Shown here piece after piece: positions 1 to 64,000 of a DNA stretch of 64,000 nucleotides. Origin of the DNA: Prorocentrum cordatum. Its lineage: Eukaryota; Sar; Dinophyceae; Prorocentrales; Prorocentraceae. The position numbers and the translations under genes were made by a program. The stretch spans positions 142,501 to 206,500 of the forward strand of contig CAUYUJ010016366.1 in the NCBI GenBank assembly GCA_963575745.1, in the 5' to 3' direction. The notes beneath the pieces are model-generated. The model was not told where the DNA came from, searched no databases, and was given only the letters and a program-made list of their open reading frames with translations. Each line of letters begins with the position of its first letter. The stretch's first letter is position 1.

Positions 1-482
1 CAACCCACCACACCACCACCACCACCACCACCACCACCGCCACCACAGCCACCACCACCATCACCACCACCATCACTACAAAAGCCCACCACGACTACTA
101 CCACCACCACCACCACCACCACCCCACCACACCACCACCACCGCCACAACCGCCACCACTACCAGCAGCACAACCCACCACCACCACCACAAACCACCAC
201 ACCACCACCACCACCGCCACCACCACCACCACCGGAACCACCTCCACAAACCACCGCCACCACCACAAGCCACCACCACCACCACAAATCACAACCACAC
301 CACCACCAAACCACCACCACCACCACAACCCACCGCCACCACCACCACACCACCACCAAACCACCCACCACCACCACCACCACCACCCACCACAACCACC
401 ACCACTACAACAAACCACCACACCACCACCACCACAACCATTACCACCGCTACCACCACCACCACCCACCACCACCACAACC
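1..482. repeat. ACC/CCA trinucleotide microsatellite
   Basis: Nearly the whole stretch is built of imperfect ACC/CCA triplets with short AAA or ACA interruptions. It is open in several frames only because of the repeat (poly-Trp, Val or Gly read-outs), so it is not called coding. It runs on from the left edge of the window. Confidence 0.95.
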
Positions 483-604
483 ACCATCGTCCTCGTCGAC
501 GCTCCCCGCCGCCGCCGCCCGCCGCCGCTGGCGCCGGCGCCGGCCCAGAAAAGAAAGTCGTCGTCCTCGCCGCCGCCGCCAGCCGCCGCCGACGCAGGCG
601 CCGC

Positions 605-733
605 GAGTTTTTCAATGAACTTTCTTTGATTTCCAAAAGGACTCGGTCGGAACGCCGGCCACCCAGTCCCCCCGCAGAAGCCTTCAACTATGATGTTTGC
701 CTTCTGTGGAGTTGTAATAAGAAAGACGGTCAT
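605..733 (-). CDS. Possible exon, unrecognised
   Basis: The minus strand here reads MTVFLITTPQKANIIVEG, then a GGTGWPAF stretch ending near KFIEKLA. This looks like ordinary protein rather than repeat-derived sequence. Beyond about position 605 the frame enters GCC-rich and then ACC repeats and stops looking real. No homologue is recognised. It could be a single exon whose neighbours lie outside the window, or chance. Confidence 0.2.
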
Positions 734-820
734 ACGGCCCCTTTGTAGAGCAATTGAAGTTGTCGGTTCGTTGTCATCGGACTAGCGCCCATCCCATATC
801 CGCACAACACTCAAACATTA

Positions 821-909
821 TTCACTGCGTGGAGCTCCACATATGTGCATCTACTCGCATGGACCTGTCCGCCGTGAATGTCTAGGCGCAAGAGCTTTCG
901 AATATTAAC
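821..909 (+). mobile_element. 89-bp mobile repeat, copy 1
   Basis: This 89-bp segment (starting TTCACTGCGTGGAGC, ending CGAATATTAAC) recurs almost identically at 6467-6555, where it is flanked by a perfect 10-bp direct repeat. Here the flanks show no clear duplication. It has no terminal inverted repeats and no coding capacity. Confidence 0.75.
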
Positions 910-997
910 AGGCTTCAGTTGTGATGGTCTGGACATCAATCTAACTGCGAATGAATTGGAGTGTGAATGAGCCTCAGTAGTACGAGCGCGTCTCTGT

Positions 998-1620
998 GCA
1001 TGAGCCTGGGGCCTCCTGGGGCCTCCTGAAACCTACTGGGGTTTCCTGGGGTCTCCAGGAGCCTCTTGGGACCTCCTGGGACCTCCTAGGAAGGTTTCGT
1101 GCCCCAGGAGAGGCGCAATCTATAGCAACAGACGTACATAAAACATTGCGGATTAGAGCCACAGGAGAAGGGCAATCTATAGGAACACGCGTAAAACACC
1201 AAGGACTCGTGCCCCAGGAGAGGCCCAATATATAGGAACATGAGTAAAACATTTAGGATTGTGTACACAGGAGAAGGACCATCTATAGAAACATACGTAG
1301 AACATCAAAGAATCGTGCTCCAGGTGAGGCCCAATCGATAGGAGCATACGTAAAACACATGGGATTGGAGCCACTCCTGTTGCCTTCTGAGGCCTCCTGC
1401 TCCTGGGGCCTCTCGGGGCCTCCTGTTGCCTTCCGAGGCCTCCTGGCGCTTCCTGTTGCCTCCTGGGGCCTCCTGTGGTTTCCTGAGGCCTTCTGGAGCT
1501 TCCTGGGGCCTCCTGGAGCCTCTTGGGACATCCTGTGGCCTCTTGAGTCTTTCTGTGGCCTCCTGATGCCTCCTGGTACCTCATGTGGTCTCCTGGGGCC
1601 TCCTGGAGTCTGGCCCACCT
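998..1620. repeat. CCTCCTGGGG-type and 54-bp minisatellites
   Basis: Two blocks of degenerate CCTCCTGGGG units (about 998-1100 and 1375-1620) flank roughly five copies of a 52-57 bp unit. The inner unit contains CCAGGAGAGGCCCAATCTAT followed by ACATACGTAAAACAC. Open frames through the region are artefacts of the repeat. Confidence 0.8.
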
Positions 1621-2690
1621 GGGGGGTGAAAATTAGCGCCTCGCTCGAGACATCCTCCAAATCTGCTCCGAAAGCGAAGGATTTTGGGCCCAGAAACAAG
1701 CAAACCGCCTGAGACATCCCCACAAAATGGCCGCGAACGAGCCCGTGCAACCACCCCTGGCGGCTCCCCTTAGGGCCACGAGCCTGGCCACCAAAACAAG
1801 CAAACCGATCGAGACATCCTCAAAATCTGGCCCACCTGGGGGGTGAAAATGAGCGCCTCGCTCGAGACATCCTCCAAATCTGCTCCGAAAGCGAAGGATG
1901 TTGGGCACAGAAACAAGCAAACCGCCTGAGACATCCCCACAAAATGGCCGCGAACGAGCCCGTGCAACCACCCCTGGCGGCTCCCCTTAGGGCCACGAGC
2001 CTGGCCACCAAAACAAGCAAACCGATCGAGACATCCTCAAAATCTGGCCCACCTGGGGGGTGAAAATGAGCGCCTCGCTCGAGACATCCTCCAAATCTGC
2101 TCCGAAAGCGAAGGATGTTGGCAAGACAAACAAGCAAACCGCCTGAGACATCCCCACAAAACGGCCGCGAACGGGACCGTGCAACACCCCTCGGCGGCTC
2201 CCCTTAGGGCCACGAGCCTGGCCACCAAAACAAGCAAACCGATCGAGACATCCTCAAAATCTGGCCCACCTGGGGGGTGAAAATGAGCGCCTCGCTCGAG
2301 ACATCCTCCAAATCTGCTCCGAAAGCGAAGGATGTTGGCAAGACAAACAGGCAAACCGCCTGAGACATCCCCACAAAACGGCCGCGAACGGGACCGTGCA
2401 ACACCCCTCGGCGGCTCCCCTTAGGGCCACGAGCCTGGCCACCAAAACAAGCAAACCGATCGAGACATCCTCAAAATCTGGCCCACCTGGGGGGTGAAAA
2501 TGAGCGCCTCGCTCGAGACATCCTCCAAATCTGCTCCGAAAGCGAAGGATGTTGGCAAGACAAACAGGCAAACCGCCTGAGACATCCCCACAAAACGGCC
2601 GCGAACGGGACCGTGCAACACCCCTCGGCGGCTCCCCTTAGGGGTGCTGAAACCAGCGCCCCGCCTGAGACATCCTCGCAATCTGCTGTT
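1608..2690. repeat. 217-bp tandem satellite, about five units
   Basis: TCTGGCCCACCTGGGGGGTG recurs at about 1609, 1826, 2043, 2260 and 2477, an exact 217-bp spacing. Within each unit a shorter theme (GAGACATCCTC or GAGACATCCCC) recurs, so the unit itself grew from a smaller repeat. The last copy diverges after about 2640. Units two to five are nearly identical, which suggests recent expansion or homogenisation. Overlapping 105- and 66-codon frames simply repeat with the unit. Confidence 0.95.
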
Positions 2691-2697
2691 TATCGAA

Positions 2698-2975
2698 TAA
2701 GTCAGACAATGAGAAGGTCTGAGTATGAGTAATTCTGAGTATGAGTAAGTCTGTGTATGAGGAACTCTGAGTAAAAGGAGGAGGAGAAGGAGGAAGTCTG
2801 AGTATGAGTAAGTCTGAGTATGAGTAGGTCTGGGTATGAGTAGGTCTGAGTATGAGTAAGTTAATGTGATCAGGTCTGAGTATGAGTGAGTCTGTGTATG
2901 AGTAAGTCTGTGTATGAGTAAGTCTGTGTATGAGTGAATCTGAGTATGAGTGAGTCTAAGTAGGAGGAGACGAGA
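2698..2975. repeat. 16-bp minisatellite
   Basis: Units of the form GTCTGAGTATGAGTAA repeat with small changes (TGTGTATG, GGGTATG), with short GGAGGA interruptions. No gene is seen. Confidence 0.85.
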
Positions 2976-3054
2976 AGAGGGGAGGAGGAGAAGAAGAAGG
3001 AGTAGGAGGCGTCCAAGTAATAACAAGAACCCCATCTTAGGATATGGGGAAATA

Positions 3055-3135
3055 CATATATATATATATATATATATATACATACAAATGTGTTGCCCGC
3101 CGAGATTTGATATATAGATATATATAGAGAGAGAG
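3055..3135. repeat. (TA)n and (GA)n microsatellites
   Basis: An alternating TA run at about 3055-3080 and a second TATA/GAGA run at about 3108-3135. From 3136 to about 3640 I see no gene or recognised repeat beyond a poly-G tract at about 3578-3594. Confidence 0.85.
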
Positions 3136-3778
3136 GCCACCTCATCTTCCCCGCAGACTATGTCAACTATGCGTTACCTCTTCAATCAGGATCTACGGGG
3201 AGGGCGGCCTTCCCACCACCCGTCTTGTGGTAGTGATACTAAGCGTCGGTTGCGACTTGTACTTCAATTGGAGCGACGCCCATCCCACCTGTTTCAACAG
3301 GATCCAAGTGTTCCTTCGGTTTTCAATACGGATTACATGGGAGCGTTGGCCGCCCCACGCACCCATCGAATTATTCATGCGTTACGCTCGTGTTTGCAAA
3401 AATGACGGCAGGGACGACGCCCACACCATCCCTCCCTTCCATGCCCACGGGGATTATATGTACAAGTGGTTTCGGTAGAAATTCAATCACTGACGCCGAC
3501 CCCATCCACCCACAAAGGCATTAATGAATCGATTGCTTCTGTAGCAGCACTGGTGCAGTAGTAATCGGCTGCGAGCGAAGGGGGGGGGGGGGGCGAGAAG
3601 GAGGAGGCCTTCTCAGAAGGCGCGGGGCCTCTCAGAAGGTCCCCAGCCTTGGTTTTCCGTGTCTTCGTTCCGCCCAGGGCTCGCCGCCGAGGTAGCAGCA
3701 GGAGAGTTGTCTCCTTGCTGGTGCCCGCGTCGGGGGTCGGGCTGCCCAGCTCCCCCCCCCGGCGCCTCAAGGTTTTCC

Positions 3779-3852
3779 CGGCAACACAGCCCGACCCGGC
3801 CGCGCAGATGGCAGCGCAGCAGTACATGATGGCGCAGGCGCAGCCAGGAGGA
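3779..3852 (+). CDS. Gln/Ala-rich gene, exon fragment 1
   Basis: The + strand reads VFPATQPDPAAQMAAQQ followed by YMMAQAQP, a Gln/Ala/Met-rich stretch. It ends abruptly where the GGA array starts, consistent with an exon running into a purine-rich intron. The wording is echoed closely by the next exon at 5.78 kb (QAQQMMAQQ), which is why I join them into one gene. A plausible acceptor (AAG followed by GTTTTCC) lies just upstream and a CAG|GA donor at the end. An earlier exon within 3650-3778 cannot be excluded. The function of this exon alone cannot be told. Confidence 0.45.
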
Positions 3853-4105
3853 GGATGGAGAAGGAGGGGTGTGGAGGAGGAAGAGGGAGGAGGAGGAAAA
3901 GGAGGAGGAAAGGAGGAGAGAGGGAGAGAGGAGGAGGAGAAGGAGGGAAGGAGGAGGGAAGGAGGAGAGAGGGAGGAGGAGGAGGAGGACGAGGAGGAGG
4001 AGGAGGAGGAGGAGGAGGAGGAGGGAGGGGAGTGGAGGAGGGAGGAGAGAGGGAGGGGGAGGCGGGAGGAGGAGGAGGAGAAGGAGGAGGGAGGAAGGAG
4101 GGAGG
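3853..4105. repeat. (GGA)n intronic microsatellite
   Basis: Purine-only GGA/GAG/GAA array lying directly after the Gln-rich exon. The long Glu/Arg and complementary Pro/Ser/Leu frames through it are repeat artefacts. Sequence from 4105 to 4600 holds no feature I can name. Confidence 0.9.
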
Positions 4106-4607
4106 GAGGAGGAAGCGAGCGGGTGGAAGGGAAAAGGAGGATGGGTGGGAGGGGCCGACTCTTGCGACACAGCATGCACGGGCAGCAGGTGTGAGCAATG
4201 GGGAAGTGTTTGCAAGCGGGGGGACGCAGGCGAGCCCCACGTTCTCAGCTACAATGCACGTTCCATCGCGTGTGGGGAACGCAGTCAATGACAGCAGGAA
4301 GAGGCCTCCGCGTGCGAGACTGCAGGCAGTGGCAGCATGTGGTAGAGAAGGTGGGACCAGCACCGTTGGCTATGAGCGCTGGGGTCAGATGCCGATGGGC
4401 AAGACAGGGCAGCGGGTCATGCGCTCTGTTGTCGTGGGTCTCCAGGGGCCCTTCACCATGAACCCGCCGCCAGGACAGGCCTGGGAGGGCTGGGGGCGCG
4501 TCTTCACGGCAGGGTCATTGCTTGACGCACGCTGCGTCCCCAGGACCGCTAGATCTGATTTGCCCCCCCCCCTCCCTCCTCCCCCGCGGGCTGGGGAGCG
4601 CGCTTAG

Positions 4608-4950
4608 GAGGGAGAGAGAGAGTGTGAGAGAGAGAGAGAGAGAAACAAAAAACAACAACAAAGAGAGAGGATGGGGAGACAGGGAGAGAGGGAGAGAGAT
4701 ATAAAAATGAACAAACAAGCACACAAACAAACAAACAAACAAACAAACAAACGAACGAACGAACGAACCCATAACCACCAACAACAACAACAACAGCAGC
4801 TACAACAACAACAATAACGACAACAACAATACTACTAGTAATAAAAATAGTAGTAGAACTGATTCCATCAGGAACAACAACAGCAGTGGCAGCAGCAGCA
4901 GCAGCAACAACAGCAACAACGACAACGACGACGACAACAACAACGGACAA
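4608..4950. repeat. GA, AAAC and CAA/CAG arrays
   Basis: GA-rich tract (4608-4705), an (AAAC/AACG)n tract (about 4718-4765) and a CAA/CAG/GAC tract (4778-4950). From 4950 to 5345 nothing further is recognised. A second GA tract lies at 5348-5396. Confidence 0.85.
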
Positions 4951-5504
4951 AAGAAAAGGGCGGGGGGAAGAGGAATGGGGTGAGAGTCGACGGGGGAGGG
5001 AGTAGAGCTTTCAGGGGCCCACGATTCGGCAGTCCGTAGAAGTGCTGGTAGGGGCGCGTCTTTGAGTTTTCAACTTTCCTGGTTGCGGCCGACCAAAGAG
5101 GAAACAAAACAGAAGCCCAAATCGGAAGAGAAAAACGTTCCGCGCGCGAGCCAAAAACGGACAGGAAATAGAATGTCAAACGTGTGTCGAAACGGCTCAA
5201 ACATGATCGACGGTCGTGTGGTAGGTGAAACGTGTTGACGCGCATCGAGTACGGATGACAGCCAGCAAAGCGCAGGCCAGGTCCAGATTTGGAAGCGGAA
5301 AGGAAAAGGTCACCGAACACGAATCACAGCATGCAGCTCGGAACTGAAAGAAAAGAGAGAGAGAGAGAGAGAACAAAAAGAGAGAGAGAGAGAGATTAAT
5401 GCATTCCATCAGCGCAGTTTGTCTTTTTCTTCAGAGTACCCAAGTTCAATGTTGGTGACCAGGCTCGGGAAATCTACTGGGTAGTTGGTGGTTCCAGGGG
5501 GATC

Positions 5505-5778
5505 CAGGGAGGGGAGAGGAGGACAAGGCAGGAGGAGGATGAGGCAGAATAGGAGAAGACGGATAGGGAGGAGCAGGAGGAGCAGCAGCAGCAGCAGCAG
5601 CAGGAGGAGGAGGAGGAGGGTATGGGCGGGGATGACGACGAGCGTTGCAGGACGGGGAGAGGGGCGGAAAAGCAGCGCAGGAGGCCGAGGAGGGCGATGG
5701 GGGGGGGAGGCGGGACGACGGAGGAGGAGGAGGAGGAGGAGGACGAGGAGGAGGAGGAGGAGGAGGAGGAGGAGGAGC
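5505..5778. repeat. GGA-rich intronic microsatellite
   Basis: GGA/GCA-rich sequence ending in an uninterrupted (GGA)n run of about 50 nt that abuts the next Gln-rich exon. The array must lie in the intron or serve as its 3' end, since reading through it gives a low-complexity poly-Arg or poly-Glu run. Confidence 0.85.
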
Positions 5779-6044
5779 AGCTACCGCCAGGCGCAGCAGA
5801 TGATGGCGCAGCAGGCCGCCTGGCACGCTCAGCAGGCGGCCGCCGCCCAGCAGGCGGCCGCCGCACAGCAGGCGGCGGCCCTGCAGCAGGCGGCCGCCGC
5901 CCAGCAGCTGCCGCCGCTGCTGGCGATGCCGCCGCAGGGCGCACCGGCGCCCGCGGCCGCGCCCGACGGCGGCTCCGCGCCGGCGACGCCCCCGCGCATG
6001 GGGCAGGCCGCCGCGGGAAGATTCGAGGAGCAGCAGGAATCCAG
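5776..6044 (+). CDS. Gln/Ala-rich gene, exon fragment 2
   Basis: The + strand reads SYRQAQQMMAQQAAWHAQQ, then repeated AAAAQQ blocks, then LPPLLAMPPQGAPAPAAAP and a segment ending near GRFEEQQES. The composition (Gln, Ala, Pro, Met) and the QQMMAQ motif match the exon fragment at 3.78 kb. Imperfect GCAGGCGGCCGCC repeats encode the AAQQ blocks. A TIR element starts at 6045, so the exon probably ends just before it. Such Gln-rich, low-complexity segments are common in RNA-binding and translation-related proteins, but no specific role follows from this segment. Confidence 0.5.
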
Positions 6045-6236
6045 ACTCCGAGCTCGCGAATGAGCGTGGGGGGGTCCCCCCCCCCGACGGGGGTCGATCT
6101 CGCCTCGTCGGCGCGCCGCGACGGGGGTTGGAGCGCCCTCGGCGCACGGCGGCTGTCCGCGACGGGGGCCGATGTGGGGCTGACGGCGGGGGGGGGCGCC
6201 TCCCCCCCCCGCCACGCTTATTGACGAACTCGGAGT
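6045..6236. mobile_element. Introner-like TIR element, ACTCCGAG family
   Basis: The left end (ACTCCGAGCTCGCGAATGAG) and the reverse complement of the right end (ACTCCGAGTTCGTCAATAAG) match at 17 of 20 positions, and both continue into GCGTGG plus a G run. It directly follows the Gln-rich exon, the position expected of an intron made from an insertion. Only one copy is seen in the window. Confidence 0.7.
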
Positions 6237-6439
6237 ACGCTCGGGAACTGTTGGATCACTGGTCGCTCCGCTGGTTCTGGCCCACCACGCCTCGGCGCGA
6301 GACGCTGTCCGCTTGCCCGGCCCTCGGGCGTCAGCGTCCCGAGCGAGCCTCGCCATGCGCCCGCAGGGCACAGCGCGCCGCCGGGGCCGACGCTGCGACA
6401 CGCTCCGCGAAAGTTCCTGACCGTAAACACTCAGGAGGG

Positions 6440-6706
6440 GAGAGAAAAAACACACAGACACAATTATTCACTGCGTGGAGCTCCCCATATGTGCATCTAC
6501 TCGCATGGACCTGTCCGCCGTGAATGTCTAGGCGCAAGAGCTTTCGAATATTAACGACACAATTAATCGTCGATCCCCCACAAAATATGGTAAAATATGG
6601 GAAGTGGTGGGAAGTGGTGGGGAAAACGAAAACCCAGAACATATGTGAAAATATGGGGAATCCTTGTATTTGTGTGTATTTATTTGTGTGTCCCAGGGCC
6701 CCTTCA
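6440..6706 (+). mobile_element. ACACACAGACACAAT element, interrupted copy
   Basis: Member of a family starting with AACACACAGACACAATTAAT and a GTCGATCCCC block. It has internal ATATGGG repeats and ends with TATTTGTGTGTCCCAGGGCCCCTTCA. Other copies lie at 9830-10125, 12037-15694, 20910-21082 and 35521-36535. The ends are loosely inverted (AAACACACA versus GGAACACACAAAT). This copy is split by the 89-bp element at 6467-6555. Confidence 0.75.
6467..6555 (+). mobile_element. 89-bp mobile repeat, copy 2, with target duplication
   Basis: Almost identical to 821-909, inserted inside the ACACACAGACACAAT element. It is flanked on both sides by GACACAATTA (6457-6466 and 6556-6565), a perfect 10-bp direct repeat. 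Uninterrupted copies of the host element have that sequence once. This shows transposition rather than a shared ancestral block. Confidence 0.9.
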
Positions 6707-6715
6707 AACACCCAG

Positions 6716-6856
6716 TTCTGGAGGTCCGCGCTGATTTCTTGGATCGGCGCTGGACCTCCCTCCTTGGCGCGCGGAGCGCGCCAGGGGCGGCGCCGGAGGC
6801 GCCGCCGGGGGTCTCCAGCGTCGATCCGAGAAATCCGCGCGGACCCCCGACGTCAT
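6716..6856. mobile_element. Fold-back hairpin element, copy 1
   Basis: The arms AGGTCCGCGCTGATTTCT and its complement at the right (AAATCCGCGCGGACCCCC) surround a nested inverted repeat with GGCGCGCGGAGCGCGCC and GGCGGCGCCGGAGGCGCCGCC-like palindromes. The same layout recurs at 11692-11826, 43146-43292 and 48505-48632. No protein is encoded. Confidence 0.8.
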
Positions 6857-7289
6857 TACCTGTTCACCGCGAAGGAGGGAAGGTCGCTGCCGACGTTCGC
6901 GGATCGATCCACCGAGATCGTCACGCCGTTGTGTTTTTTTTCACACCTGGCGACTTCGCCGCACAGTGGGCACATCGAATGGAAAGTCGGCCTGTCAGCA
7001 GGTGCCCCACGGACGTTTCTTACTCTTGGACGTCTCTTGGCACCCGTTGGAGTTTCGCGAGGTCCAAGGTCTACCGAACTGTGTGCCCTTCGATTTCCGA
7101 TAGAAAGACTTCTCCACGTATGTACCCAATGAATTTCAAGCCCCTGGGCCCGCCCTCACGGGTCGATCTGGCCCAGACAAAGTGTCAGAAAGTCGAGGTT
7201 GTATCTTTTGGCGACGCCGGATCTTAGGAGAGATTCGACGGTGGGTTTCTGGGCATCTTTGGCCATTTTTGGACGGGCCTTGAATCGAG

Positions 7290-7405
7290 ACAAGTCCGTT
7301 CCAGAGTGTTCTGGAACGTTCTCGGAGCATTTCGGAACGCTCCGAAACGGCCGCGGCGCCCGCTGCATCTTCAGGCCGCCGATTCTCAGAGAATTCCGAT
7401 TCATA
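7290..7405. mobile_element. TTCCRGAACGTTCTG repeat, copy 1
   Basis: Contains GTCCGTTCCAGAGTGTTCTG, then a second GGAACGTTC block, a GGCCGCGGCGCCC block and a CAGGCCGCCGATTCTCAGAG block. The same order of blocks is found at 38746-38855 and, shortened, at 9106-9175. The ends are not resolved. The stretch 6860-7290 holds nothing recognisable. Confidence 0.5.
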
Positions 7406-7571
7406 TCGCATGGCGCCAACATCGCAGAGCGGATTTCGTTCGGAAAACGGTAGGATGGGCCCGGAGTATCCCGCGGAATTCCGTTCCGAACTTGCTTCAG
7501 TCAGGCATGACGACTCGTAACAATCCACGTGATTTTCACTCCGTTTTTCGCTCGCCGTTTCGGGGTTGTGC

Positions 7572-7752
7572 ACTGGCTGTCACCACCCACCAAACCACCC
7601 CAACCCAACCCGAAGGCCCAAATTTATCCTCGATTTCCAGTGGGGGGGGGGTCGGGGAACGTTGAAAAAACATATGGTATCCGTACCCCCCCCAACCCGA
7701 AATTCGGGTCAAATTCGGGTCTTCGGGTTGGGTTGGGGTGGTCTGGTAGGTA
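7572..7752. mobile_element. Long-TIR element, AACCCAACCCGAAG family, copy 1
   Basis: The left end CACCCACCAAACCACCCC continues into AACCCAACCCGAAG. The right end is its inverted copy (CTTCGGGTTGGGTT then GGGGTGGTCTGGTAGGTAG). The TIRs are about 33 bp with few mismatches. A poly-G tract and a CGAAATTCGGG mini-palindrome lie inside. The second copy is at 9179-9350. Confidence 0.85.
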
Positions 7753-7895
7753 GTCAGGCTGGCAGAAATCCACGCCAGAATTCGCTGCAGCACGTCGGCA
7801 AGGTCGGTGCAGTGACATACCGGTCCGATTGTGAAGGCCTGACGGCCGTTGCCGTCGACCTTGAAAGACATCGGCGGGAAGAGATCGGCGACGAC

Positions 7896-8605
7896 CAGGA
7901 GGGGGAGGAGAAGGAGAAGGAGAAGGAGGAAGGAGGAGGAGGAGGAGGAGGAGGAGGAGGAGGAGGAGGAGGAGGAGAGAAGGAGGAGGAGAAGGAGAAG
8001 GAGACGGAGGAAGAGGAGGAGGAGAAGGAGGAGGAGGAGGAGGAGGATAAGGTCGCACGGCCCTGGTGGGCTGACGCGGGGCGCTCCGCGCTCCAGGCGC
8101 CTGTGAGACGCTGCTCGGAGCGAGAAATGCCAGAAATGCCAGGAGGATATGGAGGAGGAGGAGGAGGAGGAGGAGGAGGAGGAGGAGGAGGAGAAGTGCC
8201 AGAAATGCCAGGAGGAGAAGGAGGAGGAGGAGGAGGAGGAGGGACGGATGCGTGTCTGCAAGGTCGGTGCAGTGATAGATACCGGTCCAATCTTGTCCCG
8301 AGTCTGCCCTCCGTCCTTTCTTCATGGCCTTCCGGGAGGCTCCTCGTCGCTCGACGGCCGCGTCCCTGTCGGCGCTCGGGCGCCGAGGGGCACCCGCCCC
8401 CCCCCCAGAAAGGTCCTGGGAGGAAGAAGGAGGAGGAAGGAGAAGGAGGAAGAAGGAGGAGGATGAGGAGGAGAGGAGGAGGGAAGGAGAAGGAGAAGGA
8501 GAAGGAGAAGGAGAATGAGAAGAGGAAGGAGGAGAATGGAGAGGAGGAGGAGAGGAGGAGGAGGAGGAGGAGGAGGAGGAGGAGGAGGAGGAGGAGGAGG
8601 AGGAT
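7896..8605. repeat. Three (GGA)n blocks
   Basis: GGA arrays at about 7896-8050, 8143-8243 and 8410-8605, separated by unique G+C-rich sequence. AAATGCCAGAAATGCCAGGAG is duplicated on both sides of the middle array, and AAGGTCGGTGCAGTGA occurs at about 7799 and 8260. Long open frames on both strands come from the arrays. Confidence 0.85.
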
Positions 8606-8662
8606 AAGGTCGCACGGCCCTCCTCGGCTACAGGATTGCTTTACCCCCCAAGTTCAATTCGG

Positions 8663-8823
8663 GGTTGGACAGGCCTCCTACCCTGACACGTCGATTCGGG
8701 AACTGGCCGTTTTCGCTTCGCGAGAGGGCGTCGCGGCCGTCATTTTTGCGGGTCCAGGTCCGTCGGTGTCGGTCCCAGGCCGTTTTCACTAAGGGGAGGT
8801 CTACTAAAGGGAGGTGCGTCCAC
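8663..8823 (+). mobile_element. Introner-like element, GGACAGAACC family, copy 1
   Basis: It shares CTGACACGTCGATTCGGGAACTGG, a CGAGAGGGCGTCGCGGCCGT block and a TTTTCACTAA block with the copies at 20021-20192 and 50141-50313 and the inverted copy at 51961-52120. Its ends are inverted repeats (GGTTGGACAGGCCTCC versus GGTGGACGCACCTCC). The same family sits inside introns of both main genes, which supports an intron-forming element. 8824-9105 holds no feature I can name. Confidence 0.8.
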
Positions 8824-9105
8824 CGCCGATCAATTGTCTCGTCGAACCTACGACAAATCGGTAGAACGCTCCGCAGATCTACGGAACCTTCGACGCATTC
8901 CTCCCAGAGTGGGTTCACAGGGCAAGTTTTTGGCACATCAACTCTGTGTAGTCGGCCTCCGACTCGAATGGAGGAAAGAAATTCTGGAGGGCAGAGTTCC
9001 TGGAGGCGTTTCGCCGTGCTCGGGCTCCAGGGGCCCCTTCCCGGGGCCCGCGGGGCCAGCAGCACACGCGGCTCGGGATCCAAAGCCAGCCCCGAGGGCC
9101 GCCCC

Positions 9106-9175
9106 GCTCTGGAACGCTCCCGAGAGCGTTCTGGCACGCTGTGGAACGGCCGCGATGGCCGCACCCGGACGCATC
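9106..9175. mobile_element. TTCCRGAACGTTCTG repeat, short copy
   Basis: CTCTGGAACGCTCCCGAGAG followed by GTGGAACGGCCGCGATGGCC resembles the repeats at 7290-7405 and 38746-38855 but is shortened. It lies directly before the second long-TIR element. Confidence 0.4.
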
Positions 9176-9178
9176 GCC

Positions 9179-9350
9179 CAGATTCACCACCCACCAAACC
9201 ACCCCAACCCAACCCGAAGGCTCAAATTTACCCTCGATTTCCAGTGGGGGGGGGTCGGGAAACATCGAAAAATCACATGTGGAATCCTTACCCCCCCAAC
9301 CCGAAATTCGGGTCTTCGGGTTGGGTTGGGGTGGTCTGGTAGGTAGTCAC
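9179..9350. mobile_element. Long-TIR element, AACCCAACCCGAAG family, copy 2
   Basis: Same ends and internal order as 7572-7752, with the TIRs largely unchanged and the internal part about 10 bp shorter. Two near-identical copies 1.6 kb apart imply recent activity or local duplication. Confidence 0.85.
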
Positions 9351-9420
9351 AGATGGTCCGCCGGCTCTCTGACCCTTCGCCAGCGTGATCGTCGGGTGCG
9401 GGCCCACGGCAGGCCGGTCA

Positions 9421-9545
9421 CAACTGGGGGAGCTGTGGCCCTTACCCCCCTGGGGGACCCAGCGATTTCGACACCCCTCTCGAGAGAGAGATCGTCGATG
9501 CGATGGGTTCCCCCAGCGGGGTAAGGACCACAGCTCCCCCAGTTG
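9421..9545. mobile_element. Near-perfect 125-bp fold-back element
   Basis: CAACTGGGGGAGCTGTGGCC at the left is answered by GGACCACAGCTCCCCCAGTTG at the right, and the pairing continues inward through the TTACCCC and TGGGGGACCCA blocks to a CTCTCGAGAG centre. The arm sequence reappears once more at 9663-9690, on the other side of the GGA array at 9594-9662, so the array may have been inserted between or captured by related arms. Confidence 0.75.
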
Positions 9546-9593
9546 TTCAGCCACGCGCAGAGGGAGGTGGGGGGAGGGGGGAGGCCCAGTGGG

Positions 9594-9662
9594 GAGGAGG
9601 AGGAGGAGGAGGAGGAGGAGGAGGAGGAGGAGGAGGAGGAGGAGGAGGAGGAGGAGGAGGAG
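9594..9662. repeat. (GGA)23 microsatellite
   Basis: An uninterrupted run of GGA triplets followed directly by a copy of the fold-back arm (GTAAGGACCACAGCTCCCCC). Confidence 0.95.
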
Positions 9663-9829
9663 GTAAGGACCACAGCTCCCCCAGTGGTGGCTGGTCGGCA
9701 TGGGGCCCCCCCAGCACCGGCCAGATGCCTGGAGAGTCGGCGCTCCCGCGGCCCCCCCCCCCCGAAGCCGAGAACCACGGGTCACCCCTGCTGGGCCTGC
9801 CCAGACTCAGGAGGGGGGGAAAAAAAACA

Positions 9830-10125
9830 GAGACGCAATGAGTCGTCGATCCCCCATATTTTCCCATATTTTCTGGGTCTTTGTCTTCCCCCCCGCTTCC
9901 CATACTTTCCCATATTTTGGCCCCCCCGGAGCCGAGAACCACGGGTCACCCTTGCTGGGCCTGCCCAGACTCGGGAGGGAAGAAACACAGAGACACAATA
10001 AGTCGTCGATTCCCCCGAAATATGGGAAAGTAATGGAAGCGGGGGGGAAGACCCAAACCCAGAAAATAGGGGAAAATATAGGGGATCCTGTTACTTGTGT
10101 ATTTATTGGAGTGTCTCAGGGCCCC
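9830..10125 (+). mobile_element. ACACAGAGACACAAT element with inverted core
   Basis: Two copies of the block ACGGGTCACCC plus TGCTGGGCCTGCCCAGACTC lead into the family start (9828 and 9983). After the first, the inner part TATTTTCTGGGTCTTTGTC runs in the opposite orientation to the inner part after the second (GACCCAAACCCAGAAAATA). The family end with GTATTTATTGGAGTGTC and GGGCCCCTTCA follows only the second. The simplest reading is partial duplication with inversion. Confidence 0.65.
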
Positions 10126-10127
10126 TT

Positions 10128-10290
10128 CACAGATGTCCTCCGACGCCTTGAGTTTCTCAATACGGGGTCTCCGGAAGTCCCGGCCCTTCGACCAGGGCCA
10201 GCTCCTCAACCTAAGTCGATCTGACGGTCCCAGGGCCCGGCGATGGCCCCCAGAGACCGAAATCAGCAGAAACCTACATCCGTTTGGAGC
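10128..10290 (-). mobile_element. CCAGAGATCC family element, minus orientation, diverged
   Basis: The reverse complement shows the family order: GGTTTCTG, CGGTCTCTGGGGGCC, CGCCGGGCCCTGGGACCGTC, a GGTCGAAGGGCCGGGAC-like block and GTATTGAGAAACTC. It is strongly diverged from the well-preserved copies near 11 and 38-40 kb. Confidence 0.5.
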
Positions 10291-10344
10291 TTTCCGAGGC
10301 AGGGCCACTCGGCGTGCAGCCGAGATGCCTCCGTCCTGCCGTCG

Positions 10345-10452
10345 CCCTGCCCCTCCTCCTCCTGCTCGTCCTCCTCCTCCTCCTCCTCATTCTCCTTCTC
10401 CTTCTCCTTCTCCTTCTCCTTCTTCTCCCCCTCCTTCTCCTCCTCCTCCGTG
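10345..10452. repeat. TCC/TTC microsatellite
   Basis: Pyrimidine-only array of TCC and TTC triplets. 10453-10710 holds one short frame with a CxxC pair (MAKFARGRLCIYCRSALRRG, starting at 10616) that I cannot assign. Confidence 0.9.
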
Positions 10453-10711
10453 TGGCAACGGTGGGACACGTCGCAGCAAAATGCGCCCGCCGCCACAGGC
10501 GTGTGTGCACGCCGTCCCATGGAGCGTGCGTGGGCCTCTCGGGGAGGGGTGGCGGCGCGCCGATCACCACGGAGGGCCAGCGACTCCAGACACCGCCCGC
10601 CCTCCCTGAAGGCACATGGCGAAGTTCGCCAGAGGTCGCCTGTGCATATACTGCCGTAGCGCACTGCGGCGCGGACGGAAGGAAGGGAAGACCGAAGGGA
10701 CGCAAGCAGGA

Positions 10712-10820
10712 GAGCGGGAACTTGGCACCGCAGAACCATCGAGGACCATCCTGGACCATCGAGCAAAAACACACGCACGAAACCGACAAATGCACGGGAA
10801 ATGGACGTCCGAGCGACGGC
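10712..10820. mobile_element. CATCGCTCGGACGT family, degenerate copy
   Basis: It shares ACCATCGAGGACCATC, ACGAAACCGACAAATGCACG and GGAAATGGACGTCCGAGCGA with 20374-20495 and 48783-48906. The left end has decayed while the right TIR is intact. Confidence 0.6.
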
Positions 10821-10955
10821 AAGGGAAGAGAAAGCGCGCGGCGGGAGGGCCCTCGCAGCGTGCGGTCCTCCGGGAGGCGCCACGGAGAGCGGCCGGAGGA
10901 CCGCCGCCGCGACGCGCCGAGCCAAAGTCCCCGGCCGTTCGCCCCCGACCCAGAC

Positions 10956-11135
10956 CTCCAACGTATTGAAACAATCAAGACAGAGGTGTTTCTCGATTTT
11001 CGGCCTCCCAGCGGCCCTCGCTGGGCCCCAGGACCGTCAAGAAACGACTCAGGATGAAAAACCGGTCCTGGGGAATGGGTCGAGACTTCCGGGGACCCCG
11101 CATTGAAAAAATCGCGACATCGGATCTGTGGGGAT
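10956..11135 (+). mobile_element. CCAGAGATCC family element
   Basis: Starts CCAACGTATTGAAACAATCA and ends ATCGCGACATCGGATCTGTGG. It contains the family core (GGCCCTCGCTGGGCCCCAGG, GACTCAGGATGAAAAACCGG, GAATGGGTCGAGACTTC). It lies immediately upstream of the exon at 11150 and would form the 3' part of the intron, with the acceptor just downstream (GGGCAG|GG). Confidence 0.75.
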
Positions 11136-11149
11136 GCCGGGCAGGGCAT

Positions 11150-11255
11150 GCGCGCCGACGCCCCCGCGTTCGACTTCACGCCGGAGGCGCCGGCGGCGCC
11201 AGCCGGCGGCGAGCCGCTCCAGATGCTGGACCCAGCCAGCCAGGAGTCCTGGGGT
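11150..11255 (+). CDS. Gln-rich gene, exon with PAM2-like stretch
   Basis: After an AG|G acceptor (GATGCCGGGCAG, ending at about 11145) the + strand reads GMRADAPAFDFTPEAPAAP, then a Gly-Glu segment and LQMLDPASQESWGQ. The ADAPAFDFTP stretch resembles the PAM2 motif, which binds the MLLE domain of poly(A)-binding protein; this rests on my memory of the consensus. LQMLDPAS resembles the FQILDPRT, MAIIDPGS and FTITDPRS motifs of the three exons at 19.2-20.3 kb, the reason for placing it in the same gene. AGGAGTCCTGGGG recurs at about 11399, so an insertion-derived intron may start near 11245. Confidence 0.45.
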
Positions 11256-11640
11256 CAAGTCGGGCTTGTCGCTCTACGAGAGGGAAGGTCATAGAATAGT
11301 CTGGGGACGATGTTTTTGACGATGTTTGATCATTTTGAGGGTACGTTCTCAGACTTTTTTGATCTTTCGCCCAGAAGTGCCCCTGTAGTCCAGCCACCAA
11401 GGAGTCCTGGGGCCCCCTAGAAACGTCAAGATCCTCCGGGCAGGAGGCTTCGGGTCATGCACAGGCCGCCGCCCCCACCCAAAAAGCAAGCCCCCCCTGC
11501 GTCAGGCCTCCAGGCTGCTCGTTACAGCCAGTTGCGTGGCGGCGCAGAAACCGTGGGTGGGAGGCTTCGGGCTGTGTCCCCAAAACGTCAAGACCCCCTC
11601 AGAAAAAAATGATCCTCATCGTCGGGTTGCGCACAGGCCG
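11256..11640. other. Probable intron sequence with direct repeats
   Basis: AGGAGTCCTGGGG occurs at about 11241 and 11399. AAACGTCAAGA with a following CACAGGCCGCC occurs at about 11424 and 11585. These spaced direct repeats look like insertion footprints, but no complete TIR pair could be drawn. Confidence 0.35.
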
Positions 11641-11691
11641 CCCCCCCCAAGCAGTACCTAGGGGAACAAACAGTGACATAAACATAAAAAA

Positions 11692-11826
11692 TCAGAGGTC
11701 CGCGCGGATTTCTCGGATCCGCGCTGGACCCCCCTCCCTGGCGCGCGGAGCGCGCCAGGGGCGGCGCCGGAGGCGCCGCCAGGGGGGTCCAGCGCCGATC
11801 CGAGACATCCGCGCGGACCTCCGAGT
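11692..11826. mobile_element. Fold-back hairpin element, copy 2 (best preserved)
   Basis: GAGGTCCGCGCGGATTTCTC at the left pairs with GAGACATCCGCGCGGACCTC at the right with one or two mismatches. Inside, TGGACCCCCCTCCCTGGCGC and the complementary half pair again, with two GC palindromes near the centre. The whole 135 bp could fold on itself. Confidence 0.85.
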
Positions 11827-12106
11827 TTGTATGTTTACGTCACTTTTTGTTCCCCTCACCAATGCTCTCCCTCTCCCCTATCGCTGCCTCCCCCTCAGGG
11901 ATCTCCCTCCCGAGGGGGTCCCCCGATAGTTCTCCGAGGTGTCGACGAGGGGGCGCAGTCGCGCTCCGCCCAGACACATCCGATGCCTTGAGCTTCTCCT
12001 TGCGAGGTCCCTGGAGGTCTGGTCCTTTCCAAGGAGGAGGAGAAACACACAGACATAAGTAATCTTCGATTCCCCAGAAAATATTGGAAATTATCCCGGC
12101 AAAGCA

Positions 12107-13924
12107 ACCTAACAGCGATGTGTAGGAACATATCTGGAAGCATTCCCCTTAAGATTCCGATGAGAATACAGTTGTAGAATTCTGCTGTTCTCGCAGTCGT
12201 AGTCGCATTCGCGATGACAGTCGCAGCGGCAACGGCAGTCGCAGTCACAGCCTCAGCCTCAGCCTGCCTCAGCCTCAGCCTCAGCCTGCCTCAGCCTCAG
12301 CCTGCCTCAGCCTCAGCCTCAGCCTGCTTCAGCCTCACCTCAGTCTGCCTTCAGCCTCGGCCTCAGCCTCAGCCTGCCTCAGCCTCAGCCTGCCTCAGCC
12401 TCAGCCTCAGCCTCAGCCTCATCCTCAGCCTCAGCCTCAGCCTGCCTCAGCCTGCCTTCAGCCTCAGCCTCAGTCTGCCTTCAGCCTCGGCCTCAGCCTC
12501 AGCCTGCCTCAGCCTCAGCCTGCATCAGCCTCAGCCTCAGCCTCAGCCTGCCTCAGCATCAGCCTGCTTCAGCCTCAGCCTCAGCCTGCCTCAGCCTCAG
12601 CCTCAGTCTGCTTCAGCCTCAGCCTCAGTCTGCCTTCAGCCTCGGCCTCAGCCTCAGCCTGCCTCAGCCTCAGCCTGCCTCAGCATCAGCTCTGCCTCGC
12701 CTCGCCTCAGCCTGCCCAGCCTCAGCCTCAGCCTGCTTCACCTAGCCTCAGTCTGCCTTCAGCCTCGGCCTCAGCCTCAGCCTCGCAGCCTCAGCCTCAG
12801 CCTGCCTCAGCCTCAGCCTGCTTCAGCCTCAGCCTCAGCCTGCCTCAGCCTCAGCCTCAGCCTCAGCCTGCCAGCCTCAGGCTCAGTCTGCCTTCAGCCT
12901 CGGCCTCAGCCTCAGCCTGCAGCCTCAGCCTGCATCAGCCTCAGCCTCAGCCTCAGCCTGCCTCAGCATCAGCCTGCCTCAGCCTCAGCCTCAGCCTGCT
13001 CAGCCTCAGCCTCAGTCTGCTTCAGCCTCAGCCTCAGTCTGCCTTCAGCCTCGGCCTCAGCCTCAGCCTGCCTCAGCCTCAGCCTGCATCAGTCTCAGCC
13101 TCAGCCTCAGCCTGCCTCAGCATCAGCCTGCCTCAGCCTCAGCCTCAGCCTGCCTCAGCCTCAGCCTCAGCCTCAGCCTGCTTCAGCCTCAGCCTCGGTC
13201 TGCCTTCCGCCTCGGCCTCAGCCTCAGGCAGCCTCAGCCTCAGCCTGCCTCAGCCTCAGCCTCAGCCTGCCTCAGCCTCAGCCTCAGCCTGCTTCAGCCT
13301 CAGCCTCAGTCTGCTTTCAGCCTCGGCCTCAGCCTCCGCCTGCCTCGGCCTCAGCCTGCCTCAGCCTCAGCCTGCTTGCTTCAGCGTTCAAAACGTGGCC
13401 CGGGAATGGAGTTCTGGGAACTCGAAGAACACGAAGTGGCCTACAAATGGCTCCAGACATTCAAAATCATGCCCAGGAATGGAATTCTGGGAACTCGAAG
13501 ACCACGAAGTGGCCTACAGTTGGCTCCGAGCATTCAAAATCATGCCCAGGAATGGAGTTCTGGGAATTCGAAGGCCACGAAGTGGCCTACAGTTGGCTCC
13601 GGGCATTCAAAATCATGCCCAGGAATGAAATTCTGGGAACTCGAAGAACACGAAGTGGCCTACAGTTGGCTCCGAGCATTCAAAGTCATGCCCAGGAATG
13701 GAGTTCTGGGAATTCGAAGACCACGAAGTGGCCTACAGTTGGCTCCGGGCATTCAAAATCATGCCCAGGAATGGAGTTCTGGAGCCTCGAAGACCACGAA
13801 GTGTGTAACTGTTTGCTTAAAACGACTTCCGCGGCTTCTCCCTGGCACCCGCCCAGACCCCCCTGGGGAGTCAAGATGCTCTCTTTTGACACTACTAGAA
13901 ACCTATCAGTCTTCGCTGTTAGGT
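12107..13924 (+). mobile_element. Composite TIR element with minisatellite core, copy 1
   Basis: The ends are ACCTAACAGCGA at 12107 and its complement TCGCTGTTAGGT at 13913-13924. A conserved lead follows (GTAGGAACATATCTGGAAGC, CTCGCAGTCG), then a (CAGCCT)n-type array at 12245-13380, then about six copies of a 73-bp unit (GGAATGGAGTTCTGGG at 13403, 13476, 13549, 13622 and on), then a conserved tail (CCCTGGGGAGTCAAGATGCT, CTCTTTTGAC). The CAGCCT array is open for 597 codons as a Ser/Ala/Leu/Pro/Gln repeat, which I do not regard as a protein. There is no transposase, so it is non-autonomous. Confidence 0.85.
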
Positions 13925-13988
13925 TAATATGGGAATTGGGCGGGAAGACAAAAACACACACAAAAAAAAAACATATCCCGGCAAAGCA

Positions 13989-15626
13989 ACCTAACAGCGA
14001 TGTGTAGGAGCATATCTGGAAGCATTCCCCTTAAGATTCACATGATAATCCAGTTGTAGAATTCTGCTATTCTCGCAGTCGCAGTCGCATTCGCGATGAA
14101 AGTCGCAGTGGCAACGGCAGTCGCAGTCACAGCCTCAGCCTCAGCCTGCCTCAGCCTCAGCCTCAGCCTGCCTCAGCCTCAGCCTCAGCCTGCTTCAGCC
14201 TCAGCCTCAGTCTGCCTTCAGCCTCGGGCTCAGCCTCAGCCTGCCTCAGCCTCAGCCTGCATCAGCCTCAGCCTCAGCCTCAGCCTGCCTCAGCATCAGC
14301 CTGCTTCAGCCTCAGCCTCAGCCTGCCTCAGCCTCAGCCTCAGTCTGCTTCAGCCTGCTTCAGCCTTCGGCCTCAGTCTGCCTTCAGCCTCGGTTATCAC
14401 CCAGCCCTGCCTCATCCTCAGCCTCATCGGCCTCAAGCCTCAGCCTCAGCCTGCCTCAGCATCAGCCTGCCTCAGCCCTCCGCCTCGTCTATAACTCAGC
14501 CTGACCTCACCTGCTTCAGGCCTCACCTCGAGTCTGCCTTTCAGCCTCTGCCTCACCCTCACTGCTCAGCCTCACCCTGCATCAGCCTCAGCCTCGCCTC
14601 AGCCTGCCTCAGCCTCATCCTGCCTCAGCCCCTCATCCTCAGCCTGCCTCAGCCTCACCTCAGCCTGCTTCACCCTCAGCCTCAGTCTGCCTTCCGCCTC
14701 GGACTCAGCCTCAGTCTCTCAGCCAAGCCTGCATCAGCCTAGCCTCAGCCCTCAGCCCGCCTCACATCAGCCTGCCTCAGCTCAGCCTCAGCCTGCCTCA
14801 GCCTCAGCTCAGCCTGCTTCAGCTCGCCTCAGTCTGCCTGCAGCCTCGGCCTCAGCCTCATGCTGCCTCAGCCTCAGCCTCATCAAGCCTGAGCCTTCAG
14901 CTCAGCCTGCCTCCGCCTCAGCCGCTTCAGCCTCAGCCTCAGCCTCAGCCTCAGCCTCTTCGCCTGAGCCTCAGGTCTGCCTTCGCCTCGGCCTCAGCTC
15001 AGCCTGCCTCAGCCTCAGCCTGCTCAGGGCCTCAGCCTCCGCAGCAGGCACATTTCACAATGTGGCGCCGGTAATGGAGTTCTGGGAACTAGAAGAACAC
15101 GAAGTGGCCTACAGTTGGCTCCGGTCATTCAAAATCATGCCCAGGAATGGAGTTCTGGGAACTTGAAGAGCACGAAGTGGCCTACAGTTGGCTCCGGGCA
15201 TCCAAAATGTGGCCCGGGAATGGAGTTCTGGGAAATCGAAGAACACGAAGTGGCCTACAGTTGGCTGGCCTACAGTTTGGCTCTGGGCATTCAAAATGTG
15301 GCCCGGGATGGAGTTCTGGGAAATTCGAAGACCAAGCAAGTGGCTTACAGTTGGCTCCGGGCATCCACAATGTGCCCCGGGAATGGAGTTCTGGAAAGTC
15401 GAAGAGCACGAAGTGGCCTACAGTTGGCTCCAGGCATCCAAAATGTACGCCGGGAATGAAGTTCTAGCAGCGCCAAGAGCGATTTTGCGAGGATGTCCAA
15501 AGCGATTTGGGCTTCGACGGCAGCCGCGCCGGGTCCCGCCCCGGGTCCCGCCCCGACCCCCCAGAGGAGTCATGATGCTCTCTTTTGACCCCACTAGAAA
15601 ACCTACTCAGTCTTTCGATGTTGGGT
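13989..15626 (+). mobile_element. Composite TIR element with minisatellite core, copy 2
   Basis: Same lead, a more decayed CAGCCT array (about 14113-15045), about five 73-bp units (15068-15460), and the same tail with a mutated right end (TCGATGTTGGGT). The CCCGGCAAAGCA block just outside the left TIR is shared by all three copies, so the true left border may be about 12 bp further out. Confidence 0.85.
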
Positions 15627-15639
15627 AAATATTAAATAT

Positions 15640-15768
15640 GGGGAATACTTGTATTGGTGTGTATTTATTTTGTGTGTCCTTGGGCCCCTTCACTGCTCAT
15701 GAGTGTTGCCCTCGACGGTCCCCGGACCGGGCGAGCTGCCAAAAGATGGAAATTCTCCCGGCAAAGCA
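15640..15768. other. Spacer between composite copies 2 and 3
   Basis: Begins with the end of the split host element (TATTTATTTTGTGTGTCC, GGGCCCCTTCA) and then about 70 bp of sequence not recognised elsewhere, ending in the GGAAATTCTCCCGGCAAAGC lead of copy 3. No gene. Confidence 0.5.
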
Positions 15769-17393
15769 ACCTAACAGCGATGTTAGAGCATATCTGGATA
15801 GCATTCCCCTTAAGATTCAGATGATAATCCAGTTTGTGTAGAATTCTGCTGTTTCTCGCAGTCGTAAGTCGCCATTCGACGATGACCGTCGCATGTGGCA
15901 ACGGCAGTCGCAGTCCTCAGCCTCAGCGTCAGCCTCTCAGCCTCAGCCTGCATCAGCCTCAGCCTCAGCCTCAGACCTCAACCTAAGACAGACGCTGCGA
16001 AGAGACCACTTCACCTCAGCCTCACCCTGCATCAGCCTCAGCCTCAGCCTCAGCCTGCCTCAGCATCAGCCTGCCTCAGCCTCAGCCTCAGCCTGCCTCA
16101 GCCTAAGCCTCAGCCTGCTTCAGCCTCAGCCTCAGTCTGCCGTCGGCCTCGGCCTCAGCCTCAGCCTGCCTCAGCCTCAGCCTGCATCAGCCTCAGCCTC
16201 AGCCTCAGCCTGCCTCAGCATCAGCCTGCCTCAACCTCATCCTCAGCCTCAGCCTGCCTCAGCCTCAGCCTCAGCCTGCTTCAGCCTCAGCATCAGTCTG
16301 CCTGCAGCCTCGGCCTCAGCCTGCATTAGCCTCAGCCTGAGCCTGCCTCAGCCTCAGCCTCAGCCTCAGCCTGCCTCAGCCTCAGCCTGCCTCAGCCTCA
16401 GCCTCAGCCTGCCTCAGCCTCAGCCTCAGCCTGCTTCAGCGTCAGTCTCAGTGTGCCTGCAGCCTCGGCCTCAGCCTCAGCCTGCCTCAGCATCAGCCTG
16501 CATCAGCCTCGGCCTCAGCCTCAGCCTCAGCCTGCCTCAGCATCAGCCTGCCTCAGCCTCAGCCACAGCCTGCCTCAGCCTCAGCCTCAGCCTGCTTCAG
16601 CCTCAGCATCAGTCTGCCTTCAGCCTCAGCATCAGCCTCCACCTGCCTCAGCCTCAGCCTGCATAAGCCTCAGCCTCAGCCTCAGCCTGCCTCAGCATCA
16701 GCCTGCCTCAGCCTCAGCTTCAGCCTGCCTCAGCCTTAGCCTCAGCCTGATTCAGCCTCAGCCTCAGTCTGCCTTCAGCCTCGGCCTCAGCCTCAGGCTG
16801 CCTCAGTCTCAGCCTGCATCAGCCTCAGCCTCAGCCGCAGCCTGCCTCAGCATCAGCCTGCCTCAGCCTCAGCCTCAGCCTGCCTCAGCCTCAGCCTCAA
16901 CCTCAGCCTCAATCTCAGCCTGCTTCAGCCTCAGCCTGCGTCAGCCTCGGCCTCAGCCTCAGCCTGCATCAGCCTCAGCCTGCCTCAGCCTCAGCCTCAG
17001 CCTCAGCCTCAGCCTCAGCTTGAGCCTGCCTCAGCCTCAGCCTCAGCCTCACCGGTGGATTCCCCACAGTCACTGGCGGCGCTGGGGGCCTCAGCATCAG
17101 CCTCAGTGGTGGATTCCCCATAGTCACTGGCGGCGCTGGGGGCCTCAGCCTCAGCCTCAGTGGTGCGTTCCCCATAGTCACTGGCGGCGCTGGGGGCATC
17201 AGCCTGAGCCTCAGTGGTGCATTCCCCATAGTCACTGGCGGTGCTGGGGGCATCCGCCTCAGCCTCAGTGGTGCGTTCACCATAGTCACTGGCGGATCCG
17301 CGGATTCTCCCCGGATCCTGCCCGGACCCGCCTGGGGAGTCACGATGCTTTCTTTTGAGACCATTAGAAACCTATCAGTCTTCGCTGTTAGGT
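15769..17393 (+). mobile_element. Composite TIR element with minisatellite core, copy 3
   Basis: The ends are ACCTAACAGCGA at 15769 and TCGCTGTTAGGT at 17382-17393. It has the same lead (CATATCTGGATAGCATTCCC) and tail (CGCCTGGGGAGTCACGATGC), and a CAGCCT array at 15905-17060. The second minisatellite is different: a 60-bp unit (GTGGATTCCCCATAGTCACT plus GGCGGCGCTGGGGGC) at about 17052-17290 in place of the 73-bp unit. The frame and ends are therefore conserved while the cargo repeat has been swapped. Confidence 0.85.
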
Positions 17394-17399
17394 AAAAAC

Positions 17400-17750
17400 A
17401 TCGCGTTGAGCTTCTCGAGACGTTCTCGATCCTTGGTTCTCGACGCTCCCTCCCTCCTCCCCTCTGCGGGCCGCCCAAATTGGGACGGAGCTGATCGAGT
17501 GGGAGGATACCGCCGCATCGCCGACGCATAGGCGGCGCGGCGCGATCCGCAGCGCGGTTCTCTCCGCCCGGACGTCGCTGATGCATACTATGACTTGTCC
17601 AATCCGCACGTTTTTTCTTCGATTCCGACCCAGGGCCCGCTATCGTGCCCTGGGACCATTAGAGACGGATCTGGGATGAAGAATTGCCCCCGCGGAAACG
17701 GTCGTGACCTCTGGGGCCACGGATTGAGAAAGCATATCGGCGGATGTCAG
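17400..17750. other. Diverged TIR-element remnants
   Basis: CGCCGCATCGCCGACGCATA followed by GGCGGCGCGGCGCGATCC at about 17508-17550 resembles the hairpin element at 53634-53756. GGGCCCGCTATCGTGCCCTG through ACCTCTGGGGCCACGGATTG at 17628-17735 resembles the CCAGAGATCC family core. Both are too diverged for firm borders. 17750-18310 contains G/C-rich unique sequence without a gene I can support. Confidence 0.35.
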
Positions 17751-18329
17751 GATGGGCGATGCGGTGGGATCTTTTGGCTCCGTCACCCCAGCTTGGAGCC
17801 GGCTGGGGGGGCTGAGCTGGGGCATCATTGTTAGTTCCAGCCTGACAGCGGGGGAGCGGCACCATTGCACACAGGTTTCGCTCCTTGTCACCTCTGGGCC
17901 GCTTCTCCAGATGGGCACTGGATGCCGGATCTGCTCCTTGGCCTTCCTCGTGGGTTCTGCTGGTGACCATCCAGAGCGGCCCCCCCAGCCGCCTCCAAGC
18001 CCCAGTCCCCTTTGTTGGGAGGGGGGCCTCCCCAGGCCCCCGACGTCATGATTCCCCACATGCTAAGTGGGGCTACGGTGTTCTCGCAATCCGCGCGTCG
18101 CGCCCGCGTGCACCCACCACTGCTCACCCCTCCTCACCACTCCTCCACGCTTGTGCACGCGTCAGACGTACGCACACAAGACATACGCACGCATGCTTCG
18201 CACACGCTAGCCGCGCACACGCATCAGAGGCATACGCAGCATTGCATAATACACGGCACCCCCACGTCCACATACAGCCGTACACACAGCATAGATATCC
18301 CAGAGAGTGGAAGTTTCTCGACACCAGAG

Positions 18330-18690
18330 GTGGTGCACAAGGGGTAGTCCCTTAGCGCGGTCTCTATGCGTGCAAGGGTCGGAAGCGTGGCAGGCGTGGC
18401 ATTTCCGCCATACCACAGGGGATGCGCAGTGGGTGTGCCCTCACCGCGGTCTCTATCCGTCTCAGGATTGCGGGGCGTGGCAGGCGTGGCATTTCTCCAC
18501 AACACAGGGGGTGCGCAGGGGGTGGTTCCTTACCGCGGTCACTATCCATCGCAGGTTGCGGGGCGTGGCAGGCGTGGCATTTCTCCACACCACAGGGGGT
18601 GCACAGGGGGTGGTTCCTCACCGCGGTCACTATCCATCGCAGGTTGCGGGGCGTGGCAGGCGTGGCATTTCTCCACACGCCGCTTCGCCG
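18330..18690. repeat. 88-90 bp minisatellite, four units
   Basis: GGCAGGCGTGGCATTTC recurs at 18389, 18479, 18567 and 18655, with CCGCGGTCACTATCCATCGC between. The last two units are nearly identical, the first is the most diverged. Confidence 0.9.
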
Positions 18691-18805
18691 CATCACAAAG
18701 GCCCACGCCCATAGCACGTTCGAACAAAGCAGGGTGCAACATGAGATGCCCACGCAGGACCTAAGATAGGTATGTGGGGCTCCTCAGTAGCGTGTTTTTT
18801 GTTGA

Positions 18806-18945
18806 TCGCGTGGACCCCCAGAGGTCTCGACGCATTTCCCAGGACCGGCCCTTCATTCCGAGCCGGCTCTTCCTCGTCCCGGGGGCCAGGCGGGGGCCTG
18901 CGGAGGCCGGAAGCAGCGAAAAACCGCCCGTCCCGATCTCTGACG
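18806..18945 (-). mobile_element. CCAGAGATCC family element, minus orientation
   Basis: The reverse complement reads GAGATCGGGACGGGCGG, TTTTTCGCTGCTTCCGGCC, CCGGTCCTGGGAAATGCGTC and GAGACCTCTGGGGGTCC, matching the family core block by block. It precedes the last exons of the Gln-rich gene. Confidence 0.6.
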
Positions 18946-18982
18946 GCGCGAGCCGGTGATGGCCAGGACCCCAGGTAAGGGG

Positions 18983-19135
18983 ATTTGGTTAGTGGCAGGG
19001 CCCCCGAGCCCCTTAAATTGGCCAGAATCACTAAACCAGGTCTGCCGTAGCTATAGTGTTTTCTCGGGTGACGGCAGTTCTGGTTAGTGGAACGGGCGGG
19101 GGGGGCGTCCCCTGGTACACATCACTAAACCAGGT
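18983..19135. mobile_element. Two TGGTTAGTG/CACTAAACCA hairpins
   Basis: TTTGGTTAGTGGCAGG (18982) pairs with the CACTAAACCAGGTCTGCC block at 19029, and TCTGGTTAGTGGAACGGG (19079) pairs with CACTAAACCAGGTCCCATTAG at 19123. Two adjacent fold-backs of about 55-60 bp stand just upstream of the exon at 19172. The CACTAAACCA word also occurs in the GGACAGAACC family. Confidence 0.55.
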
Positions 19136-19171
19136 CCCATTAGACCGTGTTCTGCCAACGCCCGAGCGAGC

Positions 19172-20267
19172 ATGTCTGAGACCCCAGCGCCTTTGTCTAG
19201 GGGGGACCTCACGCAGGCTCTGGCGGAGATGCCGGGCCAGGGCGAGTCGAGGAAGCAGTTCCAGATCCTGGACCCCAGGACCAAGAAGCCGATCGAGGCG
19301 AGGTCCCCGCTCGTGGAGCCGCTCAGGAGGGCGGAGCGTAAGGCAGGGCTCGTCTCGACCCCTCTGGCTCGATTCGGTTCGATCTTGACCGACTCCCGCT
19401 CCGATTCGATTCGACCTCGGATTCCGAACTGGGTGTCGGCGTTTCAATGGAGGCTTTGACCAGCCCTCCGATTTCTGCTGATCCGATTCATGCCGATCGC
19501 CGATCCGAGGTATTGGAGTGAATCTGGGCTCTCCAGCAAGGCCATGGCCATCATCGACCCCGGCAGCGGCGACGTCGTTCGCGCCCTGGACTTCTCCCTC
19601 CCGAGGCTGGGTGCATCCCCAGATCTCCGAGGGTATGACTATTTCAGTCCGGGCGTGTTTCCTCGGTTTCGTCCTCTTGGGCCCGTCGCTGGGTCCCAGG
19701 ACCGTCACCAATTTGTGCCAGGACGAAAACTACACCGGGGGAACGGGTCGGGACCTCTGGGGCCCGGGACCTTTCTTTTTTATGCCAAAAGTTCGGCGGA
19801 TACTTAGGTCTCGATCCGATCGATCCGCTTCGATATAGGTTGTAGCAGGCCTGATCCAGCTCGATTCCGAGATTCCGTCGAAGCGATGCAGCCCAGTGCC
19901 TGCGCGGCGTCGTTGTGCATCCCCAGCGCAACCGGTCCGATTCGGTTTCGATCCCGTGCCGGTGCAGCCCGATCTGAGGCAAACTTCGATCCGATCCGAT
20001 TCCCGATCCGATGTCTACTGTCGGGGGTGGACAGAACCCCTAACAGTGACACGTCGATTCGTGAATTGTCCGTTTTCGGTTCTCGAGAGGGCGCCGTGGC
20101 CGTTATTTTCCAGGCTTGCGCCCGCCAGGTTTGGGCCTCAGGTCGTTTTCACTAAACCACGTTTTACTAACGGGGGGTCTGCCCATCCCCGATACTGACC
20201 CTGCCCGAGGGGCGCCGGTTCCTTCACGATCACCGACCCGCGCAGCGGCGCCGCCATCAAGGCCTGA
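19172..20267 (+). CDS. Gln-rich gene, three exons with repeated FxIxDPxxxxIxA motif
   Basis: Exon a (from about 19172 to 19342) reads MSETPAPLSRGDLTQALAEM, then FQILDPRTKKPIEA and a segment ending RRAERK. Exon b (19541-19605) reads AMAIIDPGSGDVVRA and ALDFSLP. Exon c (20210-20267) reads GAGSF and TITDPRSGAAIKA followed by TGA. The best in-frame introns are 19343-19540 (AAG|GC donor, AAG|GCC acceptor) and 19606-20209 (GAG|GC donor, GAG|GG acceptor). Each has the same short word at both ends (AAGGC; CCCGAGG). The three 14-residue motifs align without gaps and match LQMLDPAS in the 11.15 kb exon. Human eIF4G has a similar RIRDPNQGG stretch as I recall it, so an eIF4G-like or PABP-linked translation factor is a possible but weak reading. 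The TGA follows AAG|GC, so a further GC donor instead of a true end is possible. Confidence 0.6.
19343..19540 (+). other. GC-AG intron, 198 nt, GATTCGA-rich
   Basis: Begins GCAGGGCTCGTCTCGACC and ends GGGCTCTCCAGCAAG. AAGGC is present at both junctions, so removal leaves GAG CGT AAG GCC ATG in frame. The interior is rich in GATTCGA/GATCCGA words, shared with 19800-20015 and 40990-41200. Confidence 0.55.
19606..20020 (+). other. First part of the second intron, older elements
   Basis: 19620-19800 resembles the CCAGAGATCC family core (GGGCCCGTCGCTGGGTCCCA, GGGAACGGGTCGGGACCTCT). 19800-20015 is a GATCCGATTCGA-rich segment resembling 40990-41200 (CTCGATTCCGAGATTCCG, GCGGCGTCGTTGTGCATCC). The intron is therefore a stack of at least three insertions, the last being the GGACAGAACC element at 20021. 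Confidence 0.45.
20021..20192 (+). mobile_element. Introner-like element, GGACAGAACC family, copy 2
   Basis: The left TIR TCGGGGGTGGACAGAACCCC and the inverted right end TCGGGGATGGGCAGACCCCC agree at 17 of 20 positions. It shares CAGTGACACGTCGATTCGTG and CAGGCTTGCGCCCGCCAGG with the copy in the TPPP-like gene. It ends 17 nt before the exon c acceptor. Confidence 0.85.
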
Positions 20268-20373
20268 GGGCGGCCGGGCGAGCCGCGGTAGGCTCGCCCG
20301 AGTTCCGGCCGAGGCGCGTTCGCTCGCAGGCCCGAGCCACCACGGGCTCCGAGACCATCTCCCAGTACTCTTG

Positions 20374-20495
20374 GCATCGCTCGGACGTGTACATTTTTGC
20401 TCGGCGAGGACCATCGAGGAACATCCTTGATCATTTAGCGAAAAATGCTCACACGAAATCGAAAAATGCACGGGGAATGGACGTCCGAGCGATGG
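20374..20495 (+). mobile_element. TIR element, CATCGCTCGGACGT family, copy 1
   Basis: GCATCGCTCGGACGTGTACA at the left and GGACGTCCGAGCGATG at the right are inverted repeats of about 15 bp. The interior has ACCATCGAGGAACATCCTTG and ATCATTTAGCGAAAAATGC. The copy at 48783-48906 is about 85 percent alike by eye. Confidence 0.85.
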
Positions 20496-20909
20496 TGAGA
20501 ACTCCTTGCGACCCAAAAGGGAAGGGAGTCCAGCTGAAAGGGGAAGGTGCACTAGATTTTGGGAGAGTGTTTTGCAAGTGTACTGCGCCGGAGACTTGTA
20601 TTGCATTGTATTGCAACGAGTGTCTTGCACGCGAGAGCCCAGCAATACATTCTCGCCCGGCATTGTATCGATTGCTCGCCCCGAATCTACTGCAACCTCA
20701 CAAACCTATTGCACCAAACCTATTGCACCACCCCCTTGTCGCTGGACGCCCTTTTGGGCCAACCCGAAGTGTGCACAGGAGTCGCCGCTTGGAGCTGGCT
20801 GCGAGGCTGAGGTGGGAGGTGCTGGGCTCGAGAAGGCTTCCGTTCCCCTGTGCTGCCTCCGTGGGCGGCCCCGGGACCGTCGGAAACGGTTGCGGAGTGC
20901 CAGCTAAAC
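20496..20909. other. Unassigned sequence with TGCAA-rich part
   Basis: Relatively A+T-rich for this window, with repeated TATTGCA/TTGCAA words at 20570-20740. No convincing exon or TIR pair. If the Gln-rich gene continues past 20267, this is intron. Confidence 0.3.
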
Positions 20910-21082
20910 GCAGGAGGGAAAGAAACACACAGACACAATTAATCGTCGAGTCCCTGGAAAATGTGGGAAAATATGGGAATTGGGCGGGAAGACAAAAACC
21001 CAGAAAATATGGGAAAATATGGGGAAATATGGGGAACAATTTTATTTGTGTGTATTTATTTGTGTGTTCCAGGGCCCCTTCA
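20910..21082 (+). mobile_element. ACACACAGACACAAT element, intact copy
   Basis: The best uninterrupted copy: AGGAGGGAAAGAAACACACA at the start, GACACAATTAATCGTCGAG, five ATATGGG-type repeats, and an end with TATTTGTGTGTATTTATTTG and CCAGGGCCCCTTCAT. Used as the reference for recognising the interrupted copies. Confidence 0.8.
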
Positions 21083-21334
21083 TAAACCCCACGAGGAATC
21101 TGTAGATCGATCGGCCCTGGTCCCCCTGTCGAGATCGGTTTTTTAAGCTGGACCCATCCAGCTCAGACCCCCTGGCCGCCTCCAAGTCGTCGCCCTCCTG
21201 CCGTAGTTCAGCCCGGCTGGTGCACGCTGCGTGTTGGGAGTGCGGGCCCGGACGTGTTGCAGAACCCCCAGCGGGGCAAGAGGAGGGGCCGATCAGCCGT
21301 GCCCAGAGGCGTCATGGATTACGGATCCGATTTG

Positions 21335-21450
21335 CCCTGGGGCGTTCTAGTACCTCAGCTCTGGATTGAGCTGACAGCGTGTCGCCAGAGGGTTCGCAAC
21401 GCCATGGTGGCCCTGGGCGAACCAGCACCAGGAAGTAGACTACTGTCAAG
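21335..21450 (+). CDS. Possible exon, unrecognised
   Basis: After CTAGTACCTCAG the + strand reads LWIELTACRQRVRNAMVALG then EPAPGSRLLS, a stretch with helix-like composition and none of the repeat bias around it. The acceptor is CAG|C, not the AG|G seen elsewhere, which weakens the call. It could belong to the Qln-rich gene upstream or be unrelated. Confidence 0.3.
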
Positions 21451-21589
21451 ACGCTCAAATAAGGACCACTTTGGGCTCAGGAGGGGCTCTGACTCCCGGG
21501 CCGCTCCTATGATCTAACTCGGAGATCTGATTCGTGGCCGAGGCTCGCCGTGGCCACAAAAGCCCCCTCGTTCCTTATTCAGCGCTCCT

Positions 21590-22235
21590 CATGGTAGCGT
21601 GATGACTGTAGTTCTGCAACCACTGCTCCCGGCTGTTGTAGATAGTCGATGACCAGGCATGGCAAGAAGGACGATCAGAATATCATTGCAGTAGTCTTCA
21701 AGTAACTTATTTGGGCTCCAGGCTCCAGCTTGGAGGGATGGCGTCAGCATGCTCCTATTTCCAAGGGTCGGGAGCGCGCACAGCAGATAGATCTGGGAGG
21801 TAATCAGAACGGGTCTGGCACGAGAGCCCCGCGGAAAGCTGAGGTGGCACGCACATCGTGTGGACGAGAGCCGGCAGCAATTGATAGATATCCGTATCTT
21901 GTGGTAATGGCGGTGGGCTGCACGTGGGGCAGAACGGAAACAAGGAGTAATACTTGAGCAGTTCTCTGTCACGATTAGCAAGCACTGTTGGGCAGACAGC
22001 GAGCCAGACAAACTACAGCTGTCCTAAAGTATCGTACGGATGAGAAGCGACTCAGCCACCTTCAGCTGACCACATCCAGCGAGGAGGTCCACCGATGCAT
22101 CCCCGTCCTGGATGAAGGAACAGTCTTGGGCGTGGCGCCGCACAGAGGTGGCACCGCATCAGCAGGGAGGACCCTCCTTTGGGCTCCTGTCGCGACGGTG
22201 GTGGTGGTACCGCTTCTGTCTACTCCCTCTCCTCT
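21590..22235. other. No supported gene
   Basis: Mixed-composition sequence, less G+C-rich than its surroundings. The minus strand has a 140-codon frame (21589-22011) with several Cys and Pro residues, but it is not recognisable and overlaps another minus frame, so I leave it as possible decayed coding sequence. Confidence 0.25.
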
Positions 22236-22236
22236 G

Positions 22237-22411
22237 GCGGTAACGGGCGTTACCAGGGGGGGATGGGGGGCTAGTAACGTCACGATTTGGGCTTGCGCCG
22301 TCTGGGAGCTCGCTGCTCCTAGCCATTCCCAGACAGCGCCAGCTCGAACCGTGGCGTGACCAGGTGGGCGGGTGGAGAAGGGGGGGCAGCCCTGGTAACG
22401 GGCGTTACCGC
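22237..22411. mobile_element. TIR element with GCGGTAACGGGCGTTACC ends
   Basis: The left end is GCGGTAACGGGCGTTACCAG and the inverted right end is GCGGTAACGCCCGTTACCAG, two mismatches in 20, and the left and right ends are themselves nearly palindromic. A 175-bp single copy with no coding capacity. Confidence 0.8.
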
Positions 22412-22469
22412 GATCAGCTTCACAACAAGCTCTAGCAGAGAGGGGCTTCGGAGCCAAAACATATGTTGT

Positions 22470-23870
22470 TCGTTACAGTAGTTTGCTTGCAGATGCCGAT
22501 CGCCCCTCTCCGGCGGCGTCGGTGTCATGGACTCGCGTCCATTGTCCCTGGAGGCCGGCGCCATTCCGCCTCGACAGTCCCTCCTTTAGTTGAAATAACG
22601 GTAGATGGCCTTCGGGGGGGGCCTCTTCGCTACGGCTGGACGCAGCTCGGGAAATTGGTGCGTTTGGACGCCAAGAAGGGCTCGGGGATAGATCTTGAGT
22701 TGCCGTTGTCTCAATTTGCTCTGCTCCGATCCACCTCCTTCTCTCCCCCGCCCAGGCGCGTTGATTTCCAACGCAATGAGTGGCGCGAGCCTGCATGCAC
22801 GGAGGTATCCAGTGCCCACAGCGGTTGTGGGCATCTGACATGGGTTGTGTCACAGCCCATGTGCAAGGAATCCACTTCTGGATGACCAGCTGCACGATGT
22901 CGGGATCAGTATTAGCCAAGGTCCCTGGCTCGATTTGCTTGTGGAGTTCGTCGACCGTGGTGTCCACCTCCTGTTCGACCTCCGTGTATCTTGGGGCGCT
23001 GGGCTCCGCAGCCTCCTCGTATGCGTACTACTCCACATGTTCTCAATCGGCCTTCTCGGCGCATTTTGGCTGCAGCTGAACGTACGCTGCAATGTCCTGA
23101 AGACGATGGCATTCCCCTTCGTGCGAACCATCGCCGCAGCACGGGACAGTCACGTCCGGCCCCGCATCCTCTGGAGTGGGGTCGATGGTGCCGATATTCG
23201 TGCGCAAGTTGCCTGTGTAAGATGGCGCGTAAGCGCCATCGTTTCCTATGTAGTGTGCCGCGCTGGCGGCCCGCGTAAGCCACCGCGTGGGGTCGCCAAG
23301 TCATCGTGCGCAAGACCCCCTTTCTTTTCGTCGCCCATTTGGTGCTCCTGTCCAGGCCCTCCTAGTGCCGCCGGCTGCGCCATGATCGAACTCTGGACCC
23401 CGGCTGAGCTGGGCCCCAGCAGCTGCGTGGGCGCCTCTTGCATCGGCGCCTCCACCGGGCTTGGAGAGGTCCCGCTGCCAGCGGGCGGCCTCGCTCCGGT
23501 ATCGACGGAAAGGGCACGCAAAGAACAGGGACGAAGGCGAACAGCAGTTCCTGCCCATTTTGAGCAGGACTTGTTGCTGGTGTCGCCGCGGGCGTGGCGG
23601 TCCATTGAGACAGAAAGTCGCCTGCCCAACAGCGGCTGCGTGTTGTCGGTTTTGAACAACATTAGCTCTCCGCTCCGGCTCTGGTCCAGTTGTCGACGAT
23701 GCTCGTTTGATGCTGCACCGTGGGCAAATTGGTCCGGAGAGCTCCATAGGGGGCGAAGCGCTTACCCTCACCTTCTTTTCGTTTGAGACGCGGTCCAAAA
23801 CAAGGGTCGGTGTTGAACAAGATTTGTTGATGGCCATCGTACCCATTATGTACACCGATTACATTCGGGA
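22470..23870 (-). pseudogene. Degenerate minus-strand coding region, unrecognised
   Basis: Protein-like pieces appear on the minus strand in different frames: YAYEEAAEPSAPRYTEVEQE then TTVDELHKQIEPGTLAN and VQLVIQKWIPCTWAVTQPM (about 23010 down to 22840), and further upstream ISAPICPRCSIKR-like and LSVSMDRHARGDTSNKSCSK pieces (23600-23800). A stop (TAG) lies before the YAYEE frame and the frames do not join. A 126-bp TIR element (22589-22714) sits within. A decayed retroelement or a gene split by introns are both possible. Confidence 0.3.
22589..22714 (+). mobile_element. TIR element, TTGARAYAACGGYA family, copy 1
   Basis: Left end TTGAAATAACGGTAGATGG; right end inverted gives TTGAGACAACGGCAACTCA. 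The interior GCTACGGCTGGACGCAGCTC is found inverted at 40060-40085. It is the mirror-oriented partner of 40005-40122. Confidence 0.75.
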
Positions 23871-24479
23871 ACGTACAAGAGAAAAATGTACTACCACGAG
23901 CCTGGACTGATAAACCCCTCCGTGTATTGCAATTTACATACGTGCCTGCCCCATCGCGCACTGTCCATATGAAGCAATACCATGCAAGCCAGCCGGCGGT
24001 ATCGTCCCTGCCCGTCATCCTTGGCGACTCATACCATAAGTGCAGAGTCGTTTCCATCAAAAGGCAACGTTTCCATTATAATTTTTTGCCGTCGGAACCA
24101 TACCAAACAGATTAGTGCTTCAAGCGTCCGAACAGAAGCACATCCAAAGACATTTGCTTCTCATTAAGCAGATTGTAGATGTTCTGCCCGCGCGCACGTG
24201 CTGAAATCTGTTGGGGCACCATCCGATTTTCGCAAAATCGCTCAGAAGCCGTACTCGCTTCATCACGGAGTGCATTCGGCGCGTTAGGACACGCGTCCAG
24301 CGCACGAACCGCGATCAAATAACACCATGCTGACCACACGCGCGCGCCGCCAGCCGCGCGTGTCGAATTCGTCCTTAAACCTTGCTGTTGCTCGAAGCAT
24401 TCCGAGGTATAGCGCTGCAGAAACATACGAGAAGTTGATGATGTTTCAAGAAAGGTGCTGCGATCTACGCGATGCAACA

Positions 24480-24725
24480 CATGTTGTGAATCTACGCTGT
24501 GCAGCATACGGTGTGCAATCTATGTTGTGCATTTTTTGGGAGCAATCTATGCGGTGCAGCCAGCGTGATGCAATATGTGTGCTGTGCGGTATGTCGCGCC
24601 ACCTATGTGGTGCAATCGACGTGGTTCATTATGTGGTACACTCTATGTGGTGCGATCTATGCGATGCGCAATCTATGTGGTGCAGTATCTGTGGTGCGAC
24701 CTATGTGGTGCAATTGGTTTCTGAC
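24480..24725. repeat. 15-bp degenerate minisatellite (TATGTGGTGCAATCT)
   Basis: About sixteen degenerate units. Because the unit is five codons long, the + strand shows Val/Met/Trp/Cys-rich frames (for example LCGAIYVVQ), which are repeat artefacts. The same unit occurs at 25690-26095 and in complement at 43738-43815. Confidence 0.85.
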
Positions 24726-24744
24726 AAACGAGTTGACACAGTCC

Positions 24745-25690
24745 ATGCTCTGGCAAACATCCCACCCACCTATCCGCAACTTGGTTTGCAAAACACCTGC
24801 GGATGGGTGTGTGGCGTTGGCTGATCTATCTCTGCGGCCGTGCCGGCCCAAGCACGCGCGCGCAGCGGCCAGCAAGTTTGGCGCGACCGGCGCGGCCGCG
24901 GTGGCCCTGACCGCTTGGCACATCCCAGCGGGCACTTGAGCGCGAGTCGGCGGCTTGGGCGGGCGCAGTATCATGGCAATGTCGACAACGGTAGACACGA
25001 TGATGATCGTAGCGATGTTGCTGGCGATGTTGACAACGACAACGGCACGGCCAGTGCGGGCGCCGATGCTGATCGCGCCGACGACGATGACGGCGTCCTC
25101 GCGTCGGCGATGAAGGTTTTGGAAAGAGTTCGACATGCGCGCGCGGCCGACGCGCGAGATTGGCTCGCATGGTGTTCTTTGACACGGATCATGCCCCCCC
25201 CTAGCACGCGCGCAAGGGCTATCGAATGATTTCGGCATGCGGCGCCAGAGGCTCGTTTGGCAGTTTGCCATCACAATGTTGATTGTCTCGATGCTTCCCT
25301 TATGAATTCGCAAGCGTGCGGGCGCATGGTTTTTTTCTGAAAACTGATGTTGCGAAACCATGTGCTTTATATGATTATGGAAATCGCAACGACATTTAAG
25401 GTTTTGACGGATTTCGGCATGCGCGCGCGACGACGCGCGCGCGTGCATTTCGTCCAATTTTTGCGCGAGGGATGTTGCGAAATTTGTGGTTTGTGATAAA
25501 CGAGTTCGCGCGCAGAGCATTGTTTGGAAATGATGGCGGGGGGAGGGGGCCTGATACCGGTTCGGCTGGGATGCTGCGAGCTCATATTTAGGATGGACGA
25601 TGGTGCAGAACCAGATGCAACTTGCATTACGAAAAGGTGAACCGATAATCTTTGGTGGAGGGATTGAGTCTATTCTCTTTCAAACAAGGA
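24745..25690 (+). repeat. Large repeat family, shortened + strand unit
   Basis: It starts with the boundary block CCCACCCACCTATCCGCAAC/TTGGTTTGCAA and carries family landmarks: GGCATGCGCGCGCGACGACG at about 25410, and TTTGACACGGATCATG at about 25177. The GAC core is shortened to about 24970-25100. No coding content is claimed. Confidence 0.65.
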
Positions 25691-26095
25691 GAGCGCACGT
25701 GGTGCAATATATGTCGTGCGCGTTGTGCGGTGCAATCGGCGTGGTGCAATATATGTAGTGAAATCTACGTTGTGCAGCCTTTGCGGAGCAATGTATGTGG
25801 TGCAACATATGTGGCACAGTCTATGTGGCGCAAACGAGTTTGTGAACCTACGTGGTGTAATCGGTGTGGTACAATCTGCTTGGTGCGCAATGTCTGTCAT
25901 GCTGAGTCGGTTGTGCAGTATACGTGGTACAATATATGTGGTGTGCAACCGACGTGGGACAATATATGTGCAGAGTTATATGTGGCGCAGCTTGCGTTGG
26001 GCAATCCACGCGGTGAAATCGACGCGGCGCGGTCAATGTGATGCCGTCGACGTGGTGCGGTGTACGTGGTGCAACTTATGTGGTGTATTCAGTTG
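25690..26095. repeat. 15-bp degenerate minisatellite, second block
   Basis: Long run of TATGTGGTGCAATCT-like units directly preceding the next large-repeat boundary (CCCACCCACCCGCAACTTGG at about 26141). Confidence 0.85.
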
Positions 26096-26099
26096 CCGA

Positions 26100-26774
26100 A
26101 CTTGAAGTTGTCAACTCCACTGCCCGCGCAATCATCCCGCCCACCCACCCGCAACTTGGTTTGCAAAACTCATGCGGGACCGAGCACAGATATCGCTCCA
26201 GGGTCGTCTTGGAGCCCTCGGGGGCGTCTCAAGAGCGCCCCAAGAAGGCCGGAGAAGCAAGACGGCCGACGACGACGACGACGACGACGGCGGCGACGTC
26301 GACGACGTCGACGTCGACGACGACGAAGACGACGACGCCGACGCCGACGACGACGACGAAGACGACGATGACGTCGCCAACGAAAACGACGACGAGGAAG
26401 GATGGAGGACGACGACGGCGACAACGACGACAACGACGACAACGACGACAACGAGGGAGGACGGACGACAGCGACGACGCGAACGACGAAGAAGGAGGAA
26501 GGGCGGCGACGCCGACGACGAAAACGACGAGGGAGGAGGGAAGACGACGACGAGACGACGACGACAACGACGACGACGACGGCGACGAAATAGGAGGGAC
26601 GACGACGAAACGCCGACGACGGACGACGACGACGACGACGAGGGAGGAGGAGGAAGGACGACCACGGCGACAACGACGACGGAAACGACCACGACGCCAA
26701 AGAGGACGACGACGACGAACACGAGGAAAGACACAGGACGACGTAGGCGACGACGACGACGCGGGAGGAGGGAG

Positions 26775-26821
<47 letters not shown>

Positions 26822-27490
26822 CGCAAGAGCGCGCGCACACGCTTTTGTTGAAAATCCGTGTTGCGAAATCTTGTGTTTTTGTAGGTTTTTTGGACGCGCG
26901 ATTTTGAAATCCTTCCGAGACCGATGGGTTTTGAAGGATCCGGCGTACGCGCGCGACGACGCGCGCGTCTGCACTTCGTCCCATTTGTTGCGGAGGATCC
27001 TCGCGACGGCACACGCGCAAAGGTGTTCGACAGATTTCGACATGCGCGCGCGACGCCCGTTTGGTAGCATGTTGTGTAAACCTTGAATGGTTATCTTAAG
27101 ATTTCGCAAGAGCTCGCGCGTAAGCTTTTTTTTTTTTGCAGCTCAGTGTTACGAAACTACGGTTTTTTGGGGAACTCGATTGCGAAATCCTTCTGGCACC
27201 GAAGGTTTTCGAATGATTTCGGCATGCGCGCGCGACGACGCGCGCGTGTGCACTTCGTCACATATGTTGCAAGGGATTCGCGAAAAAAGTGCTATGTTAG
27301 AACAAAATGTCACCGCACAGTGTTTTTTTTCTTTTTACCAGGGAACCTCAGGGGGGGGAACCCGGCTGGCCTGGGACATTGCGGTTTCATATGTAGGATG
27401 GACATGTGGTCAGAATCATATGTGATTTACATACCCGAAAGGGGGGCGATAACGCCGGGGGAGGTAAAGTTTATTCTTTGTTAGAAAGGA
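26100..27490 (+). repeat. Large repeat family, + strand unit with (GAC)n core
   Basis: The order is: boundary block with CCGCAACTTGGTTTGCAA; GAC/ACG array 26260-26822; AAAATCCGTGTTGCGAAATC; a GGCATGCGCGCGCGACGACG block at about 27221; TGCTATGTTAGAACAAAATG; CCTCAGGGGGGGGAACCCGG; and GTAAAGTTTATTCTTTGTTA. The reverse complement of this series, in the same order, makes up 43807-45030 and 45037-46530. The 250-320 codon frames through the GAC array are artefacts. Confidence 0.85.
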
Positions 27491-28000
27491 TAATCAATCA
27501 CTTGCCCAAACTGAAGCTGTCCTCTCCGCTGCCCGTGCAAGCATCCCACCATCCCACCCGCAACTTGGTCGCAAGACCTTTTAAGTCCGTGACGGTGGGA
27601 ACCAAATTGCACTTAACGAAAAACGGGGGCCGTTAACCCCGGGGGGAGAAGGGGAGGAGATTGCAATTCTTTTGTGGACAAACAAATTTACCTAGCCAAG
27701 CTTGAAGATGTCACATCCACTGCTCGCGCAAGCATCCTACCCACCCATCCCCAACTTGGCTTGCGAAGCCCATGCGGCGGCGATTGCGATGACTGTTCGG
27801 CGCTGGCTGGCGCATCGCCGAGGCCGCGCTGGCGCGCATGCTCGCGCGCGCAACGGCCAGCTAGTTTGGCGCCTCCCAGCCGGCACTTCAGCGCGAGTCG
27901 GCGACTTGGGTGGCCGCAGTATCAGGGCAACGTTGATAGCGGCATAACCGATGCTGATCGGAGCAATGCCGGCGCCGATGCGGATCACGCCGACGACGAT
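27490..28000 (+). repeat. Large repeat family, boundary pieces
   Basis: Two more boundary blocks (CACCCGCAACTTGGTCGCAA at about 27556 and CCCCAACTTGGCTTGCGAAG at about 27748), each preceded by a CTGC(C)CGCGCAAGCATCC block. They look like truncated units stacked head to tail. Confidence 0.65.
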
Positions 28001-28010
28001 GACGGCGCCC

Positions 28011-28430
28011 TCCTCCTCCTCCTCCTCCTCCTCCTCCTCCTCCTCCTCCTCCTCCTCCTCCTCCTCCTCCTCCTCCTCCTCCTCCTCCTCCTCCTCCTCC
28101 TCCTCCTCCCTCCTCCTCCTCCTCCTCCTCCTCCTCCTCCTCCTCCTCCTCCTCCTCCTCATCACGCCGACGCGTCGGTGAGGATGGGTTTTGGAAGGAA
28201 TGCGACACGCGCGCTGCCGACGCGCGAGAGTGGCCCGCATGGTGTGGTTTGACACGGATCACGGATCGTTCCCCCCACCCCCGCCCAGCATGCGCGGAGG
28301 AGGAGGAGGAGGAGGAGGAGGAGGAGGAGGAGGAGGAGGAGGAGGAGGGGAGGAGGGAAGAGGGAGGAGGGAGGAGGGAGGAGGGAGGAGGAGGGAGGAG
28401 GGAGGAGGGAGGAGGGAGGAGGGAGGACGG
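28011..28430. repeat. (TCC)n and (GGA)n arrays facing each other
   Basis: About 150 bp of (TCC)n at 28011-28160 and about 130 bp of (GGA)n at 28296-28430 are separated by 135 bp, so the pair could form a long hairpin. TTTGACACGGATCACGGATC occurs on both sides of the GGA array (28248 and 28451), suggesting the array arose within a duplicated segment. Confidence 0.9.
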
Positions 28431-29130
28431 GGGTGGGCCCCTTTCTGTGGTTTGACACGGATCACGGATCACGGCCCAGCATGCGCGCAAGGGTGTTCGA
28501 ATGATTTCGACATGCGGCGCAAATGGCCTGTTTGGCAGATTGTGATAACGAAAACGTTGTCAAACCCTTGGGTTCTTTAAGAATCCGCCAGGCCGCGAGC
28601 GCGGGACCCGCGATTCCGGAACACTCGTTTTTGAAATTCGTGGGAAACTTCCAGCTTTGAAACGACGCGCGCGCGTGTTCCGTCGCATTTGTTGCAAGAG
28701 TTTTTTGCGACAGCACGCGCGCAACGGCTTTCTTGCGATTTCGGCACGCGAGCGCGCGCGCGAGGCCCGTTTGGAAGCATGGCATGACAACGATGAAAAA
28801 CCAATGGTTTCATATATACATACTGATGTGTATACTTATATATATATATATATATATATATACATCGATATTTACATACATGTATGTATATACAGATACA
28901 GAACGACGAGAGCGCAGGGAACACGGTTGTTTTGAGCAGTCTGGTTGCGAAGCCATGTGTTGGCACACGTGCTCGGGACATTCGGGCTTGAAAATCTTAC
29001 AAAACCGAAGTTTGTGAATTAATGAGCTTTGATAAACGGGTGCGTGCGCAAAGTATTTCTGCTGAGGATGGACAGAGGGATTACTGGTGTGGCTGGGATA
29101 ATTCGCGCTCGTTTCTAGGGTGTACGATGG
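28431..29130 (+). repeat. Large repeat family, further diverged pieces
   Basis: Landmarks such as GATTTCGACATGCGGCGCAA (28504), CGACGCGCGCGCGTGTTCCG (28662) and TTTCGGCACGCGAGCGCGCG (28738) are present without a trinucleotide core. A (TA)n run lies at 28835-28862. No gene. Confidence 0.6.
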
Positions 29131-29164
29131 GGCAGAAGAATTTGTAAATTGCATTGCGTAATAT

Positions 29165-29250
29165 GGGACCGGTGTGTGTGTGTGTATATGTGTGTATGTG
29201 TGTGGGTGTGTGGGTGTGTAGGTGTGTGGGTGTGTGTGTGTGTGGGGGGG
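29165..29250. repeat. (GT)n-rich microsatellite
   Basis: GTGTGT tract with GGGTGTGTGGGTGTG variants, ending in a poly-G run. Confidence 0.9.
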
Positions 29251-29324
29251 GGGCCTTCTTGATGTTCTTCTAGAAGGGAAAACCGACGTGGTGCTACTTA
29301 CGCGGTGCAACCTATGTGGTGCAT

Positions 29325-29560
29325 TCTGACGGCGGGCGGCGAGCGGCGACGGCAGCGACGGGGCGGCGACGACGGCATCGTAGCGGGTCAGACCGACAGA
29401 CAGGCCCACAAAATGTGCGGCGACAAGGCGACGACGGGGCGGCGACGGCGGCCACATAGCCGCCAGACCTAAGACACGGCCCAGACCATGTGCGGCGACG
29501 GGGCGGCGACGGGGCGGCGACGGGGCGGCGACGGCGGCCACATTGCCGCCAGACCGTAAA
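29325..29560. repeat. GGCGGCGACGG-type repeats, inverted relative of the 43.5 kb array
   Basis: Repeated CGACGGGGCGGCGAC units with GGCCACAT(A/T)GCCGCCAGAC blocks. This is the reverse complement of the 75-bp unit at 43451-43740 (GTCTGGCGGCTATGTGGCCG). It extends the inverted relationship between the 24-30 kb and 43-46 kb regions. Confidence 0.7.
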
Positions 29561-29599
29561 CACGGCCAAGTTCTTTTTACGAACCCCTGAATACAAGCA

Positions 29600-30085
29600 T
29601 TGGTTGGGAAATGTTTGGAAATTCGGCGCGCGCATTTCCTCATCACCCTCACCAGCGCCATCGGATCTCCGCCGTTATCGTCATCGTCGCTCGCCGCCAT
29701 TGTTGCCGTCAACATCACAGCCACTTCCATCACCGACAAATGGACATCACCATCATCACCATCATCTATAACAATAATATCAGCATCCTCGTCGTCTTGG
29801 TCGTCACCAGCACCGGCGCTGCCGTCATCGACCTTGCCGTCGTTAGCGTCATCATCGCCACCACCATAGTTAGTATCATCCTCGTTGCCGCCGTTGTCGA
29901 CGTCATAGGGATATCGCGCTCGCCCGTGTAACCGACCCGCACTGAAGCGCCCGCGCACCAGCGCGGCCTTTGAGACGCGGTGGGGACTGCCCTTCGGCAA
30001 GCGCCATCATTCCAGACCATTTCCAGTGCCAGTGAGGCCGTCGAGGCGAGCTAGCATGTTCCAAACGGCAGCCGCAATCCTGGCC
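29600..30085. other. Trinucleotide-rich sequence, no supported gene
   Basis: CATCACC/CGTC-rich sequence with long frames on both strands that reflect composition. No gene is supported. Confidence 0.4.
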
Positions 30086-30089
30086 GCAT

Positions 30090-30180
30090 GGCTTTTGACA
30101 AACAAGTTGCGGGTGGGAGGCGATATGTTTGCGCGAGTAATGGAGCTGACAACCCATCAGTGACATAAATACTTGCAGCA
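30090..30180 (-). repeat. Large repeat family boundary, minus orientation
   Basis: AACAAGTTGCGGGTGGGAGG with ATGTTTGCGCGAGTAATGGA is the complement of the boundary block seen at 26.14 and 27.55 kb and the same orientation as those at 44.97 and 46.47 kb. Confidence 0.6.
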
Positions 30181-30189
30181 CAGCTTGCG

Positions 30190-31360
30190 CCACATAGAAT
30201 GCACCACGTCACACTTAGCTCGCACATCCAGAATGCGCACACTCACTGTCCAGGGCCCAAGAGGCCTTTCCGGGCTCCAAGAAGCCTTTCCGGGCCTCCG
30301 CCCATTCTCTTGCTCACCGTAGTTATCTTCGCAATCCTCCTCATCATCCCCTTCCGTTCCCCCATTTCCGTCCTTGTCCTTGTCACAATCGTCCTTCCCG
30401 TTTTTGTTCCGCTTCCTCCTCCCCTTCCCCCTCTTCCCGTCTTATGAGCTCTAGGCCCTGAGGGCTGGTGGATTTTACTGGGCGCCAATCCGCTGGCTAG
30501 ACTTTTTCAAGGGCCAGCGATTGCGCGGCGCTGATAGGCAGCCCTGGACTCCGCTCGAGTGGCGGGCGCATGATTGGATATACCCCCTCCCTCTCCCCCC
30601 ATGACGAGCGAGGATGCGGAGCAGGGGGCATGCGGAGGAGGAGCAGGAGGCGGAGGCGGCGGAGGAGGGAGTGGAAGGGTGAGAGCAGGAGGAGAAAGAG
30701 TAAGTGAGGTGGTGGCAGGGAGAGGAGGTGGGAAGGAAGGGGATGAGGGAGGGGATGGAAGTGTTTGGGGCGGGCATAGCAAACCCAGGATGCATCAACG
30801 ATGCTGCATCCCCTGTACAATAATCCATACCATTTAGTAATTACTAGCACCCCTTTTCACTACAGCCCACCCGCCCCTGAAACAAAAGCACCCCATTGGC
30901 TTGACATTCGGCGAGAGCCCCGTTGTGCAAAGGAGCGGCCCTCCATGTCGCAACACTTACAAATTGTTCAAAGGACTGCGCGCGGCGCTCAAGCGAGAGC
31001 CACGCTTTGAAACAACTACAAACATGAAAAGAGCAACGCTTCTCCATCCGCGCAACAGTGGTAAACCTTCGAAGCGAATGCGGGAACAGCACCTCGACAA
31101 CCATCCAACACTCGTCCATACATGCTGCGAGCGTTTAAACAGGATGCGCGCAATGCTGGAGCTGGGACCACATTTTGACGATCCGTCCTCCATCCGTATT
31201 TTTGTTGGAAGCGACCAGCATCAGGATTATACTGTGTGAGGAAGGATCTGGCCAAACGGCCGACCCGCCATAACGACACGCCTGGTGTGCTGATGGGAAC
31301 GCGCTTCTTGTAAGGATAATGGCGGTGATGAGGGAGGGTACTTGAGGAACAGGAGAAAGA
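30190..31360. other. No supported gene
   Basis: Mixed sequence with a CTTCC/TCC-rich segment (30300-30445) and a GGA-rich one (30600-30760). 30840-31300 is ordinary-looking unique DNA, with overlapping frames of 60-112 codons on both strands, none recognisable. Confidence 0.4.
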
Positions 31361-31364
31361 GCAA

Positions 31365-31960
31365 AGAGTGGTGAGGATGAGAAAAACAGCCAGGACGAGG
31401 AGGAGGTTCAGAACGAGAAGGAGGAAAAGGAGAGAAGAGAGAAGAGCTTGGGAGGGAGGATGGGGGAGGGGAGAGGAGAAGGACGACGACCACGAACGGA
31501 GAAGAGGGGAAGCAGGACGACGAGGGGCAGGAGGATGGGGGAGGGAGGAAAGGAAAGGGCACCGATGAGGAGGAGGAGGAGGAGGAGGAGGAGGAGGTCA
31601 AGGATGATTAGGCGGTGGAGGAGGAGGGAGCCTGTAGAAAGAAGTGGGAAAGACAGCGGCGAAGAGAAGGGTCCAAGCTCAGGACGTCGACGGCGAAGTG
31701 TAGCGATGAGAGCAGGGAGTATAACGAAGGTGGTGGTGATGCTGATGATGATGTTGATGATGATGCTGATGCTAATGATGATGAGAATGACAATGATGGT
31801 GATGCTAATGCTGCTGATGATGTTGATGATGCTAATAGTGATGATGATGATGATGCTGATGATGATGCTGATGCTGATGATGATGCTCCTGATGATGATA
31901 TTGGTCACGATGACGATGATAACGATGATGGCGAAGACGACGACCACGAGGAGGAGGATG
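31365..31960. repeat. GGA-rich tract and (GAT)n array
   Basis: Purine-rich GGA/GAA sequence to about 31620, then GATGAT/GATGCT repeats at 31733-31960. Asp-rich and Met-rich frames here are repeat-derived. The array ends 15 nt before the spliced-leader copy. Confidence 0.9.
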
Positions 31961-31975
31961 AGGGGTAGAAGAAGG

Positions 31976-31997
31976 TCCGTAGCCATGTTGGCTCAAG
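31976..31997 (+). other. Relic dinoflagellate spliced leader
   Basis: The 22 bases match the dinoflagellate spliced leader (starting TCCGTAGCCAT and ending TGGCTCAAG) with one mismatch at position 12 (T to G). They are followed by TTGGAAAC rather than a GT donor, so this is not a spliced-leader RNA gene. Such copies are known to arise when a trans-spliced mRNA is reverse transcribed and reinserted. A coding-like region begins 140 nt downstream. Confidence 0.8.
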
Positions 31998-32136
31998 TTG
32001 GAAACATCGCCCCGCGGCTCCAGCTTGAATCGCAGCCGGGGGGGGTTCGAGGGTCCACAGAACTTCAGGCACTCAGCAGTCAGGCTTCTTCCTCACGCCC
32101 CGCCTCCGCTTTCTTTCCCCAACCCTTTCTCTCGCA

Positions 32137-33262
32137 ATGTCAGGGCAATCTGGAATGGCATCGCCCAGCTCAGGCTCCGACGAGGACGCGGCCCACCGCC
32201 AGAAGATTGCCCGCACGGGCGAGACAGATGCAGAGGTTCGTGCGCATGTGGATCGCACTCGCTCTGATTTTGTATTGCTGACGGACTTCAAACGGGACCT
32301 GGAGTTATTTCCACAGCCATGGGTAAGCATTTCGAGGGCATCAGCTTGCTATTCGAGCAGCGGTTCGGCATCATCTACCGCCAGCTCCTTGTGCAGAGAA
32401 AGGGCGTCATCGACAGGCGGGAGGAGATCAAGGAGCTGCGGCAGATCCTCAATTGCATCACGAGGAAGCGCGGCCGAGGTCTCCCCCAGCTTCAACCGCC
32501 TCCCCGACCCCAACATCATCGCGATCCGTGCCCACGCCCTCGTCACCAAGACGACAGTCTGCGGCTCACCGACTGCGCGCTGGACGCCGACGACTGGGAG
32601 GTCACAAGTGAAGCAGCACCGAGGCGCTTCAACATCAAGACCACGGGCGCCTGTGCGAAAGGTCGCCCAGTGCATATGCAACCTCAAGCGTCCCGACAAC
32701 CCGCGCCGCCGATTCGAGACGCAGGATGCCGCGGGCAGCTCAGCGCAGCTCTGCGTCTCAGGTGACAAAGTCTTGCGCCAGATCAGACGCGAGCTCTACA
32801 CCAAACATGCCGGGAAACTCTTGGCTGAACGGCACCCGCAGACACGCATATTCACGGACCGCGTCATGGGCGAGATCATCTGCCATTTGAAAGGCGCACG
32901 CATTCCACGTCGTGCTGAGGAGCAGCCAGCGATCGGGCGGGGCCACAAGCGGCCAGGAACTCGGGATCGACCGCGCGGAGATGGGCAACCATATCACGGC
33001 AGCCGTCAGCGGCTCTCCCCCCCCCCCCAGCAGCGAGGCCCAGCGGTCTTTTCAGCATTATGTCCAGATTGTTCTCCTCCACCTCGGCCAAGGACTTGAC
33101 CCTTTTAAAAATACAGTAATTGGAATACCCGAGCTCTCTTTCATCATGGCCCCTTCCACTCGTTCCCGCAAGCGCGATTACCTCCGCCCCCTTCTTCGAG
33201 ACTTCAACTTCCCATCTATCCAGGAGAAACGCGGCGCGACTGGGGACGCCCTGTATTTCTAA
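32137..33262 (+). pseudogene. Broken open frame behind the spliced-leader relic
   Basis: An ATG at 32137 starts MSGQSGMASPSSGSDEDAA and continues to DFVLLTDFKRDLELFPQP. The protein-like reading then jumps frame: MGKHFEGISLLFEQRFGIIY with EEIKELRQILNCITRK (from 32319), FNRLPDPNIIAIRAHALVTK (about 32490), then KVLRQIRRELYTKHAGKLLA and IFTDRVMGEIICHLKGARIP (about 32770-32900), and finally FKNTVIGIPELSFIMAPSTR to a stop at 33262 in a third frame. Several frameshifts without obvious introns fit a decayed retrocopy of a trans-spliced mRNA. I do not recognise the protein. A GT (CCATGG|GTAAGC) at about 32319 means true introns cannot be fully excluded. Confidence 0.45.
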
Positions 33263-33332
33263 TTTTTTCCGACCACACATGCCAGGCTAATTTCTCTGTT
33301 GGCGATTCCCGTCGTAAAGACGCCGTTGCTTC

Positions 33333-33480
<148 letters not shown>

Positions 33481-33484
33481 ATAT

Positions 33485-35515
33485 GTGTATGTGTCCTCTC
33501 TCCCTCAGTGGCTTCGGCGTCGCGTCGGCAGCCGCGGGCGAGACTCTGGCGTTGGGCAGGGCGCCACTGTTTGCACTGGGGCTCTTGGGCTCTTGGAGGC
33601 AGGGGTGCTTGGAAGTTCTCACCGCCCACCATTGTGATGCACCTAATTTTCAGCTTTCAGGAGATGAGGCCAGGCACGCCACGACGCACACATAAACATA
33701 TAAATGGAGCAAGCACGTCGACATCACGACGCGCACATGGCGGCGGCGGCGGGAGCTTCCAACTGTTCAAACGAGCCGCCGACCCAGACCGCGCAACCAG
33801 CCAACTTCGAGCCCGCACCAGCGGTGCAGGAGTGGCATCGAGCTCGCAGCGCGGGCTGGAAGCGATTCCTGGGAGCCGCGATCGAGGTCGACACTCTAGA
33901 CCCCGCCCACTACAGCGAGAAGTGATCGCCCTGCTGTTTTTCGCTGGACACACCTGGAAGCTGACCCAGACGTCGATCACGGCTTCCGACGCTGAGTCGC
34001 CTGAAACTCTGTAACAGCGAGGCGTTTCAGATCACATTGGTCTTCGGGCTTTTCTGCGTCACCGACCCCCTCCCGACCCTGACTCTCGACCAATCCCTAA
34101 GCGTGCATTTCGGCATCCACGCTTCTTGAATATGTTACGCGGGCATGGCATAATATTGGTGAGTATGGCCCCACCCTTCATCTCGAACTCCGACTATGTA
34201 AAGCACCGGGCTCGCAATAGCTTCCTCAGAGACCCGATTGACCCCGAACGCAAGATATTGTTCCCCAGGGCCACTGCTCGCACGGTTTGACGCCGCGATA
34301 TCTGGGGCGCTGCTAGGCTTCTCCAATGTGACTTGGGACAACAGCTCGTGGACTCGGACCTCTCCCATTCCCCCCCTCCCCGCGGACTTTTGCACATTGT
34401 TTGAATCGCCGCAATGGGGGGGCGCTGAAGGCGAGCAGGCTGGCGCTCGGCAGCGCGCGGCAGGGCTTTCCTCGTCTGCGAAGCAGGCGAAGGCACGCCG
34501 CCAACCCCGCGCTCTATCTCGCCGCGCCCGCCCCAGGGCCCACATTGACGAGATACGCCACTCGCCAACATCCAGGACGGGGTGGCTCAGCATTGGCGCG
34601 GGGTTTTCAGCGCCAAAACCATCGACGTCAAGGCCGCCGCCACATGACTCGAGCAGCTCGCCCCCGAGCTTGAGTTGCGTGATCTGGAGCCCCCTCGGGC
34701 TCAGGAATTTCAGAAGATTCTTCAGGGCGTCTCGGACTCGGTCCCAGGCCCCGACAACAACCCTTAATCCGCCGTTCGTGCTATACTTGACCGCGTGTGA
34801 CTGTGGCCGCTGAAAGGTTGTCGCATGCCGCGCGGATATGGCGCTCTCGTGGGTATATCTACTCCTACGGATGAAGAAGATCGCCCTTCGGCTGGGCGCG
34901 CGCGCCCTGCTTGTGGCCTTCGCCCCCTCAGTCTTCAGAACACAGGAGACAAGCCGGTTACTGCGGAAGTCTTTCGACAGCCATCCCGCGCCCTTCCGAA
35001 ATGCCCCCCCCCCCCCCCCGCCACATGCGCAGCGAGGCTTCGTGTGATGGCGAAAACTCGCCCAGAACATCGCCGAGCTCGATGTCTACGATAGGCCACA
35101 GTCCGCGCACCCACCGGCAACTTCGCCCAGGCCAGTCCTGGCCAACCACGGCCACGGGGCCGCGCCCCCGAGCCCGGCTCGTACAGGGCTGCGTTCGGCA
35201 CGGACATCTCGCGAACCGTTGCCCAGGTTTCCCGCGGCGTGGTCTGCCGCGGCCGGGCGTCTCAGCTCGCCGCGCGTTCCTCGAACTTCCAGGCGGCAGC
35301 GCGCCAGGGCGCCCAGCGCCAGGGCGCCGTCGCTCGCGGCGGACCCGCCCCCACGGGACGCGCAGGAGGGCGCGGGCGGTCGCGGCCAAGAAGCGGCCCG
35401 CGCATGCGCCGACGACGCAGCAAGCGCTCGCAGGTACCAGACTCCTGAAAGCGATGGTTCGGATCTTCAAGGTGGCGGCCAGACTGGCTTCACTGGCCCT
35501 GGCACGCGCCAAGGG
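33485..35515. other. No confidently supported gene; minus-strand frame at 34135-35070
   Basis: A 311-codon minus-strand frame contains protein-like pieces (GAWDRVRDALKNLLKFLSPR, LQITQLKLGGELLESCGGG, GFGAENPAPMLSHPV). The opposite strand is open over the same stretch, so the signal is weak. It could be a decayed retroelement, in line with the spliced-leader relic just upstream. Confidence 0.25.
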
Positions 35516-35520
35516 CACTT

Positions 35521-36535
35521 CAGGAGAGGAAGAAACACAGACACAATGAATCGTCGACTCCCAGAGGGTGAACATATGGGAAGTGGGGGGGAAGACAGAA
35601 GCCCAGGAAATATGGAAAAATAGTGGGGTTCCTGTTATTGAATCGCTTCGCTCATTCCGCCGGCCCATACGGTCTCATGTCTGTCGTTTGCCCGAGGGCC
35701 TGGTGTCAATGCGGCGCTTTGGGGGTTCCTGGGGCCGCTTGGGGGACTCCCGGGGCGCTCGGGGGCATTTGGGGGGCCTCCTGGGGCCGCTTGGGGGACT
35801 CTTGGGGGCCTCCTGAGGGCCTCGTGGGGGCCTCTTGGGGCCTCTTAGGGGCCTCTTGGGGCTTCGTAGGGGCTTCTTAGGGCCGAGGGCGCGAAATTTT
35901 GTTTCGTGTTCCCTCTCTGGGGCCCCTTTGGGGGTGTTCTTGGGGCCCTCTTGGACCGTCTTGGAGGCTTCTTGGGCCGTCTTCGAGCCCTCTTGGGCCA
36001 TCTTGGGGCCCTCTTGGGGGCCTCTTGGGCCCTCTTGGGGCGATCTTGGGGGCCTCTGGGGCCGTCTTGGGGCGTCGGGAACCGAAAAGGTGGAAGCTCC
36101 AAAATCTTTCAAAAACCTAAGGAAAAACAATGAATTTTGCCTCCGGGGGCCCTCTTGGGAGTGCTCTGGGAGGCCTCTTGGGGCGTCTGGGGGCTATCTT
36201 GGGCGTCTTGGAGCGATCTTGTGGCATGTCGGACCCCTCGTGTACCATCTTGGGGGCCTCTTGGGGGCCTCTTGGCCTTTCTTGGGGCTCTCGGGGACGT
36301 CTCGGAGCCCTGTTGGTGCGCTCATGGAGCGCTCCTGGAGCGCTCTGGGGGACTCCTCCCGGGACTCTCTCAGGACCTTGCCGGGGTACTTTTCGTCCGG
36401 GGACCCCCAGGGGCCGCCCCGCGCGCGCGAACTAGAGAATTCTTAACCAGTTACCGGAGATCTTAGCACGCCTCTGGCCCGTTGGGCCGGCGAATTTGCG
36501 TGCATTTATTTGTGTGCTCGTGGGCCCCTTCATCA
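35521..36535 (+). mobile_element. ACACAGACACAAT element split by the large CTTGGGG element
   Basis: The family start (GAAACACAGACACAATGAAT, GTCGACTCCC, ATATGGG repeats) occupies 35525-35636. The family end (GCATTTATTTGTGTGCTCG, GGGCCCCTTCATCATGG) resumes at 36498. The 861 bp between are the second element. Confidence 0.75.
35637..36497 (+). mobile_element. 0.86-kb CTTGGGG-rich element, copy 1
   Basis: The left border ATTGAATCGCTTCGCTCATT runs into CCGCCGGCCCAT. The right border has CTCTGGCCCGTTGGGCCGGC and GAATTT. ATTCCGCCGGCCCA and the inverted right end ATTCGCCGGCCCA form short imperfect TIRs. The interior is degenerate GGGGGCCTCTTGGG units plus unique blocks (GAAATTTTGTTTCGTGTTCC, AAAAACCTAAGGAAAAACAA). 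The 56071-56876 copy shares borders, order and most bases. Confidence 0.85.
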
Positions 36536-36539
36536 TGGC

Positions 36540-37260
36540 ATCGCCGCGCCGCTCAGCGCCCCGTTCCCCGAGGCCTCGCGCACCTGGTGCGCCTCTTTTG
36601 CGTCGCTGAGAACATTCCATCCCGGAGCGAGCTCCGAGCGCGAGCTCGACAGGAATCGGGGGCGGCAAAGAGGGGGGTGATGACTAGGGGGGGTGATATC
36701 ATGGCGGGGGCCATGATATTTCCCCAGATGTCATGCCTCCTCTCCTTATTCCATTACGTCCCTGGCCCCCCCGCTGGGCCGCTCACGTGCCGCCGATCAC
36801 GACTTGCACCCCCCCCTCTTTGACGCCCCCCTCTTTGCCCCTCCCGAAGAAATAGCTCGGCCTCTGGCTCGGCCCCAGCGCAGCCGGCGAGTCATGGAGC
36901 GAGCCTCTCGCTAGATGCGTTGACCGCGGCATCCCCTCAGCTGCTCAAGGCGTTCCTGGTGGGGTGGCTTCCTTCCTCTTCGACTTGAGGCCGCTGGCGC
37001 CTTCTCCTATGTTCAGTTCGTCCCTCCCCCAGCCAAACTCCCCCGCACTGCGCGGTCCCGCGCCCTGGCAAGCTGTCACTTCGAACCCGGGGCGGGCCCC
37101 TATATTCCAATGTTTGACGTCCACGCGCGTTGCCTCCCTGATCCGCGCTAGCAAGTCCACTCACGACTTTTTTCTCCGATCGGCTTAAGCGCTTGAACGG
37201 CTGGCGACGCCCGCCGCTTAGATGAGCGTTCGCTAGCCAGTCTTCCCTTTCCAGCAGCAG
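36540..37260. other. No supported gene
   Basis: Contains a small perfect hairpin at about 36698 (GATATCATGGC / GCCATGATAT) and two GGGGGGTGAT direct repeats. Otherwise unique sequence without coding signal. Confidence 0.35.
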
Positions 37261-37292
37261 CACCCACCATTCTGGAAACAGCCAGCGTCAGC

Positions 37293-37724
37293 TTAATTTC
37301 TGGCGGCTGCAACTCGAGCCTTTCCTGGGCAGATCGGATCTGGTCTCCTCACTTCTTCCCGCTCCCTTCGGTTGCGTATTTGTGCCGTTGCCCGCGTTGA
37401 TTTGACCCTCTCCCGCTCCCCTCTTGTTCCATCGGACCACGGCCCGAAGATCCGCATCCAACGCATTGTCGTAAAAGGGATATGGTTCCATTTGCACCCA
37501 GAGTGCCTCACCGAAATGTAATCACAGCGTCTCTCTTCTTGGCTTCCGATGTGCATCGGTGATGCCCGTTCGTTGCTTCGTTCCGATGTCATTGCTGCGA
37601 CGCCTGTCTTTCGTGCGGTGGCGGCCTTCCAATGCTTAATGCACGGGTGACAGACGGCTGCTCTTCCGCCAGAACGAGCCGCGTTGCCTAGGCTGTAGTC
37701 CACACGGCACCGACTCGCAGGCAC
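37293..37724 (-). CDS. Possible exon or decayed frame, unrecognised
   Basis: A minus-strand 143-codon frame reads VCHPCIKHWKAATARKTGVA, then HSGCKWNHIPFTTMRWMRIF and GPWSDGTR. The sequence has ordinary amino-acid use and one CxxC pair. The local DNA is less G+C-rich than its surroundings. No family recognised. Confidence 0.25.
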   Translation of the reverse strand: MPASRCRVDYSLGNAARSGGRAAVCHPCIKHWKAATARKTGVAAMTSERSNERASPMHIGSQEERRCDYISVRHSGCKWNHIPFTTMRWMRIFGPWSDGTRGERERVKSTRATAQIRNRREREEVRRPDPICPGKARVAAARN

Positions 37725-37959
37725 AGAGCTGGCGCTGTCTTATATATGTTTCGTTTTTTGCTCGCGCCGTCTCTCTCCCCCATGTTGCGTCGTACCCCGT
37801 CTTTCGTAGTGTTCTCCGTGCTGCCACTGTTTCACGCGTTGCATACCATGAGCCCGCCTCCCACAGTCCATCTAGCGGGAAGCACAGCACCAACTGTACA
37901 GTTCCAGCGGCGGCGCTGCTGAGTGGATCGTGGACTTGATGCGCCAGGCACATGCGAGG

Positions 37960-38220
37960 AGGGGTAGGAGGAAGGAGGAGGAGGAGGAGGAGGAGGAGGA
38001 AGAGGAGGAGCAGGAAGAGGAGGAGGATTGAAATTAGAATGAGGGGAGAGGAGGAAGAGGAAAGCCAGGAATGATGAGACGCAGGGCAGGGAGGAGGACG
38101 AGGAGGGGCAGGGGTGAGGAGGGAGGAGGGGAGAGGAGGACAGGGCGGGGCATGGGCGAGGAAGACAAGAGAAGGGAGGACCCAGGCGCAGAAGGAGGAG
38201 GGGGCGAGGGGAGAGGGGAA
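37960..38220. repeat. GGA-rich microsatellite
   Basis: (GGA)n at about 37960-38010 grading into purine-rich sequence to 38220, where a CCAGAGATCC element begins. Confidence 0.85.
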
Positions 38221-38234
38221 GCCGGGAAGCCCCT

Positions 38235-38424
38235 CCCCAGAGATCCAACGCATTGAAAACAAATCAAGACGGAGGTTTCTTTCAGTTTTCGGCCTCTATA
38301 GGGACCCTCGCCGGACCCTGGAGCCGTCCAAAAACGACTCAGGGTGAAAAACCGGTCCTGGGGAACGGGTCGAGACTCCGGGGGACCGCGTACTGAACAA
38401 AGCACGACATCGGATCTCTGGGTC
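38235..38424 (+). mobile_element. CCAGAGATCC family element, complete copy
   Basis: Starts CCAGAGATCCAACGCATTG and ends GCACGACATCGGATCTCTGG. The terminal CCAGAGATCC words are perfectly inverted. The core (TTTTCGGCCTCTATAGGGAC, GACTCAGGGTGAAAAACCGG, GGAACGGGTCGAGACTCCGG) is shared with copies at 10956, 39820 and 40171. It defines the family borders. Confidence 0.9.
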
Positions 38425-38544
38425 TCGGGTCTCTGACCTGGTCCTGCGGGGGAGCACGAGCGAACGAGCAGCGGCAGCGCGCCCGCCCACGGAGTCCGGC
38501 CCCACGAATGGCACACATCGCGCCCGCGGTCTGTCGGCCAGCGG

Positions 38545-38703
38545 CCTGGGCGCCAGGGGTGGGCCTGAACGGTGCTTTGGCGAGTTCGTGGGCCGTTTTC
38601 GTTGCGGCTTCGTTTTGCGACAGAGGCGGATTGGAGAGAAAACGAGGGAAAGCGAAAAAAAGCGAAAACGAAAAACACCGTTTAGGTTCAGCCCTGCTGG
38701 GCG
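38545..38703 (+). mobile_element. TIR element, GGGCCTGAACGGTG family
   Basis: The left end CTGGGCGCCAGGGGTGGGCC/TGAACGGTG is mirrored at the right by CACCGTTTAGGTTCAGCCC and GCTGGGCGCCAG. The interior is rich in GCGAAAA/CGTTTTC. A single copy. Confidence 0.75.
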
Positions 38704-38745
38704 CCAGGGAGCCAACCGTCGGACGGGGCCAGGACGAGGATTAGT

Positions 38746-38855
38746 CCGTTCCAGAACGTTCTGGGTTGCTACCAGAGCGTTCCGGAACGTTCTGAGGAGG
38801 CCGCGGCGCCCGAGACACCTTCCAGAGCCGCCGGATCTCAGAGATTGCCGACGTC
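38746..38855. mobile_element. TTCCRGAACGTTCTG repeat, copy 3
   Basis: TTAGTCCGTTCCAGAACGTTC, a GTTCCGGAACGTTCTGAGG block and a GAGCCGCCGGATCTCAGAGA block follow the same order as 7290-7405. Confidence 0.5.
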
Positions 38856-39004
38856 TCCTCACCCGATGTTGTCCTCGTCCTGGCTTCGTCTTGAGCCACG
38901 CGCAGACGGGGGGGGGGAAGGAGGGGGGCGGCTTCTCAGAGGCACCCCTGCCTCTCAGATGGCGCGGTCCGTACGTGTAGGTGTGGGGCCGGTGCCTTCT
39001 GAGA

Positions 39005-39135
39005 AGCAGCCTCCCTCTAAGAAGCCTTCCCCCCTCCCTCCCTCGAAGAAGCCTTCCCTCGAAGAAGCCTTCCCCCTCCCTCCTTCCCTCTAAGAAGCCT
39101 TCCCTCGAAGAAGCCTTCCCCCCTCCCTCCACCCC
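39005..39135. repeat. GAAGCCTTCCC minisatellite
   Basis: Units of AGAAGCCTTCCCTCGA and CCCTCCCTCC alternate about six times. Confidence 0.85.
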
Positions 39136-39175
39136 CCTGTGCGCGCCGCCAAGGGGGGGGGCCGGGAGCCCTGAA

Positions 39176-39310
39176 CTCCGACGCTGCGGGAAATGCAGCG
39201 CGGAAGCTTCTCGCAGTGCTCGGCCCCTGGGGGCCCTCGCCGGACCTCGGGGCCGTCAAAGAGGATCACTCGGGGTGAGTGAATGAAGCGCCGGCCCTGG
39301 GGAACGGGTT
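39176..39310 (+). mobile_element. CCAGAGATCC family element, partial
   Basis: The core blocks (CCTGGGGGCCCTCGCCGGAC, GGGGCCGTCAAAGAGGATC, GCCCTGGGGAACGGGTTC) are present, the ends are lost. It is followed by an A+T-rich 130-bp piece (39310-39440) with three GAATTC/AAATTCA words and no known relative. Confidence 0.55.
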
Positions 39311-39452
39311 CTAGAATTCAAAGTATTGGCTTCTGACTTCAAGAGATTTGTTTTCGAATTCAGAAAATTGGCTGGGGAACTGAAGAGAAGTAGTTTTTTT
39401 ATCAAAACACTGGTTTCAAAATTCAAGAAAACAGACCTCTGGCGACCTCGCA

Positions 39453-39618
39453 CTGAGATTAAGTCGGGCCTGTCCCTGCACAGGGGGAATATTCAAAAAT
39501 AGTATTAAAAAGAAAGTATGGGGACTTGTTTAATGATTTGTGTTTGCAGTTTTGGCGCATTTCTGTTTTACTTTTAATGATTCGTCCAAAATCCCCCTGT
39601 AGGGGGACAGGCCCGACC
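39453..39618. mobile_element. TIR element, GTCGGGCCTGTCCC family, copy 1
   Basis: The left end GTCGGGCCTGTCCCTGCACA/GGGGGA and the inverted right end GTCGGGCCTGTCCCCCTACA/GGGGGA agree at about 24 of 26 positions. The interior is A+T-rich. The second copy is at 49029-49206. Confidence 0.9.
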
Positions 39619-39819
39619 TCCAACTGAGAAGCTCAAGACGTCGGATGTCCTGGGAGCGCGGGCGCGCAGCACCCCGTCAGGAGGGCATAGGCGCGGCCGG
39701 GGCTCTCGGCCGGCCCCTTCGCCGCGCTGTGGCGCTCCCAGAGCGCGGAGGAGACGATGAGACCACCCCGGAGATCCAACGCCGGGAATGAACCGATCCT
39801 ACAAAACCGGTCTGGCCCA

Positions 39820-39992
39820 GAGATCCAGCGCATTGAAAAAAATCGAGGCGGAGGTGTTTCTCCATGTTCGGCCTCTGGGGGCCCTCGCCGGGCCCCGGGG
39901 CCGTCCAAAAACGACGCGGGGTGAAAAACCGGTCTTGGGGGAACGGGTCGAGACTCCGGGGGACCGCGCATGGAAAAAATCACGACATCGCA
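39820..39992 (+). mobile_element. CCAGAGATCC family element, right end lost
   Basis: Complete left end (CCAGAGATCCAGCGCATTG) and core. The right side breaks off after AAAATCACGACATCG, where the TTGARAYAACGG element begins within 15 bp. Confidence 0.8.
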
Positions 39993-40004
39993 CCGCTGGG
40001 ACGG

Positions 40005-40122
40005 CAGCTCAAAATTGGTCCGTGGGCCCCTCCCAGGGTCCAAGCGCACCAGTTTTCCAAGCTGCGTCCAGCCGTGGCGACGAGGCGTCCCCACGAAGGA
40101 CCACTACCGTTGTCTCAACTTG
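40005..40122 (-). mobile_element. TIR element, TTGARAYAACGGYA family, copy 2
   Basis: Contains AAGCTGCGTCCAGCCGTGGC and ends ACCACTACCGTTGTCTCAA, the reverse-complement layout of 22589-22714. The left end (GCTCAAAATTGG) is more diverged. Confidence 0.7.
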
Positions 40123-40170
40123 CCCTCCTGTGACTATTCCCCCCTGACGTTGCCCCCCGATGCCCGCTTT

Positions 40171-40358
40171 CCTAGAGATCCAACGCATTGAAAAATCAAG
40201 ACAAAGGTTTATTTCAACTTTCGGCCTCTATAGGGGCCCTCGCCGGGCCCCGGGACCGTCAAAAAACGACTCAGGATGAAAAACCGGTCCTGGGGAATGT
40301 GTTGAGACTTCGGGGGACCGCGCATCAACAAAAATCACGACCTCGGATCTCTGGGTTC
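40171..40358 (+). mobile_element. CCAGAGATCC family element
   Basis: Starts TAGAGATCCAACGCATTGAA and ends CACGACCTCGGATCTCTGG, with the full core between. Three copies of the family lie within 2.1 kb (38235, 39820, 40171), all in the same orientation. Confidence 0.85.
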
Positions 40359-40359
40359 T

Positions 40360-40850
40360 GTGCCAGACCTCTGGCCTCTGGCGGCCGTTCGGGACGGCCC
40401 CGGCACCCGCAGGACGCTCTCGGCGGGGCGCAGCTGCCGGAGCGCATCCCGAGCCTGGACGTTGGGCGTTGCGCAATGGGGGGGTCATAACTGGGGGGCG
40501 GCGAGGGTGGTCCGAGAAGAGACCCCAACGGTACCTATAGACGAGCCCCCCGGGGCTCCGGAGTGGCCCGAAAGGGGCACGAAAGGGGACGGTTTCTGAC
40601 CCCCCCGTTTAGGACCTCCCATTAGGCCACGCCCAAGGGCAGCCCCGGGCACCGACCGAGACACCCGCGACCCTCGAGCTCCAAACCTCGACGGCGCTCC
40701 CTCCCCCCGCCTCCCGCCAGGACCTCCTGGGCGCACGAGCGGCGAGCATGTCTCCATGCCGTCACAGGGCCCATTCCGCTCCGATCGACCGGTCCGGTTC
40801 TTCGATTCTCGTGTGGGGGACCTTCTGGGGCACACCTGATGGACCTGTTC
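40360..40850. other. No supported gene
   Basis: G+C-rich sequence with poly-G and poly-C tracts. Short frames only. Confidence 0.4.
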
Positions 40851-40854
40851 GATT

Positions 40855-40950
40855 CCAGTTCGACTCCAGTTCGACTCCAGTTCGACTCAAGTTCGATTCA
40901 GGTTCGACTCACGTTCGACTCAGGTTCGACTCGAGTCGACGGACGTTCGA
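40855..40950. repeat. 11-bp minisatellite (AGTTCGACTCC)
   Basis: About eight units. It leads into a GATTCGA-rich segment (40990-41200) related to the introns at 19343-19540 and 19800-20015. Confidence 0.85.
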
Positions 40951-41242
40951 CGCAGCTTCGACGCACGAGCGGAGCGATTGGCTCCAAAAAGGTCCCCAGA
41001 ATGAGCATCTAACGGTTCGACATCGATTCCAGCTGGCGCGCTCCGATTGAATCCCCGATATTCCGAGGCCCCGATGCGGCCCGCTGCTCGCATGGCGTCG
41101 TTGTTCGTCCTGGCGCGGCCGAGCCGATCAGATGCCGACTCCGTGCCGACGCGGCTCGATTCGATGCACGTTCCGAGCCGACCCGATGTCCCGAAGCGGT
41201 GCTGGCGGACCACCCAGGCATGCGGTGTCCGGAGCTTTTCAG

Positions 41243-41700
41243 GACGGATTCCCTAGAAGTCCCGACCCCTTCTCCAGAGGGCCGCGTTTAAGACGGATTC
41301 CCTAGAAGTCCCGACCCCTTCTCCAGAGGGCCGCGTTTAAGACGGATTCCCTAGAAGTCCCGACCCCTTCTCCAGAGGGCCGCGTTTAAGACGGATTCCT
41401 TAGAAGTCCCGACCACTTCTCCAGAGGGCGACGTTTTCCTTCCTTCGCTCCGAGCCGTTCCTCGACGGCCCCGGGGCCTCGGTGTCCTGAGCTGTTCAGG
41501 ACGGATTCCCTAGAAGTCCCGCCCCCTTCTCCAGAGGGCCGCGTGTTCATTCCTTCGCTCCGAGCCGTTCCTCGACGGCCCCGGGGCCTCGGTGTCCTGA
41601 GCTGTTCAGGACGGATTCCCTAGAAGTCCCGCCCCCTTCTCAAGAGGGCCGCGTGTTCATTCCTTCGCTCCGAGCCGCTCCTCGACGGCCCCGGGGCCCG
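41243..41700. repeat. 49-bp and 120-bp nested tandem repeats
   Basis: GACGGATTCCCTAGAAGTCC starts units at 41243, 41292, 41341 and 41390 (49 bp apart). From about 41489 a longer unit of about 120 bp, made of the same block plus a CTTCGCTCCGAGCCG-containing block, repeats twice (41489 and 41609). One tandem array has thus been extended at two scales. Confidence 0.9.
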
Positions 41701-41816
41701 GGAAGGGCCCCCAGAAGCCGACGGTCGAGGAAGAGCCTCCGCCCCGATTTCTGGCGCGGCGCCGCGAGGTCTGGGCATTGCCGCCGGGGCGCCTACGGGC
41801 GCTCCGGCCCTGAATC

Positions 41817-42014
41817 GGGCCGAACGAAAGGGGGGGATAGGGAAGAGGGGGGGGTTACGAAATCTGCTGCGTGCAGCTGGTTGCGGCCCCGCCGCCGGGG
41901 CCCGTTCCTCGATACATGGGCGCCTCGCGGCGCGGGGAGGCGCCGGGAAAAGCAGCTGCGTGAGCCGATTCTCTGCGCTGCCCTTTGCTGATCCCCCCCT
42001 TTCGTTCCCCCCGA
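41817..42014 (+). mobile_element. Introner-like element, CGAAAGGGGGG family, copy 1
   Basis: GGGCCGAACGAAAGGGGGGG at the left, CCCCCCCTTTCGTTCCCCC at the right. The interior GGTTACGAAATCTGCTGCGT and GATACATGGGCGCCTC is shared with 49372-49562 (inside the TPPP-like gene) and 52680-52869. Two extra copies of the right end follow at about 42065 and 42140 (CCCGCTAAAGCG, CCCCGACTAAAGCG). Confidence 0.85.
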
Positions 42015-42369
42015 CTACTTCCAAAACAAAACAAACAAAAAAATAGCTGATTCTCTGCCCTGCCCTTTGCTGATCCCCCCCTTGAGTTCCCCCCCGCTAA
42101 AGCGCGTCCAAAGCGACCAAAGCAACTAAAGCGTTCGTTCCCCCCGACTAAAGCGCGGCCAACCGACCGCTGGCGCGCTGCACGCCCCGCGACGGGGGCC
42201 CCCCGCGCGCGCGGGGGCGCGGCTCGCCGCGCGGGGCGCGCGGCCGAGCACCCGGGCGCCACGAGCGGTGGCGCGCCATCGCGGCGGGCGCGCGCGCCGC
42301 AGAGCTACAGGCCGGGCGCGCGCCGCGCCCACGTCGTGAGAAAGGCCGCGTGCCCAGGGTGGGCCGACG

Positions 42370-42381
42370 CCGACGCCCACG

Positions 42382-42414
<33 letters not shown>

Positions 42415-42580
42415 ACGACGACGACGACGACGCTGACCACGACGACGGCGACGACGGCGACAACGCTGACAACGACGACAACGACGACGACGACCACGAC
42501 CACGACCACGACCACAACCACGACCGCGACCACGAACAGGACCACGACCCCGACCACGACCACAACGTCGACGACGACAG
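42370..42580. repeat. (GAC)n array flanked by a direct repeat
   Basis: GACGAC/CACGAC array. GCGCGCGCCGCGCCCACGTC followed by GTGAGAAAGGCCGCGTGCC occurs on both sides (42318 and 42587), so the array sits inside a duplicated 50-bp block. Confidence 0.9.
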
Positions 42581-42769
42581 GCTGGGCGCGCGCCGCGCCC
42601 ACGTCGTGAGAAAGGCCGCGTGCCTGGCATCGGGAATACTTGTTCAAACGGGGCGTTTTCTCGGGGTGTGGGGGCCCGGGACCATCACAGAGCGATTTGG
42701 CTCGAAAAGTGCAGCAGAAAGGTGGGGTCAAGGGTTCCGGCCTTGCTTGGCATCGATTTTCGGAAGAGG

Positions 42770-42900
42770 AAGAGGTGCCAACATCGCTGCATTGGGGCAT
42801 CCTTGGAGGCCCGCGTCGCCACGGACGGACTCGCTTCGGGATTCTGGTCAGAACGCACACTGGGAGAGGTCCGGGGAGTAGCGGTACAGTCGGCACGGAT
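42770..42900 (+). mobile_element. GGTACC/TGCC TIR family, relative of the TPPP intron 3 element
   Basis: ATTCTGGTCAGAACGCACAC followed by GTCCGGGGAGTAGCGGTACA is shared with the element at 50652-50819. The ends are weakly inverted (GTGCCAACATCGCTG versus GTGCCGACTGTACCGCT). Confidence 0.6.
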
Positions 42901-43145
42901 TAGTAGGTCGACCCTGCCAAGTCAAGGGTACCCTTGTGCCTTGTGTCTCGCGACCCATGCCTCCTGCATTCCTGTGGCAGTGTGCCCCTCGGAAAGGGTC
43001 TCTTGTCCTCTCGCGTGTCCTCTCCAATCAAGTCCGACTGTATTGGTACCTGTTGGTTTCCCCAGGGGTGGCCGCGTGTGGCACTCCAGACCCAGACCTT
43101 CAAGCTGCATCTCGAAGAAGAAGAAGAACGTCGTTGCGCCAACAT

Positions 43146-43292
43146 AAACTGTCGCAGCTCCGCGCGGATCTCCTGGATCTGCGCAGGGCCCCTCTGGCGG
43201 CGCCCTCGGCGCCTCCCCTGGCGCGCGCCGCTCGCCAGGAAGGGGGGTCGAGCACCGCTCCGGGAGATCCGTGCGGAGCTGCGAAAGCTCAT
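43146..43292. mobile_element. Fold-back hairpin element, copy 3
   Basis: CGCAGCTCCGCGCGGATCTC at the left is mirrored by GAGATCCGTGCGGAGCTGCG at the right (one mismatch). Inner GGCGGCGCC and GGCGCGCGCCG blocks correspond to the other copies. Confidence 0.85.
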
Positions 43293-43450
43293 GTGCATGC
43301 AGATGTTTGTGGTTCGCGGTCGACTCACGGTTATTTTTGTTTATCGTGGTATTATGATTGTTGTCAGTAGTGCTATTCTTATTCATACTCTTCCCCCACC
43401 AGTGCTCGCTCAGGGGCTCTTGATTGTTTTCTGACGAACTGGGCTGGTGT

Positions 43451-43740
43451 GCCGCTCTGGCGGCTATGTGGCCGCCGTCGCCGCCCCGTGGCCGCGTCGT
43501 CGCCGCCCGTCGTCTGGGTCGGTGTGCGGCTATGGCGGCTATGTGGCAGTCGTCGCCGCCCCGAGGCCGCCTCGTCGCCGCCCGTCGTGTGGGCCGGTGT
43601 GGCGGTCTGGCGGCTATGTAGTCGCCGTCGCCGCCCCGTCGCCGCCTCGTCGCCGCCCGTCGTCTGGGCCGGTGTGGCGGTCTGGCGGCTATGTTGCCGC
43701 CGTCGCCGCCCCGTCGCCGCCTCGTCGCCGCTACATAGGA
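43451..43740. repeat. 75-bp minisatellite, four units
   Basis: TGGCGGCTATGT-containing units start at 43451, 43526, 43601 and 43676, exactly 75 bp apart. The unit length is a multiple of three, hence long open frames on both strands. Confidence 0.95.
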
Positions 43741-43806
43741 TGTTCCACATAGATTGCTTCACATAGATTGCACAACATTGATAGCGCCACATAGATCGTA
43801 CAACGT

Positions 43807-45030
43807 ACATTCTCCTTTTAAAAAAGAGAATAGACTCTACCCCCCCGGCATTATCCGTTCCCCTTTCGGGTATGTAAATCAGATATGATTCTGACCAAAT
43901 GTCCATCCTCAAGATGAATTTACACAATCCCAGGGGAACCGGTATCGACCCCCCTGAGGTTCCCTTGTAAAAAACGATACGCGGGGGCATCTTTTGTTCT
44001 AACATCAGACTGTTTCACGAATCCTTTGCAAAAAATGGGACGCGTATGCCGAAATCCTTCAAAACCCATCGGCCTCGGAAGGATTTCAACATCGTGTGTC
44101 CAAAAAACATACAAAAACACAAGGTTTCGCAACACGGATTTTTAACAAAAGTGTGCGCGCGCTCTTGCGTCGTCGTCGTCGTCGTCGCCGTCCTCCCTCC
44201 TCCCGCGTCGTCGTCGTCGTCGCCGTCGTCGTCTTCTGTCTTGCCTCGTCGTCGTCTTCGTCGTCGTCGTCTTGGCGTCGTCGTCGCTTCCGTCGTCGTT
44301 GTCGCCGTGGTCGTTCTTCCTCCTCCTCCCTCGTCGTCGTCGTCCGTCGTCGGTCGTCGGCGTCTCGTCGTCGTCCCTCCCATTTCGTCGCCGTCGTCAT
44401 CGTCTTCGTCGTCGTCGTTGTCGTCGTCGGTGTCGCCGTCCTTCCTCCTTGTTCGTCGTTAGCGTTGTCGCCGTCCTCCCTCGTCCCTCGTCGTTGTCGT
44501 CGTTGTCGTCGTTGTCGCCGTCGTCATCCTCTATCCCGCCTCGTCGTCGTCTTCGTTGGCGTCGTCGGCGTCGTCTTCGTCGTCGGCGTCGGCGTCGTCG
44601 TCGTCGTCTTCGTCGTCGTCGACGTCGGCGTCGTCGTCGTCGCCGCCGTCGTCGTCGTCGTCGTCGTCGTCGTCGGCGTCGTTGACGTCGTCGTCGTCGT
44701 TGTCGTCGTTGTCGTCGGCTCCGTCGTCGTCGTCGTCGTTGTCATCGTCGTCGTCGTCGGCGTCGGCGTCGTCGTCGTCGTCGGTGTCGTCGTCGTCGTC
44801 GTTGTCGGCGTCGTCGAAGTCGTTGGAGACGTCGTCGGTGTCGTCGTAGTCGTTGTTGGCGGCGTCGTCGTCGTCGTTGGCGCTGTCGTCGTCGGCGTCG
44901 CTGTCGTTGCCAGTCGTTGCCAAGTGCAATTTGGTACCCACCGTCACGGTCTTAAGAGATGTTGCAAACCAAGTTGCGGGTGGGTGGGTGGGATGTTTGC
45001 GCGAGCAGTGGAGGTGGTCAAGCGTGGTGC
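43807..45030 (-). repeat. Large repeat family, minus unit 1 with (GTC)n core
   Basis: Starts TTAAAAAAGAGAATAGACTC, continues with CCCTGAGGTTCCCTTGTAAA, GTTCTAACATCAGACTG and the CAAAAGTGTGCGCGCGCTCT junction into a GTC/CGT array (44160-44900), and ends with the boundary AACCAAGTTGCGGGTGGGTG at about 44965. The unit length to the next start is about 1.23 kb. Confidence 0.85.
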
Positions 45031-45036
45031 AAGGTA

Positions 45037-46530
45037 GTCAATTCTCCTTTCTAAAAAGAGAATAGACTCTACCCCCCCCCGGACTTATCGGCCCTCCCTG
45101 GGATAGTATGATTTCATATATATATATATATATATATTCTGCACACTCGTCCATCCTAAATATGAAATCATACCATCCCAGGCAGGCCGGTTTCTCCCCC
45201 CCTGAGGGTCCTTTGTAAAAAAACACTATGCGGTGACATGTTTTGTTCTAACATAGCACTTTTTGACGAATCCCTTGCAAAAAATTGGACGAAGTGCACA
45301 CGCGCGCGTCGTCGCGCGCGCATGCCGAAATCCTTCAAAAACCTTCGGTTCCGGAGAGATTTCAAAATTGAATTTCCAAAAAACATACAAAAACACATGG
45401 TTTCGCAACACTGATTTGCTAAAAAAGCTTACGCGCGAGCTCTTGCGAAATCTTAAGAAAACCATAGGTTTTCCCAGATTTTCACAAAATGCTACCAAAC
45501 GGGCTTCGCGCGCGCGCATGTCGAAATCTGTCGAACGCCCTTGCGCGTGTGCCGTCGCGAGAATCCTCTGCAAAAAATGGGACGAAGTGCAGACGCGCGC
45601 GTCGTCGCGGGCGTATGCCGAAATCCTTCAAAAACCTTCGGTTTCGGAAGGATTTCGAAATCGTGCGTCCAAAAAACCTACAAAAACACAAGGTTTCGCA
45701 ACACGGGTTTTCAACAAAAGTGTGCGCGCGCGCTCTTGCGTCGTCGTCGTCGTCGTCGTCCTCCCTCCTCCCTCGTCGTCGTCGTCGTCGTCCGTCGTCG
45801 TCTTCTGTCTTTCCTCGTCGTCGTCGTCGTCGTCGTCTTGGCGTCGTCGTCGCTTCCGTCGTCGTTGTCGCCGTGGTCGTCCTTCCTCCCTCGTTGTCTT
45901 CGTCGGCGTCTAGTCGTTGTCCCTCCTATTTCGTCGCCGTCGTCGTCGTCGTCGTCGTGGTCTTCACTCCTCCCTCGTCGTTCTCCTCCTCCCTCGTCGT
46001 CGTCGTCCGTCGTCGGCGTCTCGTCGTCGTCCCTCCTATTTCGTCGCCGTCGTCGTCGTCTTCGTCGTCGTTGTCGTCGTCGTCGTCTTCCCTCCTCCCT
46101 CGTCGTTGTCGTCGTCGGCGTCGACGTCCTTCCTCCTTCTTCGTCGTTGGCGTCGTCGCCGTCTTCCCTCCTCCATCGTCGCTGTCGTCGTTGTCGCCGT
46201 CGTCGTTTTTTCTCCTCCCTCGTCGTCGTCTCCGTTGGCGACGTCGTCTTCGTCGTCGGCGTCGGCGTCGTCGTCGTCGTCGTCGTCGGTGTCGTCGGTG
46301 TCGTCGTCGTCGTTGTCGTCGTCGAAAACGTTGGAGACGTCGTCGGTGTCGTTGCAGTCGCTGTCGGCGGCGCCGTCGTCGTCGATGTCGCTGTCGTCGT
46401 CGGCGTCGGTGTCGTGGCCAATTGCCATGTAGTACCTACCGTCACGGTCTTGTCTGAAGATGTCTTGCGACCAAGTTGCGGGTGGGAGGGTGGGATGTTT
46501 GCACGAGCAGTGGAGAGGACAGCTTCAAGA
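45037..46530 (-). repeat. Large repeat family, minus unit 2 with (GTC)n core
   Basis: Same order as the preceding unit, in direct tandem: CTAAAAAGAGAATAGACTC at 45050, CCCTGAGGGTCCTTTGTAAA, a second internal copy of the GACGAAGTGCA/CGCGCGCGTCGTCGC block (45290 and 45585), a GTC array 45735-46430, and the boundary ACCAAGTTGCGGGTGGGAGG at 46470. Confidence 0.85.
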
Positions 46531-46559
46531 CGGTCAAGATTAACTGCACCACATAGATT

Positions 46560-46955
46560 GCACCACTAGATGACATTGCGCGGCCCTGGATACTGTATTT
46601 TGTCCCCTCTCCTTCTCTTCCTCGTCGTCCTCTTCCTCGTCTCCCTCCCCTCGTCCCCTCTTCCACCTTGCCGGAGTCGAAAGTATGTAAGTGATTTTTC
46701 GGCGGTTCCACGACCAAGTCAGGTGGGCGCCCAGACAGACGGGCAGTCGGGCGATGAGTCCAGTGCATTGTTTGCCCTTCCTCCGTTTCCCCCTCTCCTT
46801 CGCCTCCTCCTCGTGGGGAACAGGATTTGTCCGCTCCCGCCTTGGTCGACCACAGGGTGTATACTAGCTCTGTCCTCTCCCTTTCTCCTGCTCCCCCCCT
46901 CAAAAACAACAAAACTTAGCCTGGAGAAGGACCCAACCATACGCAGTTGTCGGTA
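46560..46955. other. No supported gene
   Basis: TC-rich and unique sequence with overlapping short frames. Nothing recognised. Confidence 0.4.
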
Positions 46956-46959
46956 TCGC

Positions 46960-48112
46960 ATTCGGTGGAGCTCACTACGGGCCACGATACGCTGTGCTGT
47001 GTGGGGGAGACGCATGTGGACACCGCCACTGAGGCATTAGTTGGAGCTCCCAATAGGGGCCACGAAACGTTATGCTGGGTGGGGAGGGGACGCATGTGCA
47101 ATGGGGCCACGAAGCGCTGTGCTGGGTGGGCGGGACGCATGTGGACACCGCCACTGGGGCATCAGGTGGAGCTCCTTATGGAGGCCATGTGGACACCATC
47201 ACTGAGGCCTTAGGTGGAGCTCCCTATGGGGCCACGAAACGCTGCGTCGGGCGAGGGAGACGCATGTGGACACCGCCACTGGGGCCTTCGGTGGAGCCCC
47301 CTGTGGGGCCAAGAAGCGTTGTGCTGGGTGGGGGAGACGCATGGGGGCACCGCCACTGGGGCCTGTGGAGCCCCTTCATGTGGCCACGAAACGCTGTGCT
47401 GCGTGGTGGAGACGCATGTGGACACCGCCACTGGGGCCTTAGGTGGAGCTCCCAATGGGGCCCCGAAACCTTGTGCTGGGTGGGGAGGGGCGCATGTGGG
47501 CACCGCCACTGGGACGTTAGGTGGGGTTCCCTATGGAGCCACGGAACGCTGTGTTGGGTGGAGGAGACGCGTTTGGACACCGCCACTGCGGCCTCAGGTG
47601 GAGCCCCCTTATGGGGCCCCGAAACGTTTGGCTGGGTGGGGAGGGACGCATGTGGACACCGCCACTGGAGCGTTAGGTGGAGCCCCCATATGGGGCCACG
47701 AAACGCTGTGCTGGGCGGGGGGGGCGCATGTGGACACCGCCACTGGGGCCTTAGGCGGAGCTCCCTGTGAGGCCACGGTTCGCTGTGCTGGCGGGCGGGG
47801 GGACGCATGTGAACACCGCCATTGGGGCCTTAGGTGGAGCTCCCTATGGGGCCACGAAACCCGGGGGGACGCATGTGGACACCGCCACTGGGGCCTTAGG
47901 TGGAGCTCCCTATGGAGCCACGAAGCCCTGTGCTGGGTGGGGAAGACGTTTGTGGACACCGCCACTGGGTCATCAAGTGGAACTCCCTATGGGGCCACGA
48001 AACGCTGTGCTGGGTGGGGAGGGGGTGTGCCGAAATGGGTGTGGCGGTCGCATGGGGACGGTGCCGCTGGGGCCATGGGTGGAGCTCCCTATGGGGCCAC
48101 GAGACGTGCGAG
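46960..48112. repeat. 78-bp-type minisatellite, about 15 units
   Basis: ATGTGGACACCGCCACTGGG and GGAGCTCCCTATGGGGCCAC recur with a spacing of about 75-92 bp. Units differ by small indels that change phase, so open frames of 194-376 codons shift between frames and are not a conserved protein. Confidence 0.9.
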
Positions 48113-48119
48113 CGGTGAT

Positions 48120-48166
48120 TGTGATGATGACGGCGATGATGATGATGATGGTGATGATGACGGTCG

Positions 48167-48235
<69 letters not shown>

Positions 48236-48345
48236 CGATGATGATGATGATGACGATGGTGATGGTGATGGTGATGGTGATGGTGACGCTGATGATGACG
48301 ATAATGATGATGCCGATGATGATGACCATGATGGGAGGAGGTAGG
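48120..48345. repeat. (GAT)n microsatellite
   Basis: GATGAT run with GGTGAT and GACGAT variants. Confidence 0.95.
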
Positions 48346-48504
48346 ATGGGGAGGAGGAGGAGTGAGGAGGAGGAGGAGAAGCGGGGCGCTGTCTCTTCAG
48401 AACGAGCACCCAACACCACAGGATGTTTGTGAAAAACATGAAGAAGACAAACAACAAATATCAACGAATCTCAAGAACAAAAAGTCGATGAAGCATGATT
48501 ATTT

Positions 48505-48632
48505 GAGGTCCGCGTGGATTTCTGGGGACCTGCGCTGGAACCCCCTGGCGGCGCCTCTGGCGCCGCCCCTGGCGCGCTCCACGCGCCATGGGAGGGGGCC
48601 CACCGATCCAAGCAATTCGCGCCGACTTCCGA
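48505..48632. mobile_element. Fold-back hairpin element, copy 4 (diverged)
   Basis: GAGGTCCGCGTGGATTTCTG and the GCGCTGGAACCCCCTGGCGG block match the left half of the other copies. The right arm (AATTCGCGCCGACTTCCGAA) is diverged. Confidence 0.7.
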
Positions 48633-48782
48633 AAAATTCTGCATACGTTGTAAGTCCGTGTCCTTCCAAACCTGGGACTCCAGAGCGTGCCCCTCGGGGT
48701 CCGTGCTCGGGGGCCCGGCCCCCCCCCTCGCAGGGCATCAAGCTTTCCCTCGGCCTCGCCCCCCCCCCCCCCCCCCCCCTAG

Positions 48783-48906
48783 GCATCGCTCGGACGTGTG
48801 CATTTTTCCTTCGGCGAGCACCGTCGAGGAGCATCCTTGATCATTTTGCGAAAAAGCCACTCACGAAACCGAAAAAAACACAGGGAATGGACGTCCGAGC
48901 GATGCC
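48783..48906 (+). mobile_element. TIR element, CATCGCTCGGACGT family, copy 2
   Basis: GCATCGCTCGGACGTGTGCA at the left, GGACGTCCGAGCGATGCC at the right, perfectly inverted over 14 bp. The interior (GAGCATCCTTGATCATTTTG, ACGAAACCGAAAAA) matches 20374-20495. Confidence 0.9.
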
Positions 48907-49028
48907 CAGGACATGCTGGGCCCTGCCCGCGTCCCCTCGGGCCCCTCGTGCTCTGCCTCTGCGGCCGCTCCCCCGGGCCCTCGGGCTCGTCCCGCGCCAC
49001 CCTTCGAGCCGGATCGATCCGCGGCCAC

Positions 49029-49206
49029 GACTAAGTCGGGCGTGTCCCACTACAGGGGGATCTTCGACGAAAAATAAGCAAGATATTCAAAACATAGTCC
49101 AAAATTGTCCCCCCCCCCCCCAAAAAAAAACACTCCAAAAATAGTCCCCTGAGCATTTTTTGATTATTTTTGAATATTCCTCCTGTAGAGGGACGGGCAC
49201 GACGTA
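49029..49206. mobile_element. TIR element, GTCGGGCCTGTCCC family, copy 2
   Basis: GTCGGGCGTGTCCCACTACA/GGGGGA at the left; the inverted right end reads GTCGTGCCCGTCCCTCTACA/GGAGGA. The interior holds a poly-C and poly-A tract. It lies 130 bp upstream of the TPPP-like gene start, in what should be its 5' region. Confidence 0.85.
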
Positions 49207-49333
49207 GGGCCACGACCCGCACACTCCTCCGCCGTGGCCCTCTTGGCCCAAGGTTGGTCTCAAGCCGTTCTGGTTGGCCCCACGGCCGTGCCGCTGCTCC
49301 GTAGAAGACCTTCTTGAAGGGCAGGGGAGCACG

Positions 49334-51428
49334 ATGTCGACGGAGCTGGAGCAGGTGTTCGCGGCCTTCTCGGGCCGGGCGAAAGGGGGGGACTGGGAAA
49401 GGGGGGGTTACGAAATTTGCTGCATGCAGCTGGTTTCGGCCTCGCCGAGGGGCCCATTCCTCGATACATAGCCGCCTCTGGCGCCGGGAGGCGCCGGGAA
49501 AATCAGCTACGTGAGCTGATTCTCAAACCCCCCCTTTGCTATCCCCCCCTTTCGCCCGACCCGACCTTCTGCGGGAAAGAAAAGGACATGGACGGCAAAA
49601 CCTTTATCAAACTGTGCAAGGACTGTAAGCTTGTGGACAAGAAGCTCACAGCCACGGACGTGGACCTGATCTTTGCCAAAGTCGCGCCGAAGGGCCAGCG
49701 CCGCATCAGTTTCGAGCAATTCGGCACAGCTTTGGAACATCTGGCCACGAAGAAGGGGACGTCTCCAGAGGATGTGAAGTCTTCGATCACGCAATCATCA
49801 GGACCAACGCTCAGTGGAACGCAGGCCGACGCAGTGCGCTTCCACGATGACAAGTCCACCTACACGGGGACGCACGTCAACGGCGGGCCCGACCGCGTGG
49901 CCAAGGGCACCGGCACCGCGACGCAGCTCGCTTCGTCCGGCATGGGCACAGGCCACAGCGGCAGCCACCCGGAGCCACGCCTCGCGGAGCCACGCCTCTC
50001 GGAGCCACGCCACTCGGAACCGCGCCACTCGCAGCCCGGGTCTGCGGCGGGGGCGTGCGGCGGAGCCCGGGTGTTGCCAGAGGAGTGCCCCGGGCCCGAG
50101 CTGCCCCCGGGAGTTCCAAGGAGGCGCCCACGGGCCCCAGTCGGGGGCGGACAGAACCCCCAACAGTGACACGTCGATTAGTGACTTGTCCGTGTTCGGT
50201 TCTCGAGGGGGCGCCGCGGCCGTTCTTTTCCAGGCTTGCGCCCGCCAGGAGTGGGCCTCGGGTCGTTTGCACGAAACCACGTTTTACGAAAGGGGGGTCG
50301 GTCCATCCCCGATCCAGAGCACCCACGGCGAGGCCCAGATGGCCCCAGAGGTTCCAGGATGGAGCGACAAGCCGGGGGCACCTTGGGCCAGGAGCACCTC
50401 TGGCAACCCCCGGGGAGAGCGGGTCGTGAAAATTCCGGCAGAAGTCTTCGACGGCATCTGCCAGCAGCTGCGGACCAGCGAGCTCCTCGGGCCACCCGCG
50501 GCCCAGGCCTTGGAGAAGGCCGCCGGCGTGAAGGGTGCGCCGTCGTCGCCGCCGCCAGGGGCGAAGGCGACGGAGCTGCGGACCAAGGTGGCCGACTCTC
50601 GAGAGGACCTCGAGACGGCTTTGGCGCGAAGCAAGGCGGAGGTTGAGGAGCTCAGAGGAGGAAAAGGTACCATACCGCTACCCTTCGCTCGTTTTCCCCT
50701 TTTTGGGCCTCCTGGGAGGCCCTCGTCGCCACCGCTGGATTCGCCTCGAAATTCTGGTCAGAACGCACCCCGGCGGAGGTTCAGGGAGTAGCGGTATCGG
50801 TACCTTTTGCTCTCCCCAGGAGCTGCGGAAAGTTGTGGCGCAGAAGGACGAGGTCATCGCCCAGCTGAAGCGTGACGCCGGGAAGAGCTCGACCACACCA
50901 GCTGCATCGCCCAAGCCTGAGGGCGAAGCCGCCGCCGCGAAAGCGCCGTCCAAGGGTCCCGCTACCACGCCGCCATCCCATGGCCCAGCGGCTGCGGCGG
51001 CCGCTGCGACTTCCTTGCAGGACGCCTTCTCGAACTTCGCCGACGGAAAGCCAGATATGGACCAGAAGTCGTTCGTCAAGCTGTGCAAGGACGTGAAGCT
51101 TGTGGACAAGAGTTTCACCACCACGGACGCAGACCTTATCTTCACAAAAGTCGTGACGAAGGGCCAACGCAGGATCGATTTCGGCCATTTCAGCGCCGCC
51201 TTGGACCAGGTCGCGGCGAAGAAGGGCACCAGCGCAGAGGCCATCCGTGACGCGATCTGCAGCGCAGGGGGTCCGACGCTGAACGGCACGGTCGCCGACC
51301 ACGTGAAATTCCACGACGACAAGTCCACCTACACAGGGACGCACGTCAATGGTGGCCCCGAGTCAGTGCGTAAAGGTGGCGGCACAGCAACGCAGCTCGC
51401 CTCGGGCGGTATGGCCTCAGGCCATTAG
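49334..51428 (+). CDS. Double p25-alpha (TPPP-like) protein, four exons
   Basis: Exon 1 (from ATG 49334) reads MSTELEQVFAAFSG. Exon 2 (from about 49565 or 49588 to about 50060) reads DMDGKTFIKLCKDCKLVDKK, TDVDLIFAKVAPKGQRRISF and DKSTYTGTHVNGGP, the p25-alpha signature, and ends in four EPR[LH][AS] pentapeptides. Exon 3 (about 50440-50647) is a coiled coil (EVFDGICQQL to KAEVEE). Exon 4 (50820-51428) completes it (LRKVVAQKDEVIAQLKRDAG), has an Ala/Pro linker and a second p25-alpha domain with the same motifs, ending GMASGH and TAG. p25-alpha proteins bind microtubules; protist members occur in flagella and, as apicortin, in the apical complex, so a cytoskeletal role is inferred. Two p25-alpha domains joined by a coiled coil is unusual, since animal TPPPs have one. 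Intron 3 is GA-AG in phase 0; the exon 2/3 borders are approximate. Confidence 0.85.
49372..49562 (+). mobile_element. Introner-like element in TPPP-like gene, intron 1
   Basis: The left end GGGCCGGGCGAAAGGGGGGG and the inverted right end GGGTCGGGCGAAAGGGGGGG differ by one base, and the match extends to about 30 bp. CCTTCT lies immediately outside both ends (49365-49370 and 49565-49570). Reading through gives a stop at 49471, so the element must be spliced out if the gene is active. Excision of 49371-49570 would join TTC to TGC and give AAFCGKEKDMDGK, with exactly the spacing of the second domain (NFADGKPDMDQK). No AG lies at that acceptor. A GC-AG alternative (CGG|GCGAAAG to GAAAAG|GAC) is also in frame but two residues shorter. 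Confidence 0.85.
50064..50432 (+). mobile_element. TPPP-like gene intron 2: GGACAGAACC element inside longer inverted arms
   Basis: The core 50141-50313 is a GGACAGAACC family element (TCGGGGGCGGACAGAACCCC against inverted TCGGGGATGGACCGACCCCC). Outside it the inversion continues: GTGTTGCCAGAGGAGTGCCC on the left is answered by CCTCTGGCAACCCCCGGGG on the right, with a few gaps. The intron is therefore essentially one imperfect hairpin of about 370 bp. The splice sites are not resolved. Confidence 0.75.
50648..50819 (+). mobile_element. TPPP-like gene intron 3: GGTACC TIR element, GA-AG intron
   Basis: The left end CAGAGGAGGAAAAGGTACC continues ATACCGCTACCC. The inverted right end is CTGGGGAGAGCAAAAGGTACC continuing GATACCGCTACTCCC. 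GAGGAGCT stands left (50645-50652) and AGGAGCTG right (50819-50826), a target-site duplication. Splicing GAG|GAGCTC to CCCCAG|GAGCTG restores VEELRKVVAQ in the coiled coil without gain or loss. The donor is GA and the acceptor is AG|G. Confidence 0.85.
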
Positions 51429-51760
51429 TTGCCCCCAGATGGCCTTGGGTAACTACTCATCTTCGGCCTGCAAGTCTTTCGCTACGACTTGCTACCTGGC
51501 TTGATAGTGGTTCGGCCATGGTGTGACATGATTGCGATGCATTTGTTATATTTGTCTGTGGCTAATTGCTCTCTTCTCTGTTTTGCCATGCGGCTTTGCA
51601 CGATAATCATTCAGACGAACACAGCGTCAATGGATAACATTTCCCAGACAGTGACCACTCAAATTCGAACGCGCAGTTTGATCGTTGGTCCTACGTGCTC
51701 TGGCAAGTTGCAAACTCGCATAGTGGTCACGTTCCGCAAGGCCGGATAATTTCGTCGAGT
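51429..51760 (+). other. Probable 3' untranslated region of the TPPP-like gene
   Basis: Directly after the stop the base composition becomes more A+T-rich (TTTGTTATATTTGTCTGTGG), unlike the surrounding DNA. No AATAAA is seen, which is normal for dinoflagellates. 51760-51960 holds nothing recognised. Confidence 0.5.
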
Positions 51761-51960
51761 GCGGTTTTCGCGATTCCGATGTCTTTTGGTAGAGACAGAT
51801 CTCCGGTGGTAGCGATCTTTTGATTATGACGCCCCCGCCTGCATTTCGATCGAAAGCAGCCACGGTGGTGGATTATATCTGCAATGAGCCATCGCTTGAT
51901 CGGCCCCTGAGCACATTACTCTTCTCTCCTCTCCTCTTCCCCCGTCCTCCACTACTCGGC

Positions 51961-52120
51961 GGTGGACAAACCTCCCTTTAGTAAACCACCCTGAAGTGAA
52001 AACGGCCTAGGGCCGAAACCGACGGACCTGGACCGGCAAGAATGACGGCCGCGACGCCCTCTCGCGAGCCGAAAACGGCCAATTCGTTACTCGACGTGTC
52101 AGGGTAGGAGGTCTATCAAC
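51961..52120 (-). mobile_element. Introner-like element, GGACAGAACC family, minus copy
   Basis: The reverse complement gives CCTGACACGTCGAGTAACGA, CGAGAGGGCGTCGCGGCCGT, GTCCAGGTCCGTCGGTTTCG and CACTTCAGGGTGGTTTACTA. It is closest to the 8663 copy by its GGTCCAGGTCCGTCGG block. Confidence 0.8.
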
Positions 52121-52314
52121 CTCCGAATTACTTGCTTCTCCTCCCTCCTGCGTGCCATCGGCAGCAGCTTTCCCCCCTCCGCTCGGACAGCCATGCCGCT
52201 GCTCGGGCTGCTCGGCTGCTGGCCCGAGCCTCTTGCAGGCGCCCCCGCCACAAGGGCGGTCGCGTGCCGTGCGATCGCGCACGAGCAGAGTTGAGAAGAC
52301 GCGAGGCCGCAAGG

Positions 52315-52432
52315 AGGAAAGGAGGAGGGAGGAGAGAGGAGGAGGAGGGAGGAGAGGAGGAGGAGGAGGGAGAAGGAGGAGGGAGGAGGAGGAGGAGGAG
52401 GAGGAGGAGGAGGAGGAGGAGGAGGAGGAGCT
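52315..52432. repeat. (GGA)n microsatellite
   Basis: GGA/GGGA array with a final uninterrupted run of about 45 bp. Confidence 0.95.
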
Positions 52433-52679
52433 TGGCACCGAACCTCGCCGGGCCAACGCAGCGCCCCTCCCGGCGGGCACGCCTCGCCCAACCCTCTTTG
52501 GAGCACGCAGCACGCTCGAAGCCACATCCCGGGCCTCCGGCACGCTGCGGCCCGTCGGGCGGCGGGAGCGCCGGCGCCCCGGTCCGACCGCCGCGCGCCG
52601 CCGCCCGCGCGCCAGGCCGGGCGAGCGTCCAAGAGGGAGGCAGGAAGGCAAGCTGGAGGACAAGCTGGGAGGGAGGATC

Positions 52680-52869
52680 GGGCCGAACGCAAGGGGGGGA
52701 TAGGGAAAGGGGGGTTACGAAATTTGCTGCGTGCAGCTGGTTTCGGCCCCACCGAGGGGCCCATTCCTCGATACATAGCCGCCTCCGGCGCCGAGAGGCG
52801 CCGGGAAAATCCGCTACGTGAGCTGATGTTCAACCCCCCCCTTTGCTATCCCCCCCTTTCGCCCGACCC
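52680..52869 (+). mobile_element. Introner-like element, CGAAAGGGGGG family, copy 3
   Basis: GGGCCGAACGCAAGGGGGGG against inverted GGGTCGGGCGAAAGGGGGGG. The interior is very close to the copy in TPPP intron 1 (GGTTACGAAATTTGCTGCGT, TTTCGGCC, GATACATAGCCGCCTC). It lies upstream of the short exon at 53.1 kb and may be part of an intron of that gene. Confidence 0.85.
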
Positions 52870-53094
52870 GAGAGGAGGCGGAGGTCAGGGAAGGACAACG
52901 GCCGCCTACACTTGGCCTGGCCCCCGGCAGGAACAGCCTGGGCCACAGATGCGTTTCTGACGTTCGCCTCGCGCGCTGCCGCTTACACTCGGCTCGCTCC
53001 CCAGCAAAGAGTTTGGGCGGGGCACGTTAGGGGAGGAACTATTTCAATGGCTCTCCCTTTCATTTGCTGTTCCCCTCCGCTCGGCATGTATGCA

Positions 53095-53169
53095 ACGAGC
53101 GAGAAGGCGGCTTGGAGAGCCGAAGCTCAGAGGACCCTTGTCGAGCTGGTCCAACAAAATCTGGCATAA
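53095..53169 (+). CDS. Possible terminal exon, unrecognised
   Basis: The + strand reads TSEKAAWRAEAQRTLVELVQ and QNLA before TAA at 53167-53169, a helix-forming sequence. AAG|GC lies inside it (GAGAAG|GCGGCT), so the exon might begin there. No upstream partner found. Confidence 0.3.
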   Translation, partial: TSEKAAWRAEAQRTLVELVQQNLA

Positions 53170-53214
53170 CGTGTGTCTACCCCATTCAGCCCATACCGCC
53201 TGCGTCGTGTCGAA

Positions 53215-53405
53215 GGGTGTGTGTGTGTGCTTGTGTGTGTGTGTGTCTGTGTGTCTGTCTGTGTGTCTGTGTGTCTGTGTGTCTGCGTGTGTGTGTGGTG
53301 TGTATGTGTGTCTGTGTATGTGTCTGTGTCTGCGTCTCTGTCTCTGTCTCTGTGCCTGTGTCTGTGCCTGTGTGTACGTGCCTGTGCCCGCGTTGGTGTG
53401 CGTAC
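53215..53405. repeat. (GT)n/(TCTG)n microsatellite
   Basis: GTGTGT and CTGTGTCTGTG repeats. Val/Cys-rich and Thr/His-rich frames are artefacts. Confidence 0.95.
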
Positions 53406-53633
53406 CCTCTCTGACCTACCTCTTCTTCTCATGCACTGCCCCGGCGTAGAGATATATACGATCGGTTCCCTTTGTCAGAGGCGAAAACGTCGAGTGGCCC
53501 GACCCCGCGGATGATTGGTACGGGTTGGCTCTCGGATCCTCCCCTCCCATTCGCACAGGGCCTCGGGGGAAAAGCACACGTCGGCGCTAACCATCAAGGC
53601 CTCCTGAATGGGTTCGGAGCAGACGGGGTCGGA

Positions 53634-53756
53634 GGATCGCGCCGCATCGCCGATGCGTCGGCGATGCGGCTCGATGTTGAGCCCGATGTTCTCCACGCCT
53701 GCGTCGCCGCTGCACCGCCGACGTCGCTGGCACATCGGCGGTGCGGCGCGATGCTC
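53634..53756. mobile_element. TIR element, TCGCGCCGCATCGCCGATG family
   Basis: The left end GATCGCGCCGCATCGCCGATG and the inverted right end CATCGCGCCGCACCGCCGATG agree at 19 of 21 positions. GATGCGTCGGCGATGCGG makes a second small palindrome inside. A diverged relative lies near 17508-17550. Confidence 0.75.
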
Positions 53757-54099
53757 CAGCCCCCTCTGCACGGACCCACCTGGCAGGCGTCCGAACACAC
53801 GGCCTGCGGATCCTCGACAAGGCCGCGGCGCCCGCGGCCGCGGCGCCCGCGGCCGCGGCCCGCGGCAGCGGCGCGGCGCGCGGGCGGGCTCCGCCCGGTT
53901 GCGCCGTGCCGGCGTGCCGCCGCACGCGGCGGCCGCACCGGCAGGGCCGCTGCGCCCCGCCGGCAGGCCGAGCGCCGGCCCGCCCGGCCCGGCCCGGCCC
54001 GCCATTGGGGCCCCGCGTGCCGCGCGCGTGCGTCGGCAGGCGCCCGTCGGGCCGAGCATCGCCGTCATCGTCGTCGTCGTCGTCGGCGTTCTCCTCTCC

Positions 54100-54520
54100 T
54101 CCTCCTCCCTCCTCCTCCTCCTCCTCCTCCTCCTCTCCTCCTTATCTCTATCATCATCCTCATCCTCTCCCTCATCCTCCAACTCCTCCACCCTCCTCCT
54201 TCAACTCCTCCAACTCCTCCTCCAACTCCTCCTCCTCCAACTCCTCCTCCAACTCGTCCACCTCCTGCTCCTCCTCCAGCTCCTTCTCCTCCATCTCTTC
54301 GTCCAACTCTTCCTCAAACTCCTCCTCCACCTCCTCCTCTTCCTCCTCCTCCTCCTCCTCCTCTTCATCCTTCTCCTCCGCCTGCTCATCCTCCTCCAAC
54401 TCCTCCAACCCTCCTCCAACTCCTCCTACTCCTCCTCATCCTCCTCCTCCTCCTCCTCCTCCTCCTCCTCGCCATCGTCCTCCTCCTCCTCCTTTTCCGC
54501 CTGCTCCTCCTCCTCGCCGT
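54100..54520. repeat. TCC-rich array, likely intronic pyrimidine tract
   Basis: TCC/TCCAAC/CTCC repeats over 400 bp. Read on the + strand it is long poly-Ser, Pro or Leu. It precedes the exon-like sequence at 54637. Confidence 0.85.
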
Positions 54521-54636
54521 CGTTCGTGGTCGCCGCTCTCGTCCTCCTCGCCGCTCTCCTCGTCGCCGTCCTCGCCAACGTCCGAGCGTCGTCCCACTGG
54601 CTGGCCAGCGGCATCGCCCGAGACCGCGGCTGTTAG

Positions 54637-54700
54637 AGGTCGTGCTCTCCGAGTACCGGGCGGAGATCAAGCAGTTCTGGGGCGGCCGAGGCCGCCAGTG
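54637..54700 (+). CDS. Possible short exon
   Basis: After TGTTAGAG the frame reads VVLSEYRAEIKQFWGG, a compact natural-looking stretch between the TCC array and a G+C-rich segment. Not recognised. It may belong with the exon at 55877, which also follows a TCC array. Confidence 0.3.
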
Positions 54701-54984
54701 CCGCCCGCGGCGGCCGGCAACTGCCCTCGCGCGCCACGGCCGCCTGCTGTCCTCGCCATTAGTAGGAGAGGACCAAGGACCGATGTTCGGTCTTCGAGGT
54801 TTTTTATCGCGTTTGGTCTTCCCTGTTGGGCCTCCAGGGTGCCTCTTACAGCCACGGCTGGATTCGCTACGACGTCCTCGCCGAGGTGCGCGCCTCCTGA
54901 CAGGCGCGCCCTCGCCACCGCAGGAGTGCTGTAGGCTCGCGTCGAGCTGGGTCCGCGGGGCCAGAAGGGGGGAACTGGGAAGCG

Positions 54985-55125
54985 AGGGCGGGAAGGGGGG
55001 AGGAGGAGGAGGAGGGGGAGGAGGAGGGGGAGGAGGAGGAGGAGGAGGAGGAGGAGGAGGAGGAGGAGGAGGAGGAGGAGGAGGAGGGAGGAGGAGGAGG
55101 AGGCGGAGGGGGAGGAGCAGGCGAA
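54985..55125. repeat. (GGA)n microsatellite
   Basis: GGA/GGGGA array. 55130-55790 is unique G+C-rich sequence with long open frames on both strands but no recognisable gene. Confidence 0.95.
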
Positions 55126-55792
55126 GTGGCTCTACTCTGCACGCACTCGCTCTCGAGCGCCGTCGGACCACGGCGCGACCAGAGCCCCTTCTGCGCACGT
55201 CAGCAGCACCCCATGATGCGCTGTTCGCCCCTTTTGCGCAGCCCCCGGAGCGGATGGGCGGGCGGAAGGAACGGCCAACGCCGTGCTTCCTCGCGGTGCC
55301 AATTCGGAGGGCCACAGTTTCGAGGAGTCGAGGGGTCGCCATCCCGCGTTCGACAGAAGGTCGACGGAAGCTGGCGGCAGTGAAGCCCCCCCGTGGTGGG
55401 CCACGTGGGCCCACGGAGCACCGAGCCCAGTCCTTGGGACCGGTTTCCGTCGTGGGCCGTTCTTTGGACGACCTCGGGATCGAACATGCCTTTCAGGGCC
55501 CCAGCGGCGTGAAAGCATCTGTCGCCGTTGTGTTATACCGCCATTGCACGACGCCGGGGTTTCGGGAGTGGGCGGGTCCCCGGGGGCCAGGGGGGCCCTT
55601 CCTTCCGTGCTCCTCGCGCGGAACAGCCGTGAGTACTCGGCAATTTCTGGAGACCTTTGCTGACTGGTTCCAGAGACCGCCGAAAGCAGGGCCGCGGAAC
55701 AGGTCCGGGATGGCCCCAGGAGCGCCCGACGGCTTCTGTCTCCTCCCCCTTTATCTTCCTTTTCTCTCTCCCCCTTGCTTTGCCTGCTCCGC

Positions 55793-55876
55793 CTGCTCCT
55801 CCACCTCCTGCCCCTCCTCCTCCTTCTCCTCTTCCTCCTCCTCCTCCTCCTCCTCCTCCTCCTCCTCCTCCTCCTC
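55793..55876 (+). repeat. (TCC)n forming a pyrimidine tract before an acceptor
   Basis: TCC triplets run to position 55872 and are followed immediately by TCAAG|GAGTTT, an AG|G acceptor. The microsatellite thus occupies the exact place of a polypyrimidine tract. Confidence 0.75.
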
Positions 55877-56069
55877 AAGGAGTTTCACGGACAGTTCTGG
55901 GCAGCTATGTTTGGTATTATGGCGGTGGACGGGGAGGTACTTACAAACAGGAGGGTGGTTAAAGGGCATCCATGGGCACTTTATTTGCAGCAAGATATTG
56001 ATTCCCTGGCAGCTATCGAAGCAGGGGCCGATCTGCTAGAAGAGGCTGAGTATAAATTAGATCGTGTAT
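55877..56069 (+). CDS. Exon of an unrecognised gene, cut by the CTTGGGG element
   Basis: The + strand reads EFHGQFWAAMFGIMAVDGEV, LTNRRVVKGHPWALYLQQDI and DSLAAIEAGADLLEEAEYKL before running into the border of the 0.8-kb element at 56071. The sequence is the most convincing anonymous coding stretch in the window: balanced composition and an AG|G acceptor. It may originally have continued into 56877-57040. Function unknown. Confidence 0.5.
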
Positions 56070-56070
56070 T

Positions 56071-56876
56071 ATTGAATCGCTTCGCTCATTCCGCCGGCCC
56101 ATAGTGTAGCGTCGCTGGCACTTGCTTGCGTGCTCGGGGGGGCATTTGGGTGGCCTCCTGGGGCCGCTTGGGGGCCTCTTGGGGGCCTCCTGAGGGCCTG
56201 TTGGGGGCCTCTTGGGGCCTCTTAGGGGCCTCTTGGGGCCTCCTGGGGACTTCTGAGGGCCGAGGGCTCGAAATATTGTTTCGTGTTCCCCCCCTGGGGT
56301 CCCTCTTGGGGCGTTCTTGGGGCCCTCTTGGGCCGTCTTGGAGGCCTCTTGGGCCGTCTTGGAGCCCTCTTGGGCCGTCTTGGGGCCCTCTTGGGGGCCT
56401 CTTGGGCCCTCTTGGGGCGGTCTTGGGGGCCTCTTGGGCCGTCTTGGGGTGTCGTGAAGCCGAAAAGGTGGAAACGCCAAAATCTCTCCAAAACCTAAGG
56501 AAAAGCAGTGAATTTTGCCTCTTGGGGCCCTCTCGGGAGTGCTCTTGGAGGCCTCTTGGGGCGTCTGGGGGCCATCGTGGGCGTCTTGGAGCGATCTTGT
56601 GGCATCTCGGACCCCTCATGTAGCATCTTGGGGGCCTCTTGGAAGCCTCTTGGCCCTTCTTGGGGCTCTCGGGGACGTCTCGGAGCCGCGTTGGTGCGCT
56701 CGTGGAGCGCTCGGGGGGACCCGGCCGGGGACCCGGCCGGGGACCGGCCGGGACCTGGTCGGGGTACTTTTCGTCTGGGGACCCCCAGGGGCCGCCCCGC
56801 GCGCGCGAAGTAGAAACATTGTAGAGCAGTTACCGGAGATCTTAGCACGCCTCTGGCCCGTTGGGCCGGCGAATTT
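56071..56876 (+). mobile_element. 0.8-kb CTTGGGG-rich element, copy 2
   Basis: Same borders (ATTGAATCGCTTCGCTCATT; TGGGCCGGCGAATTT), same internal order and high identity to 35637-36497, about 55 bp shorter. It lies between two coding-like segments and appears to interrupt them. Confidence 0.85.
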
Positions 56877-57365
56877 GAGCTTGGAGAGGATTTCCAGGCA
56901 ATCGATGTCAGCGAGTTGCGTGCCGCATTCCTGTTGCAGCCGCCTGCCGTCACCAGCACGGCTCCCTCGACGGACGAGAGCGGCGAGTTCGTATGCAAAG
57001 AATTTATGCCTGATGGATCGCAATGTCTTTCTAAATGACCGACATACAAACAGCTCGTCGCACACATCGCTTCGACGTCGGGAGGTACGCACGGGAAGTT
57101 GCACATCGCAAGAATATGCACTATCACCAATCAGTGTACGAGTTGCTCTAGCGTGCTTCGTGATCGCACGGTCGCACTTCAGCACACTAACCGCAGCCTC
57201 TTTCGTCAGTGTTGCCCATATAACAGAGGTCGCTTCGAAAGTTACGTACTCGAAACACATGCCAGGAAATGTCATGTATGTCTAGAGGAGTTCGACACCG
57301 CAGCTGAGTTGTCCAAGCATGTATTCACTCATCTTCTACCTTTTCTGGCACCGAACTTTCATGTT
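56877..57365 (+). pseudogene. Degenerate zinc-finger-like coding segment
   Basis: Frame 1 reads ELGEDFQAIDVSELRAAFLL, STDESGEFVCKEFMPDGSQC, then a stop. The reading moves to another frame (FDVGRYAREVAHRKNMHYHQ) and then to NQCTSCSSVLRDRTVALQHT, NRSLFRQCCPYNRGR and KCHVCLEEFDTAAELSKHVF/THL. The last part has CxxC-x(n)-H and a classic C2H2 spacing (CHVC...KHVFTH). Dinoflagellate LINE-type elements carry C2H2-like finger segments, as far as I recall, and this resembles one with two frameshifts. Confidence 0.45.
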
Positions 57366-57468
57366 AAGGTCGGCAGACGACGCGTCAGGCTTGGTGAGGC
57401 CTCGCAGCAAGAGCTTCGCGATCGCATCCGACCAGAGAGAGATAAAAAAGACGAAGAGGGAGGACGGG

Positions 57469-58200
57469 ATGGAGGTCGTGTCAGACGAAGAGGAGGAGAG
57501 CGATGCCAAGCAGTCAGTTCGAGACAAGCTGATCACCCAGCTCGAGACTCGCGTGAGGACCCTCGAGCAGGCCAATTTCACGACGCTCATGCTGGAGCGC
57601 AAGCACCCCCTGGTAGAGGCCATGCTCAACAGTTTCCAGGACTTCCTGAAAAAAGTGAGGAAGGGAAATCCAGACAAGGAGCTGGCCGCCCCCGCGTGCC
57701 AAGCCCTTTTCGCGGCTCTCACCGTTATCGAGAGCTCGTCGCCCGCGGACACCTCCCTTCGTATCCCGACAGGCAAGAAGGCGTGCGTCAGGCTGCAGAG
57801 GATGATGTCCAAGTCCACCCCGTTCCAAATCCCGAGGTGGCTCAAAGAGATGACGACCACGCCCACCTACGATCGCCCAGGCCAGAAACAGTTCAATCGC
57901 ATTACGTTGTCGCTCAAAGGCAATATACTGCTCCCAAAAGAACCAGCCGCGGAGGAAGCTCTGCTCAAACAGATCGAGGAGGCAAAGGGCGGGGAAGGGG
58001 ACGAGGTAGGCAGTCAGATGACGCCGCTCGACCTTCCCAGTGAGCAGCTAGCCATGGTTGGAATGTGGGTGAGTGTCGAGCAAGTAATTTGTGAGCAGAT
58101 GCGCAGTATAGGTGCGAGTGTGAAATACAATCGTGCTCCAAGGGGCAACATGGCCAAGCAGCTTGGCGGTGGCAAGAAATATTCTAAAGGCCGCGGCTAG
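57469..58200 (+). CDS. Retroelement ORF1-like protein, 243 residues
   Basis: From ATG 57469: MEVVSDEEEESDAKQ, a predicted coiled coil (VRDKLITQLETRVRTLEQAN), LMLERKHPLVEAMLNSFQDF, KSTPFQIPRWLKEMTTTPTY and a basic Gly-rich tail (NRAPRGNMAKQLGG to KGRG) before TAG. The frame is open further upstream (to 57319), but that part overlaps the finger segment and reads poorly. The coiled coil followed by an HPLVEA-type segment and a basic tail resembles ORF1 proteins of dinoflagellate non-LTR retroelements, by memory. RNA binding would be the inferred role. The alternative is an ordinary host gene. It is intact, unlike the segment before it. Confidence 0.55.
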   Translation: MEVVSDEEEESDAKQSVRDKLITQLETRVRTLEQANFTTLMLERKHPLVEAMLNSFQDFLKKVRKGNPDKELAAPACQALFAALTVIESSSPADTSLRIPTGKKACVRLQRMMSKSTPFQIPRWLKEMTTTPTYDRPGQKQFNRITLSLKGNILLPKEPAAEEALLKQIEEAKGGEGDEVGSQMTPLDLPSEQLAMVGMWVSVEQVICEQMRSIGASVKYNRAPRGNMAKQLGGGKKYSKGRG

Positions 58201-58400
58201 GCCACTCCTCGGCCGAGCGCCCGTGCTGGGCCCCACAGCTGGCCTTTCAGTCTGCTGCGCAAGTGCGTGAATTGTCTGCCCTCTCTCTGCCTGTCGTTGC
58301 TCTGTTGTGTTCAGGAATTGCGTGTAATCTTCTCTTTGTGGCAGTTCAGTCTTCTACGCACGCGCACACTGTGTAGCAGCATGGTTGCCTGAATGGCGAA
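58201..58400 (+). other. Possible 3' untranslated region
   Basis: After the stop, TC/GT-rich sequence (CTGCCCTCTCTCTGCCTGTC) without frames. No poly-A tract marks an element end. Confidence 0.3.
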
Positions 58401-58507
58401 ACGTCGACATGGGGGTTAACCAAGGTTTTAACGGCCCCAGCCAGAGCCGAGTTTCTTTTTCCAGTGGAACGTCAGACGGCTTGAGTGGCTTGAGTGTTGC
58501 TGCGCTG

Positions 58508-58620
58508 CTCCCCCTCCTCCTCCTCCTCCTCCTCCTCCTCCTCCTCCTCCTCCTCCTCCTCCTCCTCCTCCTCCTCCTCCTCCTCCATCTCCTCCTCCTC
58601 CTCCTCCGCCCCCTCCCTCT
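58508..58620. repeat. (TCC)n microsatellite
   Basis: CTC/TCC run of about 75 bp grading into CTCCGCC. Confidence 0.95.
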
Positions 58621-58794
58621 GAGGGGGATGAGGAGAGGAGGAAGAGGAGAAAGAGAACGAGGAGTAGGACGAGGAGGAGGAGGGGAAGGGGGAGGGGGAG
58701 GGAGGAGGAGAACGAGGAGGAGGACGGGGACCCCTCCTCCTTATTCTCCTCCTCCTTCCCGCCCTCGTCTCAATGGCTTTGGGCCCCATTCACC

Positions 58795-59095
58795 CTGCCA
58801 TGCTGTGCGACCGCGGGCTCCAGGCGGCCAAAGCGCCTACCAGGCGTTCTACAGCTCGGCGTCGGCGCTGACGCTGGGAGCGCCCCCGCCGCGGGGGGGG
58901 GGGGGGGCGGAGGCGGAGGCGGAGGAGGAGGAGGAGGAGGAGGAGGAGGAGGAGGAGGAGGAGGAGGAGGAGGAGGAGGAGGAGGAGGAGGAGGAGGAGG
59001 AGGAGGAGAGAACCGACGTGCCTCCGCTGCCAGAAGGCGCCAGCAAAACGAGTCCCAACACGCCCATGTTGTTTCCACGTCAGAGGTTGCTCTAA
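58795..59095 (+). CDS. Possible exon(s) around a (GGA)n array
   Basis: The + strand reads QSAYQAFYSSASALTLGAPP before the (GGA)n run (58915-59005), and TDVPPLPEGASKTSPNTPML/FPRQRLL with a stop after it, in the same frame. Either the array is coded as poly-Glu or it is an intron. Not recognised. Confidence 0.35.
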
Positions 59096-59179
59096 CACTG
59101 CGCAGGTAGCTGGCCTGCCCCCAGTCATGCCACGACTTCGATGCCAACTTTTGCGCTGCGCGTGGTCTGCCATTCCGCG

Positions 59180-59840
59180 CTGTCTGTCGTCCTCGGTTGC
59201 ACTCGCAGAGTTGGCAGCGAACCAGCGCCCGACTACTACCACGCTTGTCGCGCGCGCGGGTGCCCTCGTAAAACTCCACGGTGCGCCGGACGCGCCATGG
59301 GCGCCAACGGAAAGTGCAAACATTGCGAGCGACAGCGATGCAGATCCAGGACCTGCAAGAAGCGAGCAGACGGTAGTAGAACGCACTGCATAGTCCACGC
59401 GGCGCGAGAAGCCCTAACCCCCGCTCCAAGTGCAAACTCAGTTCGCAACGCAAGGGATCCCCCGTGCTAGCGCGACTCGCAGCTCGCGGGCAGGCACTGG
59501 TCCAGCGCGAGCGGCTTTCAACGCAATGTGCCGCGCCGCGGTGCACGACGCGCGCGCGCTGCGCCGGGCAAAGCAGAGGCGCGCCTCGCAGGTCTTGCAG
59601 ACGTTGCGCGCCCTGGTTTCCACGCGACCGATCGGGGGGGGCCGTTCCCCGATGAACGGGGGCGCTTGGCGGCGGCACCTTTGTCGACGGACGATTGCGA
59701 CCCTGGCTGCGCAGCGAAGGCAACCCCATCGAAGTCCGGTCAGATGAGTCACCGCTGCGCCCACTGTCGGGCGCTTTTCCACAAAGAAGAAGGCTTCCGA
59801 AAGGGGGCGCGAAGTGTGTTCGCCAAGTGCTGCAGTTAAC
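59180..59840 (+). other. Cys-rich open stretch, unassigned
   Basis: One frame reads ACRARGCPRKTPRCAGRAMG, ANGKCKHCERQRCRSRTCKK and, after a stop at about 59469 and a gap, MSHRCAHCRALFHKEEGFRK/GARSVFAKCCS. The repeated CxxC and RxC pattern is suggestive of metal binding, but the opposite strand also gives Cys-containing frames and no family fits. Confidence 0.25.
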
Positions 59841-59844
59841 GGAG

Positions 59845-61600
59845 CTTGCCGCTTCGCGCCTGCATTGCCGCCGGCGCCGGCGACGTTCGTTTCGCCGATC
59901 AGTGGCGCTCCCGCAGCGACACGAACGTTGACCCACCACCCGTTCGCAGAGGCTGGAGTTCCCGCTGGGGACGAGAGCACCCACCCCGAATGCAAGTTAA
60001 GATGTCTGGCTTTCGTTCAAAGCATTCGGTTGCACAGTTGTGCTTTAGGCTTCGCGTCTTTCGTCGACTGCGACAGCCGCGCCCGTTCACCTGCCGGTTT
60101 GCCAGCACCTGGCGCGCGCGCGCGCGCCGCGTGCGCGCATCGCGCACGGCCGATCGCGCCGCGCAGCTGGCGCGCTCTTCCCCGCTCAGCCAGGGAAGAC
60201 CCGCGCCCGCTCGACTGTGCACCCACGATCCCGCGGAAGCCACAGCCATAAGACGTGGATCTTCTTTCAAGCCTCGACCGAAACATCCTCCAGGACCCAT
60301 GGCACGCCCGTGCAGCCGCGCGTCTTTCGCGACGCGTGGACGGGCGCGCCAGACTTGGGCAGCCCCCCGGACCCACGGAGCCCACGGACGGCGTTTTTCC
60401 CCTCATCTCGCGATCGCGCGCGGAGGAGGCCGGCGAAAGCACCGGGCGCCGCTGAGCCTCTGCACGCTGTGCGCTGCACTGGCGGCGCAGATCGGGACCC
60501 CCGGACATGCGACGAGCCATCATCATCAGAAGCGCCTTGCGCAGTGGTCGGAGATGGACCGCCCCCGCCGCACTTCACTATTGCGCATGAGCCGATTCCG
60601 CGGGCGGAGCCGGAACCCCCGAGTTGTCATTCCCATCGAAATTCGTCGACCCGTCGACCTAATTATCCTTTCCTGCGCCCACGCGGAGCTCTCGGCTACT
60701 GCACGGAATTGCACGCAGCGCCACGACGTTGCAACGAGCCCACGAGCCGTCGAACCTCCGCTGCAGAGTATTGTTCACCCCGCCTCACGCAACGGTACAA
60801 CAGCATCGCCACCATGGTAGAGCTCTCCCACCGCGGGGGCAGACTCCTCCAACTATGCGGTGCAGATGCGCACGCGAAGACCCCGCTCAGCCTGCGCGCA
60901 AGGACTCGTGGTCTGCATTGAGGGCGCAAGCGCACCCGATGACGCGCAAGACCAGCCAGCGAACGCACCACGTCTAGGAAAGCCCATACTGCCACCGGCC
61001 ACAATTTGGAGGGAGCCCGCGAGCCATGCAACAGCTTTATCTCCGAGCAATGTCCCTGGTGGCTCGGTTTGGGAGGCCAGACTAACTCCAGATTTCGTAA
61101 TAGAGGGGGGGGGGTCTCATCTCGGGGGGGGGGTCTCTTCCAGGCTATCTTGGAGGGCCTGGGGGGGGGTCTGGGGACGATGTTTTGGAGGGTTCTCCCA
61201 CGGGGGAGGTCTGAAATGGCTTGTCTTGGAGGGTCCAGACCCCCTCCCTTTTATTGCGAAATCTGGACTATTCCAAGCGCTGCCTGCGCATTCCCGCCGG
61301 CAGCGCAGAGCAGACGCGCCGCGCCGGCGCAGGCCCGCATAGGCCCCCTCGCTATGCCACCGCCTCCTCGCGACGCGCCACAGTCCGGAATGGCAGAAAC
61401 ACCACGCGCTGAATTTCGGGGGAGCGTAAGTCCCGGGTTTGCCAGGACTCGGGTTCGCCATCGTTTTTTGACGACCGCGCCTCGGATTTTGACGAGGAGG
61501 AGTTTCGTGGGATGTCTGCAGCGGAAGGCCTCGTCAAAATGCAGGCTCGGCCTCGTCATTTTTTGACGGCCTCGTCGGGGATTTCCGAGTCCCCTGTACC
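59845..61600. other. No supported gene
   Basis: G+C-rich, open over long stretches in several frames with Arg/Pro/Ala-rich read-outs. 61100-61250 has GGGGGGGTCT and GTCTTGGAGGG repeats. TTTTTGACG words with the GACCGCGCCTCG and GGCCTCGTC blocks at 61465-61580 suggest a small repeat. No recognisable protein. Confidence 0.4.
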
Positions 61601-61620
61601 CAGGTCTTACATCCCCCTGA

Positions 61621-61912
61621 GAATTGCGCAAACTTGCCGGACGGATCGTGGGTGCAATGTTTTTGCGCTGTTTCCGAGGTAGTGGGGCAAAACGGCAATA
61701 TGGTGGGTGCCTCGTCTCCGGCGCCTTGTGTAAAGCATACGGACAGTCCGCAATGGCAGAAACACCACGCGTGGAATTGCGCAAACTTGCCGGACGGATC
61801 GTGGATGCAATGTTTTTGCGTTATTTCCGAAGTAGTGGGACAAAACGGCAATATGGTGGGTGCCTCGTTTCCGGCGCCTTTGTGTAAAGCATGCGGACAT
61901 CCGCGGGGAGAT
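61621..61912. repeat. 151-bp direct tandem duplication
   Basis: GAATTGCGCAAACTTGCCGG starts at 61623 and again at 61774. CGGCAATATGGTGGGTGCCT recurs at about 61693 and 61845. The copies are about 93 percent identical by eye. A related scrap (GGCAGAAACACCACGCG) lies at about 61392. Confidence 0.9.
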
Positions 61913-62230
61913 GGTGAACGTATTGTTGTCGCAGGCTTCTGCGCGCGTCTCTCAGATAGCGCAAACACTTCCAGGGAGATACAGGGCTCGCGAGATTCCC
62001 AACAGCTTGTGCAAACTGTGAAAGCCACCAAAAACATAGCGCATGCACTGCTACCGCGCCAAAGCTTAACATTGCGAAAAACAGCAGAAAGATTGTGGAC
62101 GCAATTTCCGTCGTTGTTTCCAGGCCGTTATCAAGCAGTACGAAATTGACAGAAACATAGTGGAAATGGAGCAAGAGGAGAGGGATAAGTCCACGCAGAG
62201 GCACCGTATCTTTGGGCGACACTCGGGGCG
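61913..62230. other. No supported gene
   Basis: Unique, more A+T-rich sequence. No coding signal beyond short frames. Confidence 0.35.
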
Positions 62231-62239
62231 CAGATTATA

Positions 62240-62610
62240 TTTCCATGGTGATGCCGATGATGATTCTAGCGATGGTGATGCCGATGATGATGTTGACAAA
62301 GAAGGTGACGATGCTGATGACGTTGCCGGTGGCGATAATTGCCTTGCATAATATGACGACGTCGATGGCGACGATAATGATGACGACGATAAGAATGAGG
62401 CCAATGATGATGACGACGGTGGCGATGGTGATCGGGATGATGAGGATTTCGAAAATTCCGATGACGACGCTGATGACGACGACGACGATGTCGATGGTGA
62501 TTATGATGATGGTGTTTATAGTGATGATGATTATTATGATGAGGATGATGATAATGATGATAACGGCGACGACGACGACGACGCCGATGATGACGATGAC
62601 GGCGGCGACG
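62240..62610. repeat. GAT/GAC trinucleotide array
   Basis: Degenerate GATGAT/GACGAC repeats. Met/Thr- and Ile/Val-rich frames are artefacts. Confidence 0.9.
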
Positions 62611-62959
62611 ACGACGATTTTTCGGGAGATTTCCGTGTAATCCCAAGACGGCCCAGGATAGCGCCCACGCGAACCTTGAGGATTCGAGCAGCCCAAGCAA
62701 GCCCCAAAGCGCCATAAGCTAACCTGCAAATGGCCCCGGAGATCCTTGGGCGGCGAAAAAGATCAAGAGAGTCACCAGAGGCAAAGCAAAACAAAGTGCC
62801 AGTTGATGTTGCAAGATGTTGTTTCTTCCAGATTTCGTGGCTCGGGGAGGGCTGCAGAGGACGAGGAGGGAACAAGGGAGATCGAACGCAGAAGAGGAGG
62901 AGGAGAAGGAGGATTAGGAGGAAGAGAAGGAAGACGACAAGCGGATTGGAGTAGACGGA

Positions 62960-63391
62960 TGACGCTGACGATGGTGATGTTGATGTTGTTGATGGTGATG
63001 ATGATGGTGGTGATGGTGATGGTGATAATGATTATGGTGATGGTGATGATAATGATGATGGTGAGGTTCCCGATTATATGTATGATGATGTTTATGGTGA
63101 TGATAACAATAACAATAATCCGATTGTTAGTAATAAGATAATAAGGATGATGATGACGAAGATGGTAATGGCGACGATTATGATGATGATGGTGACGATG
63201 ATGATGATAGTGATGATGAGGATGTTGATAATGGTGTTGATGATGATGACGACGAGTATGGTGATAGCGACGATGATTATGTTGTTGATGATAATGATGG
63301 TGATGATACCCGTGGCGGTGACAGTGACGATGACGATGGCGATGGCGATGACGATGATAACGGTTGTGATGATGACGACTATTGTGTTGAC

Positions 63392-63490
<99 letters not shown>

Positions 63491-63560
63491 GGTGGTGATG
63501 ATGATGATGATGATGATGTCGATGATGATGGGGATTGTGGTAGATGATGACGACGATTAT
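62960..63560. repeat. GAT array with (GAT)28 core
   Basis: Degenerate GATGGT/GATAAT repeats with an uninterrupted (GAT)n run at about 63388-63474, then GGTGGT. Complement frames give poly-His. Confidence 0.95.
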
Positions 63561-63639
63561 GATAATGCCGAGAACGTAAGCGCGCGAAGCGCGCGCGCGT
63601 GAGTGGGAGTAGAAGAACTTACAGAGTATATCTAATATA

Positions 63640-64000
63640 AACAAATACGCCGGGCCCCCTCCCGGGGCGTCTTCCACCTCGCTCACATTTGATGTACGCT
63701 CCCGGTACAGCGCTTCCCGGCCTCCCGGGGAGCCCCCACAATGCCCAAAGACAGTCCAAGACGACCCCAAGAAGCCCCCCCAACGTAAAAGAATTGCCCA
63801 GGACGCTCCCAAGCAACCCAGGATAGCTTTCCGGCGGCTCTCCAGGTTCCCAGGAGGCCTCCAAGAGACCTCAAGAGAGCTCCGAGAGGCCTCCCGAGAG
63901 CGCCCAGAGAACCCAAAGTCGTGAATTGTCTTAGTTGTTTGCAGGGTTTTTGTCTTTTCACCATTTCATGTTTCCAACGCTCCAAGACGGCCGAAGAGGT
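63640..64000 (-). repeat. CTTGGGG/CCAAGA-type repeats
   Basis: CCCAAGA/CCAGGA/CTCCAAGAG units, the complement of the repeat type that fills the two CTTGGGG elements, but without their borders. It runs off the right edge. Confidence 0.6.

Follow-up and report, generated by a model that had tools for sequence, protein, structure and literature searches.

Introners have been reported as enriched in the introns of the dinoflagellate Prorocentrum cordatum in the available part of PMC10666404, and the available text of Gozashti et al. 2022 describes introner families with terminal inverted repeats (TIRs) and target-site duplications (TSDs) that take splice sites from the TSD in several ways; in Symbiodinium microadriaticum these TSDs are 4 bp long (PMC9860276). 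The introners of dinoflagellates studied by Roy et al. 2023 are summarised in a review (PMC11453091), and from Amoebophrya non-canonical introners have been described that carry inverted repeats as well as direct ones (PMC7789003). Donors in the published P. cordatum gene set are GC (51.4%), GT (24.7%) or GA (23.8%), together 99.9%, and 79.7% of the acceptors read AGG (PMC10666404 Table 2); the gene pipeline behind this set had been modified so that GC and GA donors were allowed, according to the accessible part of the same paper. Introners being already reported in dinoflagellates including P. cordatum, the gene described here is a further example. A search of part of the literature found, among the papers listed, no publication devoted to the element families concerned (families 1–3).

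The window is the whole stretch of P. cordatum DNA that was analysed, 64,000 nucleotides with a GC content of ~60%. On its plus strand, at 49334–51428, lies a TPPP-like gene, broken at three sites, that encodes a linker as well as two p25-alpha (TPPP) domains (Table 1). Excision of each of the three inserts together with one TSD yielded a single open frame of 456 codons, and in a protein search the joined 456-aa product exhibited 73% identity over 99% of length to P0001, a protein of 438 aa from the MERC set with the same two-domain architecture. The MERC set is assembled from marine metatranscriptomes. Site 1 is uninterrupted in the homologues P0001, P0168 and P0169; P0168 reads MAELEQVFVSFCGKEKDMDGKTF where the joined product reads MSTELEQVFAAFCGKEKDMDGKTF, and its residues FCGKEKDMDGK were matched exactly at this site once insert 1 was removed. 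At site 3, AEVEELRKVVAQKDE is identical in P0001, P0007 and the joined product. Because homologues read across sites 1 and 3, the inserts there interrupt a once-continuous coding sequence. The linker at site 2 is too variable among the homologues for base-by-base alignment. No paralogue was found in the 110 kb upstream, the 64-kb window, the 10 kb downstream or the genome loci L001–L028.

Table 1 Coordinates of the TPPP-like gene parts, the inserted elements and their copies within the window
Feature	Position	Strand	Details
Inner family 2 relative	8659–8829		TSD TCAAT twice
Inner family 2 copy	20021–20192		90% identity to inner element; TSD TACTG twice
Older family-1 copy	41815–42014	+	No clear TSD (CTGAA/CTACT)
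Exon 1	49334–49369	+	Codons MSTELEQVFAAF; 3' end is the 5' TSD copy CCTTC (49365–49369)
Insert 1	49370–49564	+	195-bp MITE, family 1; ends TCGGG..CCCGA
p25-alpha domain 1	49585–49956	+	Pfam PF05517, E 2.1e-36
Start codon of P0162	49588–49590	+	Internal ATG, MDGKTF; downstream of insert 1
Intron 2 implied by P0162	50065–50417	+	GC..AG|A; one base off the precise junction
Insert 2, outer element	50067–50413	+	Ends CCGGGTGTTG..CAACCCCCGG
Insert 2, inner nested element	50141–50312	+	172 bp; TIR TCGGGGGCGGACAGA
Predicted intron 3	50648–50819	+	GA..AG|G: GTTGAG|GAGCTC...CTCTCCCCAG|GAGCTG
Insert 3	50652–50818	+	Ends TCAGAGGAGGAAAAGGTACC..GGTACCTTTTGCTCTCCCCA
p25-alpha domain 2	51051–51426	+	Pfam PF05517, E 3.5e-32
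Inner family 2 relative	51956–52126		TSD ACTAC/ATTAC
Family-1 copy	52678–52871	+	Good second copy, beyond the gene; flanked by the TSD GAGGA on both sides; reading on + would be GA..AG|G

The three sites hold four short TIR elements of ~170–350 bp, with a nested pair at the second site, where the preliminary description had placed one element within longer inverted arms. All four are flanked by a 5-bp TSD, exact for inserts 1 and 3 and conserved at 4/5 positions for both parts of insert 2. For insert 1, 17 of 18 TIR positions are matched (TCGGGYCGGGCGAAAGGGGGG), the TSD is CCTTC on both sides (3' copy at 49565–49569) and the identity to the genome copies in L011 and L014 amounts to 97.9%; being ~98% identical to other copies, this insert is young. 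The outer element of insert 2 has arms that are 84% complementary over 45 nt and the TSD GGAGC (50062–50066)/GGAGA (50414–50418), whereas the inner element exhibits the TIR TCGGGG..GGACAGA with 14/18 positions matched and the TSD CCCAG/TCCAG. Insert 3, with a TIR ending ..AAAAGGTACC and 14-bp arms of 93% complementarity, is flanked by an exact GGAGC duplication (50647–50651 and 50819–50823). The preliminary description had counted three families in one gene. Several families are indeed present, but with four elements, three of which have TCGGG..CCCGA-type ends in common, so that these families are probably related. As T..A type ends and 5-bp TSDs are shared, with a reservation about the outer part of insert 2, related transposases are suggested.

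Further copies in the window, stated by the preliminary description for each family, were confirmed for family 1 and for the inner family 2, whose TSDs are exact in 2 of its 4 window copies and match at 4/5 in the remaining two. Family 3 is represented in the window by diverged partial relatives only, at 42792–42886 (82% over 95 bp) and 54816–54867 (76% over 54 bp), and the outer part of insert 2 gave weak short matches but no second copy in a window search. Better family-3 copies are located elsewhere in the genome, for example in L028 with the TSD TCTAC twice. The outer-element family is defined by a single relative, in L002, with the ends TCGGGTGTTGCTAGA..TCTAGCAACACCCGA and the TSD ATTCT twice; compared to it, the first base of the outer element has changed from T to C and the last base from A to G. 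For relatives of this element in L011, L019 and L023 no clear TSD was found. Of the outer and the inner family at site 2, only a few copies were seen. In the P. cordatum genome, families 1 and 3 occur in large numbers: the 11-base core of family 1 (CGAAAGGGGGG) gave 39,920 matches in the 4.128-Gb genome compared to 6,024 for the reversed control, and the 18-base end of family 3 gave 1,603 matches compared to 5 for the reversed-pattern control.

We scored the TSDs of 23 family-1 copies, comprising the 3 in the window and 20 fetched from the genome by an exact core at both ends, a selection that leans towards younger copies. An exact 5-bp TSD was present in 16 of the 23, compared to 0.19% at control offsets. 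The exceptions were, in the window, the copy at 41815 and, among those fetched from the genome, the copies in L009, L010, L019, L021, L023 and L024, with L010 showing a 7-bp repeat instead and L019 a match of 4/5. Family-3 TSDs were scored in those 13 of 29 distinct copies for which both ends were found, the pattern having missed the left end, or the right end not being CCCCA, in the other 16; they were exact in 7 and at 4/5 or better in 10 of the 13, where the chance level with eight offsets tried was 3.6% for exact matches, 13.2% for 4/5 and 16.8% for at least 4/5. A looser TSD search on further copies, leaving the ends free within 25 bp, was kept out of these statistics. The ~60% GC of the window and its 864 inverted-repeat pairs (14 nt or longer, no more than 1500 bp apart) might suggest that the inserts are chance inverted repeats of GC-rich DNA. 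This reading, to which we attach practically no weight, is refuted by the perfect TSD that 16 of the 23 family-1 copies carry, by genome counts far above the reversed controls and by a shuffle test, in which elements of ~120–420 bp with TCGG..CCGA ends, a TIR match of 13/18 or better and a perfect 5-bp TSD were found four times in the window and not once in 200 Markov-shuffled windows. TIRs, a fixed 5-bp TSD and, for families 1 and 3, many dispersed copies are the characteristics of MITEs, and the interruption of the gene by non-autonomous DNA-transposon families is well supported.

The preliminary description had gone further and taken all three introns of the gene to be TIR elements, as direct evidence that introners build introns here. 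TIR inserts do interrupt the gene at three sites, but the view that all three are introns is supported only in part, as no placement of the precise junction of insert 1 has G[TCA]..AG ends; moreover, direct evidence is too strong a term, because removing an element with one TSD restores the ancestral frame regardless of splicing. That inserts serve as introns is what we infer from their sequence. In the account that we consider likely, related short families of non-autonomous DNA transposons with T..A ends and 5-bp TSDs would insert genome-wide, and for insertions into coding exons the target 5-mer would set the fate. The final A of the element followed by a TSD starting with G would form an AG acceptor, while a TSD of the type GG[T/C/A]NN would additionally provide a GT, GC or GA donor and the AG|G context, such that the insert would be spliced out and the original coding sequence restored. 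Insert 3 (TSD GGAGC) would satisfy this rule as a working GA..AG intron; insert 2 (TSD GGAGC, with its nested MITE) would have satisfied it at insertion, its end bases changing later; and insert 1 (TSD CCTTC) would fail it, either disrupting the amino terminus of domain 1 or being bypassed via sites off the TSD. The account builds on direct observations, namely the elements, their TSDs and families, the restored frame and the uninterrupted homologous proteins, to which it adds the putative 5-mer rule and a prediction of which inserts are spliced.

For insert 3, one placement of the precise junction corresponds to GA..AG|G, derived from element and TSD (predicted intron 3, Table 1). The precise product ranked first among 2350 open in-frame products compared with P0001 and P0007 (968; next 962). 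Other junctions were tried and rejected: GT 50667 paired with CAG|G 50820 shifts the frame, and GT 50642 with CAG|G is in frame but loses the residues VE kept by P0001 and P0007. The best GT..AG product (GT 50667 with AG|T 50833) reached rank 19 with 944 compared to 968, and a GA..AG|T product rank 4 (954), below GA..AG|G at the TSD. Insert 3 is thus most likely a working GA..AG intron, and its sequence is convincing as that of an introner-type intron. In family 3, G follows ..CCCCA in 15 of the 24 distinct copies with this end; this completes a CAG behind a pyrimidine-rich tract and is suggestive, although a target preference could have the same effect. Enumeration of all 5-mers as TSDs of elements with TC..GA ends showed that 8.5% (10.6% at 61% GC) can supply G[TCA]..AG in one register or another; GGAGC of inserts 2 and 3 can do so, whereas CCTTC of insert 1 cannot in sense and can as its reverse complement. 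Two spliceable TSDs at three sites have a probability of about 0.03, counting insert 2 with its presumed original ends, and are weak evidence for selection.

The public P. cordatum protein P0162 (162 aa; 'unnamed protein product' / 'Tubulin polymerization-promoting protein') is 100% identical to the joined product over 75% of residues 1–213. Its carboxy terminus ..GACGGSGS corresponds to GGCGGA|AGCGGGTCGTGA in the window sequence, and the intron 2 that it implies (Table 1) leads to a frameshift followed by a stop, whereas precise excision of element and TSD keeps the frame. The public gene model is cut short where the TIR inserts lie: P0162 terminates just past insert 2 and confirms neither intron 3 nor the downstream half of the gene, for whose second domain only P0182 is listed, an entry that carries neither source nor name. 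Because of the pipeline design, a junction outside the accepted donor classes would probably have been missed. The TSD GGAGC of insert 2 probably made a GA..AG|G-type junction originally, the end bases of the element having mutated since; the last base is now G. Product ranking was tried for this junction and rejected, as the linker is variable and the top products were not the precise one.

On a homologue profile with domain 2 as its seed, the precise product of insert 1 ranked first of 2120 (214.0 bits), with the next two, same-length shifts, at 213.0 and 212.2 bits; the small lead of 214.0 compared to 213.0 speaks against the account outlined above. Its seven precise placements read CC..GA, CT..AC, TT..CC, TC..CT, CT..TT, TC..TC and CG..CT, and GT, GC or GA..AG ends were absent from all of them. 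The best G[TCA]..AG product uses a GA..AG|G junction at 49391–49584, off the TSD, and reached rank 89 with 205.4 bits, 8.6 bits below the precise one on the homologue profile; on the general Pfam profile it obtained 133.5 bits compared to 132.7. Removal through this junction is a possible route. At insert 1, 37 of 3616 open combinations were in-frame G[TCA]..AG pairs; such pairs come about easily, and their mere presence says little. Read in antisense, insert 1 with its TSD GAAGG would give GT..AG|G on the minus strand, a coincidence given the p25-alpha gene on the plus strand. An Rfam search gave nothing above the gathering threshold, only MIR820 (39.5 compared to 196 bits) and MIR1858 on the minus strand of the insert, reflecting the hairpin shape only. 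The most likely reading of insert 1 is a MITE that is not spliced or has only recently arrived.

TSD-derived G[TCA]..AG junctions occur in 5 of 34 orientations in family 1 (17 copies with a TSD of at least 4/5), where the 5-mer fractions predict ~3 to 4. Since its end sequences are very frequent and its TSDs rarely offer splice sites, family 1 at least has the appearance of a general MITE and not of an element specialised for making introns. Reading across the joined flanks was uninformative in 21 copies, insert 1 included, as long spanning ORFs are common in GC-rich DNA. Excision of insert 1 from RNA exactly at CCTTC, despite the lack of any GT/GC/GA..AG placement, appears very improbable. 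If it did take place, a core photosynthetic dinoflagellate would possess hairpin- or repeat-guided MITE removal beside its spliceosomal G[TCA]..AG introns, and such removal, as suspected for Amoebophrya, would make exon insertions harmless at any target.

Two other readings of the whole locus have to be weighed. All three inserts could be working introns, insert 1 being removed by non-canonical splicing at CCTTC or via nearby GA/GC..AG sites. The frames downstream are intact and precise excision yields a homologue-like protein, but TSD insertion alone accounts for the restored frame. The RNA of insert 1 is predicted to form a long hairpin joining the TSD copies (z −8.7), a GA..AG|G junction is available at 49391–49584, and in Amoebophrya RNA-supported introns lack conserved end dinucleotides, some of them carrying inverted and direct repeats (PMC7789003, accessible part); in P. 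cordatum, however, GT, GC and GA donors account for 99.9% of the gene set, albeit from a pipeline that accepts those classes, and P0162 begins downstream of insert 1. We regard this reading as improbable.

Alternatively, the locus may be a decaying or silent copy, disabled by inserts 1 and 2 and not translated as one protein, which we consider unlikely, although it deserves serious attention. The 162-aa fragment P0162 with its frameshift after insert 2, and the end bases of insert 2 mutated relative to the L002 copy, argue for it, while the youth of insert 1 and a frame otherwise open over 456 codons argue against it. P0162 also forms a one-member cluster with no other match above 80% identity among the matches listed, an absence that depends on length filters and word matching. 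In three protein searches (candidate lengths 251–798, 502–1596 and 117–372 aa; best 120 of 169, 69 of 69 and best 120 of 161), no other P. cordatum protein was recognised by name among the matches listed, many of which are nameless. There is a weak indication that the intact gene is little expressed. We hold to the target 5-mer account as a whole, with insert 3 spliced, insert 2 eroded and insert 1 not a working intron, as the likely explanation.

Under the target 5-mer account, one gene would present several stages, a TSD-built GA..AG intron, a nested element with eroded splice ends and a young exon insertion, and would illustrate both success and failure of a mobile element in becoming an intron. 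It also provides a simple testable rule, by which an element ending in A with a TSD starting GG[TCA] would give an AG|G intron. Should this be a common origin of G[TCA]..AG introns, the base after the acceptor would have to be the first base of the donor, G, which would help to explain the AGG acceptors of dinoflagellates.

Compared with the introners of Polarella, Symbiodinium and P. cordatum, as presented in the available text of these sources, the elements share short TIRs, short TSDs and many families and, by prediction from sequence, GA/GC donors and a TSD providing one or both splice sites (PMC9860276, PMC10666404, PMC11453091). In contrast to the 4-bp TSDs reported for Symbiodinium microadriaticum in the accessible part of PMC9860276, the TSD is 5 bp here, and most of the sampled family-1 TSDs, including that of insert 1 in sense, cannot give splice sites. 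With MITEs in general, the elements have in common TIRs, a TSD of fixed length, a size of ~170–350 bp and, for families 1 and 3, very many copies. The introners of Amoebophrya resemble the elements in their terminal inverted repeats, direct repeats of 3–5 nt over the boundaries and hairpin formation (PMC7789003, accessible part), and insert 1, as judged from its sequence, shares this anatomy with a 5-nt direct repeat and a long inverted repeat. Whereas the non-canonical junctions of Amoebophrya are supported by RNA-seq (same source and part), those considered here are predicted, and insert 3 is consistent with the GA..AG introns usual in dinoflagellates.

The public Prorocentrum cordatum protein model of the TPPP-like gene, P0162 (window 49588–50417), is a 162-residue fragment. 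As it starts downstream of insert 1 and is frameshifted past insert 2, much of the two-domain protein is absent from the model.

Among the family-3 copies retrieved from the genome (L041–L070), 15 of the 24 distinct copies ending in ..CCCCA were followed by a G, giving CAG at this boundary. This could be due to selection for splicing or to a target preference of the element. Upstream of the window on its contig (C15517, about 111.6–112.0 kb; positions 9099–9468 of the fetched stretch L036), a family-3 element is directly followed by a family-1 element, with a gap of about 5 bp.

Further repeats within the window are listed below. Judged by its sequence, the family-1 element would be a candidate GA..AG|G intron (donor GA, acceptor AG, next base G) if read on the plus strand, and the TIR element perhaps represents an additional family. 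Simple trinucleotide-like repeat runs at about 42.2–42.6, 44.1–46.4 and 48.0–48.3 kb result in long low-complexity ORFs in the ORF list.

Further repeat features of the window
Feature	Position	Properties
TIR element	36656–36847	ends TCGGGGGCGGCAAAGAGG; near-TSD AGGAA/AGAAA
Family-1 element	52678–52871	TSD GAGGA, present twice
Large inverted repeat	58496–59017	arms 132 nt, 87% complementary; spacing 258 nt

On the minus strand of the insert 1 region (49370–49567), two Rfam families of miRNA precursors, MIR820 and MIR1858, gave sub-threshold matches. These probably reflect only the long-hairpin form of the element.
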